IMG/VR virus record: IMGVR_UViG_3300044691_000349
Span: 1-62,468 of that record
Source of the DNA: a virus
Strand: one strand, 5' to 3'
DNA: 62,468 bases
The notes below the pieces were generated by a model that did not search any database, was not told where the DNA came from, and worked only from the letters and a program-made list of their open reading frames with translations. The position numbers and the translations under genes were made by a program. This document shows, in pieces, positions 1-62,468 of the stretch. Each line of letters starts with the position of its first letter. The stretch's first letter is position 1.

Positions 1-127
1 GGCCGCGATGGACGCGAGGGACGCGAGGGACGCGAGGGACGCGAGGGACGCCCTCCGGAGGTTTGCATCCTGGTGCATCCAACGCGCTTCGTGGTACTGG
101 TATTTTGAACTTTCGTGGCTGGCTACA
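1..127. repeat. Terminal overlap, left copy (circular join)
   Basis: Bases 1-127 are identical to 62342-62468. A match of exactly 127 bases at the two contig ends is the usual signature of a de Bruijn assembly with k=127 closing on itself, so I read it as an assembly overlap and not a genuine direct terminal repeat. The unit genome is therefore 62,341 bp. The join lies at the edge of a nonamer repeat array inside a gene. Confidence 0.9.
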
Positions 128-862
128 ACCCACATCGGCGCCGTGCAGCTCGAGCGTGCAGATATCCAGACGTGGACTGCCCCTCTATTCGAGGCATATT
201 GTGCCGGCGCTTGGTTCCTGCACTGGACCGACGATGCGGTCTATTGGATCGCGAAGCCCTCCGTCCATGTGGAGCGCATTGACGGGGAGCGGAGGATGCA
301 TTGCGAGTCCGGACCCGCACTCGATTCGGATGTAGAGGACCTCTACTTCTGGCATGGAGTCCTGGTGCCCGATTATGTCGTTATGAATCCCGATAGGATC
401 ACGGCTGGGCGGATCCGAGAGGAAGACAATGCCGAGGTGCGCCGCGTCATGATGGAAAGAATGGGATGGGAGCGATTCTGCGTCGAAGCGCAGATGAAGG
501 TTCTGCACGAGGATTTCCTCGAGACGCAATTTCCCGCACTGCCAGTCTCGGATTTGGTGGATGTCGGGCAGCGCTTGGTGACCACTTACCGGGCGGGCAA
601 AGAGACGGCGCAGCTGCTCGAAGCAGAGGGGATGACCGACTTCGAAGACCGGCCGCTCCGCTTCGTTAGGCTCGCCGATCCTTCGACTGATCGGCAGTAT
701 ACGATCCGCGTTCTGCCCACGCATAAACGGTGCTACGAGGCCATTGGTTGGACATTCGGCATGAGTGAGGATCAGTACAAGAATCGCCCCTATCTTCGGC
801 AGGGCGATGTTCTCCTCAAGCCACTCGACGTTGTAACCACCCTGCAGCAGGCGCATAGCTAA
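2..862 (+). CDS. DUF6745-like protein, C-terminal part (gene crosses the join)
   Basis: This is the downstream part of a 420-residue protein whose start is at 61941 on the other side of the circular join; both parts are in the same frame. After the Ala/Met/Arg/Asp repeat comes a globular domain with the pattern of DUF6745 proteins: a conserved Trp-rich start, a region around YWIAKPSVHVERI, then SGPAL, FWHGVLVPDYV, a stretch near NAEVRRVMMERMGWERF and a C-terminal EAIGWTFGM. These segments are visible in the sequence; the family name is from memory. No biochemical function is known to me. The gene immediately downstream (901-1200) is its usual small neighbour. It is the last large gene before the small early genes of the left end. 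Confidence 0.75.
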   Translation, partial: AAMDARDARDARDARDALRRFASWCIQRASWYWYFELSWLATTHIGAVQLERADIQTWTAPLFEAYCAGAWFLHWTDDAVYWIAKPSVHVERIDGERRMHCESGPALDSDVEDLYFWHGVLVPDYVVMNPDRITAGRIREEDNAEVRRVMMERMGWERFCVEAQMKVLHEDFLETQFPALPVSDLVDVGQRLVTTYRAGKETAQLLEAEGMTDFEDRPLRFVRLADPSTDRQYTIRVLPTHKRCYEAIGWTFGMSEDQYKNRPYLRQGDVLLKPLDVVTTLQQAHS

Positions 863-900
863 CGGCTGCTGTTCCCCATTCACCCAAACCCCGAAAGGAC

Positions 901-1200
901 ATGTCCACGATGATTCCCAGCAATGCAAAGCGTATCCCGCTCCGGCCTCTCGCTTTTGGCGAGAAGACTGGACACCATCACTCGCTGATGGCCAACCCCG
1001 GCGTCTGCCTCGAGGAGGCGGCAGAGATGTTCGAAGTCAAGACGGAGGATGGCGTCAAGCATTTCCTTCGCATCACCGGCGACGGCGTCTCCCTGGTCCA
1101 TCAGGAGCACAAGGCCCATCCGAGCATCGCCCCCGGATCGTATGAGGTTGTGATCCAGCAGGAGAATTCTGACTGGGGATCTCGCGCAGTCCTCGACTAA
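901..1200 (+). CDS. Small protein of the type paired with DUF6745
   Basis: A 99-residue protein with a GEKTGHHHSL segment near residues 19-28 and a C-terminal half containing LVHQEHKAHPSIAPGSYEV. The GExTGHxH plus HEEH/LPxGxY-type pattern is one I associate with short proteins encoded beside DUF6745 genes; the activity is unknown. It follows the DUF6745 gene by 38 bases, so the two are probably co-translated. The first ATG (901) has its AAAGG only two bases away, so the second ATG (910) could be the true start. Confidence 0.65.
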   Translation: MSTMIPSNAKRIPLRPLAFGEKTGHHHSLMANPGVCLEEAAEMFEVKTEDGVKHFLRITGDGVSLVHQEHKAHPSIAPGSYEVVIQQENSDWGSRAVLD

Positions 1201-1244
1201 TCCACCGCAACCGCGGGCCGGCGCGTAATCCGGCAGCAGAAAGG

Positions 1245-1469
1245 TTGGATGTCATGAGCGACTTCTCGTTTCCGAGCAGTGGTGATCTTACCGAGGATGA
1301 GCTCATTGCAGAAAACTTCAAGCTTCGCATGGAGCGCATGAGTAACAATGTGTGCCCGAACAGGTGCGCGGCGATGAACTGGATTGACGCTTACAGCCGA
1401 GAGTGCCCGAAGTGTGGATTCCAGGGATTCTCAATGAAGCCGTACGACATAAAAACAGGAAACGCGTGA
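1245..1469 (+). CDS. Small zinc-ribbon-like protein
   Basis: A 74-residue protein with an acidic N-terminus and cysteines arranged as CPNRC followed about 20 residues later by CPKCG, compatible with one zinc site. An AAAGG lies just upstream; the in-frame ATG at 1254 is an equally possible start. It belongs to the chain of small early genes between the DUF6745 pair and dnaB. I do not recognise a named family. Confidence 0.6.
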   Translation: MDVMSDFSFPSSGDLTEDELIAENFKLRMERMSNNVCPNRCAAMNWIDAYSRECPKCGFQGFSMKPYDIKTGNA

Positions 1470-1477
1470 AGGCGAGT

Positions 1478-1834
1478 ATGGGAGTCGTGATGGCGAGCGA
1501 GGGATGGAAGAATTCGCACAGCTTCTATGGGAAAGTGTTCACGTCGAGCAAGGCCTTGCCCAACGGCTGGACAGCTTCCGTGACTGACTGCACCCAAGCG
1601 TCCGCTCCATTCCGGGGAACGTATTACACCGTGCAGGCAAATTGCCGATTCTGGGGCGTTGGACATCCTGAACGATTCAAGATGCTGGAGGATGCGCGGG
1701 CCGCCGCTATTGAGTTCACAGAGAAGATGCCAACTTGCGACGATAGCGCCTCCGATGGCAATCATTGCCGGGGAGCATGGGATATTCGGCGGGCCGTCAT
1801 TGATGAATGGAACCGCAGCAAGAGCAGGGGATAA
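1478..1834 (+). CDS. Hypothetical early protein, 118 aa
   Basis: The ATG at 1478 is preceded by GAAGGCGAG, a reasonable ribosome site, and avoids overlap with the gene upstream. The protein is soluble, with several aromatic residues (GTYYTVQANCRFWGVG) and a C-terminal helix. It has no recognised domain. It ends three bases before the start of the next gene, so the two are probably translated together. Confidence 0.6.
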   Translation: MGVVMASEGWKNSHSFYGKVFTSSKALPNGWTASVTDCTQASAPFRGTYYTVQANCRFWGVGHPERFKMLEDARAAAIEFTEKMPTCDDSASDGNHCRGAWDIRRAVIDEWNRSKSRG

Positions 1835-1836
1835 CG

Positions 1837-2571
1837 ATGAGCAAATCGGTAGAGTGGTCAGTTCAGCGCGAGCATAGGTCCGGCAATAAAATTAGCGTCA
1901 GAAATCCTACCCAGGCTGAGGCGCGGGCTATCTATGACAACGCAGAACTGGGTCCAAATGATGTCAAGGTGAGCCTTATTCGTGAGGAATCGTGCGTTGA
2001 GGCCTACAAGCCGATTGCTCCGCCTGCGGCCCCGAGTGAGGAAGCGGAAATTCCGAGTGATGAAGCGGGCGAACACGAAGAGGATTGCCCTTGCTTCGGG
2101 GATGACGTGCCCCACTCTGAGGACTGCGCTAATTGCACCTGCGATAGATCCACCCCACCATTGGAATCAGGTAAGGCCACCCCTCCTGCGCCAGAGATCG
2201 CTGCATTGCCTGAATTAGATCAAGAGTGCCGGGACGAAATAACTGCTATCCCTAAGCGGTCGGTATATGACGAGTTGGATCATGTCAGGGCTATCCTGCG
2301 TTGCAGAGAACGTCAACTTACCGCCCTCCGTGTCTCCCTACCATCCGAACTCGACAAGCTCGCCCACAGCCTGGCCTTCGAGAATGCCGTGACCATCATT
2401 GACAGCGAGTCTATACATGCACTCTCCGAAGACTGGCAAGTGGTCGATGTTGAGGGCGAAGTATACCTGGTCGATGCCCTTCGCTATCTCGAGCTGCGCG
2501 GCCTTCTCGAGCGTCACCCCGAGCATAAGGACTGGGTTCGGGTAATCGATGAATCCGAGGCAACGGCATGA
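1837..2571 (+). CDS. Hypothetical protein with proline/acidic linkers, 244 aa
   Basis: Start at 1837 behind CAGGGG. An N-terminal domain of about 60 residues is followed by a disordered linker rich in Pro, Glu and Cys (CPCFGDD, CANCTC), then a helical part and a C-terminal domain ending DWVRVIDESEATA. Two linker stretches, 2020-2040 and 2154-2194, are nearly identical in DNA to stretches of the gene at 4924-6603, and occur in the same order. The two genes therefore share linker cassettes by duplication or recombination. The stop overlaps the next start as ATGA. Function unknown. Confidence 0.6.
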   Translation: MSKSVEWSVQREHRSGNKISVRNPTQAEARAIYDNAELGPNDVKVSLIREESCVEAYKPIAPPAAPSEEAEIPSDEAGEHEEDCPCFGDDVPHSEDCANCTCDRSTPPLESGKATPPAPEIAALPELDQECRDEITAIPKRSVYDELDHVRAILRCRERQLTALRVSLPSELDKLAHSLAFENAVTIIDSESIHALSEDWQVVDVEGEVYLVDALRYLELRGLLERHPEHKDWVRVIDESEATA

Positions 2572-3152
2572 GCGCAGAAGCCTATCCGCTGTACTGGCCC
2601 GAGGGTTGGAAGCGTTGCCGTAATCGCGAGCACTCCAGATTCAAGACTGGGTTCGGCGCGGCACGCAACCTGCTATTCGCCGAACTGGCTCGCATGGGTG
2701 CGCGCAAGGTCATCCTGTCGACCAGCGTCCCACTTCGCAACGATGGCCTGCCGCGCGCCAATATGCGGCCCGACAATGGCGATTCGGGCGTAGCGGTCTA
2801 CTTCCAGCGCAACGGAAGGGATATGGTCTTCGCCTGCGACAAGTACCGCGACACGTGCGACAACATCTACGCCATCGCCAAGACCATCGATGCCATGCGC
2901 GGAATAGAGCGATGGGGAGCTTCGGACATGATGGAGCGGGCGTTCTCGGGGTTCAAGGCGCTGGCTGCACCAACCACTCGCGACTGGTGGGACGTCCTTA
3001 TGGTGCGCCGCGATTCGAGTCGTGAGGCGATTGAAGCCAACTTCCGCAGTCTGCTGAAGACTCGCCATCCCGACGCCGGCGGAAGCCATGAAGCGATGGC
3101 AGAGTTGAATATGGCTCGCGAACAGGCTATCGCCCAGATCGGACAAGCGTGA
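2568..3152 (+). CDS. J-domain (DnaJ-like) phage protein
   Basis: A 194-residue protein. The N-terminal two thirds match a phage-conserved region starting YPLYWPEGWKR, with VAVYF, ACDK and TIDAMRGIERWGAS segments. The last 55 residues read as a J domain: WWDVLMV, then a helix, the diagnostic HPDAGG motif (about residues 169-174) and a helix with AELNMAREQAI. The HPD motif is what stimulates Hsp70 ATPase in known J proteins, so this may recruit host DnaK, for example to replication proteins; that role is inference. ATGA overlap upstream and a GTGA overlap downstream tie it into the early operon. Confidence 0.8.
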   Translation: MSAEAYPLYWPEGWKRCRNREHSRFKTGFGAARNLLFAELARMGARKVILSTSVPLRNDGLPRANMRPDNGDSGVAVYFQRNGRDMVFACDKYRDTCDNIYAIAKTIDAMRGIERWGASDMMERAFSGFKALAAPTTRDWWDVLMVRRDSSREAIEANFRSLLKTRHPDAGGSHEAMAELNMAREQAIAQIGQA

Positions 3153-3400
3153 ATCAGAACTGTTGTCCCGCATGCGGCCAGACTCTCCCCGAACGCCGGG
3201 GCCGCATCTGCGCAGTCTGCCAGCGATCCATCGGCCGTCACGACAAGTTTCACTTTGTTGGCTCGAGCGTCCAGCATCGCGATTGCAAGAATCCCGAGAT
3301 GTATCAGACAGTGGCCACCCCTCAACCCCGTCTCATCGAAGACGACAACCGCGGAGAAATCGATGCTCTACGACGAGAAGGCGCTTCGGAAGCGTTGTAA
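3149..3400 (+). CDS. Zinc-finger protein, GTG start
   Basis: An 83-residue protein starting at a GTG that overlaps the stop of the J-domain gene (GTGA). The first half holds CPACG, then CAVCQ, then an HFVGSSVQHRDC segment, i.e. two Cys pairs plus His/Cys in a treble-clef or zinc-ribbon spacing. The tail is acidic. It overlaps the start of the HNH gene that follows. Function unknown; a DNA- or RNA-binding adaptor role is possible. Confidence 0.6.
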   Translation: MNQNCCPACGQTLPERRGRICAVCQRSIGRHDKFHFVGSSVQHRDCKNPEMYQTVATPQPRLIEDDNRGEIDALRREGASEAL

Positions 3401-3920
3401 CAAACAATACGACGATATGAAGAAGAGGGCTCGCCCTCGCCTTTGGAGGACCGGAAAGCTCGCGGGCAGAGTGCGCAGGCCTGGTCTCGAGCAGCTGCCG
3501 TTCACGAAGGATCAGCTCTGGAGGCTCGCCCTGGAACAGGTCGGTACCGGCGTACTACGGTGCCCGTACTGTGTCGAGATCGGCCGCGGCGCCACTCTCC
3601 TCGATCTCAGCAACTTCGTCTGGGACCACTTCGAGCCCGAGGGAAGGATAGGCATTGCTGCCCACACGCTCGCTAATCTCCGCGCCGTCTGTCCGGATTG
3701 CAACAACCTCAAGGGCAAGTTGTCCTACGACTTCTTTGTCGGCCTTATGGCCGCGATCGACCGGTGGGAAGATCCCGCAGACCGCGCCAACATTCACAAG
3801 TGTCTTCGCTCGCATGGCGTCACTATGCGCCTGAGATTCCCCGGAAAGCCCAAAGAGGCCTCGGCCCCTGAACCGGAAGTTGCAACTACTATGCCCCTCG
3901 CACTGCGGGACGACTGGTAG
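3363..3920 (+). CDS. HNH endonuclease
   Basis: The start at 3363 is chosen because GGAGAAATCG lies just upstream and it gives a 185-residue protein. A basic N-terminus precedes CPYC (zinc pair), a WDHFEP segment with the catalytic-type Asp-His, and LRAVCPDCNNLKGKLS, the C-terminal zinc pair followed by the Asn of an HNH/treble-clef fold. HNH nucleases in phages act in homing or packaging. This one lies in the early operon far from the terminase, so homing is more likely. The start overlaps the end of the zinc-finger gene by 38 bases in another frame. Confidence 0.75.
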   Translation: MLYDEKALRKRCNKQYDDMKKRARPRLWRTGKLAGRVRRPGLEQLPFTKDQLWRLALEQVGTGVLRCPYCVEIGRGATLLDLSNFVWDHFEPEGRIGIAAHTLANLRAVCPDCNNLKGKLSYDFFVGLMAAIDRWEDPADRANIHKCLRSHGVTMRLRFPGKPKEASAPEPEVATTMPLALRDDW

Positions 3921-3949
3921 ACCTTCGCACCACCGAAAGGAAGTTAGCT

Positions 3950-4624
3950 ATGATCTGGTTCGCCAAGGAACATGCCCAGCAGGTGACGCTAAAAACGTAC
4001 ACCGGCCTCGTCGGCAAAGCCCCCACCAAAGCCAAGCGTTTGCGCATGGCTTTCACTCTGGATCTCACCTCTGGCGACGTCAAAGGCATGCCCGATTGGA
4101 TGCAGGACGCCCGCGATTTCGTCATGCGAACCGGACAGACTGTAACGGAAAATCTCTCCGTCCCGGGCGTCAACATATCCTTCGGCGATCCGAATCTCTT
4201 CAAGAAAAAGCCTGTCGAAGCTCCAAGGGCTGATCTCCGGAAGTTCAAGATCTACTCCGCTGGCGATGCCGAGGAGCCGGACACGCTACTCAGTTTCTTC
4301 GCCTACTGCAGTTTCTCGACTGACCTCAACCGCTGGCTAGGGCAGATGAACGGGGAGGCGTTTACCGCGACCTTCGATGGCGTTGTCTCTGCGCCGCAAC
4401 CCGGCGATGTCGTGCTCGTCTCCCCGGGAGCCGCGGACGAAGACGAAGATGACGACGATGATTCGGGCGATGGTGACGACGACGAGGATGAAGGTGATCC
4501 AGCCGCCGCGAACGAGTCGCAATCTGCCAAAGCCGCTCGCATCCGTAAAACAGCGGAGGCTAATGCAGCCAAGGCTAAGCCGGCGGCACGTCCCGCAATC
4601 TCCTTCACGAAGCCCAATCGCTAA
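3950..4624 (+). CDS. Early protein with acidic C-terminal tract, 224 aa
   Basis: The N-terminal 150 residues look globular (beta-rich, MIWFAKEHAQQVTLKTYTGL at the start). They are followed by an uninterrupted Asp/Glu run around residues 163-182, then an Ala/Lys-rich tail ending SFTKPNR. Acidic tails are typical of single-stranded DNA-binding or DNA-mimicking phage proteins, but no OB-fold signature can be claimed by eye. GAAAGGAAG provides the ribosome site. It lies in the early operon between the HNH and MazG-like genes. Function unassigned. Confidence 0.65.
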   Translation: MIWFAKEHAQQVTLKTYTGLVGKAPTKAKRLRMAFTLDLTSGDVKGMPDWMQDARDFVMRTGQTVTENLSVPGVNISFGDPNLFKKKPVEAPRADLRKFKIYSAGDAEEPDTLLSFFAYCSFSTDLNRWLGQMNGEAFTATFDGVVSAPQPGDVVLVSPGAADEDEDDDDDSGDGDDDEDEGDPAAANESQSAKAARIRKTAEANAAKAKPAARPAISFTKPNR

Positions 4625-4682
4625 TCACCAGGGCGGTGGGCCAGTGCTCGCCGCCGTACTTCCCAGAAGAGAGAACGGGACT

Positions 4683-4931
4683 ATGAGCTATCAGGCAATA
4701 GATGAGCGGATGCACAACGGGGTTTATTCGGTGGTGGTGAAGACGACTTGCGATCTTTGCAAGGATCAGAAGGTGCTCACCATTCCCGAGACTAGCTGGC
4801 TCGCATGGACCGGCGGCGAACTGATTCAGAAGGCGATGCCAGAGATTTCAAAGGATGACCGCGAACTCCTTATCTCAGGGACGTGCGGACCATGCTTCGC
4901 CAAGATGTTTGATGGAGGCGACGATGAATAG
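4683..4931 (+). CDS. Small zinc-binding protein, 82 aa
   Basis: A compact protein with CDLC near residue 23 and CGPC near residue 69, consistent with a single zinc site. The GAAGAGAG upstream fits a start at 4683. It overlaps the first codons of the next gene. No named family recognised. Confidence 0.6.
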   Translation: MSYQAIDERMHNGVYSVVVKTTCDLCKDQKVLTIPETSWLAWTGGELIQKAMPEISKDDRELLISGTCGPCFAKMFDGGDDE

Positions 4932-6603
4932 CAATAACCCCAGCGACGACCGAGAGCTAAAAGCGGAACAAACGGTATGGAATAGGACGATGGAGCAAGT
5001 CCAATTTCCAGGCAAAGCCAGCCTGCCGTATCGGGTCGTTTACAACGGCAATTCACTGATGTCCATATGCTCAGACGGTGACAAAGTAGTGGTGGCCCTT
5101 CCCCTAGCCATACCAGAGGGCAGAAATACTTACTTCCAGCCCACCGATCCAGAATCTAGGAGCCTGCAGTACATGGTGTGGGCAGCTAATCTATTCCCCG
5201 CGCTTGTGGGCGAGGTACAGAGATTGCGTGACGAACTCGCCGCTCGCCTCCCCGTACCGCCTGCGGAGCAAAAAGTGACTCCCAAATGCCCACAATGCGG
5301 TAAGGAATTGGAGAAGGTTAGCCAATCCCGCAATTCGCCGCTCAATTCCGACCAGTTCGATGCTGTACGCGCTGGAGACTGGTTCTGCGAGTGCCATAAC
5401 AATGGTCGCGGAAACACCGAGTACGCCTACTTCTGGGATAGTGAAGTTATTCCCAAGCTCCCTGTACCGCCTGCGGCCCCGAGTGAGCCCGTCGAACGAT
5501 GCAGCGATTGCCCACGCCTTTATGACACAGAAGGTCCTATCTGCGAAGACTGCCCACCATTGGAATCAGGTAAGGCCGCCCCTCCTGCTCCAGCGAGTGA
5601 GCCAGAGCGTTTGGCTGATAGTGATCCAGGTAAGCCGTGGACATGGTACCCACCGTGCCGATGGTGTAAGGGAGTTATCCACTGGCATAAAGAAAAGTGG
5701 GTTCACGTGGCCGAGTTTGGATGCCTAACGCGTCTAGCGTGCGCAGATGGGAAACATCATGCAGAGCCCACCCATCCCGCACTAGAGGGGCAACCGGAAG
5801 CGCCGCCAAAAGGGGAATGCAATTTTCCCGACTGCGATTGCTTGCCAGAGTCAGAATGCCCAGACAAACCTTCGCTCACCGCCCCCTCTCCGTCTCTAGT
5901 GGAAGCTCCATGGAAAGAGACGCGATATGCGCGCCAGCAGCAGATTTACAGCTGGTGCATCGCGGCGTTTGGGCACACCGAGGCGACGTCGCTCCCGCAA
6001 CGTGGCCTTCGATTGCTGGAGGAGGCGGCAGAGGCAGCGCAGGCCGTTAGCGTTGATCTGGCTATAGCTCATCACCTGTTGGATGTGGTGTGGAGCAAGC
6101 CTCCCGGCGAGATTGGGCAGGAGTTGGGTGGGGTCGGGATAACGACGCTCGCGTTAGCAGCCGCGGCCGGGTTGTCGGCTGACGAAGAGGAATCGCGAGA
6201 GGCGACAAGGGTTCTCGATAAGCCGCTGGTGTACTTCGCCAAGCGCAACCAGGCGAAGAACGATGCGGGCCTCCGTACCTCCCTACCATCTCCCCAGCCC
6301 GTAGAGGGAGCCGCACTGATTGCAGCAGAACGGCGTCGGCAAATCGAGTCCGAGAACTGGACCCCCGAGCATGACGATAGCCATGCGAAAGGCGAGATGG
6401 CTGACGCTGCGGCCTGCTATGCAAAAGTAGCCGCGATGAATTCGTATCCCGGTCCCGTCCCACTGGATGTGCCTAGCAATTGGCCCTGGGATGCGGAATG
6501 GTGGAAGCCATCATCTGATCCCATCCGCAATCTCGTCAAAGCTGGCGCACTCATTGCAGCAGAGATCGACCGGCTGAATCGCACCAAGAAAGCAGGCAAA
6601 TAA
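4924..6603 (+). CDS. MazG-like nucleotide pyrophosphohydrolase fusion, 559 aa
   Basis: The start at 4924 has GGAGG five bases upstream. The N-terminal half is modular: a phage-type CPQCG zinc ribbon with a DAVRAGDWFCE motif, then Pro/Cys-rich linkers, two of which (5467-5487 and 5553-5593) are shared with the gene at 1837-2571. Around residues 335-465 comes a MazG-like all-helical NTP pyrophosphatase region (RLLEEAAEAAQAV, then PPGEIGQELGGVGIT). The last 90 residues carry a widespread phage module (AERRRQIESENWTPEHDD, LVKAGALIAAEIDRL). The middle domain probably clears noncanonical or alarmone nucleotides. The stop overlaps the dnaB start. Confidence 0.75.
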   Translation: MNSNNPSDDRELKAEQTVWNRTMEQVQFPGKASLPYRVVYNGNSLMSICSDGDKVVVALPLAIPEGRNTYFQPTDPESRSLQYMVWAANLFPALVGEVQRLRDELAARLPVPPAEQKVTPKCPQCGKELEKVSQSRNSPLNSDQFDAVRAGDWFCECHNNGRGNTEYAYFWDSEVIPKLPVPPAAPSEPVERCSDCPRLYDTEGPICEDCPPLESGKAAPPAPASEPERLADSDPGKPWTWYPPCRWCKGVIHWHKEKWVHVAEFGCLTRLACADGKHHAEPTHPALEGQPEAPPKGECNFPDCDCLPESECPDKPSLTAPSPSLVEAPWKETRYARQQQIYSWCIAAFGHTEATSLPQRGLRLLEEAAEAAQAVSVDLAIAHHLLDVVWSKPPGEIGQELGGVGITTLALAAAAGLSADEEESREATRVLDKPLVYFAKRNQAKNDAGLRTSLPSPQPVEGAALIAAERRRQIESENWTPEHDDSHAKGEMADAAACYAKVAAMNSYPGPVPLDVPSNWPWDAEWWKPSSDPIRNLVKAGALIAAEIDRLNRTKKAGK

Positions 6604-7991
6604 TGATCGATGAGCGCAAACTGCAAGAGCGCGGGCTACCTAAGTCTATCCATGCCGAGATGACGACCCTCGGCGGCATGCTGGTGGACTCCGTCGCCGT
6701 GCTCGACGCCACGCGGATCCTCGACCCCAACGACTTCTCCCTCGACTCGCACCGGCATATCTACCGCGCGATGCTGGCGCTGCTCGATGCCCGCGGCGCC
6801 ATCGACATCGTCACTGTGGTCGAGGAACTGCGCAAAAAGAAGCTGCTCGACTCGGTAGGCGGCGTCACTTACCTTGCATCGCTCAGCGAAGGCCTGCCGC
6901 GCAAGCTCAGCATCGAGAGCTATGTCCGCATCATCCGTCAGAAGTCCCGCCTCAGGGGAGCAGCCGTGGTCCACCAGCGAGGGTTCGATGACTCCCTTGA
7001 CGAGGGATCAGATCCTCTGCAGGTGATCGAGCGCAGTATCGAGGATCTCCGTTCGCTCGCCGATGACAGCGATGAGACGGAGCTCCAGAGCGTAGGCGAC
7101 TACTTCAAGGCTCAGGGCGAGCCCGAGCAGATGTTCGAGGTCATGGCCACCGTCAACGGCATCAACCTCGGCTTTGCCCAATGGGATGAGCTGACCGGAG
7201 GCCTTCAGCCAGGAGATCTCTGCATCATCGCCGCAAGGCCCTCAATGGGGAAAACGGCGTGGATGTGTAACGCTGCCCGCAACACTGCAATGGCCGGCAA
7301 GATCACAGCCATCTTCTCGCTCGAGCAGCCACGGCAGAGCATCATCCGCCGCATGCTCTCCTCGGCCGCGCGCGTCGACTACAAGGACATCCGCACCAAC
7401 AACCTCCGTCGTCAGGACCGCACTCTGCTACTCGAGCATCGGGCCATCCTCTCGCAGCTCCCGCTCTACATCGACGATCAGCATGGCCTTACAGTGACGC
7501 GCATCAAGTCCCGAGCCCACCGCCTGAAGGCTAATGTCGGCCTCGATATCGGATTTCTCGATCAGCTCAGCCACGTGTCCGGCGCCGATGTCTATCAGAA
7601 GGGGATGCAACTCCGCGAGGTCGTAGGCCAGCAGACCAAGGCTCTCAAGCGGGCAGGGAAGGAGCTGGGCATTCCATGGGTCGTCTTCAATCAACTCTCA
7701 CGCGAAGCCGGCAAGGGCGCTAGCGTTATTCCCATCCTCGCCAACCTCAAGGAGTCGGGAAACATCGAGGAGGATGCCGATCTTGTCGGTCTGCTCCACC
7801 GCCCCGAGTACTACGACAAGTCCGATGCTTCGCTACACGGCAAGGCGCAGATGATCCTGGCCAAGAACCGCGAAGGCGAGACCAAGACCATCGACTGCAC
7901 CTACCAGGGCCGCATTCTCCGCTGGGAGGATGACTACGAGATTCCCGCCGCACAGGAGTCTTTCCACGGTGACTACCGGGCCGCATGGTAG
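6603..7991 (+). CDS. dnaB: Replicative DNA helicase, DnaB family
   Basis: 462 residues, the usual length of DnaB. The N-terminal domain opens with AEMTTLGGMLVD and TRILDPNDF, matching the DnaB N-terminal helical domain. The RecA-like domain has Walker A ARPSMGKTA (about residues 211-219), an EQP glutamate after IFSL, a Walker B-type strand LDIGFLDQLSHV, and NLKESGNIEEDADLV, the DnaB DLRESG motif. It is the ring helicase that drives the phage fork. A candidate initiator is on the opposite early operon (42032-43429). ATG overlaps the upstream stop. Confidence 0.95.
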   Translation: MIDERKLQERGLPKSIHAEMTTLGGMLVDSVAVLDATRILDPNDFSLDSHRHIYRAMLALLDARGAIDIVTVVEELRKKKLLDSVGGVTYLASLSEGLPRKLSIESYVRIIRQKSRLRGAAVVHQRGFDDSLDEGSDPLQVIERSIEDLRSLADDSDETELQSVGDYFKAQGEPEQMFEVMATVNGINLGFAQWDELTGGLQPGDLCIIAARPSMGKTAWMCNAARNTAMAGKITAIFSLEQPRQSIIRRMLSSAARVDYKDIRTNNLRRQDRTLLLEHRAILSQLPLYIDDQHGLTVTRIKSRAHRLKANVGLDIGFLDQLSHVSGADVYQKGMQLREVVGQQTKALKRAGKELGIPWVVFNQLSREAGKGASVIPILANLKESGNIEEDADLVGLLHRPEYYDKSDASLHGKAQMILAKNREGETKTIDCTYQGRILRWEDDYEIPAAQESFHGDYRAAW

Positions 7992-8054
7992 CGCCCAAAA
8001 CCTTCACCTTGCCGGCGCTTCTTCCGGGATAAACCGCTAAACATGAGGCCAATA

Positions 8055-8294
8055 ATGAGCAAGACAATCCCAATACAATCCGCCAACGCGATCAGTCCGG
8101 AGCCGTGGGTGGACATCAAGAAGGTAGCCGAGCACCTCGGATTCGGCTATCAGGCGACCGCTAAGATGGTGAAACAGGGCAAGATACCCGGCAAACCCAT
8201 CGTCAACGGCAAGAAGACGTACTGGCGCTTCCGCCTCTCCATCGTCGATGCTTTCATGCAAGATTCCGGCGATTCACAGGGCGCAAGTCACTAA
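8055..8294 (+). CDS. Excisionase-like helix-turn-helix protein
   Basis: Reading from the ATG at 8055 (GAGG upstream; an ATG at 8043 is also in frame) gives a 79-residue protein. WVDIKKVAEHLGFGYQATAK is a winged-HTH/AlpA-type recognition unit, followed by a wing with KPIVNGKKTYWRF. This is the layout of excisionase or DNA-binding factors encoded directly before phage integrases. It probably bends the att site and controls integrase directionality. The integrase start follows 31 bases later. Confidence 0.75.
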   Translation: MSKTIPIQSANAISPEPWVDIKKVAEHLGFGYQATAKMVKQGKIPGKPIVNGKKTYWRFRLSIVDAFMQDSGDSQGASH

Positions 8295-8325
8295 AATTGA
8301 GCCACTTCGGACAAGGGGGTGTCGC

Positions 8326-9546
8326 ATGAAAAGGACGAGCTACCAAAATGGCAGTGTTGTGCGCAGGAAGCGCATCAAGGGTCCAGACGTTTGGGACCTC
8401 CGCTACACGGAAGACAACGTCCAACGCGCCAAGCGGATTGGAACCGTCGAGAAATACCGAACCAAGGCCGCGGCACAGAAGGAGGCCGGCAAGCTCCTTC
8501 AGGAGATCAACGATCGCCTCGCAGGCGTCAAAGTCTCCGGTCTCTGTGACCGCTACGCCAAAGAGGGGATGCCAGACCGCCACAGCACCTCCGGACCCTA
8601 TCAATCGCACCTGAAGCGCGTCCGGAGCCACTGGGGAACCTGGCGCGTCGACGATATGGCCAAAGACGTCATGGCCGTCGAGCGCTGGATCAATGAATAC
8701 ATGACTCTGGGCACCCCCGATCGCATCATCCCCGATCGCATGGCCAAGGGCAAGCTCATCCCGGGAAAGATCGTCAAGGGCCAGCCGCCGCGGCCTGCCA
8801 GCAAGAAGACGAAGATGCACATCAAAGCCTTCGTCTACCGACTATTCGAGTGCGGCATGAAATGGGGCATTATCTCCATGCAACGCAACCCCATCGGACT
8901 CGTCGAAGTCAAGGGCAAGCGCCAGCGCAAGCGGCCGCTCATCCTGCTCACCGGAGAGCAGTACCGGAATCTCATCGCCGATCCTGAGCTCTCCCAGCAT
9001 GTCCGGGTGATGATCCAAGTGGCCATGATCCTCGGCCTGCGCGCCAGCGAATTCCTCGGCCTCCGGTGGGATGATGTCGACTTCGAACGCCGAACCGTCA
9101 CCATCCGCCGGTCCTTCGTCGATCAATACGAGGACGACACGAAGACTCTGGAGTCCGAGGCCGAGCTACCCATGCATGATGACCTGGCGATCGTTCTGAA
9201 GGGCTGGCGTGAGCAGAATAAAGACGATGAGGGGAATGATATTTCAGTGAACGGCTGGCTGTTCGGAAGCATTACCACTGGACGGCCCTTTTGGCGCGGA
9301 ACCCTCCAGCAGGACCACCTCGCCCCCGCCGGAGAGCGCGTCGGTATCGAGGATCTCGGCTGGCACGCCTTCCGCCATACCTACCGCGCCATGATGGGAG
9401 AGCTCGAGATCCCGCTCGAGATGCAGAAGACGCTGATGCGCCATGCCGACATCAGCACCACCCTAAGCTACGGAGGAAAGACCTCCACGAACAAGAGCCG
9501 CCCATACAACGCTCAGGTGGTGGAAATGCTGAAGAGGCGAGCATGA
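8326..9546 (+). CDS. int: Tyrosine integrase
   Basis: The start at 8326 follows AAGGGGG, giving 406 residues. An N-terminal arm-binding region (AP2-like, to about residue 65), a core-binding SAM-like domain and a catalytic domain are in the usual order. Catalytic residues can be placed as Arg239 (LGLRASEFLGLRWDD), His347/Arg350 (HAFRHTYR), His373 (RHADIS) and the nucleophile Tyr382 (TTLSYGG). It catalyses attP x attB recombination. The attP core begins 60 bases after the stop, matching a tRNA-Arg gene, so the host site is very probably that tRNA. Confidence 0.95.
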   Translation: MKRTSYQNGSVVRRKRIKGPDVWDLRYTEDNVQRAKRIGTVEKYRTKAAAQKEAGKLLQEINDRLAGVKVSGLCDRYAKEGMPDRHSTSGPYQSHLKRVRSHWGTWRVDDMAKDVMAVERWINEYMTLGTPDRIIPDRMAKGKLIPGKIVKGQPPRPASKKTKMHIKAFVYRLFECGMKWGIISMQRNPIGLVEVKGKRQRKRPLILLTGEQYRNLIADPELSQHVRVMIQVAMILGLRASEFLGLRWDDVDFERRTVTIRRSFVDQYEDDTKTLESEAELPMHDDLAIVLKGWREQNKDDEGNDISVNGWLFGSITTGRPFWRGTLQQDHLAPAGERVGIEDLGWHAFRHTYRAMMGELEIPLEMQKTLMRHADISTTLSYGGKTSTNKSRPYNAQVVEMLKRRA

Positions 9547-9553
9547 AACCTTA

Positions 9554-9571
9554 TCTTGCCCTTATCTTGCC
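9554..9571 (+). promoter_or_regulatory. Candidate integrase arm-type sites, left
   Basis: TCTTGCC occurs at 9554-9560 and 9565-9571, 11 bases apart. The second copy extends to CTTGCCTTCGTTT, which recurs with one change (CTTGCCCTCGTTT) at 9759-9771 on the other side of the attP core. Flanking direct repeats around a core are the usual arrangement of integrase arm sites. Protein binding is inferred. Confidence 0.45.
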
Positions 9572-9606
9572 TTCGTTTTTCAACCTATCCCGTAAGTTGT
9601 TGATTC

Positions 9607-9655
9607 TGGTGCGCCCGGACCGATTCGAACGGCCGACCCTTTGGTTCGAAGCCAA
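9607..9655 (-). other. attP: attP core: 3' half of tRNA-Arg (UCG)
   Basis: Read on the minus strand, 9655 to 9607 is an anticodon arm TTGG-CTTCGAA-CCAA with U33 and anticodon UCG, a short variable loop, a T arm GGCCG-TTCGAAT-CGGTC, the acceptor 3' strand and a terminal ACCA. The bases beyond 9655 do not form a D arm or acceptor 5' strand, so this is not a whole tRNA. It is the classic phage attP identity that restores the 3' end of a tRNA after integration. It lies directly downstream of the integrase gene. Confidence 0.85.
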
Positions 9656-9757
9656 CCCTTTACCTTATTTTTCAACGACTTGCATATGTTTTTATAGTTT
9701 TCTAGGCCCAGCAAAAATGCGGGTTTGAGCTATACCCGCTGATAAGTCTTCCCTCAT

Positions 9758-9771
9758 TCTTGCCCTCGTTT
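9758..9771 (+). promoter_or_regulatory. Candidate integrase arm-type site, right
   Basis: TCTTGCCCTCGTTT at 9758-9771 repeats, with one substitution, the site at 9565-9578 on the left of the attP core, in the same orientation. It lies in the otherwise unassigned 250-base stretch between the integrase stop and the next start at 9806. Confidence 0.4.
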
Positions 9772-9805
9772 CTGAGGTGAATGCCCGGTTATATTGGAGG
9801 AGTAG

Positions 9806-10057
9806 ATGGCGGATGTGAACGAGATTATGAAGCTGGTGATGAAGTCGGCGGCGAAGATCGCAGTGGAGCGGCCTGACCTGCAGCTCGATCCTACCCTTCC
9901 GCTGGTCCGGGAGAAGCATCCGGAATGGTTCGATCCCGATGAAAAACCGAGGGCCTACTGCGATAAATGCGTGAACAGCGGACCCGAGGTAGGGATCGAC
10001 GAGACGGGCATGTGCAGATACTGTCGCGCGCTTAGAGCACCTTCCGCTAAGCGATAA
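9806..10057 (+). CDS. Small zinc-binding protein, 83 aa
   Basis: GGAGGAG upstream of the ATG at 9806 is a strong ribosome site. The N-terminal half is helical; the C-terminal half carries CDKC and CRYC pairs about 17 residues apart, typical of a zinc ribbon. It is the first gene past attP in the rightward group. In the integrated prophage it would lie at the opposite end from the integrase. Function unknown. Confidence 0.65.
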   Translation: MADVNEIMKLVMKSAAKIAVERPDLQLDPTLPLVREKHPEWFDPDEKPRAYCDKCVNSGPEVGIDETGMCRYCRALRAPSAKR

Positions 10058-10073
10058 AAGAGGGAGTAATTCG

Positions 10074-10268
10074 ATGGCTAAAGCAGAAGTGAAGCTCACG
10101 ATGGACGATGGGACGGAGGTTGGGTTCTGCCTCGATACTGTTGAATTTGAGATGAAGAATGGCATTCGAGAGGTCACTAGGGTCTCTAGCTTAGATCGAG
10201 AGTTCGAAGCCGATGGCACGATGACGTTTATGCTGCACGGCCGCAAGATGCCCTGGGGGAAGCGATGA
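10074..10268 (+). CDS. Hypothetical protein, 64 aa
   Basis: A beta-rich small protein (VKLTMDDGTEVGF, later DGTMTFMLHGRKM) behind GAGGGAG. The stop overlaps the next start (ATGA). No family recognised. Confidence 0.55.
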   Translation: MAKAEVKLTMDDGTEVGFCLDTVEFEMKNGIREVTRVSSLDREFEADGTMTFMLHGRKMPWGKR

Positions 10269-10438
10269 AGCACGTTAGATCAACAAAACACATCGTCGAA
10301 GAGATTGCAGAACTGGATAAGAAAATCTCTTCAGTTGGGTCGTATCCGACGACCATGCTCGAAAAGAGAGACGCTCTCTTTTCCGAGCTAGACCGAGCCA
10401 GTATGGCGGAGAAATATGGCCAGCGGGAGGAGCGATGA
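10265..10438 (+). CDS. Hypothetical helical protein, 57 aa
   Basis: A very short gene bounded by ATGA overlaps on both sides, which is the best evidence that it is real. The product is charged and helical (HIVEEIAELDKKI, later LEKRDALFSELDRASM), with coiled-coil-like spacing. A GGAGGAG inside its 3' end serves the next gene. Function unknown. Confidence 0.55.
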   Translation: MKHVRSTKHIVEEIAELDKKISSVGSYPTTMLEKRDALFSELDRASMAEKYGQREER

Positions 10439-10692
10439 GCTTTGATCCTGCTGAATTGGCGAAAGACAACCCAATCCGCGATTATCTGGCCGATCAGATG
10501 CGTCGATATGCTGAAGCCGCGATCCGCGCTCAGAACCTCAGAGCAGAATTTCGCCTGCGAGATTTCCTTCTCCGCAATCGACTGCCACTGAACGAAGTTG
10601 AGATGGTGTACTTCCAGCAAACCGGCGAGTCCTATCCGCAATGGAAGGGTGCCATCGATCTCCTGCCGGTTGTGTCCGCACCCGAAGATTGA
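10435..10692 (+). CDS. Hypothetical helical protein, 85 aa
   Basis: Starts at the ATGA overlap with the previous gene, with GGAGGAG nine bases upstream. The product is helical (IRDYLADQMRRYAEAAIRA) with a C-terminal GESYPQWKGAIDLLP segment. It is the last rightward gene; terminators follow within 200 bases. Function unknown. Confidence 0.6.
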   Translation: MSFDPAELAKDNPIRDYLADQMRRYAEAAIRAQNLRAEFRLRDFLLRNRLPLNEVEMVYFQQTGESYPQWKGAIDLLPVVSAPED

Positions 10693-10709
10693 GCCCGCAA
10701 ACGACAAAA

Positions 10710-10735
10710 GCCCCACCAGCCTAAGCTGATGGGGC
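10710..10735 (-). terminator. Rho-independent terminator for the leftward late operon
   Basis: An 11-base stem (GCCCCACCAGC against GCTGATGGGGC, one mismatch) with a CTAA loop. On the minus strand it is followed by TTTTGT. It lies beyond the last leftward gene (10893), where late transcription from the tail and lysis genes should stop. Confidence 0.75.
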
Positions 10736-10838
10736 CATGCCTGCTCTGGCGATTCTCCGCGACCTCCTTTCCTCTCCGGATCGTTCGGCTGTAAACTGTC
10801 GTTGCGGCCAGGTGCACACCTAACGGTGGCTTCCTGCC

Positions 10839-10870
10839 AAAAGGTCACTCTCTTACCGGGGTGGCCTTTT
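10839..10870 (+). terminator. Terminator-like hairpin for the rightward operon
   Basis: AAAAGGTCAC at 10839-10848 pairs with GTGGCCTTTT at 10861-10870 (one wobble), with a 12-base loop. The right arm ends in TTTT on the plus strand and the left arm begins with AAAA, so it may act in both directions. It closes the rightward operon just before the converging late genes. Confidence 0.6.
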
Positions 10871-10892
10871 CAATTGGGGCTTAGTTGACGGA

Positions 10893-11243
10893 TTAGCTGA
10901 CGGGTGCGATCTGCGCATAGACACTCAGGTCCAGACCCGTCCCCGCCTTTGCATAGGCAACGAGAGCGGCCTGGACGTCCTTGTCGATGTCGTCAACCTG
11001 CGACAGCAGATCCGGCGAGAGGCCCGTGGTAGACTTCAGCACGGCGATGACGCCCGACGCCGCGGCGAGAGCAGCCAGACCGTCCTGCGTTTTCGAGGTC
11101 CCCGCCTTGATTCCCGCGATGACTTGGGATACGGGGCCCATCAGGCCGGTGATGAGGGTATCGGTGGATGCGCCGATGACCCCACGGTTGAGGAGGATCT
11201 GGGGAACGAGGAGCCCGACGATGCTGAGAATTGTGGGAAACAT
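10893..11243 (-). CDS. Hypothetical late protein with hydrophobic N-terminus, 116 aa
   Basis: Start ATG at 11243; the frame upstream of it is not coding-like. The first 20 residues (MFPTILSIVGLLVPQILLNR) are hydrophobic and could be a membrane anchor; the rest is Ala/Gly-rich and helical. It is the last gene of the lysis end of the late operon, after a lipoprotein and small membrane proteins. A holin-related or envelope role is possible but not shown. Confidence 0.6.
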   Translation of the reverse strand: MFPTILSIVGLLVPQILLNRGVIGASTDTLITGLMGPVSQVIAGIKAGTSKTQDGLAALAAASGVIAVLKSTTGLSPDLLSQVDDIDKDVQAALVAYAKAGTGLDLSVYAQIAPVS

Positions 11244-11245
11244 TG

Positions 11246-11629
11246 TTATTTCACCCCCTTGGAATTGGAATAGCTCGTCTGAGCGGTCTGGGCATTGGCT
11301 ATTGCGGTCTGAGCCGCCGCCTCCGTTGCCGATCCCTGGTGGTAGGCCGTGTAGAGCGCGTTGGCCACGTTCACCGACTGGATGAAGGTGTTCAGGATGG
11401 CCTTCTCCTGCGCTTGCTGCGCGGCCGTCTTCTCGTTGTAGTTGACCTTCTCCTGGTTCAGGAACGAGTCGATGCTGGCCAGCGTCTGGCCCATCGTCTG
11501 ATCCTGAGAGTTGAGGTAGCCCGGGGCGAGAGCCGCCGGCGGGGTGTTGGCCGTCACCTGCTGAGTGCAGCCGATCGGCATCAGGCACAGGCTGAGGGTG
11601 AGTGCTGCTGCTGCTATAAGACGCTTCAT
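11246..11629 (-). CDS. Putative lipoprotein, 127 aa
   Basis: A basic N-terminus (MKRLIAAAALTLSLCL) leads to a lipobox LMPIGC, so Cys21 is the likely lipidated residue. The mature part is rich in Gln/Ala/Asn and helical. Its position beside the endolysin and small membrane proteins would fit an outer-membrane spanin, but it lacks the proline-rich look of Rz1 and no embedded partner is evident. Export and lipidation are well supported; the lysis role is inference. Confidence 0.7.
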   Translation of the reverse strand: MKRLIAAAALTLSLCLMPIGCTQQVTANTPPAALAPGYLNSQDQTMGQTLASIDSFLNQEKVNYNEKTAAQQAQEKAILNTFIQSVNVANALYTAYHQGSATEAAAQTAIANAQTAQTSYSNSKGVK

Positions 11630-11671
11630 TGGCGGGCTCCTCCGCTTTCGCGGACGTTGCGGATGCTGTGG

Positions 11672-11816
11672 TTAGCGGCGGTTGATGAGAAAGACCAGGA
11701 GACCTATCCAGAACATGTCCTTGGCCACGGCCTTCCGGTCGGGGTCTTGGATCGTCAGGAAAAGCACCAGGCCGAGAAGACAGATGAGGAGCGGGAGATA
11801 AATCACGATGGGCATG
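11672..11816 (-). pseudogene. Small two-TM membrane gene interrupted by a 1-base indel
   Basis: A GGAGG six bases before ATG 11816 opens a reading frame with a clear membrane segment (IVIYLPLLICLLGLVLF). At a run of five A (plus strand, around 11759-11763) the frame changes: the following codons in the +1 frame give a sensible continuation, LTIQDPDRKAVAKDMFWIGL and a second membrane segment, ending at the TAA at 11672-11674. With four A instead of five the gene would be an intact 47-residue protein. Either the base run is wrong, the gene is broken, or the ribosome slips here. It resembles small holin-like proteins. Confidence 0.45.
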
Positions 11817-11827
11817 GGAAGCCTCCG

Positions 11828-12097
11828 TTATTTTGGGCCGAGTACCGCATCCTTTTCAGGCACGGTGGGTGGGGGTGCAACCGCTGGCGGCGGCACGGTT
11901 ATTTGCGTGGTTGTCGTATTGCCGTCGGGGGTACGCTTGGCCTGGAATGCTACAAGCGAGGCGGTGACAAGGGAGGCTCCGAGGTCCACCATCTTGTCGA
12001 AGTGGAAGTGTCCCCCATAGCCCACCGCGATCATGCCGAGGAGCACCAGAAAATATCCCGTAATGTTGCGGCTCAGTTCAGACTTCAATAAATCCAA
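11828..12097 (-). CDS. Small membrane protein, holin candidate, 89 aa
   Basis: Two hydrophobic segments (about residues 11-30 and 37-54) are separated by GGHFHFDKM, followed by a charged and proline-rich tail (VPPPAVAPPPTVPEK). Two transmembrane helices with a short turn and a cytoplasmic tail is a common holin form. It stands downstream of the endolysin and of a cysteine-hydrolase gene. AGGAGG precedes the ATG. The holin call rests on topology and position only. Confidence 0.6.
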   Translation of the reverse strand: MDLLKSELSRNITGYFLVLLGMIAVGYGGHFHFDKMVDLGASLVTASLVAFQAKRTPDGNTTTTQITVPPPAVAPPPTVPEKDAVLGPK

Positions 12098-12122
12098 TGG
12101 AACCTCCTAGTCCTCGATAAAG

Positions 12123-12605
12123 TCATTTCGCCCCCGGGAAGCTGTAAGTGCAGTGCCCAATCAGCAATGGCGACAGGTGTAGCGTCTCCGGCGTCACCAG
12201 ATGCGAGTAGTCCGGCAGCACATTGAGCAGCCATAGGCCGCCCGCTACCGCAGCCTGGAAGACAAACTCGCTGCAAATCGCCCGCGAATTCGAGTTGATT
12301 CCGCGATCGTGCAGGAACAGGCCGATGATGTCCCTGTAGTTGTAGGGCGTGCCAATCTTCGATCGCGCAAAGGCCATGATCTTGGCCAGCTGCTCATCCG
12401 TGCAGGGGATGGCATAGCGGCGTTCGCGGCTCGGCTTGCACCAACCTGCAGGCCGCTCCTCAATCCCCGAGACTGCATGCGCACCGATATACGTGCCCGC
12501 CTCAGTCGCAATCTCGGCGTGATCCCAGAGCGAGTTCGTTGTCCAGTCGATGAGGTGACCCACCAGGTCATCGCTGTTGATAAAGCGAATCGTGAATTTT
12601 GCCAA
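12123..12605 (-). CDS. YiiX/NlpC-P60-like cysteine hydrolase, TTG start
   Basis: The coding frame opens with TTG at 12605, seven bases after AGGAGG. The 160-residue protein has WDHAEI near residue 27 (His) and, after the IGTPYNYRDIIGLFL segment, ICSEFV (Cys) near residue 110. That Cys-late, His-early order is the permuted papain-like arrangement of YiiX/YebB proteins. Such enzymes cut peptides or amide bonds in envelope polymers or lipids. Placed in the lysis region, it could assist host-wall breakdown; that is inference. Confidence 0.7.
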   Translation of the reverse strand: MAKFTIRFINSDDLVGHLIDWTTNSLWDHAEIATEAGTYIGAHAVSGIEERPAGWCKPSRERRYAIPCTDEQLAKIMAFARSKIGTPYNYRDIIGLFLHDRGINSNSRAICSEFVFQAAVAGGLWLLNVLPDYSHLVTPETLHLSPLLIGHCTYSFPGAK

Positions 12606-12616
12606 TGGCTAACCTC

Positions 12617-13147
12617 CTATTTCATGGAAACGTGCGTGAATACCCACCAAATTGCTCCCCCAAGAAAAGCGACGGCCGTCATCGCGAATCCGGCTACCAC
12701 GATGAACGCCTGACCCACCACAACCGAACCAATCCCCCGCTGGACGAACTTCTCATGCCTGGAAAAGTCTTCTCTCAGCTTGGTGACCTCGATTTCCGTC
12801 TTCTCAGATGTCCGCCGATTCTCCTGATGCATCCGGTTCTGTCGATCCTCGGCTTCGTCCAGCGCGACTTTTGCTATGACTTTGGCATCCGCGACCGCCT
12901 GACGCGCGTTGTTTTCGATGTGGTTTTTGCGCGATGGCTCGCCTTCGATAAACTTGGTTACCGTCTGGAAGTAATCGTCGATCTTCTTGCTCAGCGTGTT
13001 GCGGATCTCGGACAGGATGCCCGGTGAGCCGTGATTGTCGAATAGGCTCGCCACCTGCAGCGCCATCGTTGCCTGTTCAACTTCCAACTTCCTCACTCGA
13101 GGCTCCACGTCATCGTCTTCAGCTTCTCCCAGCGGTTTTCTTGGCAT
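12617..13147 (-). CDS. Coiled-coil protein with C-terminal membrane anchor
   Basis: 176 residues: a charged N-terminus, a long helical coiled-coil region (about 20-130, including KIDDYFQTVTKFIEG and SEKTEIEVTKLREDF), then one strongly hydrophobic segment near the C-terminus (VVVGQAFIVVAGFAMTAVAF). The layout recalls XhlA-type lysis accessory proteins, without clear identity. It follows the endolysin gene in the transcript. A membrane-associated lysis role is plausible. Confidence 0.6.
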   Translation of the reverse strand: MPRKPLGEAEDDDVEPRVRKLEVEQATMALQVASLFDNHGSPGILSEIRNTLSKKIDDYFQTVTKFIEGEPSRKNHIENNARQAVADAKVIAKVALDEAEDRQNRMHQENRRTSEKTEIEVTKLREDFSRHEKFVQRGIGSVVVGQAFIVVAGFAMTAVAFLGGAIWWVFTHVSMK

Positions 13148-13170
13148 CGGCGGCTCCTCTTTTCTTACGG

Positions 13171-13698
13171 CTAAACCGCATCTGTAGCAGGCAGTGAATC
13201 CGGCATTAGTGCATCGAACTTGCCCAAAAGAGCTTCCATCGAGTGCCCGCCCTGGCCGTAGGCGTTTCCGGGGAAGGACGCCCAGATGTTCGAACAGTCC
13301 TCGACCGCTCCCTGGATATTGCCGGCGAGGATCATGGGGATCGCGTGACGCTCCCGCATCTGCTGGATAGCCACAAGATCCTGAGAGAGCGGGGAGAAGT
13401 CCCTTAGCCCGAGGGACGCTTGGTACGCTCGCCAGTACCGGAAGAGGAGCTGGTAGCGCCCGGCCGCCGTAGAGATGAGCAGGGGGACCCTGCGGATGAT
13501 GTTGGCCGGCCTTCCACCCGCGAAGGGATGGTCCGAAAAGTCGGTGAAGACTTCGGGACCGGCAACGCCTGTAACGATGACGTCGTAGCCGTCGTGCTTT
13601 GTCAGACGATGGGTACTTGTGCCTTCGCTGAACGCTATGAGATCGAGGAAGCGAAGGACTCCCTCGCCGCCCGCTTGGGCCGCTGTGATAGTTGCCAC
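13171..13698 (-). CDS. Endolysin, lambda R-like lytic transglycosylase
   Basis: 175 residues, close to lambda gpR. LDLIAFSEGT places the catalytic Glu at residue 25; DGYDVIVTG, FTDFSDHP, STAAGRYQLL, FSPLSQDLVAIQQM and CSNIWASFPGNAYGQ follow in the lambda-lysozyme order. It cleaves the glycan strands of peptidoglycan from the cytoplasm outward once a holin opens the membrane. There is no signal peptide, consistent with holin dependence. GGAGGG precedes the start. Confidence 0.92.
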   Translation of the reverse strand: MATITAAQAGGEGVLRFLDLIAFSEGTSTHRLTKHDGYDVIVTGVAGPEVFTDFSDHPFAGGRPANIIRRVPLLISTAAGRYQLLFRYWRAYQASLGLRDFSPLSQDLVAIQQMRERHAIPMILAGNIQGAVEDCSNIWASFPGNAYGQGGHSMEALLGKFDALMPDSLPATDAV

Positions 13699-13710
13699 GA
13701 TGCCCTCCTT

Positions 13711-14343
13711 TTAGTGCTTTGCCAGCGCGATGGCGGGGTTCGACGCCCCAGCTGGAGCAGCCGGAACATGGACCACATGAACGCCTGCAGCGTCACTGAC
13801 GGTGAGGTCAAAGGGGGAAATGCTCTCTTGTGCGTAGATTTCCCCATCCTGGACCATGATCGACAATTTGCCGAAAAGAAAGGCCATGACCCAGCTCGTG
13901 CTGCTCTTGGTCTGCAAATAAAGCGGTGCGCCCTCGCTCACTTCAGTTACCGTGCAAGGGCTGGAACAGACCTTGAAGGCGTTTGCCATCTGGGCAACTG
14001 GAGGCACCGGGGGTACCAGCGCGGGCACCGTCACTATCGTTGCTACCCCATTAGTCGTCACGGTCACGGTCTGGACCGTGGCTATCTCGAGCACGTCCAG
14101 CTCTTTTCCCACTCCTGGCTCCGGGTCTCCCAGGATGGCAGAATTCACCAGGAAGATACTCTCGGCAGTCGTTGTCCCCGTTGGAAGCCAGTGGGTATCG
14201 GCTCCGAACCTGTACGTTGTCCCGGCCTTCAGGGTCACTATCGGGCTTGTGTCTTCAGTTGCAACCTTGAACCACGTTTGGGCATGGATCTGCGAGCCGA
14301 GCATCAGTACTGATGCCAGCAGAAACAACACGATTCTCTTCAT
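13711..14343 (-). CDS. Secreted hypothetical protein, 210 aa
   Basis: Start chosen at 14343 behind GGAGGG. It has a clear Sec signal peptide (MKRIVLFLLASVLMLGSQIHA, cut after IHA). The mature protein is beta-rich with many Thr/Val (TVTVTTNGVATIVTVP) and a Cys pair in CSSPC. It lies in the late operon beside the lysis genes, so it would be exported during late infection or in lysogens. Function unknown; it may be an envelope or conversion protein. Confidence 0.65.
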   Translation of the reverse strand: MKRIVLFLLASVLMLGSQIHAQTWFKVATEDTSPIVTLKAGTTYRFGADTHWLPTGTTTAESIFLVNSAILGDPEPGVGKELDVLEIATVQTVTVTTNGVATIVTVPALVPPVPPVAQMANAFKVCSSPCTVTEVSEGAPLYLQTKSSTSWVMAFLFGKLSIMVQDGEIYAQESISPFDLTVSDAAGVHVVHVPAAPAGASNPAIALAKH

Positions 14344-14358
14344 AAATCCCTCCATTGG

Positions 14359-14688
14359 TTAGAAATTCGTTAGAATCTGGTCGATTTCGGTGCGCAGCTT
14401 GACCAGCTTCTCCTTCAGCTCGGAGCACTCAACGGAATGGCTGCACTTGACGTAGCCACCCTTGTAATGCCCCTCAGTCAAGGCCCACCTGGCGAGAGCA
14501 ATGCGGTTGTCGGCCCCGGTTTTATTGCACGCATTGTGGAGGTGATACTTGACAGTGTCTTCGTGGATATTGAGCATCTGGCCGATAGCCCTGTTCCCCA
14601 TGCCGTCGACCAAAAGCTGAACGATCTGCAGTTCTCGCCGCGTGAGTTCAGTGCTGCGTTTCTTGCTAAAGTTGTAGCCAATCGGCAT
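14359..14688 (-). CDS. LuxR-type HTH regulator
   Basis: The start at 14688 overlaps the upstream stop as TAATG and has AAGGAGAG before it. The 109-residue protein contains LTRRELQIVQLLVDGMGNR, AIGQMLNIHEDTVKYHLHNA and IALARW, the GerE/LuxR four-helix DNA-binding domain; no receiver domain is present. The tail is helical with a CSHSVEC motif. Late-operon position suggests control of late or lysis genes. Its target is unknown. Confidence 0.8.
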   Translation of the reverse strand: MPIGYNFSKKRSTELTRRELQIVQLLVDGMGNRAIGQMLNIHEDTVKYHLHNACNKTGADNRIALARWALTEGHYKGGYVKCSHSVECSELKEKLVKLRTEIDQILTNF

Positions 14689-15023
14689 TACGCTCTCCTT
14701 TTGGTGAAACTGATAACTTTGCTCCGGGTCGCGCCATAGCACGTCGAACACCTCGTCGATGTCCGGTACTTGCGCTGACCGCACCGGCAAATCCGTTTAG
14801 GCTGGTATCTCTTGTGCCCGCGATATCGGGACAGGATCATCGCGATGCTGCGCAGTAATTCGGCCTGAATCTCTCGACTGCGGGTCCTTTCTGCGTCCAC
14901 CAGGTCGTAAAAGCAGCAGTTCAGCAGCCCGGCGAGGCATTCCGGGGACTGTTTTGCCACAAAAGCAGCCGTAAAGATCGCCGGACGCACTGGGGCAGCC
15001 GATCTTTGCCGGGAATCTTTCAT
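14688..15023 (-). CDS. Hypothetical protein with C-terminal zinc motif, 111 aa
   Basis: Starts at 15023 behind GGAGGCTAGC. The first 70 residues are helical; the end holds ICRCGQRKY and CSTCYG, a four-Cys zinc knuckle followed by a basic tail. Its TAATG overlap with the LuxR-type gene suggests the two are made together as a regulatory pair. It is the first leftward gene beyond the moron and may have its own promoter in the divergent gap. Confidence 0.55.
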   Translation of the reverse strand: MKDSRQRSAAPVRPAIFTAAFVAKQSPECLAGLLNCCFYDLVDAERTRSREIQAELLRSIAMILSRYRGHKRYQPKRICRCGQRKYRTSTRCSTCYGATRSKVISFTKRRA

Positions 15024-15043
15024 CGCTAGCCTCCGGATTTCTA

Positions 15044-15072
15044 TTGCGGGTTTGCCGCGACTGTCCTACACT
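15044..15072 (+). promoter_or_regulatory. Promoter for the rightward membrane gene
   Basis: TTGCGG (15044-15049), a 17-base spacer and TACACT (15067-15072) form a sigma70-like promoter 39 bases before the ATG at 15111. An independent promoter is what a moron needs to be expressed from a prophage while the late operon is silent. Confidence 0.55.
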
Positions 15073-15110
15073 TTTCAAGCCTTCAAAATCTGCAGAGCAA
15101 AAGGCCCGCC

Positions 15111-16487
15111 ATGAATCGCAGCGCCGCCGCCCCGCCCGAGAACTGCCTTGAACTTCGTGATGATTGCCTTGGCGGTGCTTCTATTCTTGTTGATCCTGCG
15201 CGAGTTCAGAAAGCTATAAGCCCGCCGATCTCGCAGGCGTCATCGGCACGCATCCTCACCCTTGACGGCTGGCGAAAGCCTGCATTTCATATAGCAATCT
15301 TTGTGTTCGCGGTGGCCGTCGTGATTGCGCGTCGCCCCGATGCCGTCTTCCATGCACAGTTTTACGCGGAAGATGGCCGCGTCTGGTTTGCCGATGCTTA
15401 CAACATCGGATCGTTTTCCGCTATGCTGCACCCACAAGATGGATACTTTCAAACCCTTCCACGTCTCGGCGCTGCGCTCGCGCTGCTTGTCCCGTTCTCG
15501 CTAGCCCCGCTAGTAATGAATCTCGTCGCCATCATCATCCAGGCGATCCCGGTCAACCTCATGCTCTCCTCGCGTTCTGCGCCGTGGGGTTCATTTCGGT
15601 TCCGCGCAGGATTGGCTGCTCTCTATATCTTTCTTCCGAACACACGAGAGATGGCCAGCACTATAACTGAATCCCAATGGATCTTAGCTCTCATTGCGTT
15701 TCTTCTTCTTATGGCGCTCCCGCCTAAAAGAGCACTGTTTGATGTGGTGGCTCTTATGCTCTGTAGCCTAACTGGACCTTTTTGCCTATTCCTCCTTCCC
15801 GTTGCAGTCACCTTGCTATGTATTGGGAGGGGCCGATCAAGATGGATAAACACTGGAGCCCTCTCTATCGGCCTATTCATTCAGGGGCTGTCCCTGCTCT
15901 TTCATTCCTCCGCAAGGCCGCATCCTTTTCTCGGGGCCAACCTGGAATGGCTTTCCAGAATTCTATCCGGCGCGATCTACCTTGGAACGCTATTAGGAGG
16001 AAATGGCCTGGGACCGCATCTATCGAGCTGGGCACTCTTCGGCATAACCGTCACGGGGACGGCGGTTATGCTCTTAGGGGTGAGGTTTTCAGCCGAGGCG
16101 ATGAGATGCCTTCTATTCCTCTCCTGCGTCATGCTTGTAGCATCCCTGATCAACCCTGCAGCATTTCCTGCGACGGGCAACACGGCTTGGAAGTTGCTTG
16201 CGACCTGTGCCGGTGCTAGGTACTGGTTCTTTCCATCCCTTGCCTTCGCGTGGTCTCTGGCCTACCTTGCACGGAGTTCAACGCAGTGGGTTCGCTGCGT
16301 GGGATGCTTCCTTCTGTTTTCCATGTCGGTTGGGCTTCTGCGTGATGCTCGCTACCCTGCGTTCAAAAATTTGACAGATGAATATACGGAACGCATGATG
16401 GCGGCCCCAGCGGGATCGGTTGTTGTAGTTCCCCTGAATCCGTCTGGTTGGGATATGCGGCTTATCAAACATGATCGCCCCGAATGA
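15111..16487 (+). CDS. Polytopic membrane protein, GT-C-like; moron
   Basis: 458 residues with an N-terminal cytoplasmic stretch and about ten hydrophobic segments. The first periplasmic loop after TM1 carries FYAEDGRVWFADAY and DGYFQTLPRL. An acidic motif in this loop is the hallmark of GT-C glycosyltransferases that use polyprenyl-linked sugars, such as phage Gtr proteins. The gene runs against the surrounding late operon, has its own promoter-like sequence, and its stop lies three bases from the stop of the tail-fibre gene. I infer a lysogenic-conversion factor modifying surface glycans. The membrane topology is certain; the enzyme class is not. Confidence 0.75.
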   Translation: MNRSAAAPPENCLELRDDCLGGASILVDPARVQKAISPPISQASSARILTLDGWRKPAFHIAIFVFAVAVVIARRPDAVFHAQFYAEDGRVWFADAYNIGSFSAMLHPQDGYFQTLPRLGAALALLVPFSLAPLVMNLVAIIIQAIPVNLMLSSRSAPWGSFRFRAGLAALYIFLPNTREMASTITESQWILALIAFLLLMALPPKRALFDVVALMLCSLTGPFCLFLLPVAVTLLCIGRGRSRWINTGALSIGLFIQGLSLLFHSSARPHPFLGANLEWLSRILSGAIYLGTLLGGNGLGPHLSSWALFGITVTGTAVMLLGVRFSAEAMRCLLFLSCVMLVASLINPAAFPATGNTAWKLLATCAGARYWFFPSLAFAWSLAYLARSSTQWVRCVGCFLLFSMSVGLLRDARYPAFKNLTDEYTERMMAAPAGSVVVVPLNPSGWDMRLIKHDRPE

Positions 16488-16490
16488 ACC

Positions 16491-18404
16491 TCAAGTGAGA
16501 ACCACGCTTTTCCAGCCGGAGTTGCCATAAATCCATAACTTGTTGGTGGCGGGATCGAAGCATGATGCGCCCACGGCTGGAGTTGTAGATGGAGCACCGC
16601 TGGTCTGAGCCATGACTATCTGGCCTTTGGCGTTCACTCCTGATAGCACCCCGGTTGTAGGGTCTTTCCAGTCAACCAAATCGGCGGTCTGCGGCCCAGT
16701 GGCGCCCGCTTTGAGGGCTACGATAATTGCTGCACTACCCCCTGCTGTCGATGAAGTCCAAACTGCGGAAATACTTCCAGCAGCGGCATTCTTGTCCGCT
16801 GTCTGTATGCCATTCCCGATGCTACTGTTGCCAACAAACTCCCGAAGGGTATATCCGGAAACGCTGGATACAGGGTTTTGGTTTGAGCAGCAAAAAATAG
16901 TGAAGATCAAGTCGCCCGTGGTAGTGGTGATCGGCCCCACCGTGGCCGGACTTGCGCCCCCCCCCTCAGTGGCTTGAGCATCTAGCGCAGACGCCGTCGC
17001 CACCCCGCTATACTCATGGATTGTGGTCAGGGCGAACGTTCCGCCTGATAGATTGGCTGTTACTGTAGTTGCGCCGCCAGCTACATTCAAAGCCACAAAT
17101 ACGGAGCAGTTATTACTGCCCTGCGAGGTATCGTGCGCTACCCGCGTGTATGTGTTTCCTTGCGTGTCAGTGACTGTGTAAGTCCCCGTAGAACGCTCGA
17201 GAATCGCCACGACGATGCAGTTGCCCGCAGTGACGTTGGAGGGAAAAGGTACAGCCTGCCCCACAAACGGACTGCCGCTAAGATTCGTCGCGCCCTGCAC
17301 AAAAGCTGGCGTTGCTTGGGCGTTCGTCCCCGTGACGGTCTGACCTACAGTAGTGGGCGATCCTGTCGAAATCGCCTGTACGCCCGTGGTGAAGGAGTTG
17401 GCCGTAGTGAGCGATGCACCGCTGCCACCGCCCGGTGCCGCCCATTTCAAACCTAGCGCCTGCGTTGAATCTGCTGTCAACACCTGCGTGTCAGCACCTA
17501 CAGGTATACGCGCTGCAACCGTGCTGAAGCCTTGAAGGTCTCCCTTTGTCGTGACCGACAGCGCTGCGCCTGTCCCAGGCGGAACAGCAAACGTCCCGTC
17601 AGCCTTGAGAAACTTGCCTGCTGCCGCTGATCCCGCAGGCGGAGCAGGGACTGCTCCTGCCACTCCACCCGCACCTGTGTCGCCAACAACGTTGCTTATG
17701 GCCAAGGTGCGGTTTGATGATAAGTCCCCACCGCCCGTAAGAGGCACTGTGGTCGCAATGGTCCGAGTCGTCGGAACCTTTGCCGCGAGGTCTGTCGTCA
17801 GGTTCGTTACCTGCGACTCCGCGATGTTGGGGATGTCGGCAGCGACCGCAATCGAGGGTACGCCTGTCCCCGTCGTGTTCTTCAGCAGCCCAGTGCCGAG
17901 CCCAGCTAGTGATGTGCCGTTGATCTTCACCACGCTTGGGTTCGGATAAGTCCCGCTGAGATCGCCGCCAGCGGTACCCGTTGCCCCAGCATTTACTCCC
18001 CTCTCCGTGAAGTAGTTCATTCCATCGGTAAAGATCACGACTCCGGAGTTCTGATTCAGCGTCAGGTTCGCCGCTGCCGTGTCGATCAGCAACCCGTTGC
18101 GGCTGATGGCGAGTACGCCGGACCCGACGTTCTGCACGGAGATGTTCCACTGTGCGAAGGGCGCGGCGGCGGGAAGTGTGAGCGTCAGCGCCGAAGCTGA
18201 ATTGAAGACGAGCAGCTTCCCGCAGTCCGCAGCGGTGGCGGTATAGCTGGCAGTCTTTGCCGAGGCTCCGCCAGTGTTGGGCACCTCGAACGATTCGCGC
18301 ATGAGCGGCTGGCCGTTATCTCCGCGCGGAATAGCATTCTGGTACCCAGCGTCAGGCGCTGGAGTCGAGGGACTGAAACCGATTGATGTTGTAGGGTTGG
18401 GCAT
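16491..18404 (-). CDS. Tail fibre / receptor-binding protein
   Basis: 637 residues, low in charge and rich in Gly, Ser, Thr and Ala, with phage-fibre segments: GGDLSGTYPNPSV, LTTDLAAKVPTTR, GKFLKADGTFAVPPG and a C-terminal ASCFDPATNKLWIYGNSGW typical of fibre ends. A middle domain (about residues 340-560) looks like a compact beta-sandwich (GYTLREFVG, TIHEYSGV). It follows the tail-tip gene, the normal place of a host-recognition fibre. The receptor cannot be predicted. Confidence 0.85.
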   Translation of the reverse strand: MPNPTTSIGFSPSTPAPDAGYQNAIPRGDNGQPLMRESFEVPNTGGASAKTASYTATAADCGKLLVFNSASALTLTLPAAAPFAQWNISVQNVGSGVLAISRNGLLIDTAAANLTLNQNSGVVIFTDGMNYFTERGVNAGATGTAGGDLSGTYPNPSVVKINGTSLAGLGTGLLKNTTGTGVPSIAVAADIPNIAESQVTNLTTDLAAKVPTTRTIATTVPLTGGGDLSSNRTLAISNVVGDTGAGGVAGAVPAPPAGSAAAGKFLKADGTFAVPPGTGAALSVTTKGDLQGFSTVAARIPVGADTQVLTADSTQALGLKWAAPGGGSGASLTTANSFTTGVQAISTGSPTTVGQTVTGTNAQATPAFVQGATNLSGSPFVGQAVPFPSNVTAGNCIVVAILERSTGTYTVTDTQGNTYTRVAHDTSQGSNNCSVFVALNVAGGATTVTANLSGGTFALTTIHEYSGVATASALDAQATEGGGASPATVGPITTTTGDLIFTIFCCSNQNPVSSVSGYTLREFVGNSSIGNGIQTADKNAAAGSISAVWTSSTAGGSAAIIVALKAGATGPQTADLVDWKDPTTGVLSGVNAKGQIVMAQTSGAPSTTPAVGASCFDPATNKLWIYGNSGWKSVVLT

Positions 18405-18407
18405 AGT

Positions 18408-21176
18408 TTAGGGAACGTTCGTATAGGCGGTTGGTGCGGGCCATCCACCCGGCAATGGCGTCGCCGAGCCCCCTGCCGCGTGGGTGCATTGGATCGCACC
18501 GAGATAGGTGTAACCGGCGACACCGACCTTGGCAGTCGTCAACTCTGCAAAGACCGCCAGCTGCGGGCTTTGGTCACCCAGATAGTCCGGATCTTGGATG
18601 GTCACGTAATACCAGGTTGGCGAACCACCCGGGTCGCTGATCACGATAGACCGCGCGTTATAGGTCACCGTCCCACTGGAGAAAGCGACGCTGACGGCGG
18701 CAAGCGCAATATGAGTCGCGTCAGGCTGCGAAAGCGCAATTGCTGGCGTGTTGGCATAGTTGGAATTGTTGACCAGCGTCGAGCCTCCGCCATCGATGGA
18801 CCCGGGAATGGTCGGCTGCTGGAAGCCCTGCACCGTCAGCTCCTCGGTTGGACTCCAGTCGTAGACCGAAGAGTCCGTCTCCTGCACATCGATCTCGGTT
18901 CCCAGCAATGTAACATCGTTGCCGTCGACCTGCTGCTTTTGGATCGTGAATCTGTGCGCGGCGATCTCAAGCAGCTTTTCCACCCAATTCAGTAGCGGCA
19001 AAGTCATCGTCACGACGTCGAGCGCGGTGGCGCGATACATCGCCATGTTGTATGAGAAGGTGCCGGTGCCTTGCTGCCTCCTCCGCATCAGTTCGATCTT
19101 CTCCAGCCGCTGCGCCATCGAAGAGGAGATGGTGAAGGGCAGTTGAATATCAAGCCAACGACGCTCTCCACCATCGGCGGCAAGGTTCGCGTCGCCGAAC
19201 GGATACATCGGGGATCCGCTCATATAGCCATGCAGCTGATCCTGCGCATAGGGAGGAATGTCGCTCGACTGCCAGTTATTGGCCGGGCTGATGTAGGTGC
19301 CCTTGACGCCGTTGTAGAGGTCGCGAATGCCGACCTTCTCGCGCCAGCGGAACGGACCAGCGGCGATGGACAGAGCTTGAGCGCTTCCCGCCATTCCCGG
19401 CAAGCCGGAGGGGATGGCGCTTGTCGTGTAGTAGATCGCATAGCCCAGGTTAGTAATGGTGACCGAATCACCCATGCCATCAGCGACGAGCGATGTACTT
19501 AGGGCTACCTCCATTGAAAGCCCAGCGAGAGAACTGCCCACGCTTGCCCCCGTCCATTGTGTGCTGCCGAAGGTGGTGCCATCGGGGTTACTGGGAGAGC
19601 TAAATAGGTTGCCGTTGCACCGATATGCGGAAGAGGCTCTGTCATGAAAGGCGCTGGCCAACATCACGGGATAGATTGCATGGATCACAGCGTCCCACGG
19701 GAGTGCAGGATCAACTACAAAGTCATCCCAATGGACTGTAGCGGTATTGTTTCCAAAAGAACGGCTCTGCGAATATCCAAGGCTTCCAGTTGGATTACTC
19801 CCAGCCGTTCCAAATGCAAACCCGGTGGCGGGACAAAATAGACCAGGGCACCCACTAAGGAGCCCACTACTAGCCGCCCTGCGCGGATAAGCCCACGCCA
19901 CAGTCTGCCCGCTGGGCACCGCAACTGGAGGCGTCAAGCCCGATGGCGTATGGCCCCCGATGAAGATGCTGCTCCCCGGCCACGCTGCAGGCCAGATCAC
20001 GAACTGACCCTGCGTATAGGTCAGCCGACCGCCGCATGAGGTCAGAAGGTTTTGCAGTACCTCGCCCCGTTTCACCGTCAGCGGGAAGCCGCCGTTGCAG
20101 CGATAGCGGGGCTCCGTCCCGCCAGCAGCCAAGGGCACCGCCTCATCGCAGATATTGGCCGCGGCGATCAGCTTGTCGAGCGGAATCTCTGTGCCGTAAG
20201 CGGCCTTGAATCCAAATACCGGATGCGCGAGATAGTCGGCGATGATCAGCGCCGGGTTCTCGGTGTAGCCATAAGTCACCGGGCTGGTGCGCGGATCGTA
20301 AATATCTTTCTTTCCGCTCAGGCGAAAGGCTATGGTGGGCAGGCCATTCGCAAAGATCTCATCGTTGTAGTGCAGCCGCAAAAACACCGATGTCTTGCCC
20401 AGTAGCCGATGGTCTGCGGTCCACGGATTATTCGGATAGATGACGAGGTTCCCGGGATCGCCATCGTACGGCGTGCCGTTGATCATGCCCGGGAAGGTAT
20501 CGGTATGATCTCCGAGCAGCACCTCCATGTGGACCTTGGCCTTGTAGTTCGGCCACAAGGTCAGGGCCTGCCCCGAGCCGGAAACCGTGGTCGCGCTCCC
20601 GCCGCAGATGTAAGTGAAGTGCAGGCTATCTACCACCGTCACCGCATATCTGCCATTGAAGGTGTGATCGGAGACGTTCTGGATTTGCAGCGTGTCTCCG
20701 GTCTGGAGATCGGTGATCGGCGAGGTGAGCACCACCGCGACGACGCCGTTCGCCCGAGTGATGCTGACAAAGCTGATAGTCTGCTGCGTCGGCGTGAAAC
20801 TGCAACCGTTAGCGTCGAGCCGCACCCTCTGGCCATCGAAAAGCAGCACTACATTGCCCTGAGATGCATGGCAGGCGAGCACAATTACAAGGTCAAGGTA
20901 CTTATTGTTCTCGTCGAACTCGCTGAGATGGACAAGAATTCCGCCCAGCTTTTGACGTCCATAGACGACGTTCCAGGGCGCAACCGGATTGCGCGATAGC
21001 ACGGCCGTACCCGTCAGCGGTCCTTGCGAGAGCAGGGTGCCGATACCAGTAAGCACCATGCCGACGCCCGCCGAGATGAGATAGCCGCCGAGCGGGCCCC
21101 CGACTCCCGTTGCGACGAGAATGGCGCCTCCGATGATCTCTATCCCGCCGATGATGACACCAATGAATTTAGACAT
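18408..21176 (-). CDS. Tail tip protein, J-like
   Basis: 922 residues. The N-terminus has a Gly/Ile-rich hydrophobic segment (about 5-50), then APWNVVYGRQKLGG, a motif typical of lambda J-like central tip proteins. Beta-rich domains follow, then IADYLAHPVFGF and CGGRLTYTQGQFVIWPAAW. A 220-residue segment with Gly/Ser-rich content (near 420-640) looks like an inserted decoration domain. The C-terminus is fibronectin-like. It seals the tail tube and holds the fibre encoded next. Confidence 0.85.
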   Translation of the reverse strand: MSKFIGVIIGGIEIIGGAILVATGVGGPLGGYLISAGVGMVLTGIGTLLSQGPLTGTAVLSRNPVAPWNVVYGRQKLGGILVHLSEFDENNKYLDLVIVLACHASQGNVVLLFDGQRVRLDANGCSFTPTQQTISFVSITRANGVVAVVLTSPITDLQTGDTLQIQNVSDHTFNGRYAVTVVDSLHFTYICGGSATTVSGSGQALTLWPNYKAKVHMEVLLGDHTDTFPGMINGTPYDGDPGNLVIYPNNPWTADHRLLGKTSVFLRLHYNDEIFANGLPTIAFRLSGKKDIYDPRTSPVTYGYTENPALIIADYLAHPVFGFKAAYGTEIPLDKLIAAANICDEAVPLAAGGTEPRYRCNGGFPLTVKRGEVLQNLLTSCGGRLTYTQGQFVIWPAAWPGSSIFIGGHTPSGLTPPVAVPSGQTVAWAYPRRAASSGLLSGCPGLFCPATGFAFGTAGSNPTGSLGYSQSRSFGNNTATVHWDDFVVDPALPWDAVIHAIYPVMLASAFHDRASSAYRCNGNLFSSPSNPDGTTFGSTQWTGASVGSSLAGLSMEVALSTSLVADGMGDSVTITNLGYAIYYTTSAIPSGLPGMAGSAQALSIAAGPFRWREKVGIRDLYNGVKGTYISPANNWQSSDIPPYAQDQLHGYMSGSPMYPFGDANLAADGGERRWLDIQLPFTISSSMAQRLEKIELMRRRQQGTGTFSYNMAMYRATALDVVTMTLPLLNWVEKLLEIAAHRFTIQKQQVDGNDVTLLGTEIDVQETDSSVYDWSPTEELTVQGFQQPTIPGSIDGGGSTLVNNSNYANTPAIALSQPDATHIALAAVSVAFSSGTVTYNARSIVISDPGGSPTWYYVTIQDPDYLGDQSPQLAVFAELTTAKVGVAGYTYLGAIQCTHAAGGSATPLPGGWPAPTAYTNVP

Positions 21177-21182
21177 AGAAGA

Positions 21183-21611
21183 TCAAACGTGCCAGGCGCA
21201 CAGGCCTCGAGCGAGAGGAATTCGGCTGAGACCGCGGGCTCGGCAGACGATAATCTCGCGCCCATTCATCGAGACGAGGCCGAGCGAATAATCACGCGCC
21301 CGCTTGATGAGCACCACATCGCCGCGTTGGGCATACGATATTGCGATCTCAGTCATGTGGAGTTTCGCGGTGATGCAGGCAACGATGGCCCGCACCGATG
21401 CAGCGCCCGTCGCGGCTTTTATCGATCGGTAGGCTTCGCCGCGCGAACTGTAGTTGTCGCGAAAGTCGTGCGCCGGGTCGACGCCGGTCATCTGATGAAT
21501 GGCGCTCGAAACGAACATGCAGCAGTCCCACGAGCCGTAGACAAAGGGATCGTGCGCATGAATGCGGAGGAAGTTGTCCAGGCGAGTCTGCCAATCGGGT
21601 AAACGTGTCAT
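21183..21611 (-). CDS. Tail assembly protein, DUF6950/NlpC-like
   Basis: 142 residues. WDCCMFVSSAIHQMTGVDP near residue 28 supplies the Cys of an NlpC/P60-like fold, and GDVVLIKR with a later GLVSMNGREI completes the beta-sheet core. Proteins of this family stand between the hub gene and the J-like gene in many siphophages and may have peptidoglycan-cutting or hub-assembly roles. It overlaps the upstream gene by ATGA. Confidence 0.8.
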   Translation of the reverse strand: MTRLPDWQTRLDNFLRIHAHDPFVYGSWDCCMFVSSAIHQMTGVDPAHDFRDNYSSRGEAYRSIKAATGAASVRAIVACITAKLHMTEIAISYAQRGDVVLIKRARDYSLGLVSMNGREIIVCRARGLSRIPLARGLCAWHV

Positions 21612-22189
21612 TGGTTGTTGATGTTCGAAGGCGTGCGGCCCCAGTAGATGGTCACGTCCTGAATGCTCGACACGAACTCCATGCCACGGTCGCCGGGATG
21701 ATCGAGCTGCTGATCTTCGTTGGTGTATCGCCGATCGACCGCTACATTCATCTCCACCAGCCTGTTTTCGCAGTTGATGGAGATGCTGCAGGTCTGGCCA
21801 TCAACATCGATGGTGGGCTGATCCATACGCCCCGCCCACGAGATGACCGGGTCGTCGATCAGCGCGAGGGTCGCGTCGAACAGTCCTAGCCGCACCAAAA
21901 CGGGAAGGCCAACCTGGAACTCCGTCATCACGTCGGTCAACAGAGTGGAGTCGATGCCGCTCATGGTGAGGTTGATTCCTTTGGCGTCGACGCTGGCGCC
22001 CTCCTCGATAGTGGAGATAGTGCCGAGCGTGCCAACGCCAAGCCACGTCTGCCCTCCCCATGCGATCGAGCCGCGGCCGGTCCATACGTAGATCGGCCCG
22101 CTGACGAAATGAGCCTCCACGAAGAACGCTGGCCGAAGATTGGCCGATTGAGTCGCCGCGAGTTGTCCCGCACTCAAATTGCGTGGCAT
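21608..22189 (-). CDS. Tail protein, DUF2163-like
   Basis: 193 residues. The pattern (AFFVEAHFVSGPIYVWTG, then GIDSTLLTDVM, VLVRLGLFD, DDPVISWAGRMDQPTID, RLVEMNVAVDRRYTNEDQ) is that of the phage hub proteins near the tail tip that are annotated as DUF2163 or BR0599-like. It probably forms part of the tail-tip ring. ATGA overlap downstream. Confidence 0.8.
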   Translation of the reverse strand: MPRNLSAGQLAATQSANLRPAFFVEAHFVSGPIYVWTGRGSIAWGGQTWLGVGTLGTISTIEEGASVDAKGINLTMSGIDSTLLTDVMTEFQVGLPVLVRLGLFDATLALIDDPVISWAGRMDQPTIDVDGQTCSISINCENRLVEMNVAVDRRYTNEDQQLDHPGDRGMEFVSSIQDVTIYWGRTPSNINNQ

Positions 22190-22810
22190 CTAGATGGCCT
22201 CCCGGCAATCAAACTGCACGCCGTACATGCGCGCCTGCGTCTCCGACCATTTGCGCGCGTTGCTCTTGAGCCGCCATAGACCTTTGGTGTTGGTCAGGAT
22301 CAGCGCATCGCCATCGGCGGGCGACTCGCGTAGCGGAGGGTAAATACTCAGCGTCGCGTTGCCGCTACCATCTGCGTTAGCCAGCTGCAGATTGCGATAG
22401 AGCCGATAGCCGGCCTGCAGCCAGTCGCCCGGCCCTAGCACGCCGGTTGCCCCCGGCGTCCATCCCTTCGTATTGAGCGCGAATCCAGTCTGCCCGCCAC
22501 CATTGACCAGAGGCGTACCCGCTCCGCTGCCCTGTGGCGCGACCGCCAGCGGATCGCCGAGCTGGAAGACGTTGGCCTGCCCTCGCAATCCCATCAGGAA
22601 CGCGATCCACGCCTGCGCCTGCACGTGGGTCAGGGGCGGCATGGAGACGGACGCCTCGAGCCATCCCTGCTGCCAGTCCTGCACCTGCTGCTGGCCCGTA
22701 AACGGCGACACGCTCAGCGCAACGATATCCGTCGCGGTGAAGTCGATCGTCTGCGGAGCCGCGGGCGTCGCCGGCATCGCGATAATGTTCCAACCGTTGA
22801 ATGTGGGCAT
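22190..22810 (-). CDS. Distal tail protein-like
   Basis: 206 residues. WLEASVSMPPLTHVQAQAWI followed by GQANVFQLGDPLA and, later, LGPGDWLQAGYRLYRNLQ and SPADGDALILTN matches a phage tail protein found directly after the tape measure. The fold is expected to be Dit-like, joining the tube to the tip. Function follows from position and pattern. Confidence 0.78.
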   Translation of the reverse strand: MPTFNGWNIIAMPATPAAPQTIDFTATDIVALSVSPFTGQQQVQDWQQGWLEASVSMPPLTHVQAQAWIAFLMGLRGQANVFQLGDPLAVAPQGSGAGTPLVNGGGQTGFALNTKGWTPGATGVLGPGDWLQAGYRLYRNLQLANADGSGNATLSIYPPLRESPADGDALILTNTKGLWRLKSNARKWSETQARMYGVQFDCREAI

Positions 22811-22823
22811 TATTTGGGTTTCG

Positions 22824-25800
22824 TTACCGCTGCGGCGTGCGCTTGAGGCGTTCCGCGCTTACCTGGACAGCATTGCTGATCGCCGAATTGTGTGCGGCGA
22901 GGATTGCAGTGCGGGTGCGCTGTTCGGTCTGGGCCGGATCTGTGCCGCGTGCGTCGATGCTGTAGTAGAGATTCGGACCAGTAGAGCCGCCGAGCATCCG
23001 CCGCGAGGCTACATTGCTGGTGATGCTACCCGAGGCGCCAGTGAGGATCTCCGGGCCGCGCTCACCGACCAGATAGGCGGTGCCAGGCGATACCGGGCCG
23101 CCTTCGGCGTGCGGGGTCAATGCTCCCATGAGTGAAGCCCAGAAGCCTCCGCCGCCACTGTCGCCGCCGTCATCACTGCTGTCGCCGCTGCTCCCGCCCT
23201 TCTTGAAGAGTTTTCCGAGGAAGCCCCAGAACCCTCCGCCGCCGCTGTTGTCATCGCCGCTATCGCTCTTCTTGCTGAAGAGACCCCCAAGCACATCACC
23301 CAGTTCATTCTTACGACCACTCCCATCGCCGCTATTGTCTTTGTTGTCCTTTTTGCCGCCGATGAGATCGCCGAGTTCATTGACGTAGCCGCCAGTGTTA
23401 CCGGCTATGCCGCCTGCGCCTACCATCTGCACGAACAGAGGATTGTTCCTCGTTCCGTCTGGCTTGCCCTTGAGCGCGTCGCTGAGCGGGCCACCGATGG
23501 AAGCAGGCAGAACCTTGCCCAGCGCCCCGAGCCCCTTCTGCATCGCGCTCTGGATGGTTGACTTGACCATCTGCCGGCCGATGTCTTCGAACATCTTGGC
23601 GAAGCTGGTTTTGCCGCCGGTGACCAGCTGCGCGAGATTGTCGGACAGCTTTTCGAACGCCTGATGTAAGGCCTCGTAGATGATCTGGCCGGCCGTAATC
23701 GCCTGCTTCTGCATGTCCAGGAAGAATGCCTTCATGCCATTGCTGGCACTGCCCTCAAAAAGCAGCAACCTGACCGTCTCATCGACCTGCCGATTGAGGT
23801 TCTCCTGCGCCTTAGCCGTGATCTGAAGGCTCTCCGCATAGTTGGCAGTTCTGCCATTCAAGGCCTCCATCGCGGCGACTGCATCGTTGAGTTTCGTTTG
23901 CTCGTCTTCATACTGCGCCGCTGGAGAGCGCAGAGCGCGCGCATTCTGTAAGTCACCGGAGCGCTTCTCTTCCTCGTTCACGCCGACCATCGCCGCGCGC
24001 AGAGCCAGCAGCTTATCCCGCAGCTCGCCCGTTGCCGCTCCCGCGATCTGCACGTCGAGCGCATACAGTTTGGCACGAAGTGCCGCCTCGTCCTGCGCGT
24101 CGATTCCGCTGAGGAGCGCATCGTTGACGATCCGACGCGCCGCAAGCTCCTCGCCTAAGCTGATGATGTTTCCTTTGAGGTTGACGGTTTCCTTAGCCAC
24201 GGACTCCGCATAGATCTCTCCGGAGCGCGTGAGGATTTGTGCCAAGCTGCCGCCCTTCGCCCTCAGCTCGTTCCATGCCTGCGTCACCGCAGTCTGGCGC
24301 AGGATCGCGTCGGAACCCTTGTCCATCGCCTGAATCATGAGACCAGACTGGCTGATACTCAAGGCCGACGCGCGTGAGGCAGTGCCAAGTAGATTGAGGA
24401 GCTGCGTCTTTGCCTCGTTGTCCGAGATCTGCGCATTCTTCTCCCGGATGAGCGATTGCGTGGCGCCGTCGACCAGCGATGCATAATCCTTGGTCGCGGA
24501 ACCGGTCTGCTTGGCGATCTCTTCCCCGAGCTTCAGGATTTCGTTGCTGGCCTTATTGGCGGCGACGACCTTGCGCTGCGCCTCCTCTTCCAGGCCCGCG
24601 GCGGCCAGCGTCTGCTTCGATTCGTCGAGCTTCTCTTGCAGGCCGGCGAGCAGCTTTCCGACGGGGCTTTCCTTGCTCTTACCCAAACCGGAGGTATCGG
24701 GCGGTGGAGGACCTGGAGGCGGTTCAGTATCAGTCTTGCCCTTCTTTGGACCGGCTGCTCCTTTTCCTTCGCGCTCCAGTTTCGCCTGATCGAGCGCTTT
24801 ACCTACCCACTCCGGTGTCAGTTTGCCGAGCAGTCCCTTGATCCACTCGAACGCCTTGCCGAACATATCACCGATGACCTGGACCACGGAGAACTGCGAG
24901 AACCAGCTGATGAGTCCTTTCCACAGCGACTTGAGCCCGTCGATCAAGGGGCTGAACTTCTTACCGAGCCATGACACGCCCCAACCCATCGCGATCCATG
25001 CCGCATTCCAGGTGTCGCGCAGCTTGTAAGTGGTGCCATTGAGGCTGAATGTGGAATCGCGGAATTTATAGAGCACCGCTACCAACAGAGTGATCGCGAG
25101 CGCCGCGGCTGTGAATGGGTTGCTCAGCGCGGCCAGCATCAAGGCTCTTCCGGCAGTCGCCGCTCCTGTTGTAACAAGAGTAAGCAGTGACGGAATCGCA
25201 CGCAGACCGGTGGTGAGCGAGGCCCACATCGAGGCTAAACTCAGCCCTCGCAGCGCAGTCAAGGCGGTACCGACCCTGGCGAAGCCAACGGAGACGCCGA
25301 CAGATGCAACCTCTGCGATGGTCGCGCCTTTTGCAACGCCATAGTAGGCACTGGTTACTCCGGACAGTCCGGTAGCCAACTTCATCGCGCCAGGGACGGC
25401 CATCGCGATCCCCTTGCCGAGCACGGAGAAGTCGGCTGCGGCGAGGCCGCTAATGAACGGTAAAGCGATGTTGCCGATCTTGATTGCAGCCAGCCCGAGC
25501 AGCGCGATCTTTATCTCCGACAAATGCTCGAGCGCGAAGCCCAGAGCGCTGGTCACCAGGTCGATGGCCTTCGTGACCTGCGCGCCGAACATCTCGGCCA
25601 ATTTCTTTACATCGATGCGCGACCCGATCTCTTGCAACTTCTCGCTGAACTTGGTCAGCGCAGGCAGCACGGCCACAGTCAACTGCAACCCGAAGCCCTG
25701 TTGCGCCGCGTGCAGCTTGGTGATGACTTCGTGATAGGCGCGAACCTTGGCTGGGACGTCGCCGCCGATGACGAGGCCGAACTTCTCAGCCTCTTCAGTA

Positions 25801-26384
25801 ATCTCCTTCTGATGTGCCCCATAGTCGTTGAGCAGCGGAATCATCTGCGCGCCGCTCCTGCCGAATACCGCCATCGCGAGCGCCGCCTTGCCAGCTCCGG
25901 TTCCCATCTGGGAGAACTTGGCGGCGACATCGGCGAACATGTCGGAGGTGTCGCGCAGATGGCCTTTGTTGTCGCTGATCGACACGCCTAGCCGATTGAA
26001 CACGCCGGCCAGCTGGTGATTGCCGTTCTGCGCCTGGAAGGAGGCTTTCGCCAACTTGTCCATGGCGCCGGTGAGATCGCCCAACTCAGTGTGATTGAGC
26101 TTCGCAGCATAGGCTAATACGGAGAACTTATCCGCAGTGGTGCCAGCCTGCTTCGCCATGCGAGAGAGACCGCCTATCGTGGCGACGCTCGACTCTATCA
26201 TCGCTGCCGTCCCCGTAGCCCAGCCCGCTACCATCGCCGCGCCGGCCACCGTGATGGTCTGCAATGAACGTTTGATATCGTTCGCGGTTTTGGTGGAAAG
26301 ATGGCTCATCTTATCCATCGACTGCGAGAAGCTCGCGGTATTCGCACGCAAATCGATTGTCAAAATTCCAACGGAAACAGCCAT
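22824..26384 (-). CDS. Tail tape measure protein
   Basis: 1186 residues, the longest tail gene. The N-terminus (VSVGILTIDLRANTASFSQS) is typical of tape measures; the next part resembles TP901-type core (VATIGGLSRMAKQAGTTADK). There follow hydrophobic segments (about 305-460), a long helical region, then Gly/Ser/Asp-rich linkers broken by WGFLGKLFKKG and WASLMGAL. The end contains GGPVSPGTAYLVGERGPE, the conserved C-terminal tape-measure motif. At about 0.15 nm per residue it predicts a tail near 180 nm. AGGAG precedes ATG 26384. Confidence 0.93.
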   Translation of the reverse strand: MAVSVGILTIDLRANTASFSQSMDKMSHLSTKTANDIKRSLQTITVAGAAMVAGWATGTAAMIESSVATIGGLSRMAKQAGTTADKFSVLAYAAKLNHTELGDLTGAMDKLAKASFQAQNGNHQLAGVFNRLGVSISDNKGHLRDTSDMFADVAAKFSQMGTGAGKAALAMAVFGRSGAQMIPLLNDYGAHQKEITEEAEKFGLVIGGDVPAKVRAYHEVITKLHAAQQGFGLQLTVAVLPALTKFSEKLQEIGSRIDVKKLAEMFGAQVTKAIDLVTSALGFALEHLSEIKIALLGLAAIKIGNIALPFISGLAAADFSVLGKGIAMAVPGAMKLATGLSGVTSAYYGVAKGATIAEVASVGVSVGFARVGTALTALRGLSLASMWASLTTGLRAIPSLLTLVTTGAATAGRALMLAALSNPFTAAALAITLLVAVLYKFRDSTFSLNGTTYKLRDTWNAAWIAMGWGVSWLGKKFSPLIDGLKSLWKGLISWFSQFSVVQVIGDMFGKAFEWIKGLLGKLTPEWVGKALDQAKLEREGKGAAGPKKGKTDTEPPPGPPPPDTSGLGKSKESPVGKLLAGLQEKLDESKQTLAAAGLEEEAQRKVVAANKASNEILKLGEEIAKQTGSATKDYASLVDGATQSLIREKNAQISDNEAKTQLLNLLGTASRASALSISQSGLMIQAMDKGSDAILRQTAVTQAWNELRAKGGSLAQILTRSGEIYAESVAKETVNLKGNIISLGEELAARRIVNDALLSGIDAQDEAALRAKLYALDVQIAGAATGELRDKLLALRAAMVGVNEEEKRSGDLQNARALRSPAAQYEDEQTKLNDAVAAMEALNGRTANYAESLQITAKAQENLNRQVDETVRLLLFEGSASNGMKAFFLDMQKQAITAGQIIYEALHQAFEKLSDNLAQLVTGGKTSFAKMFEDIGRQMVKSTIQSAMQKGLGALGKVLPASIGGPLSDALKGKPDGTRNNPLFVQMVGAGGIAGNTGGYVNELGDLIGGKKDNKDNSGDGSGRKNELGDVLGGLFSKKSDSGDDNSGGGGFWGFLGKLFKKGGSSGDSSDDGGDSGGGGFWASLMGALTPHAEGGPVSPGTAYLVGERGPEILTGASGSITSNVASRRMLGGSTGPNLYYSIDARGTDPAQTEQRTRTAILAAHNSAISNAVQVSAERLKRTPQR

Positions 26385-26396
26385 AGAATCTCCTTT

Positions 26397-27070
26397 CTAT
26401 GCAGCCTTGTTAGTTTTAGGGAAGTGGGCGAATGCGGCCATGATGTCCTCGCCAGTCAGCGGCTTGACCGGTTCTGGGGCGAATGGGTGCAACATGAAAC
26501 TTTCAGGCTCCATCGGCGGGGTGGGAGCGGCGAAGGAGAAGTTAGCCGTGGTCGCTGAAATGATGCCGACGAGCATCTCTTCCCGCTGCATCTGCTCGAT
26601 CTGACGCTTGCGCAAGGCGTGCAGCATGCGCGGCGTCATCTCCAGCCATTCATCGTCTGACAGCTTGAGTTCCTGCCGCGCGATGGACCATGCTTCCAGC
26701 CATGTGAGCTGCGGTCTTAGCTGACCGCCTGGGTAGGGTGCTTTTCCTCCTCCACCTCCGGCATTGACGCAGCCCATGCGTTGAGCAATCCATCCTGGAT
26801 CATGACGAGGTTCTGCGGCGTGATGAGATCGCCAACTTCCTCTATCGTGTAGTCCGCGCCGGCACGCTGGAGACACACGAAGAGCAATGCGCGGACCACC
26901 TTGGCCGACGGGCGCATGATGAAGTTCGCCTCGCCCGTCAGCATGTTGAGTCCGGCCAACTCCTCGCATTCGATGAGGACGTTATGCGATACGACAATGG
27001 GCCAGTCCTTGCCATCGAGACGTATCTGCACTTTCTTTATCAACTTTTCAGCGATCTTGCGCGGCGCCAT
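26397..27070 (-). CDS. Tail assembly chaperone fusion (GT type) by -1 frameshift
   Basis: The frame of the 117-residue chaperone at 26717-27070 and the next reading frame overlap. A -1 slip at GGAAAAG (26747-26741) joins residue 110 to a 114-residue extension ending at 26397, giving 224 residues. The extension (RPQLTWLEAWSIARQELKL, then MTPRMLHALRKRQIEQM) is protein-like, yet it has no ribosome site of its own. This is the lambda G/GT arrangement. The gene precedes the tape measure, as required. The fused form binds the tape measure during tail assembly. Confidence 0.8.
26717..27070 (-). CDS. Tail assembly chaperone (G type)
   Basis: 117 residues when translation does not slip, ending HPTQAVS. 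The protein starts MAPRKIAEKLIKKVQIRLDG and has a central strand-helix core (VVSHNVLIECEELAGLN) and an acidic end (MPEVEEEK) at the slip site. It coats the tape measure until tube polymerisation. Its place between the major tail protein and the tape measure supports the role. Confidence 0.82.
   Translation of the reverse strand: MAPRKIAEKLIKKVQIRLDGKDWPIVVSHNVLIECEELAGLNMLTGEANFIMRPSAKVVRALLFVCLQRAGADYTIEEVGDLITPQNLVMIQDGLLNAWAASMPEVEEEKHPTQAVS
26741..26747 (-). promoter_or_regulatory. Ribosomal slippery site GGAAAAG
   Basis: In the zero frame the codons are GAG GAA AAG CAC. Moving back one base at GGAAAAG gives GGA AAA GCA and opens the chaperone extension. It is close to the lambda GGGAAAG heptamer. 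The zero frame ends with TAA about 20 bases later. Confidence 0.65.
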
Positions 27071-27167
27071 AGAGATTCTCCTTTACTACCTGTTTTCGAC
27101 ATCATTTGAGACCCGATTCGTGCTAAGCCGCGGTATTCTTGCGCGCGGCCTAACCCAGTCAATTTGC

Positions 27168-27611
27168 TTAGGCGACGGCTTCGGTGATGTCCCCGGCGAT
27201 TTCCATCGTCATCGCGAACGCATTGAGGACACTCGGCTCGAATGGGCCAACGTCATACTTCGAAATGAATCCGTTGCCGGTGAGCGTGTAGGTCTGCGTG
27301 CCATTGTTGACGGGGGCCGTGATCTTGAACGGAAATACGGCGCGTGATTTTGACAGCGTGAGAATCTGGAGTTGCGAGGTGTCGCCGATGAAGTTGCCGC
27401 CGATATCGACCGTGCCTGGCAGGATCAGACCCGGCAGTTTCTCCTCGGTGGAATTCGGACTCTGCAGGTGTGTGGCATTGATGACGGGAGTGGTGGTGAG
27501 GTTCGGTTTGATGTTCTTTATCTCCGCCATCTGGGTATAGCCGATGGGGCTGGAGGAATCGCCGACGGAGAACGTTGAAAGGTATCCGATAGTTGCTTTA
27601 GTTTTTGCCAT
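27168..27611 (-). CDS. Major tail tube protein
   Basis: 147 residues, beta-rich and lacking Cys: MAKTKATIGYLSTFSVGD at the start, INATHLQSPNSTEEKLPGL in the middle (the H-x-x-x-S-P-N-x-x-E-E-x-x-P-G motif of siphophage tube proteins), and TYTLTGNGFISKYD late. It polymerises into the tail tube. It lies between the tail terminator and chaperone genes. About 100 bases before the next gene contain only a weak GCCGCG/CGCGGC hairpin. Confidence 0.85.
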   Translation of the reverse strand: MAKTKATIGYLSTFSVGDSSSPIGYTQMAEIKNIKPNLTTTPVINATHLQSPNSTEEKLPGLILPGTVDIGGNFIGDTSQLQILTLSKSRAVFPFKITAPVNNGTQTYTLTGNGFISKYDVGPFEPSVLNAFAMTMEIAGDITEAVA

Positions 27612-27660
27612 GGGAGTGCTCCTTCAGAAAAGATTTGGGTTGGGATGGGGGGTGTTTTTG

Positions 27661-28056
27661 TTAGGTGCTAGACCAGATTTGATACTCCAACATTCGTCGA
27701 GGGGTTCGGCTATCCACATCGAAGAAGTCAAGCTCGTTGCTGCGGAAACATCCTTGGATGAACGTCGAATCGGGGTCCGGTAATGTACCCCGAAAGCCGC
27801 TCAACAATTCATCGATGGCTTTAGCTAGCAAAATGGCGTCGGCAGCCGTATCTCCATAGCAATCGATCTGCATGCGGAGCTGCCCTTGGGTCATTGCCCC
27901 CGAGAGAACATAGTTGGCGGGATCCGAGACCTTCTGATAGGTCCACGATGGAAGCGTGAAGTCCTTGGGCAGCTGCGCGAAATAGCCACCAGTTGGAGCG
28001 ATGGCGCTCACTGCCGCGGTGCCTTGCACCAGCAGTACAACTCCAAGCTCGATCAT
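27661..28056 (-). CDS. Tail terminator protein, DUF3168-like
   Basis: 131 residues. The order TGGYFAQLPKDFTLPSWTYQ, then LRMQIDCYGDTAADAILLAKAI and a final beta strand region matches the tail completion proteins of the gpU/DUF3168 group. It caps the tube and joins it to the head connector. ATGA overlap with the gene upstream. Confidence 0.78.
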   Translation of the reverse strand: MIELGVVLLVQGTAAVSAIAPTGGYFAQLPKDFTLPSWTYQKVSDPANYVLSGAMTQGQLRMQIDCYGDTAADAILLAKAIDELLSGFRGTLPDPDSTFIQGCFRSNELDFFDVDSRTPRRMLEYQIWSST

Positions 28057-28481
28057 TTGATCGTGTCGACCTCGGTGCGAATAACGTCTGCGAATGCACC
28101 GACAGCCTGGTCCGTCGTTTCATCGAAGGCCGGTCGCAGATAAGGCTGCGCCCCGCCGTGGATGGAGCCAACCTCCACCATCAGACCCCACGCCCCGGGC
28201 GACTGATTCGATTCGCCCTTGACGCGCCGCGGCCCAACGCGGGCGCTCACGCCGCGCTTGCCAACCTTGACGTTCGCTCCGATGGAGTCGCGGAGCTCGC
28301 CGGGATACCTATACTTACTCGGCTTCTTCAAGAGCGGGGCATGGGCTTTCGCTGCGCTGACCTGCACATCGGTCGCGGCAACTGCAGCCTTGCGAAACGC
28401 TTTTTTGACCAGCTTGGGCGCAAACTGGGAGAGCGCGTCCTCGATGCCCTTCAAGCCTTCGACTTTGACGGTGGTGTTCAT
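28053..28481 (-). CDS. Head-tail joining protein, HK97 gp10-like
   Basis: 142 residues from ATG 28481. EGLKGIEDALSQFAPKLVKK, AAKAHAP and a late WGLMVEVGSIHGGAQPYLRPAFDE are the core of the HK97-gp10 family. It helps attach the tail to the filled head. It overlaps both neighbours by four bases. Confidence 0.85.
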   Translation of the reverse strand: MNTTVKVEGLKGIEDALSQFAPKLVKKAFRKAAVAATDVQVSAAKAHAPLLKKPSKYRYPGELRDSIGANVKVGKRGVSARVGPRRVKGESNQSPGAWGLMVEVGSIHGGAQPYLRPAFDETTDQAVGAFADVIRTEVDTIK

Positions 28482-28819
28482 TGATTGAGCCCCAGCGCGA
28501 GGCAGTTCAGTATCAGAATCACGTTGCGCATGCCGGGATTCTCGATGGTCTGGATGATGTAAGTTCCGTTGAGCGACTGAACGCGCATGTTCGACTGAAT
28601 GCCAGCCTGCCAGTAAATCGTGACGGTCAGAAATAGTTGCGCGGTATCCTGCCCGCTCTTCAGCACTTCTGTGCCGCGTACCGGCTTGATCTCGGCCCAC
28701 GCATCGACGAACTTCACCCACTTGGTCGCAGTGCCGGAGATATCGGTGACGGTCGTTTGCTTCAGGATGGCGATCCGGTGGATCGCCTTGCCCGGGTCGA
28801 GCTGCGGCCATGCTGACAT
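28478..28819 (-). CDS. Head closure protein (SPP1 gp16-like)
   Basis: 113 residues, beta-barrel pattern: IHRIAILKQTTVTDISG, WVKFVDAWAEIKPVRGTE and a final YIIQTIENPGMRNVIL. This matches the phage head-tail adaptor family. It closes the DNA channel after packaging. It sits between the connector and gp10-like genes as expected. Confidence 0.85.
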   Translation of the reverse strand: MSAWPQLDPGKAIHRIAILKQTTVTDISGTATKWVKFVDAWAEIKPVRGTEVLKSGQDTAQLFLTVTIYWQAGIQSNMRVQSLNGTYIIQTIENPGMRNVILILNCLALGLNQ

Positions 28820-29524
28820 CTATCGCGCCCTCTCCTGTGCTCCGTAGCTCAGACACGACGTCACGGCATACGGATACTCAGCCGTCGCCGCCGCGCCCTT
28901 CTCGAATGGCAACTTGTTGTTGAACCATGCCGAGATGAGCAGGAGCATACCGTTCTTGATGCGAGCACCCGGTCCGGACCAGAATGGCGAACTCACAGAG
29001 CGGCCACTGGTGAAGCGCAGCAGGATCGAGGATGAAGGCCACGGCGTGAAGGTCGGCCAGGTGCCGTTATAGGGCGGCGCGACGACAGCCGGCTGCTTTG
29101 CGACGTCCACGATGTAATCCGTATCCTTGACCATCGTCGTAAAGGCGCCGTTCGAGTCCTTGTACTGCAGTAGGTCGACGGAGATCGTGGGTGAGCGCAT
29201 CTCCAGCCGATAGGAAGGCCAGTAATCCATGCTGAGGTCCCATTGCTTGCGGACGAGATCTCTGTTCTGCAAGATCTCCGCCTGTTCCCGCGCGCCGGAA
29301 ATGAACATGCTGATCTGCGCGTCTTCGAAGGAGTCCGCTGGCGAGCGTACCGGGATTTTCAGGTAGTCCTTGACGAAGTTGACGTCCAACGGCTCGACGA
29401 AGGATTGCTCGGGCGAAGTCTCGGTGAGATTGAGGCTGCCGTAGGCGACAAGCGCTCCGTACAAACCGAGATTTCCATACGTACCGAAGGGCCCGACACC
29501 TCCGAATGGATACCAGCTACTCAT
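28820..29524 (-). CDS. Head-tail connector, gp6-like
   Basis: 234 residues. An aromatic/Gly-rich N-terminus (FGGVGPFGTYGNLGLYG) precedes VNFVKDYLKIP and helices with DAQISMFISGAREQAEILQ, the phage gp6-like connector core. The C-terminal region ends in a helix (LLISAWFNNK). It binds beneath the portal. Its start overlaps the stop of the glycosyltransferase gene at 29521. Confidence 0.8.
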   Translation of the reverse strand: MSSWYPFGGVGPFGTYGNLGLYGALVAYGSLNLTETSPEQSFVEPLDVNFVKDYLKIPVRSPADSFEDAQISMFISGAREQAEILQNRDLVRKQWDLSMDYWPSYRLEMRSPTISVDLLQYKDSNGAFTTMVKDTDYIVDVAKQPAVVAPPYNGTWPTFTPWPSSSILLRFTSGRSVSSPFWSGPGARIKNGMLLLISAWFNNKLPFEKGAAATAEYPYAVTSCLSYGAQERAR

Positions 29525-30390
29525 GCCGCATCCTTTCCGCAGACGCCAAAGAGGTTGAGGCCAGCAAAGCGCTCAGCGCCATGCTCCTGGTAAAGTTGCC
29601 CGCACTGCCATTCCTGCCAGGGAATAGTAGATTTGAGATGTTCCGTATGCGACCACCAGCCATCCGGAACCTCTGCGTAACGCCAGTTCTGATCGAATTG
29701 CAAATTCAAGCTGGGATCGAACGCCAGGCTGTAGAGTTTATTGATCTCCACGCGCGACTTGTTCGGCCAGCGCAGCGTCTCGGTCATCTTGTAGAGCGCA
29801 TGCTTGGCCTTCAGACGTCGTTCGTCCGCGCCCCAGAGATGCATGACACCGCCCGCGCCCTGCTGAATCGGCCGATAAGGCTGCAACATCCTGCCCATAG
29901 GCTCGCGGTGATGGAAGCGATCGCCGGTCCAACTAAGCCTCGGATCGTCCATGAAGACGGTAGAAAACCACCGATCTCCCCAGATGCCATTTGCGTGGTA
30001 CTTATTCAGGCCGCCGCGCAGGTTATAGCCCGGGAGCTGCATGAGTTGATCCGGCCGCATCCTCTCGGCCGCTACTCTGACCTGCTGCCATATGTTCGCG
30101 CTCAGGATCTCATCTGCGTCAATGATAGCCAGGTGCGTCGCGCCAGCCTGCCGAGCAGCATCAAGCATCATTTGCCGGTGTTCCATCTCGCGCCAAGCTG
30201 GATCTTCGTCGGAAATGGAGATTACGCGCGAACCATAATCGATCGCTAATCCCTCGATGATCAGAGGGCTATTGTCCGTGCTCGAGTGGTCGAGGATCAC
30301 GAGCGCATCGCACCATTCCAGCGCCACGCGCGCCGAGGTTCCCAGCACCCAATCTTCGTTCCGACAGGCCAGCATGCCAATCAGGCGCAT
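29521..30390 (-). CDS. GT2-type glycosyltransferase
   Basis: 289 residues from ATG 30390, which overlaps the upstream stop as TGATG. The N-terminus (MRLIGMLACRNEDWVLGTSA) and DALVILDHSSTDNSP are typical of GT2 enzymes; ATHLAIIDADEIL supplies the metal-binding acidic motif. A later FHHREPMGRM region lies in the acceptor part. It is the last gene of the sugar island inserted in the head operon and is translationally coupled to the connector gene. Donor and acceptor are unknown. Confidence 0.82.
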   Translation of the reverse strand: MRLIGMLACRNEDWVLGTSARVALEWCDALVILDHSSTDNSPLIIEGLAIDYGSRVISISDEDPAWREMEHRQMMLDAARQAGATHLAIIDADEILSANIWQQVRVAAERMRPDQLMQLPGYNLRGGLNKYHANGIWGDRWFSTVFMDDPRLSWTGDRFHHREPMGRMLQPYRPIQQGAGGVMHLWGADERRLKAKHALYKMTETLRWPNKSRVEINKLYSLAFDPSLNLQFDQNWRYAEVPDGWWSHTEHLKSTIPWQEWQCGQLYQEHGAERFAGLNLFGVCGKDAA

Positions 30391-31025
30391 CAGTAGCATC
30401 CATCCGCAATCAAAGTCGTATCTTCCGTCTCGCCTCCGCGATAGGAAAAGAACGCGGGAGGGTTTGTCAGGGGCACCCCTAGCCTCCAGGCGATGACGCT
30501 GGCCGCAGTCTGGTCATGGCGGTGCTGCACGCCGATGCCGCCCGTCCAGGGGCCACAGAATGCGCGGGTCTCGCTCGCCAAATAGTAGTATGCGGACAGA
30601 AACTTCTGCCCTTTGGGATGATTGAGGTCGATTGCGAAGGCCGTCGCCGACACATGCTCGATTTGCTCGTTCTCCTCAGGGGTAACGCCAAGGTCCGGAT
30701 AGGCGCTCAGTGCCGTCCACTCGGAGTTGCGATAGCCGTTGCGCGAGAACCATACACCATGCTCCGCAGCATGCCGCCAGATCGCATCCAATGGCCTCGC
30801 CACGACGATGGAGGCGTCTGCCCATAGCAGCCGGTCAAAGTCCCGAGATGCAGCTTCGAGCGCAAAGGCCTTGAAGGCATAGGGCACGTCGGCATGGGAA
30901 GGGCAGCCAGCGGGCATCTGGCGCCACGCGATAAGCTTCTCTCCAAGCCCTTCGACCGCATTCTGCAGCCGCGCCTGTCCTTGGATATACCGGCCGGTAG
31001 AGACATTTACGACACATCTACTCAT
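30390..31025 (-). CDS. Glycosyltransferase-like protein, 211 aa
   Basis: Reading from ATG 31025 (ATGA overlap) gives a protein with VPYAFKAFALEAA, FDRLLWADASIVVARPLDAI and FSRNGYRNSEW. A D-x-S/D after a hydrophobic strand (WADASI) is the nucleotide-sugar site of several GT-A families; the Trp/Asp context recalls galactosyltransferase-like proteins. FCGPWTGGIGVQHRHDQTAA follows. It is embedded between FkbM-side genes and a GT2 gene, which supports a sugar-transfer role. Family assignment is uncertain. Confidence 0.65.
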   Translation of the reverse strand: MSRCVVNVSTGRYIQGQARLQNAVEGLGEKLIAWRQMPAGCPSHADVPYAFKAFALEAASRDFDRLLWADASIVVARPLDAIWRHAAEHGVWFSRNGYRNSEWTALSAYPDLGVTPEENEQIEHVSATAFAIDLNHPKGQKFLSAYYYLASETRAFCGPWTGGIGVQHRHDQTAASVIAWRLGVPLTNPPAFFSYRGGETEDTTLIADGCY

Positions 31026-31303
31026 CGCGCTGCCACACTTTCTGTGCTCCAGGCATGATGGCGAAGCGGTCCGCAAGAACCGACCCAAATGCGGGCGCAC
31101 AATCTCTGGGTTACCAATATGTGCTTCATCCAATACCAGCGCCCCGTCAAGGGATCTTTACGCGGGATCATCGCGAAACGCGTCAGGTCGCGCCTCACTG
31201 GATTAGCCTCCAACCGCGCGGCATCCGCATCATGCAAAGAGAGGATGGCTCGGATTCCATCCCGCCTGCGGCAGTCGCGACAGTTACAGCAGCACCGGCT
31301 CAT
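31022..31303 (-). CDS. Hypothetical Cys-rich protein, 93 aa
   Basis: Starts MSRCCCNCRDCRRRDG at an ATGA overlap with the methyltransferase gene and ends at an ATGA overlap with the next. A cluster of five Cys at the N-terminus could bind metal. The rest is basic with several Trp/Tyr. No family recognised; it is supported mainly by its exact fit between coupled genes. Confidence 0.5.
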   Translation of the reverse strand: MSRCCCNCRDCRRRDGIRAILSLHDADAARLEANPVRRDLTRFAMIPRKDPLTGRWYWMKHILVTQRLCARIWVGSCGPLRHHAWSTESVAAR

Positions 31304-31908
31304 CGCGCGAACACCTGATTTTCTCCGCTGAAGTAGACCTCGCGGTACCCATTGGCCTTCGCAAGTTCCAGGCACTCCACATTGCGGTTGTCATGCTCAA
31401 CGCAGATGCACCGTGGAAGCCCCTTTCCGTCAATGAATCGCGGCAAGCGCAGCAGGTCGCTGAAGATCTGAACGCTCGACCCCTCAGCGTCGATACTGAT
31501 GAAGTCGAACTCGCCGAACCGTTCCATCAGATAGTCGATCTCGACACGTGGGGAGTAAAAGCGACCATAGAATCCACCCACTGCGCGCCACTTCTCGAAG
31601 TTTTCCTGAGACGACGTGCTCAGCGCATCGGCAGATGCGTGGAATTGCGCTAGGGTCTCCATGCCGCCTATGCAGGCGCATACCAAGCTGATCCGCTCAT
31701 CCTCGCCGTACTCTTTGAGCAGCCCAAGAAACGGCTCGGGCGATGGCTCGATCAGCACGCCGCTCCAGCCCAGCTCATAGAGGGCGCGCGTGTTCGACAG
31801 ATTCTTCGCATGCCATGCGCCTATGTCGAGAAACCTGCCAGAGCTGCCAGCGTGCTCGAGGATGTGCTCCTGCTCGTCACCCTGCGAATATTTGATTGCT
31901 TCGCTCAT
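31300..31908 (-). CDS. FkbM-family SAM methyltransferase
   Basis: 202 residues from ATG 31908 (GGAG upstream). GRFLDIGAWHAKNLSNTRAL is SAM-binding motif I, LIEPSPEPF the acidic loop, and FDFISIDAEGSS the FkbM D-x-E-G motif near residue 140, followed by RCICVEHDN. FkbM enzymes methylate hydroxyl groups of sugars and polyketides. In this island it probably O-methylates the transferred sugar. Coupled to both neighbours. Confidence 0.85.
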   Translation of the reverse strand: MSEAIKYSQGDEQEHILEHAGSSGRFLDIGAWHAKNLSNTRALYELGWSGVLIEPSPEPFLGLLKEYGEDERISLVCACIGGMETLAQFHASADALSTSSQENFEKWRAVGGFYGRFYSPRVEIDYLMERFGEFDFISIDAEGSSVQIFSDLLRLPRFIDGKGLPRCICVEHDNRNVECLELAKANGYREVYFSGENQVFAR

Positions 31909-32633
31909 ACCGTAGCTCCTACCGCAGCGATCGGCATGCATGGAGCGAAGTCGCAGCGCTTCAAACGCATATATATCGCCTCCATTTCCTGCCAGTGCGC
32001 CGAGCTGTTCCACTTCACCAGGTGCGCCGGCGGACTGATCCGATTCACCGCAGAGTGCAGGCCATCATCCTGGCGCATAAAGTGCCGATGTAGATGGATC
32101 AGATCCTGCCGCTGCCAGAAGGCGCCGCAGCGGATCGCCGTGTCCTGCAAGCACTGATCAACAAACATGTGGGTAAACTCGGGCCAAAGCGGCCCGCTGC
32201 CCCCGTTCGCGCGCTCACACCATTCCCGTCCCATCCAAGGGCTTCCGGCAATCCTATCGATGGAACCGCCTGCAAAGCGGTCTCCGGTCGGCTGCATCAC
32301 CCCGAAGGTTCCATTGAAGTGATCGCGGCATTGCGCGGCAATATGCTCCGGTGAGTGACTCAGGTCCGGTAGAGTGTCGTCGCCGCCGGTCACGATCCAC
32401 TCGCACCGCGTGTCCCGCGATAGTACCTCCGCAGCGAGCGCATTGACGGCTTGCGCATAGCCCGGATACTTCCCGGTGAGGAGTATGTCGCAGACCGGTG
32501 GCACCGTCTCCGCAGCATCCCGCCATAAGGCGATCAGATAGCCGCGCTGTCTCCAGATCGCGAGCATGGCGTTCGCCTCGGATGCTTTACGCGCGCTGGG
32601 AATGCAAAACCATGTGTGAGTGTTTGCCATCAT
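31905..32633 (-). CDS. Glycosyltransferase-like protein, 242 aa
   Basis: The start at 32633 gives an ATGA overlap; ATG 32630 is possible. It opens THTWFCIPSARKASEANAML and has CEWIVTGGDDTLPDL, an Asp-rich loop after a hydrophobic strand as in GT-A glycosyltransferases, then GVMQPTGDRF and GREWCERANGGSGPLWPEF. The pattern suggests nucleotide-sugar binding. It is the second enzyme of the island. Specific activity unknown. Confidence 0.65.
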   Translation of the reverse strand: MMANTHTWFCIPSARKASEANAMLAIWRQRGYLIALWRDAAETVPPVCDILLTGKYPGYAQAVNALAAEVLSRDTRCEWIVTGGDDTLPDLSHSPEHIAAQCRDHFNGTFGVMQPTGDRFAGGSIDRIAGSPWMGREWCERANGGSGPLWPEFTHMFVDQCLQDTAIRCGAFWQRQDLIHLHRHFMRQDDGLHSAVNRISPPAHLVKWNSSAHWQEMEAIYMRLKRCDFAPCMPIAAVGATV

Positions 32634-32863
32634 TTTATCGGCCGACGCCGGCAATCAATTTCGTAGTTTTTCAAGGCCGCTGAAACTGAACAGGCTGCAA
32701 TGCCTGCGAGAACCCGCTTCACTACCTGCTCGACTCGCTCCACTTCCTTTATGGCGTCCTGAGCGTCGACATCGATCCGGATAGAAATCCCGTCAGTCGG
32801 CTTTACGCGCGGGTCAATCAGATCTGCCCATTTTCGGAGCGCCCGCGCCAGCTTAGATTTCAT
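32630..32863 (-). CDS. Small island protein, paralogue of 32875-33204, 77 aa
   Basis: Starts MKSKLARALRKWADLIDPR. The first 20 residues are closely similar to those of the protein encoded just upstream (MKMQRKMAYALRKLAELLGPR), which indicates a shared N-terminal helix, perhaps a docking signal. The rest has a VDAQDAIKEVERVEQVVKR helix. AAAGG precedes the ATG. Function unknown. Confidence 0.55.
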   Translation of the reverse strand: MKSKLARALRKWADLIDPRVKPTDGISIRIDVDAQDAIKEVERVEQVVKRVLAGIAACSVSAALKNYEIDCRRRPIK

Positions 32864-32874
32864 AGGGGTGCCTT

Positions 32875-33204
32875 TCATATCAGGTCGACAATCTGCTTCG
32901 CGCCGCTTATTTGAGATTTCAACACCGCCGCGTGTGCGATCCGCTTCGCCTCTTCCGGGTTCTCGAGGAGCGCGTCTGCTATCTCGCGAAATTGAGCTTC
33001 GGTGACGAAGCATTCCGACGTAATGCGAAGCGGCTCGTTCACACTGACAGTCAACTCGAACTTAGTGCAGAGCTTCGGTATGATTCCAGTCTCGATCAGA
33101 CGTTCCACAATGGGGGAGTTATTCGGGATGACTGCGCTCTTGCGCGGACCGAGCAATTCTGCCAACTTCCGGAGCGCATAAGCCATCTTGCGTTGCATCT
33201 TCAT
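32875..33204 (-). CDS. Small island protein, 109 aa
   Basis: It shares the basic amphipathic N-terminal helix with its downstream neighbour. After it come a strand region (KFELTVSVNEPLRITSE) and helices (QFREIADALLENPEEAKRI). It is coupled by ATGA to the GT2 gene upstream. Possibly an accessory or adaptor for the enzymes; no family recognised. Confidence 0.55.
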   Translation of the reverse strand: MKMQRKMAYALRKLAELLGPRKSAVIPNNSPIVERLIETGIIPKLCTKFELTVSVNEPLRITSECFVTEAQFREIADALLENPEEAKRIAHAAVLKSQISGAKQIVDLI

Positions 33205-33794
33205 AGCACTCTCCAGTTGTCGCCCATGCAGCGCGGGCTCGTGTTTCCGCTGTGGATCGTGGCATGCATTATTACCTCTGCGTCGACGCTGATAAGTTGC
33301 TTGGCCGCGCTTGCGACTGAGACGAAGAAGTTGTCCTCGCCGATGTTCTTCGGCTCAAAGGGATGCTCTTTCCACCAGCTACGGCGATAACAGAGCGACG
33401 TGCCGAGCGCATAGTTTTGCGTGCCTTCGTACTTCCACCACTTCTCGCCATCCGTGAACCGCATCGAATGGAAGCCGGCGAGGGAAAGCCCGCTTTCGTT
33501 GAGCATGCCAATCTGGAGTGCCAGGCGCCAGCTTTCGCTCCAATCGTCATCATCCCAGTGGCAGATGATCTCGCCGAGAGCCTGACCGCAGCCGAAATTG
33601 CGCTTCTCCCCAATGTTCCGCTGCTCGGCCAGGTGCACCAGCCGGATGCGGTCATCGGCCGGAACGAGGTCCCGAACGTCCTCCCCGTCGGACAGAATCA
33701 GAAGTTCGCGATGCGGGTATGTCTGCTGCTGGAAGCAAAGGATCGCTTGCGGCAACCACTGTCGCCTGTTCCGGGTTATGCAGAGGCACGTCAC
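33201..33794 (-). CDS. GT2-type glycosyltransferase, overlapping start
   Basis: About 197 residues if begun at the GTG at 33794; the start is uncertain because no convincing ribosome site is seen and the frame is open further upstream. VTCLCITRNRRQWLPQAILC and LLILSDGEDVRDL are the GT2 N-terminal motifs, NIGEKRNFGCGQALGEIICH follows, and HWDDDDWSE is the metal-binding motif. The 5' end overlaps the gene at 33652-33993 by about 140 bases in a different frame. First enzyme of the island after the capsid gene. Confidence 0.75.
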   Translation of the reverse strand: MTCLCITRNRRQWLPQAILCFQQQTYPHRELLILSDGEDVRDLVPADDRIRLVHLAEQRNIGEKRNFGCGQALGEIICHWDDDDWSESWRLALQIGMLNESGLSLAGFHSMRFTDGEKWWKYEGTQNYALGTSLCYRRSWWKEHPFEPKNIGEDNFFVSVASAAKQLISVDAEVIMHATIHSGNTSPRCMGDNWRVL

Positions 33795-33993
33795 GAAACG
33801 GTTGCCGCGGGCCCACCTCGGGAGCTTCCGGGATGATGACCTTGGTCTCGTATTCCACGCGGGGCGGAGCGGCATACCGCACCAGGCCGGACTTGCGCAA
33901 TTCCTCTGCGAGTGCATCACGGCACTCGAACTCTTGATCGGGGACCTTAGTCCCATACTCGCCGCGGAGTTGGCTGTTTGCGATTACTCTCAT
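33652..33993 (-). CDS. Small head-operon protein, 113 aa
   Basis: ATG 33993 opens MRVIANSQLRGEYGTKVPD, then RDALAEELRKSGLVRY, like the short proteins that follow capsid genes in many phages. After about residue 60 the sequence becomes Pro/Ala/Arg-rich while overlapping the glycosyltransferase gene. The natural end may be earlier, with the overlap produced by an indel or by insertion of the island. Only the first 60 residues look reliable. Confidence 0.5.
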   Translation of the reverse strand: MRVIANSQLRGEYGTKVPDQEFECRDALAEELRKSGLVRYAAPPRVEYETKVIIPEAPEVGPRQPFRDVPLHNPEQATVVAASDPLLPAADIPASRTSDSVRRGGRSGPRSGR

Positions 33994-34087
33994 AGGTTTT
34001 ACGGGCTGGCTTTTATTCCTTGGTTTGCTAGGGAAAAAGGGAGGCACCGCCAATTTCAGCGGTGCCCCTGAGGCAGCTAAGGCAACT

Positions 34088-35305
34088 CTATGGAGAGGTG
34101 GTGAAGGTGCCAGTGACATAGCTGGCTGCGCGCTTGGTGATAAGGGCCAAGCGCTTCTCGGCGCGGATCGCAATCAAATTGCGAGTGAAGTAGTCCGAAT
34201 GCTCGGTCGATATCTCGATCTGCATGTCCATCCGATCGCGAATCTCGGCCGCCACGGGACTTCCGCTGCCGACCAGGAACGTCCCCTGCGCCATCGATGT
34301 GGTCGGAACCACGTCGAGGCCGAAGATGTTAGGCCGCACAATGATCTGAGGGTCCCCCAGGATGTACCGCCCGAACGAGTCCTTGGTCAGTCGGATGTCC
34401 CACCAGTCGTTCGTGCTCATGACCGCGAACGTCGGGTCGATTTCCTTGGCGGCGTTGATCTGTTTGATTGCGGTGGCAATCACGTCGATCTTGTTCCACC
34501 CCTTTGCGGCGGAGGGAAGCAATGCCGTGCTGAAAGCGGACGCCTGACCGAGCAGCCCATGAAGGTTTTCTCCGGTATTATCACCAGCAAGCAGCTGCAA
34601 CTCTTCTTCCAGGTTGACGTAATAAGGCATTGCGCCCTGGATGAAGCTCATGAGCTCGACAAAATCGTCGAGCACCTGCCGAGTTGCAGGAATCCATGTC
34701 GCCAGCAACCGAACCTTCTCGCTTACCGAGGCAAAGGTCAGGGTGTTTTCCGGCTTGACGCTCGCTTCCGCTACCGGCGAAGCGATGGCCATCGGATTAC
34801 TCACCTTGACGAAGTCGACGACTTGCATTGTTGTGGGCCGCGCGCTCAACAGATCGCGGATCCTGAGAGCCTGCCGAGCTTCCGGCGTGATCCCGGGGAT
34901 GCGATCGATCTGCAGGACGCCGGTCGTGGCCACGCCTACAGGGTTCAGGGCATCGCCGCCGGCAGAACCGGACGTGACGCCGCTGATGATCGACTTGCGG
35001 CTCATCAGCTCCTCGACTTCGCTGCCCTTGATCTGGATCACGGCCTTGCCGCTGCGATCCTTCAGCAGCCGCTGGACGCTCTCGTTCTCGCGGATATTCT
35101 TCACGAGCGTCGGGCCCTGACCCTGGTCAGCGATGTGCTTCTGAGCCAACTTTACGTCGAGTGCGTCGACCTGCGTCTGCAGCTTGGTGATGGTGCTTTT
35201 GGTGTCCTCGAGCATGGTTCCGTTCGCCTTCTGCTCGGCGGAAGCCTTCTCGAAATGGGTTTTGAGCTCGGTCTGCAGCGCAGCGAGCTGGTCTTTGATT
35301 TCCAT
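34088..35305 (-). CDS. Major capsid protein, HK97 fold
   Basis: 405 residues. An N-terminal coiled coil (about 1-60, the delta domain normally removed by the protease) precedes the HK97 core: PGITPEARQALRIRDLLSAR, VSEKVRLLATWIPATRQVL, IQGAMPYYVNLEEELQLLAG and TFAVMSTNDWWDIRLTKDS, and a C-terminal RNLIAIRAEKRLALI. It forms the icosahedral shell. The glycosyltransferase genes downstream in the same transcript make it a candidate acceptor. GGAAACC precedes the ATG. Confidence 0.93.
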   Translation of the reverse strand: MEIKDQLAALQTELKTHFEKASAEQKANGTMLEDTKSTITKLQTQVDALDVKLAQKHIADQGQGPTLVKNIRENESVQRLLKDRSGKAVIQIKGSEVEELMSRKSIISGVTSGSAGGDALNPVGVATTGVLQIDRIPGITPEARQALRIRDLLSARPTTMQVVDFVKVSNPMAIASPVAEASVKPENTLTFASVSEKVRLLATWIPATRQVLDDFVELMSFIQGAMPYYVNLEEELQLLAGDNTGENLHGLLGQASAFSTALLPSAAKGWNKIDVIATAIKQINAAKEIDPTFAVMSTNDWWDIRLTKDSFGRYILGDPQIIVRPNIFGLDVVPTTSMAQGTFLVGSGSPVAAEIRDRMDMQIEISTEHSDYFTRNLIAIRAEKRLALITKRAASYVTGTFTTSP

Positions 35306-35341
35306 GGTGGTTTCCTTTTGGAACTGGATTTTTCCCGTTGA

Positions 35342-36403
35342 TTACGCTTTCGGGATCAGCGACCTCAGACCAGTGAGGATTTCTGCGGCTGCCGAGTGGT
35401 CTTCGACCGGCTCGGTTTTCGTTTCCAGCGCGGCTCTCGATTTCAAAGTGTCGTCGCCCGAATCATCAGCTGGATCTTCGGGATCGTCGTCGGCTTCTCC
35501 GTCGAATAGTGCGTTGAAAATATCGTCCATGCTCTTCACGTGTCCATGAGCCTCTTGCATGCTCTTCAACGTGTCAGCACTAAATTTGCGCCCTTCTTTG
35601 AGTTCGAGTGCGAGTACCGGGAGGCCCTTAGCTTTGCGGCTCAGTGCCGCGCCAAAGCCCTTCTCTTCCATTCGTAGGCGACCCATCAGCTCCATGTCGC
35701 CATATTCCGCGGCCAGCCAGTCGAGATATTGCGGGAGGTAGACCATGAAAGCTTCGGAGAACTGATCGATGACCGTCTGCGCGGCGGTAAGCTTATCGTC
35801 TCTGGTTATGCCGCTCGCCCAGACAACGCTCCCGAGCGCCTGGAACAAAGCGCAGCGCATTTGCCAGCCCGCATCCTGAAGCTGCACTTCGGCCAGCTCA
35901 GTATTGAAGTCTTCCTTTGTTTCGGTTCCACCCATGCTCTTGATCGAGGTGACCATTGCTGATTCGTTCATCGGGAAAGTGACGATTGAACCTTCCCACA
36001 GCCGCACTTCCTTGAGTTGCCGCACGCCGTTTTCAACCGAGTCCTTGATGGTATCGAATCCGATAGACATACCCTTGATCACGCGGGCTTTGAGCAAGAT
36101 GTAGGCCTTCTTTGCCTCCGGCAGAGCCAGCAGCAACTGGCCCTTGACGTTGAGCGCAGCGGGGGAATCGATCAGCGTGAGCGTCCCGATAGGCTCCTTG
36201 TGGTTGTGCTGCCAAAGAAGCGGAATCTCCGAACCGCGCTCTTGGATGGTCTTCGTAAACGCGCCCGGCAAGATCGAATCGCCGCCCAGGTCGACGTTGT
36301 TGTAGACGGCAAGCTGCCCTTCGAAGCTACCATCTTCCCCTAGCGACTTGACTTGGACCGAGAAGCGCGGCTTCCCCGATTTGGCATTGATAGTTGGAGG
36401 CAT
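35342..36403 (-). CDS. Prohead protease, HK97 family
   Basis: 353 residues. The protease domain (about 10-165) shows FEGQLAVYNNVDLGGDSILP, IPLLWQHNHKEPIGTL with the catalytic His, KGMSIGFDTI with the Ser, and LWEGSIVTFPMNESAMV. The long C-terminal part (LKEGRKFSADTLKSMQEAHG and an acidic DGEADDDPEDPADD tract) is common in this family and may act as scaffold. It trims the capsid delta domain. AAGGAAC lies before the ATG. Confidence 0.9.
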   Translation of the reverse strand: MPPTINAKSGKPRFSVQVKSLGEDGSFEGQLAVYNNVDLGGDSILPGAFTKTIQERGSEIPLLWQHNHKEPIGTLTLIDSPAALNVKGQLLLALPEAKKAYILLKARVIKGMSIGFDTIKDSVENGVRQLKEVRLWEGSIVTFPMNESAMVTSIKSMGGTETKEDFNTELAEVQLQDAGWQMRCALFQALGSVVWASGITRDDKLTAAQTVIDQFSEAFMVYLPQYLDWLAAEYGDMELMGRLRMEEKGFGAALSRKAKGLPVLALELKEGRKFSADTLKSMQEAHGHVKSMDDIFNALFDGEADDDPEDPADDSGDDTLKSRAALETKTEPVEDHSAAAEILTGLRSLIPKA

Positions 36404-36559
36404 ATGTTCCTTTCGAAATTGAATTGCAGCGGGCCGGATTCGATACCGGCGTTCCCCTGGGTTTTTATAGAGGTGGCGTCCATCCTCTATCGCGTGTTCT
36501 CTTCATTCGGATCCGCAGAGTCTAGCCCTGGCCGCTCCACGCCGCCGCTGCAAACTTGA

Positions 36560-37939
36560 TTACTCGCTGATGCGCACGAGCGAGGGTGACTGGGTTACCG
36601 GTGCCTTCGCGTCGCTGGGGAGCGACTGCATGTTGAGCTGAATGTGCTTGACGTCGCCGCCGGGGAACGGGTTCATGTCCTCTTGATCGCGGACCTCGTT
36701 CTGATCCCAGACGCCGTTCTGCAGGCCGATCGCATTGCCCTGCATGCGGGTCAGGAAATCGCCCTTGAGCAAGTCGCTTACATTGTGCTTGAAATAAAAG
36801 CCGGCGGCCTTCTCGTCTGGTGTGAGCACGCAGCGCCAGAGGTCCTGCTCCCAGCGTGTGAACAGTGGCTGCATGGTCACCTTCACGAACTCGAGCGCTA
36901 ATTGCTCAATGTTAGAGAAGGTGGCGCGACTCAGATCCCCTACGAGATGAGGGCTGACCAAAAACCAGCGGCAAATTTCGTGAATGTCGAAGAGCCGCGT
37001 CTCCAACATCTGCGAGTCAACGGCACTGAGGCCGGTCTGCTGATAAGTCGCGCCCATACCTTCGAGGATGGGGACCTTGTGCGGCTCTGCGTACGTCTTC
37101 TCCCAGTCATTGCGGAACTGATCGAACTTGGCATCGCTCTCGAACTTCTTATCGAACTTCAGTATGTACGGAACCCGGCCGCCGCCAGCATAGAAGCGCG
37201 CAACGTTCCGCTCTACCGACAGCGAAGTACCGATCGACTGCCGCGCCATCGTAATGACCGAGTAGCCGCGGAGACCGTCCCATCCGAGGCCTCGAATGTG
37301 GAGGATGTCTTGAGGCTTGCCGGGCTGCACCGTATAGGTCGTCTCGTTGTTACCGGCGATGCCACCCAGTCCATGCTTGACGATGTAGACCAGGCGCCGC
37401 TGACCTGTCTTCTCGCGATCTACTCCCACCTGCGAAGGATCGAGAGCGCGCAACTCTATGGCAGTTCCCGTTCCGCTCCGGCGGATGATTTGCGCGTATC
37501 CGTTCCCCTGTAGCGCCACATGGCTCGTCCGAGTCTCTTGGAAGCTCATCGCCGACATTTCATCATTCGGAGCATGCCGGAGCGCGTTGAACATCGGCTT
37601 GTCTTCCGCGAGCCTCTTCGCCCCGTCCTTTCGCTGGAGCATAACCAGCGGCGTTGCGCCTTGAGTCTCGCTGATCAGTCGGTTGCAGGCCCACACGACG
37701 GAATGGTTGAGCGCAGTCTCGAGCGATACCGGTTCGCCCGACCAGGCCGGCATGCCACCCGATAGGAGCGTGTAAATTCCCGGGTAGCCGTTGCGCGCAT
37801 ACCAGCCGGCATTGACCGCATCGAACGAGATGCCGCCGCCCTTCTGCTCGTTGATCCCGAGCGAGAGAGTCTCGTCTCCCATGCCTCCCTTGATCGCTTT
37901 ATATGCTCCCCGGACCGCATCGACGATTGCTGGAAACAC
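36560..37939 (-). CDS. Portal protein, HK97 family, GTG start
   Basis: 459 residues starting at a GTG that overlaps the terminase stop (TAGTG). ETALNHSVVWACNRLISET, MSAMSFQETRTSHVALQGNG and FDIHEICRWFLVSPHLVGDL are core phage-portal motifs, followed by NIEQLALEFVKVTMQPL. It forms the dodecameric ring for DNA entry. The gap of 156 bases to the protease gene holds no gene that I can see. Confidence 0.92.
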   Translation of the reverse strand: MFPAIVDAVRGAYKAIKGGMGDETLSLGINEQKGGGISFDAVNAGWYARNGYPGIYTLLSGGMPAWSGEPVSLETALNHSVVWACNRLISETQGATPLVMLQRKDGAKRLAEDKPMFNALRHAPNDEMSAMSFQETRTSHVALQGNGYAQIIRRSGTGTAIELRALDPSQVGVDREKTGQRRLVYIVKHGLGGIAGNNETTYTVQPGKPQDILHIRGLGWDGLRGYSVITMARQSIGTSLSVERNVARFYAGGGRVPYILKFDKKFESDAKFDQFRNDWEKTYAEPHKVPILEGMGATYQQTGLSAVDSQMLETRLFDIHEICRWFLVSPHLVGDLSRATFSNIEQLALEFVKVTMQPLFTRWEQDLWRCVLTPDEKAAGFYFKHNVSDLLKGDFLTRMQGNAIGLQNGVWDQNEVRDQEDMNPFPGGDVKHIQLNMQSLPSDAKAPVTQSPSLVRISE

Positions 37940-39630
37940 TAGTTGATGCTCCGCAGTCCGGTGTAGGGCATGGTGTCCGACTCGGCGACCAGAGCGTGGC
38001 TGAGCAGCGTTACGGTCGCCGCCATGCCATCGATACGCTTCGATGACTTCAGCCGCTCGGGCTTGGACGGCTGGCAGTTGTCCTTGCCGTCATACCGCAG
38101 CTGCAGGCAGGCGGCGTTCCAGTTGTAGACCGGGTTGTTGCCGTGGCGAATCTCCTGGTCGAGACACTTCGCCAGAATGAATTTTGTGGGATAGCTCAAC
38201 TGCATGAAATTCTGTTGCACCTCGATCGCGCTGATTCCTTCATCCTGCAGTTCCATGGCCTCGGTCCTAAAATTGCAGCGATCGAAGGCCAGGTCCTGCA
38301 GCTCAAACATCTCTCGCCCCCAGCGGATCCGATCCTTGACCACTCGCAGATCGATCGCATTGCCGCTGGTCGCGGTCACGAATCCGCGCTTCACCCAATC
38401 GGCAAACGGCAGGCGGCAGATACGCTCGAGCTCCGGGACGCGCTCCTCCGGAACGAAGAAGAACGGGAGGAACGTCCAGATGCCATTGGCGCCGAAGGGT
38501 TCAAATCCAAACACCACCGACGTAAAGTCTGTTGTCCAGGAAGCGTCCACACCCACATGGCACTTCTTATCGATTAGCCCCCATTTGCGGATCAGCAGGT
38601 CCACGTCATAGGTCGGCCAGTCGCGCAGATCAACACCGCCGCCGCACGCCTGCCACTTCGACATGTCGATAATGGGCTCCTGCTGGCTCGTAATCGGGAC
38701 GTTGAGGTGGTAGCGCAGGTACTTCGATCGATTCGCCGGCTGCGCAATCGCCTTATCGAGCTCGACCACGATGGCCGCGTCTTTCAGGAATCCGCCCAGG
38801 TCCTCGTGAGATGGGTTGGCGAGTACTCGGGCTTCCCGCGACTTCCAGTATTCCGGGTCGCTCTTGATCTTCGTATTGTCAGCTTCAAAGATCGCCGAAT
38901 AGAACTGCGGGGATTGGACTGACCCCTCGAGGACCTTCTTCGCGAACTCATACTCCCCGAACCACAGGGGCGATTCGTACTCGGCGCCGGCAGTCGTGAT
39001 TGCTATGTCCAATGGTTCCTCACGGCTGATTTGCCCCTTGGTTGTAACGTCGTAGAGGGTTTCCGCTTTGGCATTCTTCCAGCGGTGCATCTCGTCGCGA
39101 ATATTCAAACTCGGCCGAATACCGTCCTGCACATCGCCGTCAGCAGAAAGCACCTGATAAGTTCCGCCGCCATCGCGCCGGATAATTCGCTTAGTGCTCG
39201 GCAGGACCTTCAGCCTGGTACGGAGGTCCGGGTTCGCATTCACCAGCATCGCCGCTGCCTTGAAGACGATTCCGGCTTGTTCCTTTGCCGCCGCCGAACC
39301 GTAAGCCTCGGGGTTTAGCTCATCCTCCATGAGGATGTGGTAGATCGGCAACCCGCCAGTAATGAACGACTTGCCGTTCTGCTTTGCCGTCGAAATATAG
39401 GCGCGCCGGAACTGGCGCTTGCCGTCTGCTTTCTGGACTGTCCCGAAGAGTGAGCGGAGCACCGTTCGGTGCCAGCCCATGAGCGACAGGTTGAGCGGGG
39501 GGTAAAGGATCCGCTCATAGAAAGCCTCGACCTTGCAGCCGCGGCATTGCGGTTTGCCGTTCGACCTTGTCTCGCACCACGTATCCGCATTGCAATAAGC
39601 GCAGGTGTCAGGGCGGTAGTTGCTACCCAC
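37939..39630 (-). CDS. terL: Terminase large subunit, GTG start
   Basis: 563 residues. An unusual N-terminal Cys cluster (CAYCNADTWC, then CRGCK) suggests a zinc site before the motor. The ATPase has a variant Walker A YISTAKQNGKS (about residues 78-88), Walker B with LNIRDEMHRW, and AITTAG as coupling motif. The nuclease half has VGVDASW and later acidic residues. It pumps DNA into the prohead and cuts it. It follows the small subunit by 9 bases. Confidence 0.93.
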   Translation of the reverse strand: MGSNYRPDTCAYCNADTWCETRSNGKPQCRGCKVEAFYERILYPPLNLSLMGWHRTVLRSLFGTVQKADGKRQFRRAYISTAKQNGKSFITGGLPIYHILMEDELNPEAYGSAAAKEQAGIVFKAAAMLVNANPDLRTRLKVLPSTKRIIRRDGGGTYQVLSADGDVQDGIRPSLNIRDEMHRWKNAKAETLYDVTTKGQISREEPLDIAITTAGAEYESPLWFGEYEFAKKVLEGSVQSPQFYSAIFEADNTKIKSDPEYWKSREARVLANPSHEDLGGFLKDAAIVVELDKAIAQPANRSKYLRYHLNVPITSQQEPIIDMSKWQACGGGVDLRDWPTYDVDLLIRKWGLIDKKCHVGVDASWTTDFTSVVFGFEPFGANGIWTFLPFFFVPEERVPELERICRLPFADWVKRGFVTATSGNAIDLRVVKDRIRWGREMFELQDLAFDRCNFRTEAMELQDEGISAIEVQQNFMQLSYPTKFILAKCLDQEIRHGNNPVYNWNAACLQLRYDGKDNCQPSKPERLKSSKRIDGMAATVTLLSHALVAESDTMPYTGLRSIN

Positions 39631-39639
39631 ATCTCACGT

Positions 39640-40122
39640 TCAGTTCGGTAGGTTTCCACATAACGCCCGCTCTAAAGGGTCCATAGGCTTACCCGGCTGT
39701 TTCGGCACATTCGGCATAGATCCCTCTCCATCCACCCGGCCGCGGCTTGATGCCGTCAAGCCCAACTCTGAGTCGTACCGTTGGATTGAAATGCGATACG
39801 CCCTCGCAATACGAATTGAGGGGTTCGCAACCTTGCCGTTTCGGGTTCGGACAATCGTGCCGCGGTCCCGAACATCCTGCTCAGCCTCTAGCATCCGCTG
39901 AAAGCATAGGCACCGATCGGCTACTGCAACCGAATCTGTTTCGCGCAGCCAGAAAGCAGCCGCAACAATCCGCTCCCATTCCCTGCGAGCAATGCCATCC
40001 AAGGGGAACGGGGTCTCAAACGGTCCCGGTGGAAGTTCGGCGCCTGGGTTCAGCTTGCGCCTGCCCCGGTTCCCCTCCGCGAGCTTCAGTAAAAACGGTT
40101 TTGGCTTACGGCCGGCTCTCAT
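39640..40122 (-). CDS. terS: Terminase small subunit, P27 family
   Basis: 160 residues. RKPKPFLLKLAEGNRGRRKL and the LNPGAELPPGPFETPFPLDG segment, then IARREWERIVAAAFWLRETD and DRCLCFQRMLEAEQDV, match the P27-like small terminases. It recognises the packaging site and recruits the large subunit. Together with the HNH gene nearby it indicates cos packaging. Confidence 0.88.
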   Translation of the reverse strand: MRAGRKPKPFLLKLAEGNRGRRKLNPGAELPPGPFETPFPLDGIARREWERIVAAAFWLRETDSVAVADRCLCFQRMLEAEQDVRDRGTIVRTRNGKVANPSIRIARAYRISIQRYDSELGLTASSRGRVDGEGSMPNVPKQPGKPMDPLERALCGNLPN

Positions 40123-40133
40123 TGGCGGAAAAT

Positions 40134-41006
40134 TTATCTAGTTTCGCGAAATTTAGCGGAACGCTTGGCATGCGGTACGCAGACCGAAGCGGCAGAGATC
40201 CGACCCGCCCCTCCCCTGGGGGTTATGCACAGGAGGGCAGTTTTCGCTCCAAAAGGGGTCCAAACCGATGAGAATGCGCATTTATTTTTGCTTCGATCCA
40301 TACGTTGCCCCGTTCTGCTCGCGCATCGTCTTCGCGTTGTGGCACTCGTTGCAGCGCGTGCGGTAGTTGTCGAGGTCGCGTCGGAGGTCAGGCCGTTGCT
40401 GTATGGGTTGGTCATGGTCACCGTGCAGATGCTTCTCGCCACGGCGCCATTGCTGTCGCAAGTAATCGAGGATGACGCTGGTCGGTGGCTCGCCGAGTTC
40501 ATATGCGCGGCAGTCACGCACAACGTCCGGCTCCCACCCACAGTCGACGCACTTCCATTGGTCGCGCTGGAAGCAGAGGACACGCAATCGTTGATGGTCG
40601 TCCGTATATCCACGCTTCCAGGGTGAGGCGCGCTGCTGGTCCTGCTGCTGACTGCGTTGGCGCTTGCATTGAGAGCAGCATCCACCCGTCTCGGCAAGCC
40701 TGCCACAGCCGGTCGCGCAGGTACGCTTTGGGAGTCGCACTGTCGTCCCCCTTCAAAGTTCCCAAGGCCAACCACCATATGCGGCGGCACGCGGAATAGA
40801 TGGCAGATCTGCAATGCCTCCAGCTCTCGCACTTGATTTAGAGTCAGCATGGTCTCAGGACCAGACTCTCCCACGAGATAGTCAGTGCCCGCGGGAACGA
40901 TTCCACCCATTGCAAACTCGGGCTCTGCTGCCAATGCCGCCATCGGTGCAAGCGCGACTGCCGCTCCTGCCATCGCGCCACGAGTTAGAAACTGTCTGCG
41001 GTTCAT
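40134..41006 (-). CDS. Tat-signal ORF with tape-measure-like and portal-like motifs
   Basis: From ATG 41006 (GGAG upstream, two bases after the previous stop) the protein begins with a twin-arginine signal: NRRQFLTRGAMAGAAVALAP and an ALA cut site near residue 27. Then comes GGIVPAGTDYLVGESGPE, close to the tape-measure end of this phage, and LQICHLFRVPPHMVVGLGN, close to a portal motif. After about residue 90 the frame overlaps the HNH gene and looks noncoding, though it has no stop until 40134. I read it as a composite of gene fragments with an expressed-looking 5' end. Confidence 0.45.
   Translation of the reverse strand: MNRRQFLTRGAMAGAAVALAPMAALAAEPEFAMGGIVPAGTDYLVGESGPETMLTLNQVRELEALQICHLFRVPPHMVVGLGNFEGGRQCDSQSVPARPAVAGLPRRVDAALNASANAVSSRTSSAPHPGSVDIRTTINDCVSSASSATNGSASTVGGSRTLCVTAAHMNSASHRPASSSITCDSNGAVARSICTVTMTNPYSNGLTSDATSTTTARAATSATTRRRCASRTGQRMDRSKNKCAFSSVWTPFGAKTALLCITPRGGAGRISAASVCVPHAKRSAKFRETR
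40282..40740 (-). CDS. HNH endonuclease, packaging-associated
   Basis: 152 residues. CVDCGWEP and CNECHNAKT are the zinc pairs; HLHGDHDQPI gives the catalytic His region and the Asn/His of CNECHNAKTM completes HNH. An N-terminal CATGCGRLAE knuckle and basic region may bind DNA. HNH proteins encoded beside terminases (HK97 gp74 type) are needed for cos cleavage, which is the likely role here. It overlaps the Tat-signal ORF in another frame. Confidence 0.85.
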   Translation of the reverse strand: MRLPKRTCATGCGRLAETGGCCSQCKRQRSQQQDQQRASPWKRGYTDDHQRLRVLCFQRDQWKCVDCGWEPDVVRDCRAYELGEPPTSVILDYLRQQWRRGEKHLHGDHDQPIQQRPDLRRDLDNYRTRCNECHNAKTMREQNGATYGSKQK

Positions 41007-41008
41007 CG

Positions 41009-41383
41009 CTAGTACACCACTCCACCAGGCACCATCTGCATCACGTTCATGTCGCCGCTCATCAGGGGCTGCCACGTCTTGGGCCTCACCGGTGTCGCAA
41101 CGTTCTTTCCTTTTCCCACCCACCGGGCTTCGCCCTTGTCGACCAGACGCTCCACCGATGCTCGCGTGTAGTGCCGATGCGGGCGGCCCGCATTGTGGCA
41201 CGGAAAGTTCAGGCCACGACACTCCATCAGCTCAGCCTCAGCCTCGGTAAGCAGACACACCCGCTTGCATTTGTGCTCGAGGATGGCTCGCTGCCCAGCC
41301 TTGCGGATGAATTGGGGACGAGACTGCCGCCCATGCATATGTGTGAACTTGCGTCCGTTTGTCCAGGTCACTGTGATGTTCAT
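41009..41383 (-). CDS. Hypothetical basic protein, 124 aa
   Basis: A basic protein with an early strand region (NITVTWTNGRKFTHMH), then EAEAELMECRGLNFPCHNAG and HRHYTRASVERLVDKGEARW, which resembles the small DNA-binding proteins near packaging genes. The stop TAG lies two bases from the start of the Tat-signal ORF. It is the first gene of the packaging end. No family named. Confidence 0.55.
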   Translation of the reverse strand: MNITVTWTNGRKFTHMHGRQSRPQFIRKAGQRAILEHKCKRVCLLTEAEAELMECRGLNFPCHNAGRPHRHYTRASVERLVDKGEARWVGKGKNVATPVRPKTWQPLMSGDMNVMQMVPGGVVY

Positions 41384-41667
41384 TGGCAGATAGGGATGTG
41401 CGCATATCTACCGGAGAACATCCCGGTGCGGAGAACTTATTCGATTGTGATTTTGAATTGTGCGACTAGGCAGCTAGGTGTGCCTATACCCTGTGCGTTT
41501 GGATGAGCTATGAGCGGCCCACTCGCAGGTTCCAGCCCCTCAGCCCACAGGCACATCGGGAGAACCTTTAGCCAGATGCATGTCGTGGAACGTCTCGAAC
41601 TTATCCTAAAGCTTCACATATTGCAATATTTTTGTTGCTGAATCAGGTACAAAGCCTCGTTTGTTGC
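41384..41667 (-). other. Noncoding gap: possible cos/leader region
   Basis: The largest gap among the leftward genes, 284 bases, between the early leftward genes and the packaging genes. It holds a perfect 12-base palindrome ATATTGCAATAT (41618-41629) and an AT-rich patch, but no ORF with a ribosome site and no convincing promoter. In cos phages the cohesive site lies near terS, so this gap is the best candidate. Confidence 0.35.
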
Positions 41668-42312
41668 CTAAGAATGAAGTATAGCGCGGGTCCACCGCTG
41701 CTCGATCTCCTGCGCATTCTTGGTCCGAAATGCATCACGATTGTCCGTGGATGCCGCTTTGCCATCGAGCGCCGGGTGCACGGCGATCGCTTCCAGGCCA
41801 GCTGCACGACTTCCGAATCCCATGTTCAAGATCGCGGCCTCGGTGCGGTCGCTGAACCCGGGATGGAAGGTATCCGCGGATCGTACAGGCTTCACCAACA
41901 CCAGGCCGTCGTCGTCCTTGTCGCGGATGATCTTGCCCGGGATCGGCTTGAGTTCGGGACCATGCCTTCGCATCGCCTCGATCACGACTCTGAGAGCGCC
42001 CATCGCGTCTGCCGTCGACGGATCGGTAACTTCAGTTCGGCCACTGAGCCGCCTTAGTTGACCCGGGGTAGGGAAGTACGCCGTGCTCTCGCACAGTGCC
42101 CGGCTGAACGCGCGGATGCACTCCTGCCGGTTGAGATCCTCCATCACCGCCGCGTATGCCGGAATCACCCCCGGTTTGCTCATGTCGCGCTCCAGAGTGT
42201 TCGCGAGGATCTCCAGCGCCATTCCGATGGCTTTCGTGTGGTGATGTTTCTCCCAAATAGTCGCGAAAAGCCGCTCCGTTGCCGTCTGTTTTGCCACGTT
42301 TTCCTGCTCCAT
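41668..42312 (-). CDS. Replication-associated protein, loader candidate, 214 aa
   Basis: AGGAGG lies before ATG 42312. KAIGMALEILANTLERDMSK, PAYAAVMEDLNRQECIRAFS and STAYFPTPGQLRRLSGRT form a helical region like phage proteins encoded after replication initiators. The C-terminal part is less ordered. Gene order suggests a helicase loader or primosome accessory for the DnaB on the other operon; this is inference. Its first 281 bases overlap the 3' end of the initiator frame. Confidence 0.55.
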   Translation of the reverse strand: MEQENVAKQTATERLFATIWEKHHHTKAIGMALEILANTLERDMSKPGVIPAYAAVMEDLNRQECIRAFSRALCESTAYFPTPGQLRRLSGRTEVTDPSTADAMGALRVVIEAMRRHGPELKPIPGKIIRDKDDDGLVLVKPVRSADTFHPGFSDRTEAAILNMGFGSRAAGLEAIAVHPALDGKAASTDNRDAFRTKNAQEIEQRWTRAILHS

Positions 42313-43429
42313 TGGAGCCTCCTGTCGCTGCCTGTGTGAACTTCTCGAGATCCCTGTATTCCACGCACTGGTAGAACCCAACCATGCGCTTTTGCGTCCA
42401 GTAGCGCTTCCAGTTCGGTTCCCGCATCGCCGCCTCGGTCACCGAACGCACTTGCCGGAGGAGATACAACCCCGCCTCTCGCTCTGTGATGCCTTGCTCC
42501 TTCGCCTCGAGGATTACCGCATTCACGATGGGGCCGAGCGCCATGGAACTCCCACGCAGGCTCAACGGCGTCCAAGAGTTCGCCACCCCGGCCGGTGATG
42601 CAATCGCGATCTCTTCGATGAGTTGCTCCTGACCCCACTCTTGGGTCGGTTCTCGGGATTGCTGCTTGGAAGGCATCACGACGTTCAGATTGCTCGCGCG
42701 CGGTGTGTGTGCTTTTGTCTCTGTCTCTGTCTCTGTCTCTGTCTCTGAGTATGATTGCGTTACGACGGAGTTACTACGATGCTCCGTAGTGACATTCGCG
42801 CTAACTACGAGAGAAGCTACGAATTGCTCCAAGTCCGCCTCGATTCGGAACCATTCACCCTCGATTCGGAGATGAGAGAACTGTGTATGTCTTTGTTTTT
42901 CAAGGGAGAAGTCTCCAATCTCTTTGGCGACCAGCGTGATCCCAGGTGTAGCTAGGTTCAACTCCGATATGCGAGACCATGGGTTCCTGCTGAAACCAAT
43001 CTTCATTCTGTCGTAGCTACGGGCGTAGTAGACGAACCCTCCTACGGTAGGTTTGTCACCGTCTTGAAATTTCTTGTCCCTGTACCTCTGCGCTCGCTCT
43101 CTCGCAAGCCTCCGAGACTCGCTTCCAGAGACGATGGACTTGTACTTCACCGCGTTCAGGACGATCCAACCACCTGGTACACGCTCTATGCGGCGTCCAT
43201 CATTCTCAGGGTCGGAGGAGTGGGGATCTGGCGATTCCAACACCTTGAGCGCGGCTCCAGCCTCCTCTGTGGTCACAATGGCGCGCCTGGCGAGGTTCAC
43301 AACCGAGGCGAACTGGCACATACCGTCTTCATCCATCACCGCCAGCAGGGTCAGCCAGACAATGCGGGTGGCATGCGGCTCCAGCCACACCGATGAGTCG
43401 AGAATCTTCGTAAATAATTTGTTGTACAT
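42032..43429 (-). CDS. Replication initiator with inserted GIY-YIG-like (MUG113/T5orf172) domain
   Basis: 465 residues. The start MYNKLFTKILDSSVWLEPHA, IVWLTLLAVMDEDG, ALKVLESPDPHS and RRIERVPGGWIVLNAVKY match phage replication organiser proteins. Between residues about 130 and 210 is VYYARSYDRMKIGFSRNPWS with a later GEWFRIEADL, the MUG113/T5orf172 branch of the GIY-YIG fold. A TETETETET hinge and a second DNA-binding-like region follow. The last 93 residues are Gly/Arg/His-rich and overlap the next gene, so the real end is uncertain. Confidence 0.7.
   Translation of the reverse strand: MYNKLFTKILDSSVWLEPHATRIVWLTLLAVMDEDGMCQFASVVNLARRAIVTTEEAGAALKVLESPDPHSSDPENDGRRIERVPGGWIVLNAVKYKSIVSGSESRRLARERAQRYRDKKFQDGDKPTVGGFVYYARSYDRMKIGFSRNPWSRISELNLATPGITLVAKEIGDFSLEKQRHTQFSHLRIEGEWFRIEADLEQFVASLVVSANVTTEHRSNSVVTQSYSETETETETETKAHTPRASNLNVVMPSKQQSREPTQEWGQEQLIEEIAIASPAGVANSWTPLSLRGSSMALGPIVNAVILEAKEQGITEREAGLYLLRQVRSVTEAAMREPNWKRYWTQKRMVGFYQCVEYRDLEKFTQAATGGSNGAGKRGKTDGNGAAFRDYLGETSPHESHRNGAGDPREHSGARHEQTGGDSGIRGGDGGSQPAGVHPRVQPGTVREHGVLPYPGSTKAAQWPN
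42715..42747 (-). repeat. Hexanucleotide microsatellite coding for Glu-Thr
   Basis: TCTGTC is repeated about five times on the plus strand, so the minus strand encodes alternating Glu and Thr in the hinge of the initiator. Because the unit is six bases, copy-number changes keep the frame and only alter hinge length. Confidence 0.8.
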
Positions 43430-43433
43430 AGTC

Positions 43434-43559
43434 TTACTGAAACTCCGTCTTCTGTGTATCCTGGTCGCGCTCCTGCTGGGCCTTCAGGCGCTTGCCGATG
43501 GCTTCCACGGACCGCTTGGCCGCACCGAGACGCTTACGCGCTTCCAGGCGGTCTTCAAT
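43434..43559 (-). CDS. Possible 41-aa helical protein, ATT start
   Basis: The gap between the 43555-43830 gene and the initiator reads as a 41-residue charged helix (EDRLEARKRLGAAKRSVEAI, ending KTEFQ). The only start in place is ATT overlapping the previous stop (ATTGA), which would mimic the ATGA overlaps seen elsewhere. Without that rare start there is no gene here. Confidence 0.35.
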   Translation of the reverse strand: MEDRLEARKRLGAAKRSVEAIGKRLKAQQERDQDTQKTEFQ

Positions 43560-43830
43560 GGGCCCTCAGTCGCACCTTGCAGGCGTCGCACAGTTCGTCG
43601 TAGGCGAGTTCTGGCCGCTCTGTGTAATTGGGCGGAGGTCCCGTTTCGATATTCCAATGGCGCTGCAGGCATGATTCTTGCGCCCCGTGCATGTACCCAG
43701 AGGCTTCGTCTCTCTCGCCGGCACTCTCATCTGGACAGCGATTATCGCGGAGAATGCGGGTCTGTGCGCGCACCGCCGCAACCGCTCCGGCGTATTCGAT
43801 GCAGACTTCCTCTGGGGTTCTCTTAGCCAT
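43555..43830 (-). CDS. Hypothetical small protein, 91 aa
   Basis: MAKRTPEEVCIEYAGAVAAV and helical spacing continue to a CDACKVRLRAH end with a Cys pair. Overlaps the upstream gene by eight bases. Such short Cys-ended proteins are common in phage early operons. No function assigned. Confidence 0.55.
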   Translation of the reverse strand: MAKRTPEEVCIEYAGAVAAVRAQTRILRDNRCPDESAGERDEASGYMHGAQESCLQRHWNIETGPPPNYTERPELAYDELCDACKVRLRAH

Positions 43831-44161
43831 GCTGCGCCTCCGCCAGTGGGCCCGCGTCGAGACCTCTGGTCATACTACGGTAGCCACGGCCGGCGAGTCC
43901 GCCCTTGGTGGGATCGCTCTTGAAGACGTGATAGGCGGGCTTCAGGATCAGCCGCATAGCCTCGGGAGGCATGGCTAGTAGCTTCTCAGCTCCGCCATAG
44001 CCCTTGACGGTGCGGACGTTGATCCCGAACTTGCGGGCGAGCTGGAGGTCGGCACTGGGCGCTTTTCTTCCGGAGGAGCAGTTACGGCATCCCTTGGAGT
44101 GGGGCTGCATGGTGCCAGCGTTGCACTGGGGGCAGAGGACTTTCTGGCTGATACGTGGCAT
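43823..44161 (-). CDS. Zinc-ribbon DNA-binding-like protein, 112 aa
   Basis: The N-terminus has CPQCNAGTM and CRNCSSG, a four-Cys ribbon. Next is LQLARKFGINVRTVKGYGG, which looks like a helix-turn-helix. TGATG overlap with the ASCH gene. A DNA-binding role is plausible; the target is unknown. Confidence 0.6.
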   Translation of the reverse strand: MPRISQKVLCPQCNAGTMQPHSKGCRNCSSGRKAPSADLQLARKFGINVRTVKGYGGAEKLLAMPPEAMRLILKPAYHVFKSDPTKGGLAGRGYRSMTRGLDAGPLAEAQHG

Positions 44162-44586
44162 CAGGATTTCTCCCCGGGATACTTCCAGTGGATGATGTCG
44201 CCGTTGAATGGCTTATTTAGGTCCCAGAATCCAGACATCTCCCACAGGCTTTCAAAGCCGTCTCGTATCGCCAGGGCTTCCATCTCGTCATCGTCCAGCC
44301 TTGTTCCGTCTATTTCGATCAAGGGGTAGATTCCGCACAGTCTACGTCCATTCTGCGCAGTGATTACATCGTGAGAGCGTCTGCCTGAATCAGCGAGGAC
44401 GATGTCGAGGACCTTGGTGCAGGGAGCCCGGAGCAGCAGCCGGCATTGCTTCGTGCGTGGCGCATAGTAGAGATGAAGGGTATTGCCCGGCTTGTCGGGA
44501 TACTTCCGCTTGCCGCGGATGGTATGCGTCTTCTCACCGCTCTCGACCTTGGGGCAGAACCGCTTTTTGAATCCGTACATTCCCAT
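44161..44586 (-). CDS. ASCH-domain protein
   Basis: 141 residues, starting MGMYGFKKRFCPKVESGEKT and THTIRGKRKYPDKPGNTLHL, the opening of ASCH domains, followed by LLLRAPCTKVLDIVL and an acidic loop. ASCH is a PUA-like fold that binds nucleic acids or modified bases; some members hydrolyse modified cytidine. Placement next to a cytosine methyltransferase makes a modified-base role attractive, but this is inference. Confidence 0.8.
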   Translation of the reverse strand: MGMYGFKKRFCPKVESGEKTHTIRGKRKYPDKPGNTLHLYYAPRTKQCRLLLRAPCTKVLDIVLADSGRRSHDVITAQNGRRLCGIYPLIEIDGTRLDDDEMEALAIRDGFESLWEMSGFWDLNKPFNGDIIHWKYPGEKS

Positions 44587-44783
44587 TAGGCCGCCTCTTT
44601 CTGTGCTGCCATTTTCTTGGCCATCTTCAGCCGGCGCGAGTGGTAGGGTCGGGGGAGCACGTAAGGACGCTCATTGGTCCAGCGGATGGTATGGCACGCC
44701 ATCCCCACTGGCGCATGGCAGTCGCCGCAGTACGATGTCCGCGCCGTGATCTCCTCGGGCGTCAGTTCGATCGGTTTGCTCAC
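44586..44783 (-). CDS. Small zinc-finger protein, GTG start, 65 aa
   Basis: The true start is the GTG at 44783, preceded by GGAGG and overlapping the methyltransferase stop (GTGA). The product holds CGDCHAPVGMACHTIRWTNE and PRPYHSRRLKM, a compact Cys/His knuckle common in phage proteins. Function unknown. Confidence 0.65.
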   Translation of the reverse strand: MSKPIELTPEEITARTSYCGDCHAPVGMACHTIRWTNERPYVLPRPYHSRRLKMAKKMAAQKEAA

Positions 44784-46615
44784 GCGGGCACCTCCTGCGA
44801 TGGTGTATTCACGCTCAGGGCCACGGCTATGGGCTGTACCCAAATCGGCTGAGCAGAAAGTGCGAAGGATTCACCCGACCACGCCAGGAGCAAGGTCTGC
44901 CCCATCAGATCAGCGATAGCCTGCGCAGCGGCGGCCGGAACAGCATTGCCGATGCGCTCACGCTTGGCGCCATCGACATCTCCGTCCAAGTCGAAGATGT
45001 CGTCGGGATCAATCAGGGATTGCAATGCTGCGAGTTCTAGGGTGGTGAAGGGACGGTGCCAAGTTCCGTCGATCGAGCGGATGATTGCGACCAGCTTGTG
45101 ACTCGCCTCGGGCAGAACCTCTATTCGAGGATCAGCGACATTCCACCGGCCGTTGTCATGACAAGCGGCAGCAGAAACCGCACCTGAAGTAGAATCCCAT
45201 CCCATGACGCCATAGTGCCCATTGGTCAGATAGGCATCGCCCTTCTCGCGCTCATTCCTGATGCGCGGATCCGCGACCGAGAGAAGTCCCGACTGGACGT
45301 GCTGCCCGCCTGTCACGGTCTGCGATGTGTCGCGCCAACCGATAACCTTCAGCTTGTTCAGGTAGGAATTTGAGCCGTAGCTAGGCACGCGCGGATCGGC
45401 GATGCACAGAGCTCCGCTCCCGATACGATCCGCACCGGTCACCGTCTTCGAGAATCCATCCCAAGGCTGCACGGAGTACTTGCCGTCATGCTCACCCTGC
45501 GAGTTTGGCCATCGAGGATCGGCGACATTGAGGCCACCGGCTGATGGGCCGGTTCCTCCGGACACTGCCTGGCTAGTCTCATTCCAGCGTATGACGCGAT
45601 AGATGTTGTTGTAGCGATCGCCGTTCTTCCCCAAGAGCCGCGGATCAGCCACCGAGAAAGCTCCGCGCGTTGGCGCAGCCATGCCTGTTACCGTTCCGCT
45701 GGTTTCATCCCACCTGCGAACTCCCAGCGTATCGCCGTACCATCCTTCAGGGGCCAGCGCATACTCCGCCAGCTTTCCATCCACTACCTTCAGTTTCTTC
45801 AGCGATCTCCAGTCAGAACCAGCCTCCACGAAAGCAAGCCTGACCCAAGTCTTCCACTGCAGATTCGGGAGCGCATGCATCGGGCCGCCGCGCATGTCGC
45901 CCGGCATCGGAAACTTTTCGAGAATCTCGCCAACGGCCCGGAGCGAACGCTTCGGAGGCTCATACAAGAACGGCTGCACCTTCACGGCATGCCGCGCGAC
46001 CATAAGGAAACGCTTGCGCGATTGAGCCAGGCCACCGATCTCGCCGCAATCATGGAACGTCTCCGCTACCGCGTAACCGTAATGGCGAAGGAGTGCTCCA
46101 ATCTGGTCCAGCAGCGCCCGACCGCGCGTGGCGATGCGTGGCACATTCTCAAAGATGATGAGCTCCGGTGGGTCATCCGCCCACGCCTCCAGCATGAGCC
46201 ACATGCCGCGCAATGTAAGTCGGTTGAGAGCCTGATACTTGCCGGTCTTGCTCCGCGCCTCCGAAAGCAGCCCAGAGAAGCCCTTGCATGGTGCCGATAG
46301 AAACACAATGTGTGGCCGCTCGTTACCGGCCGCGGCGCGAATGTCCTCTGGCGTAGCCTCACGCCAATCGGGGCGAGGCTCGGAACCATGGAACGCGACA
46401 TATTGCTCGCGGTCGAACATATCGAGCACGGTGCCCTTTGTCCCGGAGAGTCGTTCGAAGTCGCGGATAGCTGGTTCCGATACGTCGATTCCTCCGATGC
46501 ATCGGAAGCGCGCGCGGAGATTGTTGACTTCAGCGCGACCGCGATTGAATCCAAGTGCGCCTCCTCCCAACCCAGCGAAAAAATGAAAGTGCCGTATTTC
46601 CCGCTCTTCAATCAC
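44780..46615 (-). CDS. DNA cytosine-5 methyltransferase with five internal repeats
   Basis: GTG 46615 overlaps the upstream stop, giving 611 residues. Motif I is HFFAGLGGGALGF (11-23), catalytic Cys110 is in SAPCKGFSG, ENVP at 156-159, QSRKRF at 198-203 and motif X ERIGNAVP at 553-560. Between residues about 300 and 500 there are five repeats of the form W-x-x-T/F-S-x-T/A-V-T/S-G ... ADPR, spaced 41-46 residues. This is in the target-recognition region. It should methylate cytosine in phage DNA and perhaps recognise several sites. Confidence 0.9.
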   Translation of the reverse strand: MIEEREIRHFHFFAGLGGGALGFNRGRAEVNNLRARFRCIGGIDVSEPAIRDFERLSGTKGTVLDMFDREQYVAFHGSEPRPDWREATPEDIRAAAGNERPHIVFLSAPCKGFSGLLSEARSKTGKYQALNRLTLRGMWLMLEAWADDPPELIIFENVPRIATRGRALLDQIGALLRHYGYAVAETFHDCGEIGGLAQSRKRFLMVARHAVKVQPFLYEPPKRSLRAVGEILEKFPMPGDMRGGPMHALPNLQWKTWVRLAFVEAGSDWRSLKKLKVVDGKLAEYALAPEGWYGDTLGVRRWDETSGTVTGMAAPTRGAFSVADPRLLGKNGDRYNNIYRVIRWNETSQAVSGGTGPSAGGLNVADPRWPNSQGEHDGKYSVQPWDGFSKTVTGADRIGSGALCIADPRVPSYGSNSYLNKLKVIGWRDTSQTVTGGQHVQSGLLSVADPRIRNEREKGDAYLTNGHYGVMGWDSTSGAVSAAACHDNGRWNVADPRIEVLPEASHKLVAIIRSIDGTWHRPFTTLELAALQSLIDPDDIFDLDGDVDGAKRERIGNAVPAAAAQAIADLMGQTLLLAWSGESFALSAQPIWVQPIAVALSVNTPSQEVPA

Positions 46616-49600
46616 GCAACCACCGCCATATCTTCCGACTCTTCCAAGATGTCGAACAGCGTAGGCATAGCCATCTTGTCTTCCATTGCCTTCGCGTATC
46701 CGCATCCGTCGAGGAAGTAGCGATGGTTCAACTCTGTCGCGATCGCCTTCCTGCCGAGCTTCAATGCGCGGTATGCTGTCGTCATCAACCCGCCAAATGG
46801 ATCGAAGACTGTCTCGCCAGGCATCGTGAATTGCTCGATCGCGCGATCAGCAATATCGAACTGCATGGGGCATATGTGGAGTTCTTTGCCCTTGGCATGC
46901 TGGGCGCCGTTCAGCGTCAACATCCGCGTAACATCGCTCCACACGTCAGGGTGCCAACTGGGAGGCTGCAGGAGCATGAAGGTCACCGGAAGAATCCGCT
47001 TCGCCTCCAGCGCCTCTCCGATCTTGACGTGGTGCTCATAGTCGTAGATGTGGGTCAGGTTGTAGTCGCGAAATAGCTTGAAGATGGCCTGATGATCCAG
47101 GTTATCCAACTCGTCCGGAGTTAGGAGGCGGTTGCCTGAGCTGCGGGCGAAGCCGTGAGCATCCGTCTGCCAGCGGGCTCGCGAGTATTTTGCCTTGCTC
47201 TTCACCACCGGGTTGTCCGCATAGCTATTTGAGTTCTCGGTGGGAGGTTTGCGGAACAGGAGGAGATACTCGGGCATCCCGACACCCATCTTGGTTCCGT
47301 CCTTGCATTGCTCGGTCCAGCCCAGCCGGTAGGTCTGATTGTTCTCCCGCACCACATCCGTCACGATGGTCTTCATTCCCATATACGCGAAGCCGTGGCG
47401 GATGAAGTGCTCCGTCACTTTCATATGGAACGGATAAGTAGTCTGGAAGCCGAGGCCTGTCATCCCTCCCGGGACAATCCGGTCCTTGACGTGGATAGCA
47501 GCGATGCGCCCTGGCTGGAGTACTCGCAGCAGCTCGGGCGTCAGGAAGTCCATCTGCTCAAAGAAGTGCTCGTTATCGTCGGTATGGCCGAAATCGTTAT
47601 AACTCGGGGTGTACTCGTATTGGGTGCTGAAGGGTATGGACGTTAGAACCATGTCGATACTGCCAGCCGGCAGGTTCAGCGCCTCCTCTACGGCGTCGTT
47701 GTTGATGCAGCGGTAGTTCTCGCCTGACACTTCAATCCGTTCCACGCCCATGCTGCGGATCAGCTCCTGCATCTTCTCGGCGTGGTCCAGCCCGTACTCC
47801 CGGATAATCTCGCTCATCTTTTGCACCGTCTCCTCGTACTGGGCCCACTTTGTCTGGAGGTTGCGCAGGACCTCGCGCTCACTCTCGGCGTAGATCACGT
47901 CGATGATCACCGGATGCTCCTGTAGAAACCGGTGGCAGCGGTGGATTGCCTGAATGAACTCAGAGAATTTGAAGCCTATTCCTGAAAAGATCACCCGGTG
48001 GCACTGCTGCAGGTTTACTCCGGAGCCGTACATGACAGGCTTGCTCAGGAATACTGTGGTCTCTCGGTTTCGCCATTGCTCAATCCGTTCTTCGCGATCC
48101 TCGATGTCCATGCTGCCGTCGAGTGATGAAAAGGTTATTCCGGAGTTGCCAAATAGCCTTTCAAGTTCACGCTGTTCTGCATTGAGGTCGCACCAGACGA
48201 CGATCTGCTCAGATATGCAATCGCCGCCCGCAATGTTTTCGGGTTGTCCCGAAACATTCCTAGACCGGAGTTGCACCCGCGACACAGCAGTCCTCGAACC
48301 TTCCCTGTCGCATGATCGTGATCCACGCGGAAATTTCCCTTCGCGTCTTTCGTTGCGTTTGGAGATTTGCAGATCGCGCAGCAGTTGTGTTGGCTTATGA
48401 GCATCTTCTGAAAGCACTGGGGTGTCAGACCGTAACCCTGTAGTTTGCGCCTCCTGGTCTGCCCCCGCGCCCGAGCCTTGTTCTCCATATACCACTCGCG
48501 AGATCGTGCTTTCCTCTTGTCGCGGTTGAGTGCGCAGTCTTTCAGAGCCAACTCCCGAGCACGCCCCGGATTGTTCTCGCTCCACTGTGCGTAACGGATA
48601 CGAGTCGCCTCTTTGTTTTTCTGGTAATTGGCTTTGTTCCGGACGCTCTGTGCAGAAATCAACCTCTCCCTGTTTCTCTCGTAATAGTCTTTCTGATACT
48701 GACGTCTCTTCTCGTCCACGAAATATGACCTCCAAAACCTTTGCGTTACGCACGCCGAGCGTGTCGCGCTTCTCCCGCGAGGCCTCGACAACGCCGCTCA
48801 CGCTGCCCCGGAATATCGTCCCCTGACCATTGGTCTCCACTGGTGAGTTTGTATGGTCCACCGCTACTTCGTGGTACCGGACCTCCATCGGAGGCAGGTC
48901 GTAACCTTCGTCCGAGAATCCAAGGTCCGAGGGCTTCTGTAGGAAGATCGCCCACGATGAGACCCACAGCCAGAACTCTCTCTCCTTGTGCGGATGGATC
49001 GTGAGCGTGTCGGCCTTGGTCGCATCACGCTTGAAGAATCGAGTCTTCGCCTGGCCGACATCCATGATCCCGAGGAAGGCTGCATAGGCCAGCAGTTCGA
49101 TATGGTCATTCGGGTCAGGAATCGCAGTCGCGACAAACTTGTACTGCACCCGCTCGTACAACCGCATGAACTCGCGGAAGGTCTTCGATCCACCGAAGCC
49201 GCGCAGCACGCTTGCCTCGTCCAGGCTGCAGACTACGAACTCACCCGGATCGAGCTTGCCATCGCGCACGGTCTCGAAGTTCGTCAGGTAGATGCCGGTC
49301 TCGGCCGCTTCCTCGATCCGACGGATGAACTTGATCTCAATCCCAAGCTTCGCTGCATCGCGCATAAACTCGACGCGCACACCGAGCGGCGCCGTGATGA
49401 GTCCGCGGCCGCCAGTTCGCTTCAGAATGAGCCGGAGGATCTCCAACTGCATCATCGACTTTCCAAGGCCGAACTTCGCAAATAGAGCCCGGCACCCGCC
49501 AGCGACGCCCCACTGCGCTAACACCTTCTGGTGGGGCTTCAGGATTGGGTTGATTTCATCGAGATCGATCGCGAATCCCCGATCAGGAGTAACCACCGCC

Positions 49601-49641
49601 TTGCGCTTGAGGAACCCCCGGTACCGCTCGAGTTTCGTCAT
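46612..49641 (-). CDS. SNF2-like helicase fused to a DNA methyltransferase, with overprinted insert
   Basis: 1009 residues from ATG 49641. The N-terminal motor has FAKFGLGKS (about 54-62), SLDEAS (139-144) and ATAIP; its second lobe begins at VVWCDLNAEQ. Between the lobes, residues about 306-477 are low-complexity Arg/Glu/Ser/Gln sequence that overlaps an endonuclease gene in the +1 frame. The C-terminal half is an N6/N4-type methyltransferase: TSIPFSTQYEY as motif IV and DPFGGLMTTAYRAL with a later IATELNHRYF as SAM site. Such fusions methylate phage DNA using a translocating motor. Confidence 0.85.
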   Translation of the reverse strand: MTKLERYRGFLKRKAVVTPDRGFAIDLDEINPILKPHQKVLAQWGVAGGCRALFAKFGLGKSMMQLEILRLILKRTGGRGLITAPLGVRVEFMRDAAKLGIEIKFIRRIEEAAETGIYLTNFETVRDGKLDPGEFVVCSLDEASVLRGFGGSKTFREFMRLYERVQYKFVATAIPDPNDHIELLAYAAFLGIMDVGQAKTRFFKRDATKADTLTIHPHKEREFWLWVSSWAIFLQKPSDLGFSDEGYDLPPMEVRYHEVAVDHTNSPVETNGQGTIFRGSVSGVVEASREKRDTLGVRNAKVLEVIFRGREETSVSERLLREKQGEVDFCTERPEQSQLPEKQRGDSYPLRTVEREQSGACSGVGSERLRTQPRQEESTISRVVYGEQGSGAGADQEAQTTGLRSDTPVLSEDAHKPTQLLRDLQISKRNERREGKFPRGSRSCDREGSRTAVSRVQLRSRNVSGQPENIAGGDCISEQIVVWCDLNAEQRELERLFGNSGITFSSLDGSMDIEDREERIEQWRNRETTVFLSKPVMYGSGVNLQQCHRVIFSGIGFKFSEFIQAIHRCHRFLQEHPVIIDVIYAESEREVLRNLQTKWAQYEETVQKMSEIIREYGLDHAEKMQELIRSMGVERIEVSGENYRCINNDAVEEALNLPAGSIDMVLTSIPFSTQYEYTPSYNDFGHTDDNEHFFEQMDFLTPELLRVLQPGRIAAIHVKDRIVPGGMTGLGFQTTYPFHMKVTEHFIRHGFAYMGMKTIVTDVVRENNQTYRLGWTEQCKDGTKMGVGMPEYLLLFRKPPTENSNSYADNPVVKSKAKYSRARWQTDAHGFARSSGNRLLTPDELDNLDHQAIFKLFRDYNLTHIYDYEHHVKIGEALEAKRILPVTFMLLQPPSWHPDVWSDVTRMLTLNGAQHAKGKELHICPMQFDIADRAIEQFTMPGETVFDPFGGLMTTAYRALKLGRKAIATELNHRYFLDGCGYAKAMEDKMAMPTLFDILEESEDMAVVA
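48135..48719 (-). CDS. Endonuclease VII-like HNH gene, overprinted
   Basis: GTG 48719 lies nine bases after GGAGG and opens a 194-residue frame: VDEKRRQYQKDYYERNRERL, a Lys/Asn-rich DNA-binding arm, then CAICKSPN, VDHDHATGKVRGLLCRGCN and SGLGMFRD, the recombination endonuclease VII/homing HNH signature. The family-like part ends at AIAYL (about 48212); the tail then reads into helicase sequence. It is in the +1 frame of the helicase gene, which stays open throughout. I interpret it as an invading homing endonuclease. Confidence 0.85.
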   Translation of the reverse strand: MDEKRRQYQKDYYERNRERLISAQSVRNKANYQKNKEATRIRYAQWSENNPGRARELALKDCALNRDKRKARSREWYMENKARARGQTRRRKLQGYGLTPQCFQKMLISQHNCCAICKSPNATKDAKGNFRVDHDHATGKVRGLLCRGCNSGLGMFRDNPKTLRAAIAYLSRSSSGATSMQNSVNLKGYLATPE

Positions 49642-49814
49642 TGCACAACCTCGACAATCCCCATGACGACGGCCTTGAGCGTGATGTTGTCGGGGTGGAT
49701 CTCCCCGAGCCCGCGCTTGCGGTTCCAGCGGAAATTCTGACCGTCCCATGCGACTCGATGCGCATACCAGTCGCCCAGAGCGAAGTAGATGACGAGACCA
49801 GGCCTGGAGATCAT
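49638..49814 (-). CDS. Small protein, 58 aa
   Basis: Bounded by ATGA overlaps at both ends (49814 with the DUF5131 gene, 49641 with the helicase gene), which leaves little doubt that it is translated. The product is hydrophobic-aromatic with VIYFALGDWYAHRVAWDG and a beta-like end (ITLKAVVMGIVEVVQ). No family recognised. Confidence 0.65.
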   Translation of the reverse strand: MISRPGLVIYFALGDWYAHRVAWDGQNFRWNRKRGLGEIHPDNITLKAVVMGIVEVVQ

Positions 49815-50998
49815 TCAGTCACCGCCGGGAACTCGTGATGCTCTACGCCGTCGAGAAGGTGGCCTGCGGCCTTGGTGCCGACGCGATACAGGTCCGGCTC
49901 GTCGTAGCGATGCCCCTCATCATTCGATAGCGTTTCAAGGCCAATCAACCACTCATCGTTGAACCAAATGGCCGTCTGGACCGAACCTGTGATCCTCTCC
50001 ACGTTCTCCCCAGTGGTCCACTCTCCCCACTGTTTGAAAAAATACGGAACGCTGGCGGCCTTACACTGGTCCCGCAGCGACCGTGCCCAGTCCGGATGCA
50101 TCGGTCGCGCACCATGCCCGCTCTCCCCGCCACAGATGACCCAATGAAGCAGACGCTTCATCCAGTACACGTAATCGTCCGGTTCATCCTTCGGACCAAT
50201 CGCACCGGTCTCGCCCCGCCACTGGAAGTAGGGAACGTCAGGCCGGGGCACTTTGAATAGATCAACCGGCCCGAGCAAAGGCTCCGCGCTGATGAACCGC
50301 ACCGCCGCCGGCGTCTGCAGCAGCAGCGGGATGCGCTCATCCGCTGTCTTCTGGTTCTCCACCGACACGCCCAGGTGAAGGTTCGGCAGAGGCCACTTCG
50401 ATAAGTCAGCAGCGTACCATTCGCCACTCCGGCACGGCACGCCGCCGTTCACTCGATCGTCGACGAATCGAAACTTTCCGCGTCCGCCAAAAACCTCCCA
50501 AAGATCGCCACCGCCGGGCGTCATCGAGAAGTATCCGGGTGCCAACGGTTGCCCATTCAAGACGCATGCCTTCGCCACGCGCGCTTCAACATCCGCCGCG
50601 CTCAGATACGCAAGCATCCGCTCCGGCCGTTTCGTCAGCACCTGAAACGTATGCTGCGGGCACAGCGCCACCACCGCGAAGATCTTGTCGCGCATCTCAT
50701 CCGTGACATTTTCGTGGAAAAGGTCGCTCATCGAGTTGACGAAGATTCGGAGCGATCCCTTCCACTTGAGCGGATCGAGCAGATGCGCCTCGACGAACTT
50801 GATTTGGCCGTTCCACTTGCCGGTCGACTTGCCGTTCGCGTCGAGCTGCACCAACCCCTCGTACGCCAGGCCGGGACCGCTGAACCGGTGCGCCACGCTC
50901 TCCGCGTAGCAGTGACGGCACCCTTCGCTCACCCGCGAGCAGCCGCGAATCGGATTCCACGTCGCATTTGTCCAACTAATGCCCGTCTCGCGTCCCAC
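49811..50998 (-). CDS. DUF5131 (phage Gp37/Gp68) protein, GTG start
   Basis: GTG 50998 overlaps the upstream stop (TAGTG); 395 residues. ISWTNATWNPIRGCSRVSEG and CRHCYAE give the Cys pattern of this family, which is distantly like radical-SAM Cys clusters. FVNSMSDLFHENV, FQVLTKRPERM, WVICGGESG and YFFKQWGEW follow. Many phages carry it; the reaction is not established. Its association with base-modification genes suggests a nucleic-acid role. Confidence 0.88.
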   Translation of the reverse strand: MGRETGISWTNATWNPIRGCSRVSEGCRHCYAESVAHRFSGPGLAYEGLVQLDANGKSTGKWNGQIKFVEAHLLDPLKWKGSLRIFVNSMSDLFHENVTDEMRDKIFAVVALCPQHTFQVLTKRPERMLAYLSAADVEARVAKACVLNGQPLAPGYFSMTPGGGDLWEVFGGRGKFRFVDDRVNGGVPCRSGEWYAADLSKWPLPNLHLGVSVENQKTADERIPLLLQTPAAVRFISAEPLLGPVDLFKVPRPDVPYFQWRGETGAIGPKDEPDDYVYWMKRLLHWVICGGESGHGARPMHPDWARSLRDQCKAASVPYFFKQWGEWTTGENVERITGSVQTAIWFNDEWLIGLETLSNDEGHRYDEPDLYRVGTKAAGHLLDGVEHHEFPAVTE

Positions 50999-51423
50999 TA
51001 TGCAGCCTCCTGTTTCGCCCGGACCAACGACTCGCAAATGGCGATCATCCGCAGCGCCTGCTCTTCATCAAAGAAGCCAGGCTGGCAATCCCCTACGCTG
51101 ATGCCCATCTGGGAGGCCAGCCATCGCGTCGCCACTTCCCGAGCCTTCTGCTGCGTCCAGCCCTGATATTCCATACCCGCGTGAACCATCTCGCCGAAGA
51201 TAGAGTTCGCCCTCCCCCTCAGCCTGCGCAGAGGAGCCTTCGCCAGCCGGCCCATCGGCTTGTTCTTCGGCGAGCCGCGATACACCGGCACCCACGCGGC
51301 GCACGGGGCACATCGCCACACCTTTCCCCCGCGGGAGTTGCCGTAGACCTCGCGGTCATCGGCTAGCTTGGCTTCAGCGTTGCAGTAGGGGCATACGGGG
51401 AGGGGAAGATCGGTCTTGCTCAT
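50998..51423 (-). CDS. DUF3268 zinc-finger protein
   Basis: 141 residues from ATG 51423. CPYCNAEAKLAD and CAPCAAWV form the zinc ribbon, then GSPKNKPMGRLAKAPLRRLR and REVATRWLASQMGISVGDCQ with GFFDEEQ. This is the usual order in DUF3268 phage proteins. It is probably nucleic-acid binding. It follows the Cro-like gene in the leftward early transcript. Confidence 0.85.
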   Translation of the reverse strand: MSKTDLPLPVCPYCNAEAKLADDREVYGNSRGGKVWRCAPCAAWVPVYRGSPKNKPMGRLAKAPLRRLRGRANSIFGEMVHAGMEYQGWTQQKAREVATRWLASQMGISVGDCQPGFFDEEQALRMIAICESLVRAKQEAA

Positions 51424-51470
51424 GGCGGAACACCTCAACAGCCGGTAATGGCAGGAAGGAAAAGGTGGGG

Positions 51471-51701
51471 TTAGCTTGCTTGCTGCTGCTCGACAAGATC
51501 GTCATACCGTTCGGGATAGAGAAAATGCCGCTCATCCCACGGGAAACCGAAGAACCGCGCCAATTTCTCGGCCTGTTCCCGCGTAAAACCACCCTTCCCG
51601 AGTTCCGCGCGGGAAATGGTGGCCTGCTGTATGCCGATCTCTTTTCCCAGCGTTTTCTGCGATATTCCCCGCGCTTCTCGCGCGACACGTAACGGGACCA
51701 T
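51471..51701 (-). CDS. Cro-like XRE-family HTH protein
   Basis: 76 residues with REARGISQKTLGKEIGIQQA and TISRAELGKGGFTREQAEKL, a standard lambda-type HTH. GGAGG precedes ATG 51701. Divergent from the repressor gene and first in the leftward early transcript, it has the position of Cro and probably shuts off repressor synthesis. Confidence 0.85.
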   Translation of the reverse strand: MVPLRVAREARGISQKTLGKEIGIQQATISRAELGKGGFTREQAEKLARFFGFPWDERHFLYPERYDDLVEQQQAS

Positions 51702-51729
51702 TCGTCATCCTCCAGGGTGGTGTGAAGAG

Positions 51730-51758
51730 AAATTATCATCACACGGGCAACCCGTCAA
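51730..51758 (-). promoter_or_regulatory. Leftward early promoter
   Basis: On the minus strand TTGACG (51758-51753), 17 bases, TAATTT (51735-51730), placed 29 bases before the Cro-like start. A second TTGACG lies six bases further upstream, next to the operator-like site. Confidence 0.65.
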
Positions 51759-51759
51759 C

Positions 51760-51770
51760 GTCAACATGTC
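51760..51770. promoter_or_regulatory. Operator-like site O1
   Basis: GACATGTTGAC on the minus strand, overlapping the outer TTGACG of the leftward promoter. It shares 9 of 11 bases with GACATATTGTC at the rightward promoter (52524-52534), as expected for sites of one repressor. Confidence 0.45.
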
Positions 51771-51806
51771 GTCACTAGGCGTATGATGAAAATACATACT
51801 TGAGGC

Positions 51807-52445
51807 ATGGATGACATGGCGTCTCGATTGAAGAAGCTTCGCAGTGACAAAAAAATAAGCCAGCGCGAACTGAGCCGGATCACGAATATTGAACAAGCCA
51901 CTATCTCCCGAATCGAGCGAGGAGAGATGTCGCTGCTCTCCCCGCATGTCCCCACCCTATCCCGGGCACTTGGTGTTCCTCCTGCAAAATTGTTGGGTTA
52001 TACAGTAGTCACTACACCTGCGCAGGTGGGTTCTCGACGCATCCCCGTCTTGTCTTTTGACCAGGCTGGGAGGCTTGCGAATCTCGCTGCGTTACCCGAG
52101 GACGTGGAAATGAAGGATTCTGTACTTGTTGATTTACCGCATTCTGCCAATGCATTTGCACTCAGAATTCAAGGAGATTCGATGGAGCACGTCTTCGCCG
52201 AGGGCGACGTCGTTGTCATTGATCCTGATGTGGATGTCCAACCAGGGGATTTTGTATTTGCCGTAGTCGAAAGCGAAGGACCCACCTTCAGGCGGTATCG
52301 CGATGTCGGAATGAATGATGACGGCAATCGCGTTTTCGAGCTTGACCCTCTCAACAAGCTCTTCGCTGCCTTTCGTTCGGACCGCCAGACCATCACGATA
52401 AAAGGTGTCATGGTCGAACATCGCAAGTATCGCCGCAAGAAATAG
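51807..52445 (+). CDS. S24/LexA-like phage repressor lacking the catalytic Lys
   Basis: 212 residues (the ATG at 51816 may be the true start). The HTH spans about residues 5-55 (KISQRELSRITNIEQATISR). The C-terminal domain has an Ala87-Gly88 cleavage-type site, Ser125 in GDSM, and FVFAVVESEGPTFRRYRDVG, where lambda CI and LexA have TFKKL or TVKRL. The position of the general-base Lys is Arg162. Autocleavage may be weak or absent, which would change induction. A TATGAT lies 21 bases upstream. Confidence 0.9.
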   Translation: MDDMASRLKKLRSDKKISQRELSRITNIEQATISRIERGEMSLLSPHVPTLSRALGVPPAKLLGYTVVTTPAQVGSRRIPVLSFDQAGRLANLAALPEDVEMKDSVLVDLPHSANAFALRIQGDSMEHVFAEGDVVVIDPDVDVQPGDFVFAVVESEGPTFRRYRDVGMNDDGNRVFELDPLNKLFAAFRSDRQTITIKGVMVEHRKYRRKK

Positions 52446-52504
52446 CCCGTCCCCCCTTCACAATGTAAGAAATGGATTTGATGTAAAAAAAACATCGGAA
52501 CCTA

Positions 52505-52533
52505 TTGACACGTTATGACTGATGACATATTGT
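52505..52533 (+). promoter_or_regulatory. Rightward early promoter
   Basis: TTGACA (52505-52510), exactly 17 bases, TATTGT (52528-52533). It is the best promoter match in the window and drives the rightward early operon beginning at 52577. Confidence 0.75.
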
Positions 52534-52534
52534 C
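52524..52534. promoter_or_regulatory. Operator-like palindrome O2
   Basis: GACA-TAT-TGTC covers the -10 hexamer of the rightward promoter. A repressor bound here would block RNA polymerase. Similar to O1 at 51760-51770. Confidence 0.5.
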
Positions 52535-52576
52535 TTCATACCGGTGACGGCTAAAAGTCATCGTTTTGAGGCCAGC

Positions 52577-52990
52577 ATGTTATCAGTCGCCCTTTCATCC
52601 CAAGTTTCACATCCCCAGAAGCACGCGTTTCAGCGCGACCAACTCTCGGGAAAGCCTGAAGAGTGTAGCCACTGCTCGCTTCCCGCCGCGCATGACGTCC
52701 ACAACTGGCTCGAACAGTTGTACGTCCGGCGCCCTCATTCCCCCATTTCCACCTGCCCTTGCCTTCTCTGCCACACCGCCAACGCGCACTCGAAGGATTC
52801 CGATTGCACTGTGAGCGGGGAGACTGAGTCCTGCGAAGTGTGCGGTGTCTACCACGGCGACGAGTGCCCTGACTGCGGTGGCCGTGGCTTCCACAAGGCC
52901 GCCTGCTCCACCCTCGATCACCTAACTGATGTAGAGTACGCCGTCGCCGTCCCGGTGGAAATGGCTACGGCGGATCGGAGGGTGCGATGA
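52577..52990 (+). CDS. Cys-rich early protein, 137 aa
   Basis: The start at 52577 is favoured by GAGG five bases upstream; a GTG at 52544 would be only a few bases from the likely transcript start. The protein has many Cys pairs: CSHC, CPCLLC, CEVC and CPDCGG, with interspersed His, suggesting two or more zinc sites. The GGRGFHKAAC part resembles DnaJ-type zinc repeats. It is the first product of the rightward operon, a position typical of host-takeover or antirepressor functions. Confidence 0.6.
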   Translation: MLSVALSSQVSHPQKHAFQRDQLSGKPEECSHCSLPAAHDVHNWLEQLYVRRPHSPISTCPCLLCHTANAHSKDSDCTVSGETESCEVCGVYHGDECPDCGGRGFHKAACSTLDHLTDVEYAVAVPVEMATADRRVR

Positions 52991-53313
52991 CTAAAGTATG
53001 GGACGTAGAGACGGTCCTGCTAGCGCTCGCAGCATCGGTCGCATTGCAAAGCCACTACGCCGGTCTCCTGAATATGTACGACGGCGGCACACGGCGGCAA
53101 TATTCGAGTCCCGGGGCGTATATCCAGCACCTCATTGACGTCGGCCTTATCCCCAATAGGGTGGCACAGGTCGCACCGGAGAGCGATCGGCCGGTCGAGT
53201 TCGAGGTCCCCGAGCATCCCTGGGCATCTGAGGAAGGTCCGCTACATCCCCGCCTCGCCGAGCCATCGACTCCTGAGCAGCTCGCTGGAAGTGAGGAGGC
53301 CAACCATGACTAA
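52987..53313 (+). CDS. Hypothetical early protein, 108 aa
   Basis: Starts at an ATGA overlap. The N-terminal helix (VETVLLALAASVALQSHYAG) is moderately hydrophobic; the C-terminal half is acidic and proline-rich (FEVPEHPWASEEGPLHP). No domain recognised. It leads into the run of tiny membrane proteins. Confidence 0.55.
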   Translation: MTKVWDVETVLLALAASVALQSHYAGLLNMYDGGTRRQYSSPGAYIQHLIDVGLIPNRVAQVAPESDRPVEFEVPEHPWASEEGPLHPRLAEPSTPEQLAGSEEANHD

Positions 53314-53437
53314 GCTTCTGCCTTCCACGCGCCTCGTCATCGCCATACTCGCAGCGCTCTTCATCGGGCGCATCGTCTTCCTGTCCGCTGCTGCCATCGG
53401 ATCAACGCTGGGAGCATTGCTTACAGGGACGCGGTAG
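53306..53437 (+). CDS. Tiny membrane protein, 43 aa
   Basis: The ATG at 53306 overlaps the end of the previous gene by eight bases. A single hydrophobic segment (LVIAILAALFIGRIVFLSAA) spans most of the product. It is probably one of several small membrane proteins in this stretch. Function unknown. Confidence 0.45.
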   Translation: MTKLLPSTRLVIAILAALFIGRIVFLSAAAIGSTLGALLTGTR

Positions 53438-53442
53438 CTGTC

Positions 53443-53571
53443 ATGGCGCGCATGGTGCTTTACCAATGCGTGAAATGCGGGGAGCAGGTCGCCAGCAACT
53501 CGGGCCGTCCCCGCGAGTGTATCAACCCGAAGTGCAAGGGTCCGGCAGCTGGACTGCAGGCGAGGAACTAG
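53443..53571 (+). CDS. Tiny zinc ribbon, 42 aa
   Basis: ATG 53443 gives a 42-residue rubredoxin-like ribbon: YQCVKCGEQV, then CINPKCKGP. Its stop overlaps the next start as TAGTG. It is short but its Cys spacing and exact coupling are convincing. Confidence 0.55.
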   Translation: MARMVLYQCVKCGEQVASNSGRPRECINPKCKGPAAGLQARN

Positions 53572-53699
53572 TGGACTACTTTCTGCGCTATCTCAACCTT
53601 TTCGTCCACCACAACCCTTGGGGCTTTGCGTTCCTTTGCTTTCTGCTCCTGATGGCAGTGCTGGCCTGCATCCTCGATCTGACTGGAGTAACCCGCTAA
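53571..53699 (+). CDS. Tiny membrane protein, GTG start, 42 aa
   Basis: GTG 53571 overlaps the upstream TAG. The product has one membrane segment (WGFAFLCFLLLMAVLACILD) after an aromatic N-terminus. Its stop overlaps the next ATG (TAATG). Confidence 0.5.
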   Translation: MDYFLRYLNLFVHHNPWGFAFLCFLLLMAVLACILDLTGVTR

Positions 53700-53857
53700 T
53701 GACGACTGAGCAACTTGAAACTCTTCTGCTGGCAACCTTCGCCGTGATGTCGCTCCTCGCGCTGGCCGGCATCATCCTCGCTGGCTATGACTGCATTCAA
53801 CATATCCGCACCATCTGGACTAGCAAGGTTGACAGCAAGCAGGCAGACGAGCTGTGA
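53699..53857 (+). CDS. Tiny membrane protein, 52 aa
   Basis: ATG 53699 overlaps the upstream stop. One membrane segment (LLLATFAVMSLLALAGIILA) is followed by a charged tail. It may form part of a membrane set with its neighbours. Confidence 0.5.
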   Translation: MTTEQLETLLLATFAVMSLLALAGIILAGYDCIQHIRTIWTSKVDSKQADEL

Positions 53858-53925
53858 AGTTCTTCGGCATCCGGTTTCTCTGGCGCATTGCTCTCTACCT
53901 GATTCGCGGCGAAGTACGCAGCTAG
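53854..53925 (+). CDS. Possible 23-aa amphipathic peptide
   Basis: A GTG overlapping the previous stop (GTGA) opens a 23-residue basic, aromatic peptide (KFFGIRFLWRIALYLIRGEV). It has the look of a membrane-active helix, but so short a frame may be chance. Confidence 0.3.
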   Translation: MKFFGIRFLWRIALYLIRGEVRS

Positions 53926-53967
53926 CACCAATTCACCTTCAACAGCACAGCAAAAGGAGCATCATTC

Positions 53968-55089
53968 ATGGCATCACAACCGGTAGGACAGGTTATCTCC
54001 CCCGACGAAGATGAAGAGATTCTCGCTGGCGAAAGCTCTCTCAGTATTCACGAGGAGGCCGATCGTAGCCACCAGGTCGCCACCGCCAAGAGGTTCCCTC
54101 GCTCGATCACCACCTTCCGCAACGAGCTCAAGGCGATTGCCATTGCCAGCCAGCCCGTCGCCATGGAGATGATGTACTCGCTCCCGCGTGCGGGCAAGCA
54201 ACTCGTGGGTCCGTCCATCCGCTTCGCCGAGGCGCTCGTGTCCTGCTGGGGCAATGCCCGCGTCGGAGTAGAGGTGGTGGACGTCAACACTCAGGAGGCC
54301 GTCGTCGTCGCCGAGGGGCGCTTCTACGACTGCGAGAAGAATGTGGGCTTCGCTATCCGCACCCGGCGCCGCAACGTGACCAGCAAGAAGGATGCCGACA
54401 GCTACCAGGTCACCGGCAGCGCAGCATCCTCGATCGCGCTCCGCAATGCCATCCTCCGCGGCGTCCCGAAGGCGCTGTGGAACGACATCTTCGAGATGGC
54501 CAAGCAGACCGCGGCGGGCGATGCGGCAAGCATGGAGGTTATCCGGACGGAGATGATCAAGCTGTTTACCGCAATCGGCATCACTGAGGCGCGTCTGTTC
54601 ACCGCGCTCGGCATCCCTGGCATTGCCGACATTGGGCCGGATGAGATTGTGGCGATGAAGGCCTGGCGGAAGCAGCTGCAGGCGAAGGAAATGACCATCG
54701 AGGATATCTTCGGAGATCCTGCTGACGAGGAGATCGAGTGGCTGATGCGGGCGCTCGGTTGGAACGAGACGCAGAAGCGGATGTCGAAGACTAACTTCGC
54801 CAAGGACAAGACCGGCCAGCTCACCTATCTGCGCACCGAGGCGGCCAAGGCCAACATCGTCTACAGCTCGGCGAAGGGAGCGGGAACGCCACCGGCAGCG
54901 AAGGAGGGCGACACGTCTACCCAAGCCGACGCCAGGCCATCCGAGCGCACTACGCAAGCCTCGCAGCCCAGCGGGCAGCAACAGAGCGAGAGCAAGCCAA
55001 CGACGAGCGAGACGAAGACTGGGACAACGGCGGCGGCTTCGACGTCTGCTGCGGCCGCAACTGGTAAGAAGGCCAAGGTCGACTGGTAA
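53968..55089 (+). CDS. Phage protein in recombinase position, 373 aa
   Basis: A widespread phage family by pattern: FPRSITTFRNELKAIAIASQ, YSLPRAGKQLVGPSIRFAEA, VTGSAASSIALRNAILRGVP and IGITEARLFTALGIPGIADI. The C-terminal 70 residues are Ser/Thr/Gln-rich and disordered. It directly precedes the Cas4/RecB-like nuclease, the place where phages usually encode a single-strand annealing protein; I therefore suspect a DNA-pairing or replication role, without direct evidence. AAAAGGAG precedes the ATG. Confidence 0.65.
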   Translation: MASQPVGQVISPDEDEEILAGESSLSIHEEADRSHQVATAKRFPRSITTFRNELKAIAIASQPVAMEMMYSLPRAGKQLVGPSIRFAEALVSCWGNARVGVEVVDVNTQEAVVVAEGRFYDCEKNVGFAIRTRRRNVTSKKDADSYQVTGSAASSIALRNAILRGVPKALWNDIFEMAKQTAAGDAASMEVIRTEMIKLFTAIGITEARLFTALGIPGIADIGPDEIVAMKAWRKQLQAKEMTIEDIFGDPADEEIEWLMRALGWNETQKRMSKTNFAKDKTGQLTYLRTEAAKANIVYSSAKGAGTPPAAKEGDTSTQADARPSERTTQASQPSGQQQSESKPTTSETKTGTTAAASTSAAAATGKKAKVDW

Positions 55090-55103
55090 GCACCTCGATG
55101 TTG

Positions 55104-55119
55104 TGCGTGGACTCACGCA
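55104..55119. repeat. Short inverted repeat
   Basis: TGCGTG-GACT-CACGCA, a perfect 6-base stem in the leader between the 373-residue gene and the nuclease gene. No T run follows, so it is not an obvious terminator. Confidence 0.5.
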
Positions 55120-55167
55120 TAAGAACCCACTGGCCTTGACTGATTGCCCCTGGGAACGGAGTGGGAA

Positions 55168-55197
55168 AGCCGGTGGATTTGCATTGAGCCACCGGCT
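55168..55197. repeat. Inverted repeat in nuclease leader
   Basis: AGCCGGTGG (55168-55176) and CCACCGGCT (55189-55197) are perfect complements around a 12-base loop, ending 35 bases before the nuclease start. It could slow or regulate passage into the nuclease gene, or be a protein site. No T run follows. Confidence 0.5.
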
Positions 55198-55232
55198 CCA
55201 ACCGTAAAGAAGATTCAGGAGAACTTGCCACT

Positions 55233-56471
55233 ATGAGCGCCGCCGCACAGGTCATCCCGCCCCTTTCCCAAAGCAAGCACGAGGCGTCCGCTTGCGAGGT
55301 GAGCTATGTCGCTATCCACATCGATGGCCGTAGTGCGGGCGACTCCGAAGCGAGCGATCGCGGCTCCGAGGTCCATGACGTCATGGCCAAGTACATCTCC
55401 CATTGCGCGCAGATCCATGTGGCGTCGGACTGGGTTCGTTTCAATCAGCTCGCCAAAGAGGCTAAGGCTGAGGCTGGAGGAATCCTTGACGGGCTCCGCG
55501 ACACCTACTCCGTTCAGTGGAACCTCGTCTATGGGACAGAGATCACCATGATGCTGGACGAGCATCTTGTTCCCACCTTGGATATTAGTGACGAGCACTG
55601 GCCCAAGCACATCCCCAGCCGCAACTTTCTGACTGCGCCGGGCTGGACGGGCGGCTATTGTGCCCACATCGGCACTGCTGACGTGATCCTAATCAGTGAG
55701 GACGGGGAGCGTGGCAAGATAGTCGATTTCAAAACTCACCCGTCGCCCTTTGACGCCGATACCTACCAGGGCCTTCTGTACAGTTTCATGCTCCTCAAGC
55801 ACATGCCCGAACTCAATCAGGTGACCTTTGAGTTAGTCTTCGCGCGATATCAGAACTGCACTCGGAGCATCGCCTATAAGCGCAAGGATATGCCCGAGAT
55901 GCAGCAAACGATAATGCGGGCCAGGGAGAAGCAAAAGGCTATCCACGCCCACCCCGAGAAGGCCGAAGCTATTCCCTGTAAGCAGTGCGCCTATTGCCCA
56001 CTTGGGATTCTCACCCTGGAGTGCCCAATCAAAGAGCAGAACCCGATGGTGAATTTGTCGCTAGAGTCTCGGCTGATCTTCAAGGAGTGGACCCGCCGGA
56101 TGAATGACGACAATACTCGCATACTGAAAACCCATGCCGAAGTTACCGGGCCTATCCGATACACCGACGGAAATGGGCGCGTCTACGAGTTTGGAAAGCT
56201 GGATGTTCCTTCCACGCGGTTTCCGCTCGATCAAGCGGCTATCCAACTTCTCGTCGACCATGCGACAGCCACCGGAGAGAACCTGCTTGATGGGCGGCTC
56301 AACATTAGCAGCACGAAGATCAAGGGTCTGCTGAAGACGAAGAAGCGGGCGATGCTGATGGAGCAGTTCGAGGAGAGCGTCATCGAGACTTCGACTAAGC
56401 CGAAGTGGTCGGTGCGGACGCCGGATGAGGGATTCGTTCCGGAGTACAACCCCTACGAGAGTGAGGACTAG
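55233..56471 (+). CDS. Cas4/RecB-like PD-(D/E)XK exonuclease with Cys cluster
   Basis: 412 residues. RGSEVHDVMAKYI gives the first helix motif, IGTADVIL the Asp, KIVDFKTHPSP the D-x-K pair and QGLLYSFMLLK the RecB QxxxY motif. CKQCAYCPLGILTLEC supplies four Cys typical of an Fe-S cluster in Cas4/AddB nucleases. It probably resects DNA for recombination with the product of the previous gene. CAGGAGAA is upstream of the ATG. Confidence 0.88.
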   Translation: MSAAAQVIPPLSQSKHEASACEVSYVAIHIDGRSAGDSEASDRGSEVHDVMAKYISHCAQIHVASDWVRFNQLAKEAKAEAGGILDGLRDTYSVQWNLVYGTEITMMLDEHLVPTLDISDEHWPKHIPSRNFLTAPGWTGGYCAHIGTADVILISEDGERGKIVDFKTHPSPFDADTYQGLLYSFMLLKHMPELNQVTFELVFARYQNCTRSIAYKRKDMPEMQQTIMRAREKQKAIHAHPEKAEAIPCKQCAYCPLGILTLECPIKEQNPMVNLSLESRLIFKEWTRRMNDDNTRILKTHAEVTGPIRYTDGNGRVYEFGKLDVPSTRFPLDQAAIQLLVDHATATGENLLDGRLNISSTKIKGLLKTKKRAMLMEQFEESVIETSTKPKWSVRTPDEGFVPEYNPYESED

Positions 56472-56475
56472 GACC

Positions 56476-56793
56476 ATGAAGATCATCGGAAAAACCAAGG
56501 ACGGTTTCATCCTCCAGGCTACGGATTACGAGCTTGGGAGGCTTACGGGGCACTACTCGCTCTCAGAGTACGAGAAGTCGCTGGGTTCCGAGCAGAATCG
56601 ACGCTACGGCGGCGCAGTGCAGATCGGCGACGAAATCCAAGTCAGCGCAATGTACTCGCAGCTCACCCTAATGGCGACGCTCGAAAAGAGAATGGCGGAT
56701 GCTCGCGGAATTCTCACTACCGTCGCTGGAGGACTCACGATGGTTGATCCCATCATTCGCGAAGTCAATGCGGCGATCGATCCGCAGGAATAG
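56476..56793 (+). CDS. Hypothetical early protein, 105 aa
   Basis: Begins four bases after the nuclease stop, with GAGGACTAGG as ribosome site. MKIIGKTKDGFILQATDYEL is a beta hairpin-like start, then a helical TLMATLEKRMADARGILTTV region. Recognised only as a phage early protein. Confidence 0.6.
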   Translation: MKIIGKTKDGFILQATDYELGRLTGHYSLSEYEKSLGSEQNRRYGGAVQIGDEIQVSAMYSQLTLMATLEKRMADARGILTTVAGGLTMVDPIIREVNAAIDPQE

Positions 56794-56849
56794 AAAGCTT
56801 TTGGCAATTACGTAGTCGACGACTCCCCTAGAGAGAGAAAGAGGAATAA

Positions 56850-57023
56850 ATGTACGATCCAGACGAGAAAATCATGCGTCCCGTTCCGGAGGACAAAACC
56901 ACAATGACAGCTGAACAGCGTAATTGGACTCGCTTCAAGGAAGGCGAGATCGTACACGTCAAGGGCATCCCGATGCGCATCCACGAGATCGGCGAGAGCC
57001 GGTTGGTTTTGAAGTTCAAGTAG
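56850..57023 (+). CDS. Small protein, 57 aa
   Basis: ATG 56850 follows AAAGAGG. The product ends in EGEIVHVKGIPMRIHEIGES and RLVLKFK, a short SH3-like or KOW-like beta barrel pattern seen in many phage small proteins. Function unknown. Confidence 0.6.
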   Translation: MYDPDEKIMRPVPEDKTTMTAEQRNWTRFKEGEIVHVKGIPMRIHEIGESRLVLKFK

Positions 57024-57038
57024 TTAGAGGAATAGCCC

Positions 57039-57386
57039 ATGACGCCCGACGAAATCAGTGGACGCATCCTGAAAGATGCAATCCACAATCTTCAAGAAAT
57101 CGCCGCACAGTTGCAGGAAATCGCCGCACAGCTCGCCGCTTATTCGCCCGCAAGCAGCAGTCACCAGTTGGAAACTCAAGGGACGGAGTTCGAGCGTCAC
57201 TACACTCCCCAGGAGCTCGGGGATTTGTGGGGGTTTGACCATTCCACCATCCGCCGCATGTTTATCGACGAGCCCGGCGTACTGAAGGAAGGCAAGCAGG
57301 CGCGCAGGAATGGCAAGCGGATCTATGTCAGCATCCGCATCCCTGCCTCGATCGCGCAGAGGGTCCACGACAGGAAGTCCCGATAA
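57039..57386 (+). CDS. MerR-like helix-turn-helix protein
   Basis: 115 residues. A helical N-terminus contains an in-gene duplication (LQEIAAQ twice). YTPQELGDLWGFDHSTIRRM followed by EPGVLKEGKQ and RRNGKRIYVSIRIPASIAQR forms a MerR/excisionase-type HTH with wing. I associate this wording with Acidobacteriota proteins, one of the few host hints. GAGGAA precedes the ATG. Likely DNA-binding. Confidence 0.75.
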   Translation: MTPDEISGRILKDAIHNLQEIAAQLQEIAAQLAAYSPASSSHQLETQGTEFERHYTPQELGDLWGFDHSTIRRMFIDEPGVLKEGKQARRNGKRIYVSIRIPASIAQRVHDRKSR

Positions 57387-57436
57387 GTGAAGTTTCAAGT
57401 ATTTCCCAGGATTGCGCACTAAGAAAGCGAGTAGTC

Positions 57437-57844
57437 ATGGCACTGGCAAAACTATTCCGAGTTACAGACGTCGATGAGCAGCGTTGGCATATCGCCGCCC
57501 CCACCTTCGCCGCAGCCGTCGAACGCATGAAGAGATTCGAGGGCGAACTTTCCTCTACTCACGACGACAAGGTCGTCAGGTCTGTAGAGGCTGTCGAAGA
57601 CCTGATCCTCGGAGGCACGCGAGAGGATAGTCTCGACGATCCCCACGAGGAGTTGCCCTACGAGCCAGAGCCGCGCGGATTTATTTCCCCGCCGTCTTCG
57701 GATTGGACGTTCGCGAACAACGTCAGCAGCGCCGGCACGGCACTCATTGAAGCTCTAAAGGGTCATTCCTTTTCCGTCGCAGTCAGCTACAAGCTAGACG
57801 CCTTGCGCAACGCCATCGACATCTACGAACAGGTCCCGTTCTAG
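57437..57844 (+). CDS. Hypothetical early protein, 135 aa
   Basis: Starts MALAKLFRVTDVDEQRWHIA with a probable strand-helix domain (AAPTFAAAVERMKRFEGEL), then an acidic Pro-rich part and a helical end (ALIEALKGHSFSVAVSYKLD). No family recognised. Confidence 0.55.
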   Translation: MALAKLFRVTDVDEQRWHIAAPTFAAAVERMKRFEGELSSTHDDKVVRSVEAVEDLILGGTREDSLDDPHEELPYEPEPRGFISPPSSDWTFANNVSSAGTALIEALKGHSFSVAVSYKLDALRNAIDIYEQVPF

Positions 57845-57877
57845 TTACCAGCGCTTATGCGCAGAAAGCAGTGAACC

Positions 57878-58288
57878 ATGGCAGACGATCCCACGTTCAA
57901 AATCCCACGCGACGTAATCCAGCCCATCATCGAGGCGAAGGTAGCTGCGGCGCTCATTGAGGCTCTAGGCAATCAGCAGTGGCTTGTTCAGAACTGCATC
58001 ACCAAAGTTCTCGATGAGAAGGTGAACGACAGCGGCACTAAGGCGGAAAACTTCTACGCCGACCGCGCCCCAACCTTCCTTCAGTGGGCTCTCCGATCCT
58101 GCATCCAGGCTCAAGTAAAGAAGATTCTTCAGGATCAGGTTGAGCTACACAAAGAGGTCATCGCCAAATCTCTAAAGACCGAGCTGGAGAAGAAAAACTC
58201 GCCGCTGGTCAAGCAGCTCATCGAAGGCATGACTACCGGCTTTACGAAGAGCTTGCAATTCCAGATTGAAGTCAAAGCAAAGGAGTAG
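57878..58288 (+). CDS. Hypothetical helical protein, 136 aa
   Basis: Mostly helical and charged (VIQPIIEAKVAAALIEALGN, later VKKILQDQVELHKEVIAKSL). It ends two bases before the next gene, so translation is coupled. No domain recognised; it may oligomerise. Confidence 0.55.
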   Translation: MADDPTFKIPRDVIQPIIEAKVAAALIEALGNQQWLVQNCITKVLDEKVNDSGTKAENFYADRAPTFLQWALRSCIQAQVKKILQDQVELHKEVIAKSLKTELEKKNSPLVKQLIEGMTTGFTKSLQFQIEVKAKE

Positions 58289-58290
58289 GC

Positions 58291-58623
58291 ATGGAACAAG
58301 AGGCAAAAGAGATGTGGGCGTTGCTGGAGCTCTTCGGGCACCAGCGAGTTGCGGGCAAGGTAGTCGAAGCCGAAATCGGCGGCGGCCACCTACTCCGCGT
58401 GGATGTGCCAGCAGTCAAGGGCCGTGAGCCTCTAACCAAGTACTACAACGTCAAGGCAGTCTATGGCCTCACGCCGGTCGATGAGCCGACAGCTCGCCGG
58501 ATGGCCGAGGACATCGATCCTGCGCCGGTCAAGGAGTACTCCATCGAGCGCGAGATAGCACGTCGCAAGCAACTTGGTTCGGGCGATCCCGAAGACGAGA
58601 TCGACCACAACCCGTTCGAGTAA
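58291..58623 (+). CDS. Conserved phage early protein, 110 aa
   Basis: WALLELFGHQRVAGKVVEAE, then GHLLRVDVPAVKGRE and TKYYNVKAVYGLTPVDEPTA is a pattern I recall from many phage early regions, where it is unassigned. The C-terminus is charged. The 5-bp-phased tract begins 11 bases after its stop. Confidence 0.7.
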   Translation: MEQEAKEMWALLELFGHQRVAGKVVEAEIGGGHLLRVDVPAVKGREPLTKYYNVKAVYGLTPVDEPTARRMAEDIDPAPVKEYSIEREIARRKQLGSGDPEDEIDHNPFE

Positions 58624-58633
58624 TTTTCAGAAT

Positions 58634-58703
58634 AAGACATGGCCGCGCTCTGTATGGCGGGGCATGATACGGCCCGGTGTAGCGAAGCGAAGCAAGACAA
58701 GGT
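58634..58703 (+). repeat. Pentamer-phased repeat tract, left
   Basis: The 70 bases between two early genes divide into fourteen 5-mers in one phase, many of the form RTGGC, GGGGC, GTAGC, GAAGC or AAGAC. The tract stops 26 bases before the next ATG. The register is clear although the units are degenerate. A matching tract lies after that gene (59313-59400). Confidence 0.6.
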
Positions 58704-58729
58704 ATTTCATTCACAAGGAGAAATCGAAG

Positions 58730-59296
58730 ATGCGGATATGTGATGCAACCCTCGAATCAGTAAGTCCATACAGCCAATCGCGGCCTTACGAAACGGACAA
58801 GCTCAACAAAGAATCCCATAGGGATTACGAAAAGCGAACATGGCGAGACAGGGTCCATGCGCTAGATGACGGAACGGTCTTTATCCCGCCGATGTCATTC
58901 AAAAACGCGCTTTCTGAGGTTGCTAAGTATCTCGCCGAACAAATCCCCGGCAAAGGTAAAGCCACTTATACGAAACATTTCGAAGCCGGTGTGCTCGTTA
59001 CGGAGCCGATGATGCTCGGGGTCAAGAAAGATGATGTCGATGCGGAATGGTTGTTTGTTCCATCGGATGGGCGTCGCGGCGGCGGTAGTCGTGTCTGGAA
59101 ATGCTTCCCGCTAATAAAAAACTGGAAAGGGACTGTGCGGTTCCATGTGCTTGATGACACGATCACACCTGAGGTCTTCAGTAAGCACCTCAGTCAGGCA
59201 GGAACCTTCATCGGGATCGGAAGATTCCGCCCTCGCAACAATGGATTTTATGGGCGCTTCAGGGTTGTCAGCACGAAGTGGGCCGAACAAAGTTAG
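58730..59296 (+). CDS. Conserved phage protein, RAMP-like outline, 188 aa
   Basis: ACAAGGAGAA precedes ATG 58730. TVFIPPMSFKNALSEVAKYL recalls the substrate-loop opening of RRM-fold RAMP proteins, and FIGIGRFRPRNNGFYGRFRV is a Gly-rich loop near the C-terminus. The pattern GGGSRVWKCFPLIKNWKGTV is known from phage early genes. RAMP relationship is a weak inference. The gene is flanked on both sides by pentamer tracts, which suggests it moves as a unit. Confidence 0.6.
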   Translation: MRICDATLESVSPYSQSRPYETDKLNKESHRDYEKRTWRDRVHALDDGTVFIPPMSFKNALSEVAKYLAEQIPGKGKATYTKHFEAGVLVTEPMMLGVKKDDVDAEWLFVPSDGRRGGGSRVWKCFPLIKNWKGTVRFHVLDDTITPEVFSKHLSQAGTFIGIGRFRPRNNGFYGRFRVVSTKWAEQS

Positions 59297-59312
59297 AAGT
59301 TTTCCAGGATTT

Positions 59313-59400
59313 GACAAGGCAAGATAGAGCGGGACTTGACAGGACTGGGCAACGCCGGACTGGGCCAGGCAACGCAAGGCAAGGCAAGACGAGGAAAAGG
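59313..59400 (+). repeat. Pentamer-phased repeat tract, right
   Basis: Seventeen consecutive 5-mers in one register: GACAA, GGCAA, GATAG, AGCGG, GACTT, GACAG, GACTG, GGCAA and so on to GGCAA GGCAA GACGA GGAAA. GGCAA occurs five times. The tract leads directly into a UUCG hairpin and the ribosome site of the next gene. Confidence 0.65.
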
Positions 59401-59423
59401 TCCGCGTCCTTCGGGGCGCGGAC
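59400..59423 (+). promoter_or_regulatory. cUUCGg-capped hairpin before a ribosome site
   Basis: GTCCGCGTCC, loop TTCG, GGGCGCGGAC: a 10-base stem with one G-U pair, closed C-G and capped by the extra-stable UUCG tetraloop. No T run follows; AAGGAGAAGG and ATG 59445 come 22 bases later. It is therefore a leader structure and not a terminator; it may stabilise the 5' end or control translation. Confidence 0.7.
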
Positions 59424-59444
59424 AACAAAAAGGAGAAGGCAGCA

Positions 59445-59909
59445 ATGAAGACCATCGGCGAAGTAAGTCAGGACACCTTGAAGCTTCAGGAATTTATAGC
59501 TCGTCAGCCACATGGCGCGATCTTGGCTTACGCCGAAATCCAGCGCGAGACGGGCGTTGAGATGAACCTCAATGGCAAGAGTCATCTGCGACAGGCGATG
59601 AAACATCTACGGCGCGAATATTCGAGCATTCGGAACCACGGTGTCCGCTTGGCCGACGCCAATGGAGTAATGCCGATCCTAAGCAGTCGCATCAAACGCA
59701 TCGACAAAGCCGTGAATCGCGCAGATCGAAGCCAGAGGATTTTGCAGGACCAATTCTTTACGTCGCTCAACGAACAGGACCAGAAGCGCATCCTCTTTGC
59801 CGGTGCGGTCTTCGGCGCGATCCGGCTGGCGGCTGAACAAGGGAAACAAATCCAGCGGCGCAATCAGACTCTGTTGCCAACGATCAATATTCCCTTGCCG
59901 CCTCTCTAG
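59445..59909 (+). CDS. Hypothetical early protein, 154 aa
   Basis: MKTIGEVSQDTLKLQEFIAR, an HTH-like stretch with ILAYAEIQRETGVEMNLNGK, then HLRQAMKHLRREYSSIRNHG suggest a winged-helix DNA-binding domain. The second half is helical and basic. It is led by the UUCG hairpin. A regulatory role is plausible but unproven. Confidence 0.6.
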   Translation: MKTIGEVSQDTLKLQEFIARQPHGAILAYAEIQRETGVEMNLNGKSHLRQAMKHLRREYSSIRNHGVRLADANGVMPILSSRIKRIDKAVNRADRSQRILQDQFFTSLNEQDQKRILFAGAVFGAIRLAAEQGKQIQRRNQTLLPTINIPLPPL

Positions 59910-59963
59910 GTATAAATTCCGGAATAATTTTCACCCACTTTTATAAGAAAGCAGGCTAAACGA

Positions 59964-61898
59964 ATGCGTATCCGTAAGATCCAGCTGCAGAATTTCCGCT
60001 CACATATCGACTCGACTCTCGAGTTGGCCCGACTCTCAGTCCTGAGGGGCACCAATGCCGCAGGTAAGTCGTCTATTGAACAGGCCATCCAGATCTCCAT
60101 CGCCGGCCACGCCGATGGCACCACCGCCGACGGCAAGGGCTCCATCGGACTCATCCGCGCCGGGGAAACCAAAGCCCTCATCACCATGGCTCTCCAGCAG
60201 GGCGACGGCTCCGACGAGCGGATCCTCCGCTGCGCTCTCAACGGTACCGCCTGCACCGTCCTCGTCACCAAGCCCGATGATCCCCAGTATGCGGGTGGCG
60301 AAGAATGGAAAGACTGGCTGGCCATGAACCGCAGCGTCCTCTCCTGCCTGATCAACAATCGCTATTTTGTGGACCTAGCTGAGAAGGATCAGAAAGACGT
60401 CCTCGCCGCCATCATCCTGCCCAAGACGTACACCTGGCCTGACTGGGTCAAGCCGATGTGCCATGATCTCGGCCTGAAGATCAACTGGGCAAAGACGCCG
60501 TTCGAGACCATCGACCAGGCCTATGATGTCGCATTCAAAGAGCGCACCAACGTCAACCGCGACGTCAAGAACTTCAAGATGCCCGAGGGCGACACCACCG
60601 GCCATGAAGACCTCGAGGAGTTCGCCCAGAAGCTCACCACTCGCCAAAAAGAACTCGATGCGGCCAAGGGGAGGAAGAACCATATCGAGAGCGATTTCCG
60701 CCAGCGCCAGACCTTACTCACCACGGCCACTCAGCGCAAGCAGGAGGCTGAGACGCGCCTCTCCCGCGAGCAGCAGGGCATCCCTACCATCGAAGGTCGC
60801 CTGCTGAGTGCTGCCAAGCTGAAGGAGCACGAGAAGATCGCCAAGGGTGAGGCAAAGGCCTCCACGCTCGACGGCGAGCTCTTCCAGATCGAAGGCGCCA
60901 TCCGGATCAAGAAACAGGCTCTCACCGAACTGAACAAGATGTCGGAGCAGCCCTCCTGCCCCACTTGCACTAGCCCCATCACCGAGGAGCTGGTGCAGGC
61001 GATAGCCAAGCCTCTGGCCGAAGAGATCAACGCGCTCAGCACCCAGCGTACGGAGAAGATCGAGCAGCGCAAGTCTCTCGGCAATCCTGCGGAGTCCCGG
61101 AAGTTGGTAGAAGAGCATAAGCAGGCCGATACCGACATGACGCGCACCAAAGAGCGCATCAAGGATGAGCAGACCACGATCGATGATGCTCAGGCCAAGA
61201 TCGATGAGCTGAATGCCGGTGGCGGGAACGTGCCGGACACCAGCGAGATTGATGCTGAGATTACAGACCTCGCCGCGAAGATCCAGCGGGGCACTGAGGC
61301 CGTCAACAGAGCTCGCGCCGCCCGGGATCTCCATATCCGCAAATCCGACGCCGAAGTCGAGCGTAAGAAGATCGTCTCCAATCAGGCCAGCCTCAACAAG
61401 CTCGTCGAGTACTTCGGCGCAGAGGGTGTCAAGGCTGAGTTACTTGCCGCCAGCATCGGTCTGTTTATGGACGAAATGAACATAGTGCTCGCCCAGTGGG
61501 GCTACCTTTGCCAGATCTCGATCGAGCCCTATGTTTTGGCCATCATGTTCCGCGATGGTGAGAACATGCCGCATTTCATCCAACTCAAGCACCTGTCGAA
61601 GTCCCAGCGCTACCGCTTCGCCACGGCCTTCCAGGTGGCTCTTGCCATCATCAGCGGCTTCAAGTTCGTCATCGTGGACGAGGCCGACATCTACGACCAG
61701 CAGGGCCGCTCTGGACTGTTCGAGGCGCTCAGCTCCGGCGAACTCGACCAGGCCATCATCTTAGCCACCGATGAGCGCACCGCGGTCCCAGACATCCCGG
61801 ATGCCGTGTTCTACCGGTTCGACAATACCGCCGAAGATGGCATGATCCCCACCACCGTCGTGCGCCGTCTTCTGCCGGCCGCAACGCAAGCTGCATAA
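59964..61898 (+). CDS. Rad50/SbcC-like ATPase
   Basis: 644 residues. KIQLQNFRSHIDSTLELARL and GTNAAGKSS (Walker A, 29-37) start the head. Two long coiled coils flank a CPTC zinc hook near residue 330. The C-terminal head has HLSKSQRYRF (signature) and FVIVDEADIY (Walker B). It should form a DNA-end-tethering ATPase. No Mre11/SbcD-type nuclease is encoded nearby, so it may use the host one or the Cas4-like nuclease. Confidence 0.9.
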   Translation: MRIRKIQLQNFRSHIDSTLELARLSVLRGTNAAGKSSIEQAIQISIAGHADGTTADGKGSIGLIRAGETKALITMALQQGDGSDERILRCALNGTACTVLVTKPDDPQYAGGEEWKDWLAMNRSVLSCLINNRYFVDLAEKDQKDVLAAIILPKTYTWPDWVKPMCHDLGLKINWAKTPFETIDQAYDVAFKERTNVNRDVKNFKMPEGDTTGHEDLEEFAQKLTTRQKELDAAKGRKNHIESDFRQRQTLLTTATQRKQEAETRLSREQQGIPTIEGRLLSAAKLKEHEKIAKGEAKASTLDGELFQIEGAIRIKKQALTELNKMSEQPSCPTCTSPITEELVQAIAKPLAEEINALSTQRTEKIEQRKSLGNPAESRKLVEEHKQADTDMTRTKERIKDEQTTIDDAQAKIDELNAGGGNVPDTSEIDAEITDLAAKIQRGTEAVNRARAARDLHIRKSDAEVERKKIVSNQASLNKLVEYFGAEGVKAELLAASIGLFMDEMNIVLAQWGYLCQISIEPYVLAIMFRDGENMPHFIQLKHLSKSQRYRFATAFQVALAIISGFKFVIVDEADIYDQQGRSGLFEALSSGELDQAIILATDERTAVPDIPDAVFYRFDNTAEDGMIPTTVVRRLLPAATQAA

Positions 61899-61940
61899 CC
61901 CATAACGCCCCCCGCACCTCAGGAAGGACACAATACGACG

Positions 61941-62468
61941 ATGCCAGACTCCAGCAAGAACCTAATGGAACGCTACACCGAAGCCTGCAACTATCCATCC
62001 ACGCTCGACGCGCCCGAGGTTGAAAAGCAGCTCGGCCTGTATCTGGGCGCCCTCGGCATCAAGCGCGAAATTGTGCAGCTGAAGGACGGATGGCAGTTGG
62101 AGCAGCACCCGCCGCTGCTGCGCTACATCGAGGGCGTACTCAAAGAGTTTTCTAAGAGTAGGGACGCGATGGCCGCGAGGGACGCGATGGCCGCGATGGC
62201 CGCGATGGCCGCGATGGCCGCGATGGCCGCGATGGACGCGAGGGACGCGATGGCCGCGAGGGACGCGAGGGACGCGATGGCCGCGAGGGACGCGATGGCC
62301 GCGATGGCCGCGATGGCCGCGATGGCCGCGATGGACGCGAGGGCCGCGATGGACGCGAGGGACGCGAGGGACGCGAGGGACGCGAGGGACGCCCTCCGGA
62401 GGTTTGCATCCTGGTGCATCCAACGCGCTTCGTGGTACTGGTATTTTGAACTTTCGTGGCTGGCTACA
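61941..62468 (+). CDS. DUF6745-like protein, N-terminal part with nonamer repeats
   Basis: AGGAAGG upstream and ATG 61941 start the 420-residue gene that continues across the join to 862. The first 75 residues (MERYTEACNYPSTLDAPEVE, later LGALGIKREIVQLKDGWQL) form a small domain. Residues 76-150 are the AMA/ARD tripeptide array encoded by 25 nonamers. The DUF6745 domain follows after the join. The array probably forms an Ala-rich helix as a spacer. Confidence 0.75.
   Translation, partial: MPDSSKNLMERYTEACNYPSTLDAPEVEKQLGLYLGALGIKREIVQLKDGWQLEQHPPLLRYIEGVLKEFSKSRDAMAARDAMAAMAAMAAMAAMAAMDARDAMAARDARDAMAARDAMAAMAAMAAMAAMDARAAMDARDARDARDARDALRRFASWCIQRASWYWYFELSWLAT
62166..62390 (+). repeat. Nonamer array, 25 units, in frame
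   Basis: Twenty-five head-to-tail 9-mers: GCGATGGCC (12), GCGAGGGAC (9), GCGATGGAC (3) and GCGAGGGCC (1). They encode Ala-Met-Ala, Ala-Arg-Asp, Ala-Met-Asp and Ala-Arg-Ala. Only two positions vary, in a mosaic order, so units seem to have been shuffled. The contig join lies inside it, so the true copy number may differ. Confidence 0.9.
62342..62468. repeat. Terminal overlap, right copy (circular join)
   Basis: Identical to bases 1-127; see the left copy. Counting it once gives the circular genome length of 62,341 bp. Confidence 0.9.

Follow-up and report, generated by a model that had tools for sequence, protein, structure and literature searches.

Can an endonuclease gene settle inside a working gene when neither an intron nor an intein is there to remove it? 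The question is raised by a locus in the viral record IMGVR_UViG_3300044691_000349, of which we analyzed a stretch of 62,468 nucleotides (positions 1 to 62,468; the window). The window carries integrase, portal, tape-measure, and tail-fibre genes and is thus from a temperate tailed phage. An earlier note, made from the sequence alone, had described an HNH gene lying out of frame between the two lobes of a helicase-methyltransferase whose own frame stays open for about 172 codons.

Anatomy of the insert and the nested gene

The host gene (46612 to 49749, minus strand) encodes an SNF2-like helicase and an N6/N4 DNA methyltransferase as one fusion protein, and it is open through the insert. Its reading frame matches the phrog_16 helicase (1.8e-124) as well as Helicase_C and N6_N4_Mtase, the methyltransferase part being downstream of the insert. 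Counted from the first ATG, the protein has 1,045 amino acids; a later ATG at 49641 (MTKLERY) is the likelier start. The adjoining gene (44780 to 46705, minus strand) encodes a cytosine-5 DNA methyltransferase (PF00145) in which a unit around 'ADPR...W...TS..VTG' recurs as several imperfect copies.

Alignment with insert-free relatives, a check proposed in the earlier note, defined the hinge and placed the insert at 48211 to 48726 (minus strand), between the end of helicase lobe 1 (...NAKVLEV) and lobe 2 (EQIVVWCDLN...). It comprises 516 nt, or 172 codons, which in the host frame contain zero stops and give a 172-residue linker. The linker is composed of 14% R, 12% E, 12% S, 10% G, and 8% Q, in agreement with the Arg/Glu/Ser/Gln-rich stretch described beforehand. 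In the AlphaFold2 model of the host protein, two folded lobes and the methyltransferase are found, and the lobes are connected via this linker, which is predicted to be disordered (pLDDT of about 25 over host residues 362 to 509).

In the +1 frame relative to the host lies an EndoVII-motif endonuclease gene of 194 codons (48135 to 48719, minus strand), which starts with a GTG at 48719 and ends with a TAA at 48135 to 48137. The GTG is 7 bases into the insert, as close to the junction as had been claimed. The Shine-Dalgarno-like GGAGG, likewise named beforehand, is at 48729 to 48733 (minus strand), 9 nt 5' of the GTG, within the host codons TTG GAG GTC (Leu-Glu-Val). The last 24 endonuclease codons and the stop (48135 to 48209, minus strand) run out of frame through the WCDLN segment of host lobe 2. 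The insert has no stop codon of its own, since the 3' codons and the TAA of the endonuclease fall past it.

The endonuclease matches PF02945 (Endonuclease_7, E = 8e-22, residues 90 to 171 of 194), phrog_2914 (3.5e-30), and the structures of T4 EndoVII and Hpy99I. Its AlphaFold2 model (pLDDT 92) consists of a helical N-terminal part followed by the C-terminal catalytic motif, with a low-pLDDT tail that corresponds to the host-derived part. The CxxC...CxxC zinc residues and the D-H-x-H with its distal Asn (C114, C117, D133, H134, H136, C146, C149, and N150) are invariant in 36 sequences. The same zinc and active-site residues, and the same order of N-terminal extension and C-terminal EndoVII motif, occur in F-CphI, a homing endonuclease of cyanophage S-PM2 (PMC6083498). 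F-CphI, however, is free-standing beside psbA, where a group I intron protects its own site (PMC6083498), whereas the window gene is nested in an open frame.

Carriers among relatives of the host gene

To survey relatives of the host protein, we used helicase-homology scans in which an open insert was no requirement. With the window protein as query, 80 loci came from viruses and 80 from genomes; a scan with the helicase of locus L005 added a further 80, and smaller sets were obtained as well. In about 200 helicase-methyltransferase relatives the hinge consists of no more than a short loop, without an insert. Eight more distinct, unrelated helicase-methyltransferases carry an EndoVII gene at the same hinge (L002, L003, L005, L204, L247, L248, L249, and L251). 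In each of them the gene occupies the +1 frame, and the host frame continues through the insert without a stop and in register. L204 was found by the endonuclease-based scan described below and the other seven by the helicase-based scans. L003 is the same as L082, a prophage in the cultured strain Gellertiella hungarica DSM 29853, and L005 is the same as L006, from two metagenomes. Among the fetched loci, no helicase was split out of frame by a profile-detected EndoVII gene, and the linker was not found in any relative that lacks the HNH gene.

Other insertions occur in this family. L004 (1508 to 2070) and L007 (4987 to 5537) have in common a stretch of about 150 residues inserted in frame into helicase lobe 2; both were rejected as HNH carriers, the inserted domain being unrelated and located further downstream. 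In L141, L145, L157, and L163, the methyltransferase part is interrupted near host residue 791 by about 1 kb of inserted sequence, which looks intein-like in L163 (Pacc40).

A self-splicing intron (group I or II) or a translational bypass, each with an endonuclease gene, would remove the insert before or during host translation. Group I introns often carry endonuclease genes, and a ribozyme of a class unknown to Rfam would escape detection. However, the endonuclease frame occupies the insert from base 7 on. Moreover, in nine of nine carriers the host frame is stop-free and the length of the insert preserves the register, neither of which an intron would require. Rfam searches returned no group I or II intron or any other family in 48100 to 48800, at the gathering threshold or at E ≤ 10, and no family in 12 carriers at the gathering threshold. 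The earlier view that an intron is improbable is thus reinforced, and we regard removal of the insert as very unlikely. An intein is opposed by the predicted disorder of the linker, and no splicing (Hint) domain was matched in the window host protein by a library that does detect an intein in L162 (see below).

Openness of the host frame

If the host frame were open by chance, stops should appear in it when the endonuclease is recoded, which is the calculation that the earlier note had suggested. Permutation of synonymous endonuclease codons in the window insert gave 9.3 expected host-frame stops against zero observed, and none of 20,000 permutations left the frame stop-free. Sampling from phage codon usage gave 10.3 expected stops and a probability of about 1e-4 for zero. 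The unused third frame of the insert has 8 stops. Taken together, the nine carriers have no host-frame stop, as opposed to 44 expected from codon permutation, 62 expected from phage usage, and 60 found in the third frame. Chance openness has a probability of <5e-5 in the window; for the remaining eight carriers taken jointly, it is about 1e-20. Openness of the host frame is not a by-product of composition.

Among six related carriers, identity is 47% in the endonuclease reading, 29% in the host-frame linker, and 28% in the third frame, and differences cluster at the third codon position of the endonuclease, corresponding to the first position of host codons. Selection therefore keeps the sequence of the endonuclease and, in the host frame, the absence of stops only.

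Openness is also not automatic. In L157 (Micromonospora sp. ATA32, about 4699 to 5344), an EndoVII-like gene is present at another site of the same host family, the one used in Pacc40 (see below), and there the host frame is broken, both by stops and by an insert length that loses register.

This broken insertion lends some color to the idea that the window insert is recent, has inactivated the helicase-methyltransferase, and is open by chance, as does the dispensability of phage methyltransferases in some cases. The chance probabilities given above argue against it, and so do the low dN/dS downstream and the conserved residues that were kept, which together leave this explanation with hardly any weight. 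The dN/dS of the methyltransferase after the insert is 0.03 for L003 versus L108 and 0.07 for the window versus L008, values indicative of purifying selection. Near-invariant host residues are mostly retained in carriers, some of which show slightly more changes there, as does L008, an insert-free relative of the window. The host enzyme probably still works in carriers, to judge from these sequences.

Candidate translation signals

A GGAG is located 7 to 10 nt 5' of the endonuclease start in six of the nine carriers (the window, L002, L003, L005, L248, and L251). It is made of host codons X-Glu-(Ile/Val) in all of these except L002, where an AAGGAGG lies within a diverged stretch. L204 and L247 have weaker, loosely placed Shine-Dalgarno-like sites before the start, and L249 has none or at most a weak one. 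Since about 39% of insert-free WHDLE-type relatives (defined below) have a GGAG at the same place, the insert seems to exploit host sequence that existed before its arrival.

Alternatively, the endonuclease might be made by programmed frameshifting as a fusion to helicase lobe 1, with no internal initiation. Indeed, 26 codons without a stop precede the GTG in the +1 frame of the window. In L002 and L003, however, a +1 stop immediately precedes the start codon, which disfavors such a fusion, and in L233 and L351, two nested cases described below, a +1 stop lies 1 to 3 codons upstream. A start codon with a Shine-Dalgarno sequence in most carriers points the same way. We rejected the fusion as highly improbable.

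Scattered distribution and the flank switch

A host tree was built from the distal methyltransferase, with 68 rows chosen around the carriers. The nine carriers take nine changes on this tree, and well-supported branches force at least seven of them. The endonuclease tree is too poorly resolved to count enzyme origins; L003 and L251 fall apart from the group of the window.

The hinge-proximal segment of lobe 2 occurs as two types, WCDLN and WHDLE. In nine of nine carriers the segment after the insert is of the WCDLN type, whereas the nearest insert-free backbones are of the WHDLE type, again in nine of nine. The same combination, a WCDLN segment with a WHDLE-nearest backbone, is found in 3 of 27 non-redundant insert-free WCDLN relatives (p = 2e-6 for the association, not corrected for relatedness). 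In the window, the WCDLN-type flank that differs from the nearest relatives of the backbone covers approximately 47940 to 48210 (minus strand), the first 60 to 90 or so host codons past the insert. Identity rises with distance from the insert: in successive 30-residue bins it is 37, 33, 60, 83, 87, 90, and 100% between L003 and L111 and 23, 23, 73, 60, and 97% between the window and L008. A tree of the proximal 85 residues places all carriers on the WCDLN side with a support of 98.

This pattern looks like co-conversion of about 60 to 90 downstream codons along with the insert. Co-conversion of flanks is the usual mark of endonuclease-driven homing (PMC2988022). As a corollary, the donor flank possibly does not contain the cleavage site. 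The evidence for homing is this flank replacement together with the scattered distribution, beyond the anatomy alone.

A WCDLN segment on a WHDLE-type backbone is present without the insert in L019, L029, and L253, which are possibly former carriers that have lost it. We also considered a preference for WHDLE recipients and rejected it: all nine carriers agree with it, but WHDLE accounts for 117 of 144 non-redundant insert-free relatives, and nine of nine would therefore arise by chance about 15% of the time.

Instead of homing, the nested gene could encode a nuclease that benefits the phage, such as a resolvase, and be kept for that function, its spread being due to ordinary recombination. 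The T4 Holliday-junction resolvase is among the EndoVII relatives, and segment swaps between WCDLN and WHDLE without an insert do occur (the 3 of 27 above). On the other hand, the catalytic domain occupies the C-terminal part of the protein and follows a helical N terminus, an order shared with the homing enzyme F-CphI but not with T4 EndoVII; one site was struck in unrelated hosts; and the flank switch goes with the insert. We consider this explanation unlikely, albeit less so than the other alternatives.

Endonuclease genes nested in other hosts

A scan of viral contigs with the single endonuclease sequence of the window found no relatives, and an alignment was used for this reason. Of the 80 loci fetched with it, four (L204, L233, L236, and L237) have the endonuclease gene nested in a long same-strand reading frame in another frame. 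Nesting on the opposite strand was rejected, as a long opposite-strand frame across the endonuclease was found in 0 of the 80 loci. The hosts are a helicase-methyltransferase in L204 and SNF2 helicases in L233 (at the hinge) and L236 (in a lobe-2 loop). In L237 (2389 to 3466), the host is a dATP/dGTP diphosphohydrolase gene whose own frame is open, with the EndoVII-type gene nested in another frame. Two more SNF2 helicases with an EndoVII gene nested at the hinge are L325 and L351. In L197 (2877 to 3453), a sister of the nested L233 gene lies between helicase and methyltransferase sequence and not in an open frame.

A further host is an intein. L162 (MH976506.1, Gordonia phage Affeca, 514 to 2901) is an annotated terminase (TerL) with an intein (PF14890) that holds an out-of-frame EndoVII-type HNH gene (ending at 1838), with the host frame open. 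In inteins, an in-frame endonuclease domain is usual at the position where L162 has the out-of-frame HNH.

Altogether, 15 nested cases have no host-frame stop, whereas permutation predicts 59 and the third frame contains 106. Because the cases were picked for being nested, this sum carries less weight than that of the helicase set; L351 and L162 are not significant singly.

A proposed splice-free homing gene

We propose, as a well-favored though not certain reading, that the window holds a homing gene that needs no splicing, is hidden out of frame in its host gene, and spreads with a flank. The mobile unit, located at the interlobe hinge, would consist of little more than the coding sequence of an EndoVII-motif (F-CphI-like) endonuclease. 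Ribosomes in the host frame would read through the insert and make a helicase-methyltransferase with a disordered linker of about 172 residues. Other ribosomes would start internally at GTG 48719 by means of the Shine-Dalgarno sequence in host codons, translate the +1 frame, and end at the out-of-frame stop in host sequence, thereby releasing a free endonuclease. This enzyme would cut alleles that lack the insert, and repair from the carrier would copy the insert and about 60 to 90 codons of downstream flank, while selection would hold the host frame free of stops. The sequences show the anatomy and dual coding of the element, its avoidance of stops, its scattered distribution, and the replacement of its flank; from these we infer translation of both products, cleavage activity and its site, and homing itself. 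Counted against the homing reading are the weak or absent Shine-Dalgarno sequence of L249 and the loose ones of L204 and L247, the EndoVII-like insertion of L157 at another site with a broken host frame, the WCDLN/WHDLE exchange without an insert in 3 of 27 relatives, and the extra changes of near-invariant host residues in some carriers.

Relation to known systems

The earlier note had expected an uncommon type of homing element. Uncommon it is, but the type has been known since 2025, when Arsenault, Gosselin, and Gogarten described out-of-frame HNH insertions with open host frames, namely, the ShiLan domain, hidden in actinophage methylases, and Pacc40 gp60 (PMC11855218). By its arrangement and distribution, as read from sequence comparison, the window element belongs with these hidden insertions of the ShiLan kind. 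In ShiLan, too, the endonuclease gene is in another frame of an open host gene, and its GTG start codon lies only a few bases inside the insert; signs of an intron or intein are absent, the distribution is disjunct, and the host part is predicted to be unstructured (PMC11855218). The host gene and the site differ. Furthermore, for ShiLan no detectable ribosome-binding site is reported and leaderless initiation is proposed, whereas most carriers here have a GGAG in host codons; ShiLan has its own TAA inside the insert, whereas the window element stops in host sequence; and the available text on ShiLan contains no test of flank co-conversion, whereas a flank switch was examined here (PMC11855218).

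Pacc40 gp60 (PMC11855218; our L163) belongs to the same host family and is about 57% identical to the window host. It likewise has an out-of-frame HNH and an open host frame. Unlike that of the window, its insertion is about 65 residues upstream, after PSDL/I, and its HNH is phrog_374 and not EndoVII. A Pacc40-type phrog_374 HNH is also out of frame at the Pacc40 site, with the host open, in L252 (IMGVR_UViG_2585427722_000008, about 2838 to 3460). The HNHs of Pacc40, L252, and L157 were recognized by PHROGs and not by Pfam.

One more out-of-frame HNH was noted in a genome announcement (PMC12613952). The free-standing homing endonucleases of T-even phages (Seg and Mob) resemble the window element in lacking a splicing element and in flank co-conversion, which is probable for the latter, but they are located between genes or split them, whereas the window element is inside a continuous open host frame (PMC2988022). 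The literature search, with preprints outside its scope, found no report of EndoVII-type genes nested at this hinge or of a host-derived start signal or flank switch for such genes.

It is conceivable, and we advance this tentatively, that temperate phages harbor a general class of homing genes that are bare, splice-free, and dual-coded. Members from several HNH families would use host codons as Shine-Dalgarno sequences and out-of-frame stops of the host, and would reside at hinges that tolerate them in a range of host proteins (helicases, a dNTP diphosphohydrolase, and an intein), and their diverged flank would replace that of the recipient and maybe protect the carrier from its own enzyme.

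The 2025 description left translation unexplained, a ribosome-binding site not having been seen (PMC11855218), and the carriers found here offer a possible answer, as host codons may supply the start signal for ribosomes. The flank switch would be a sequence signature of homing and points to a possible location of the cut. Such nesting happened repeatedly at one site, and a homing gene can, on this evidence, persist in a working gene without an intron or intein by forcing dual coding.
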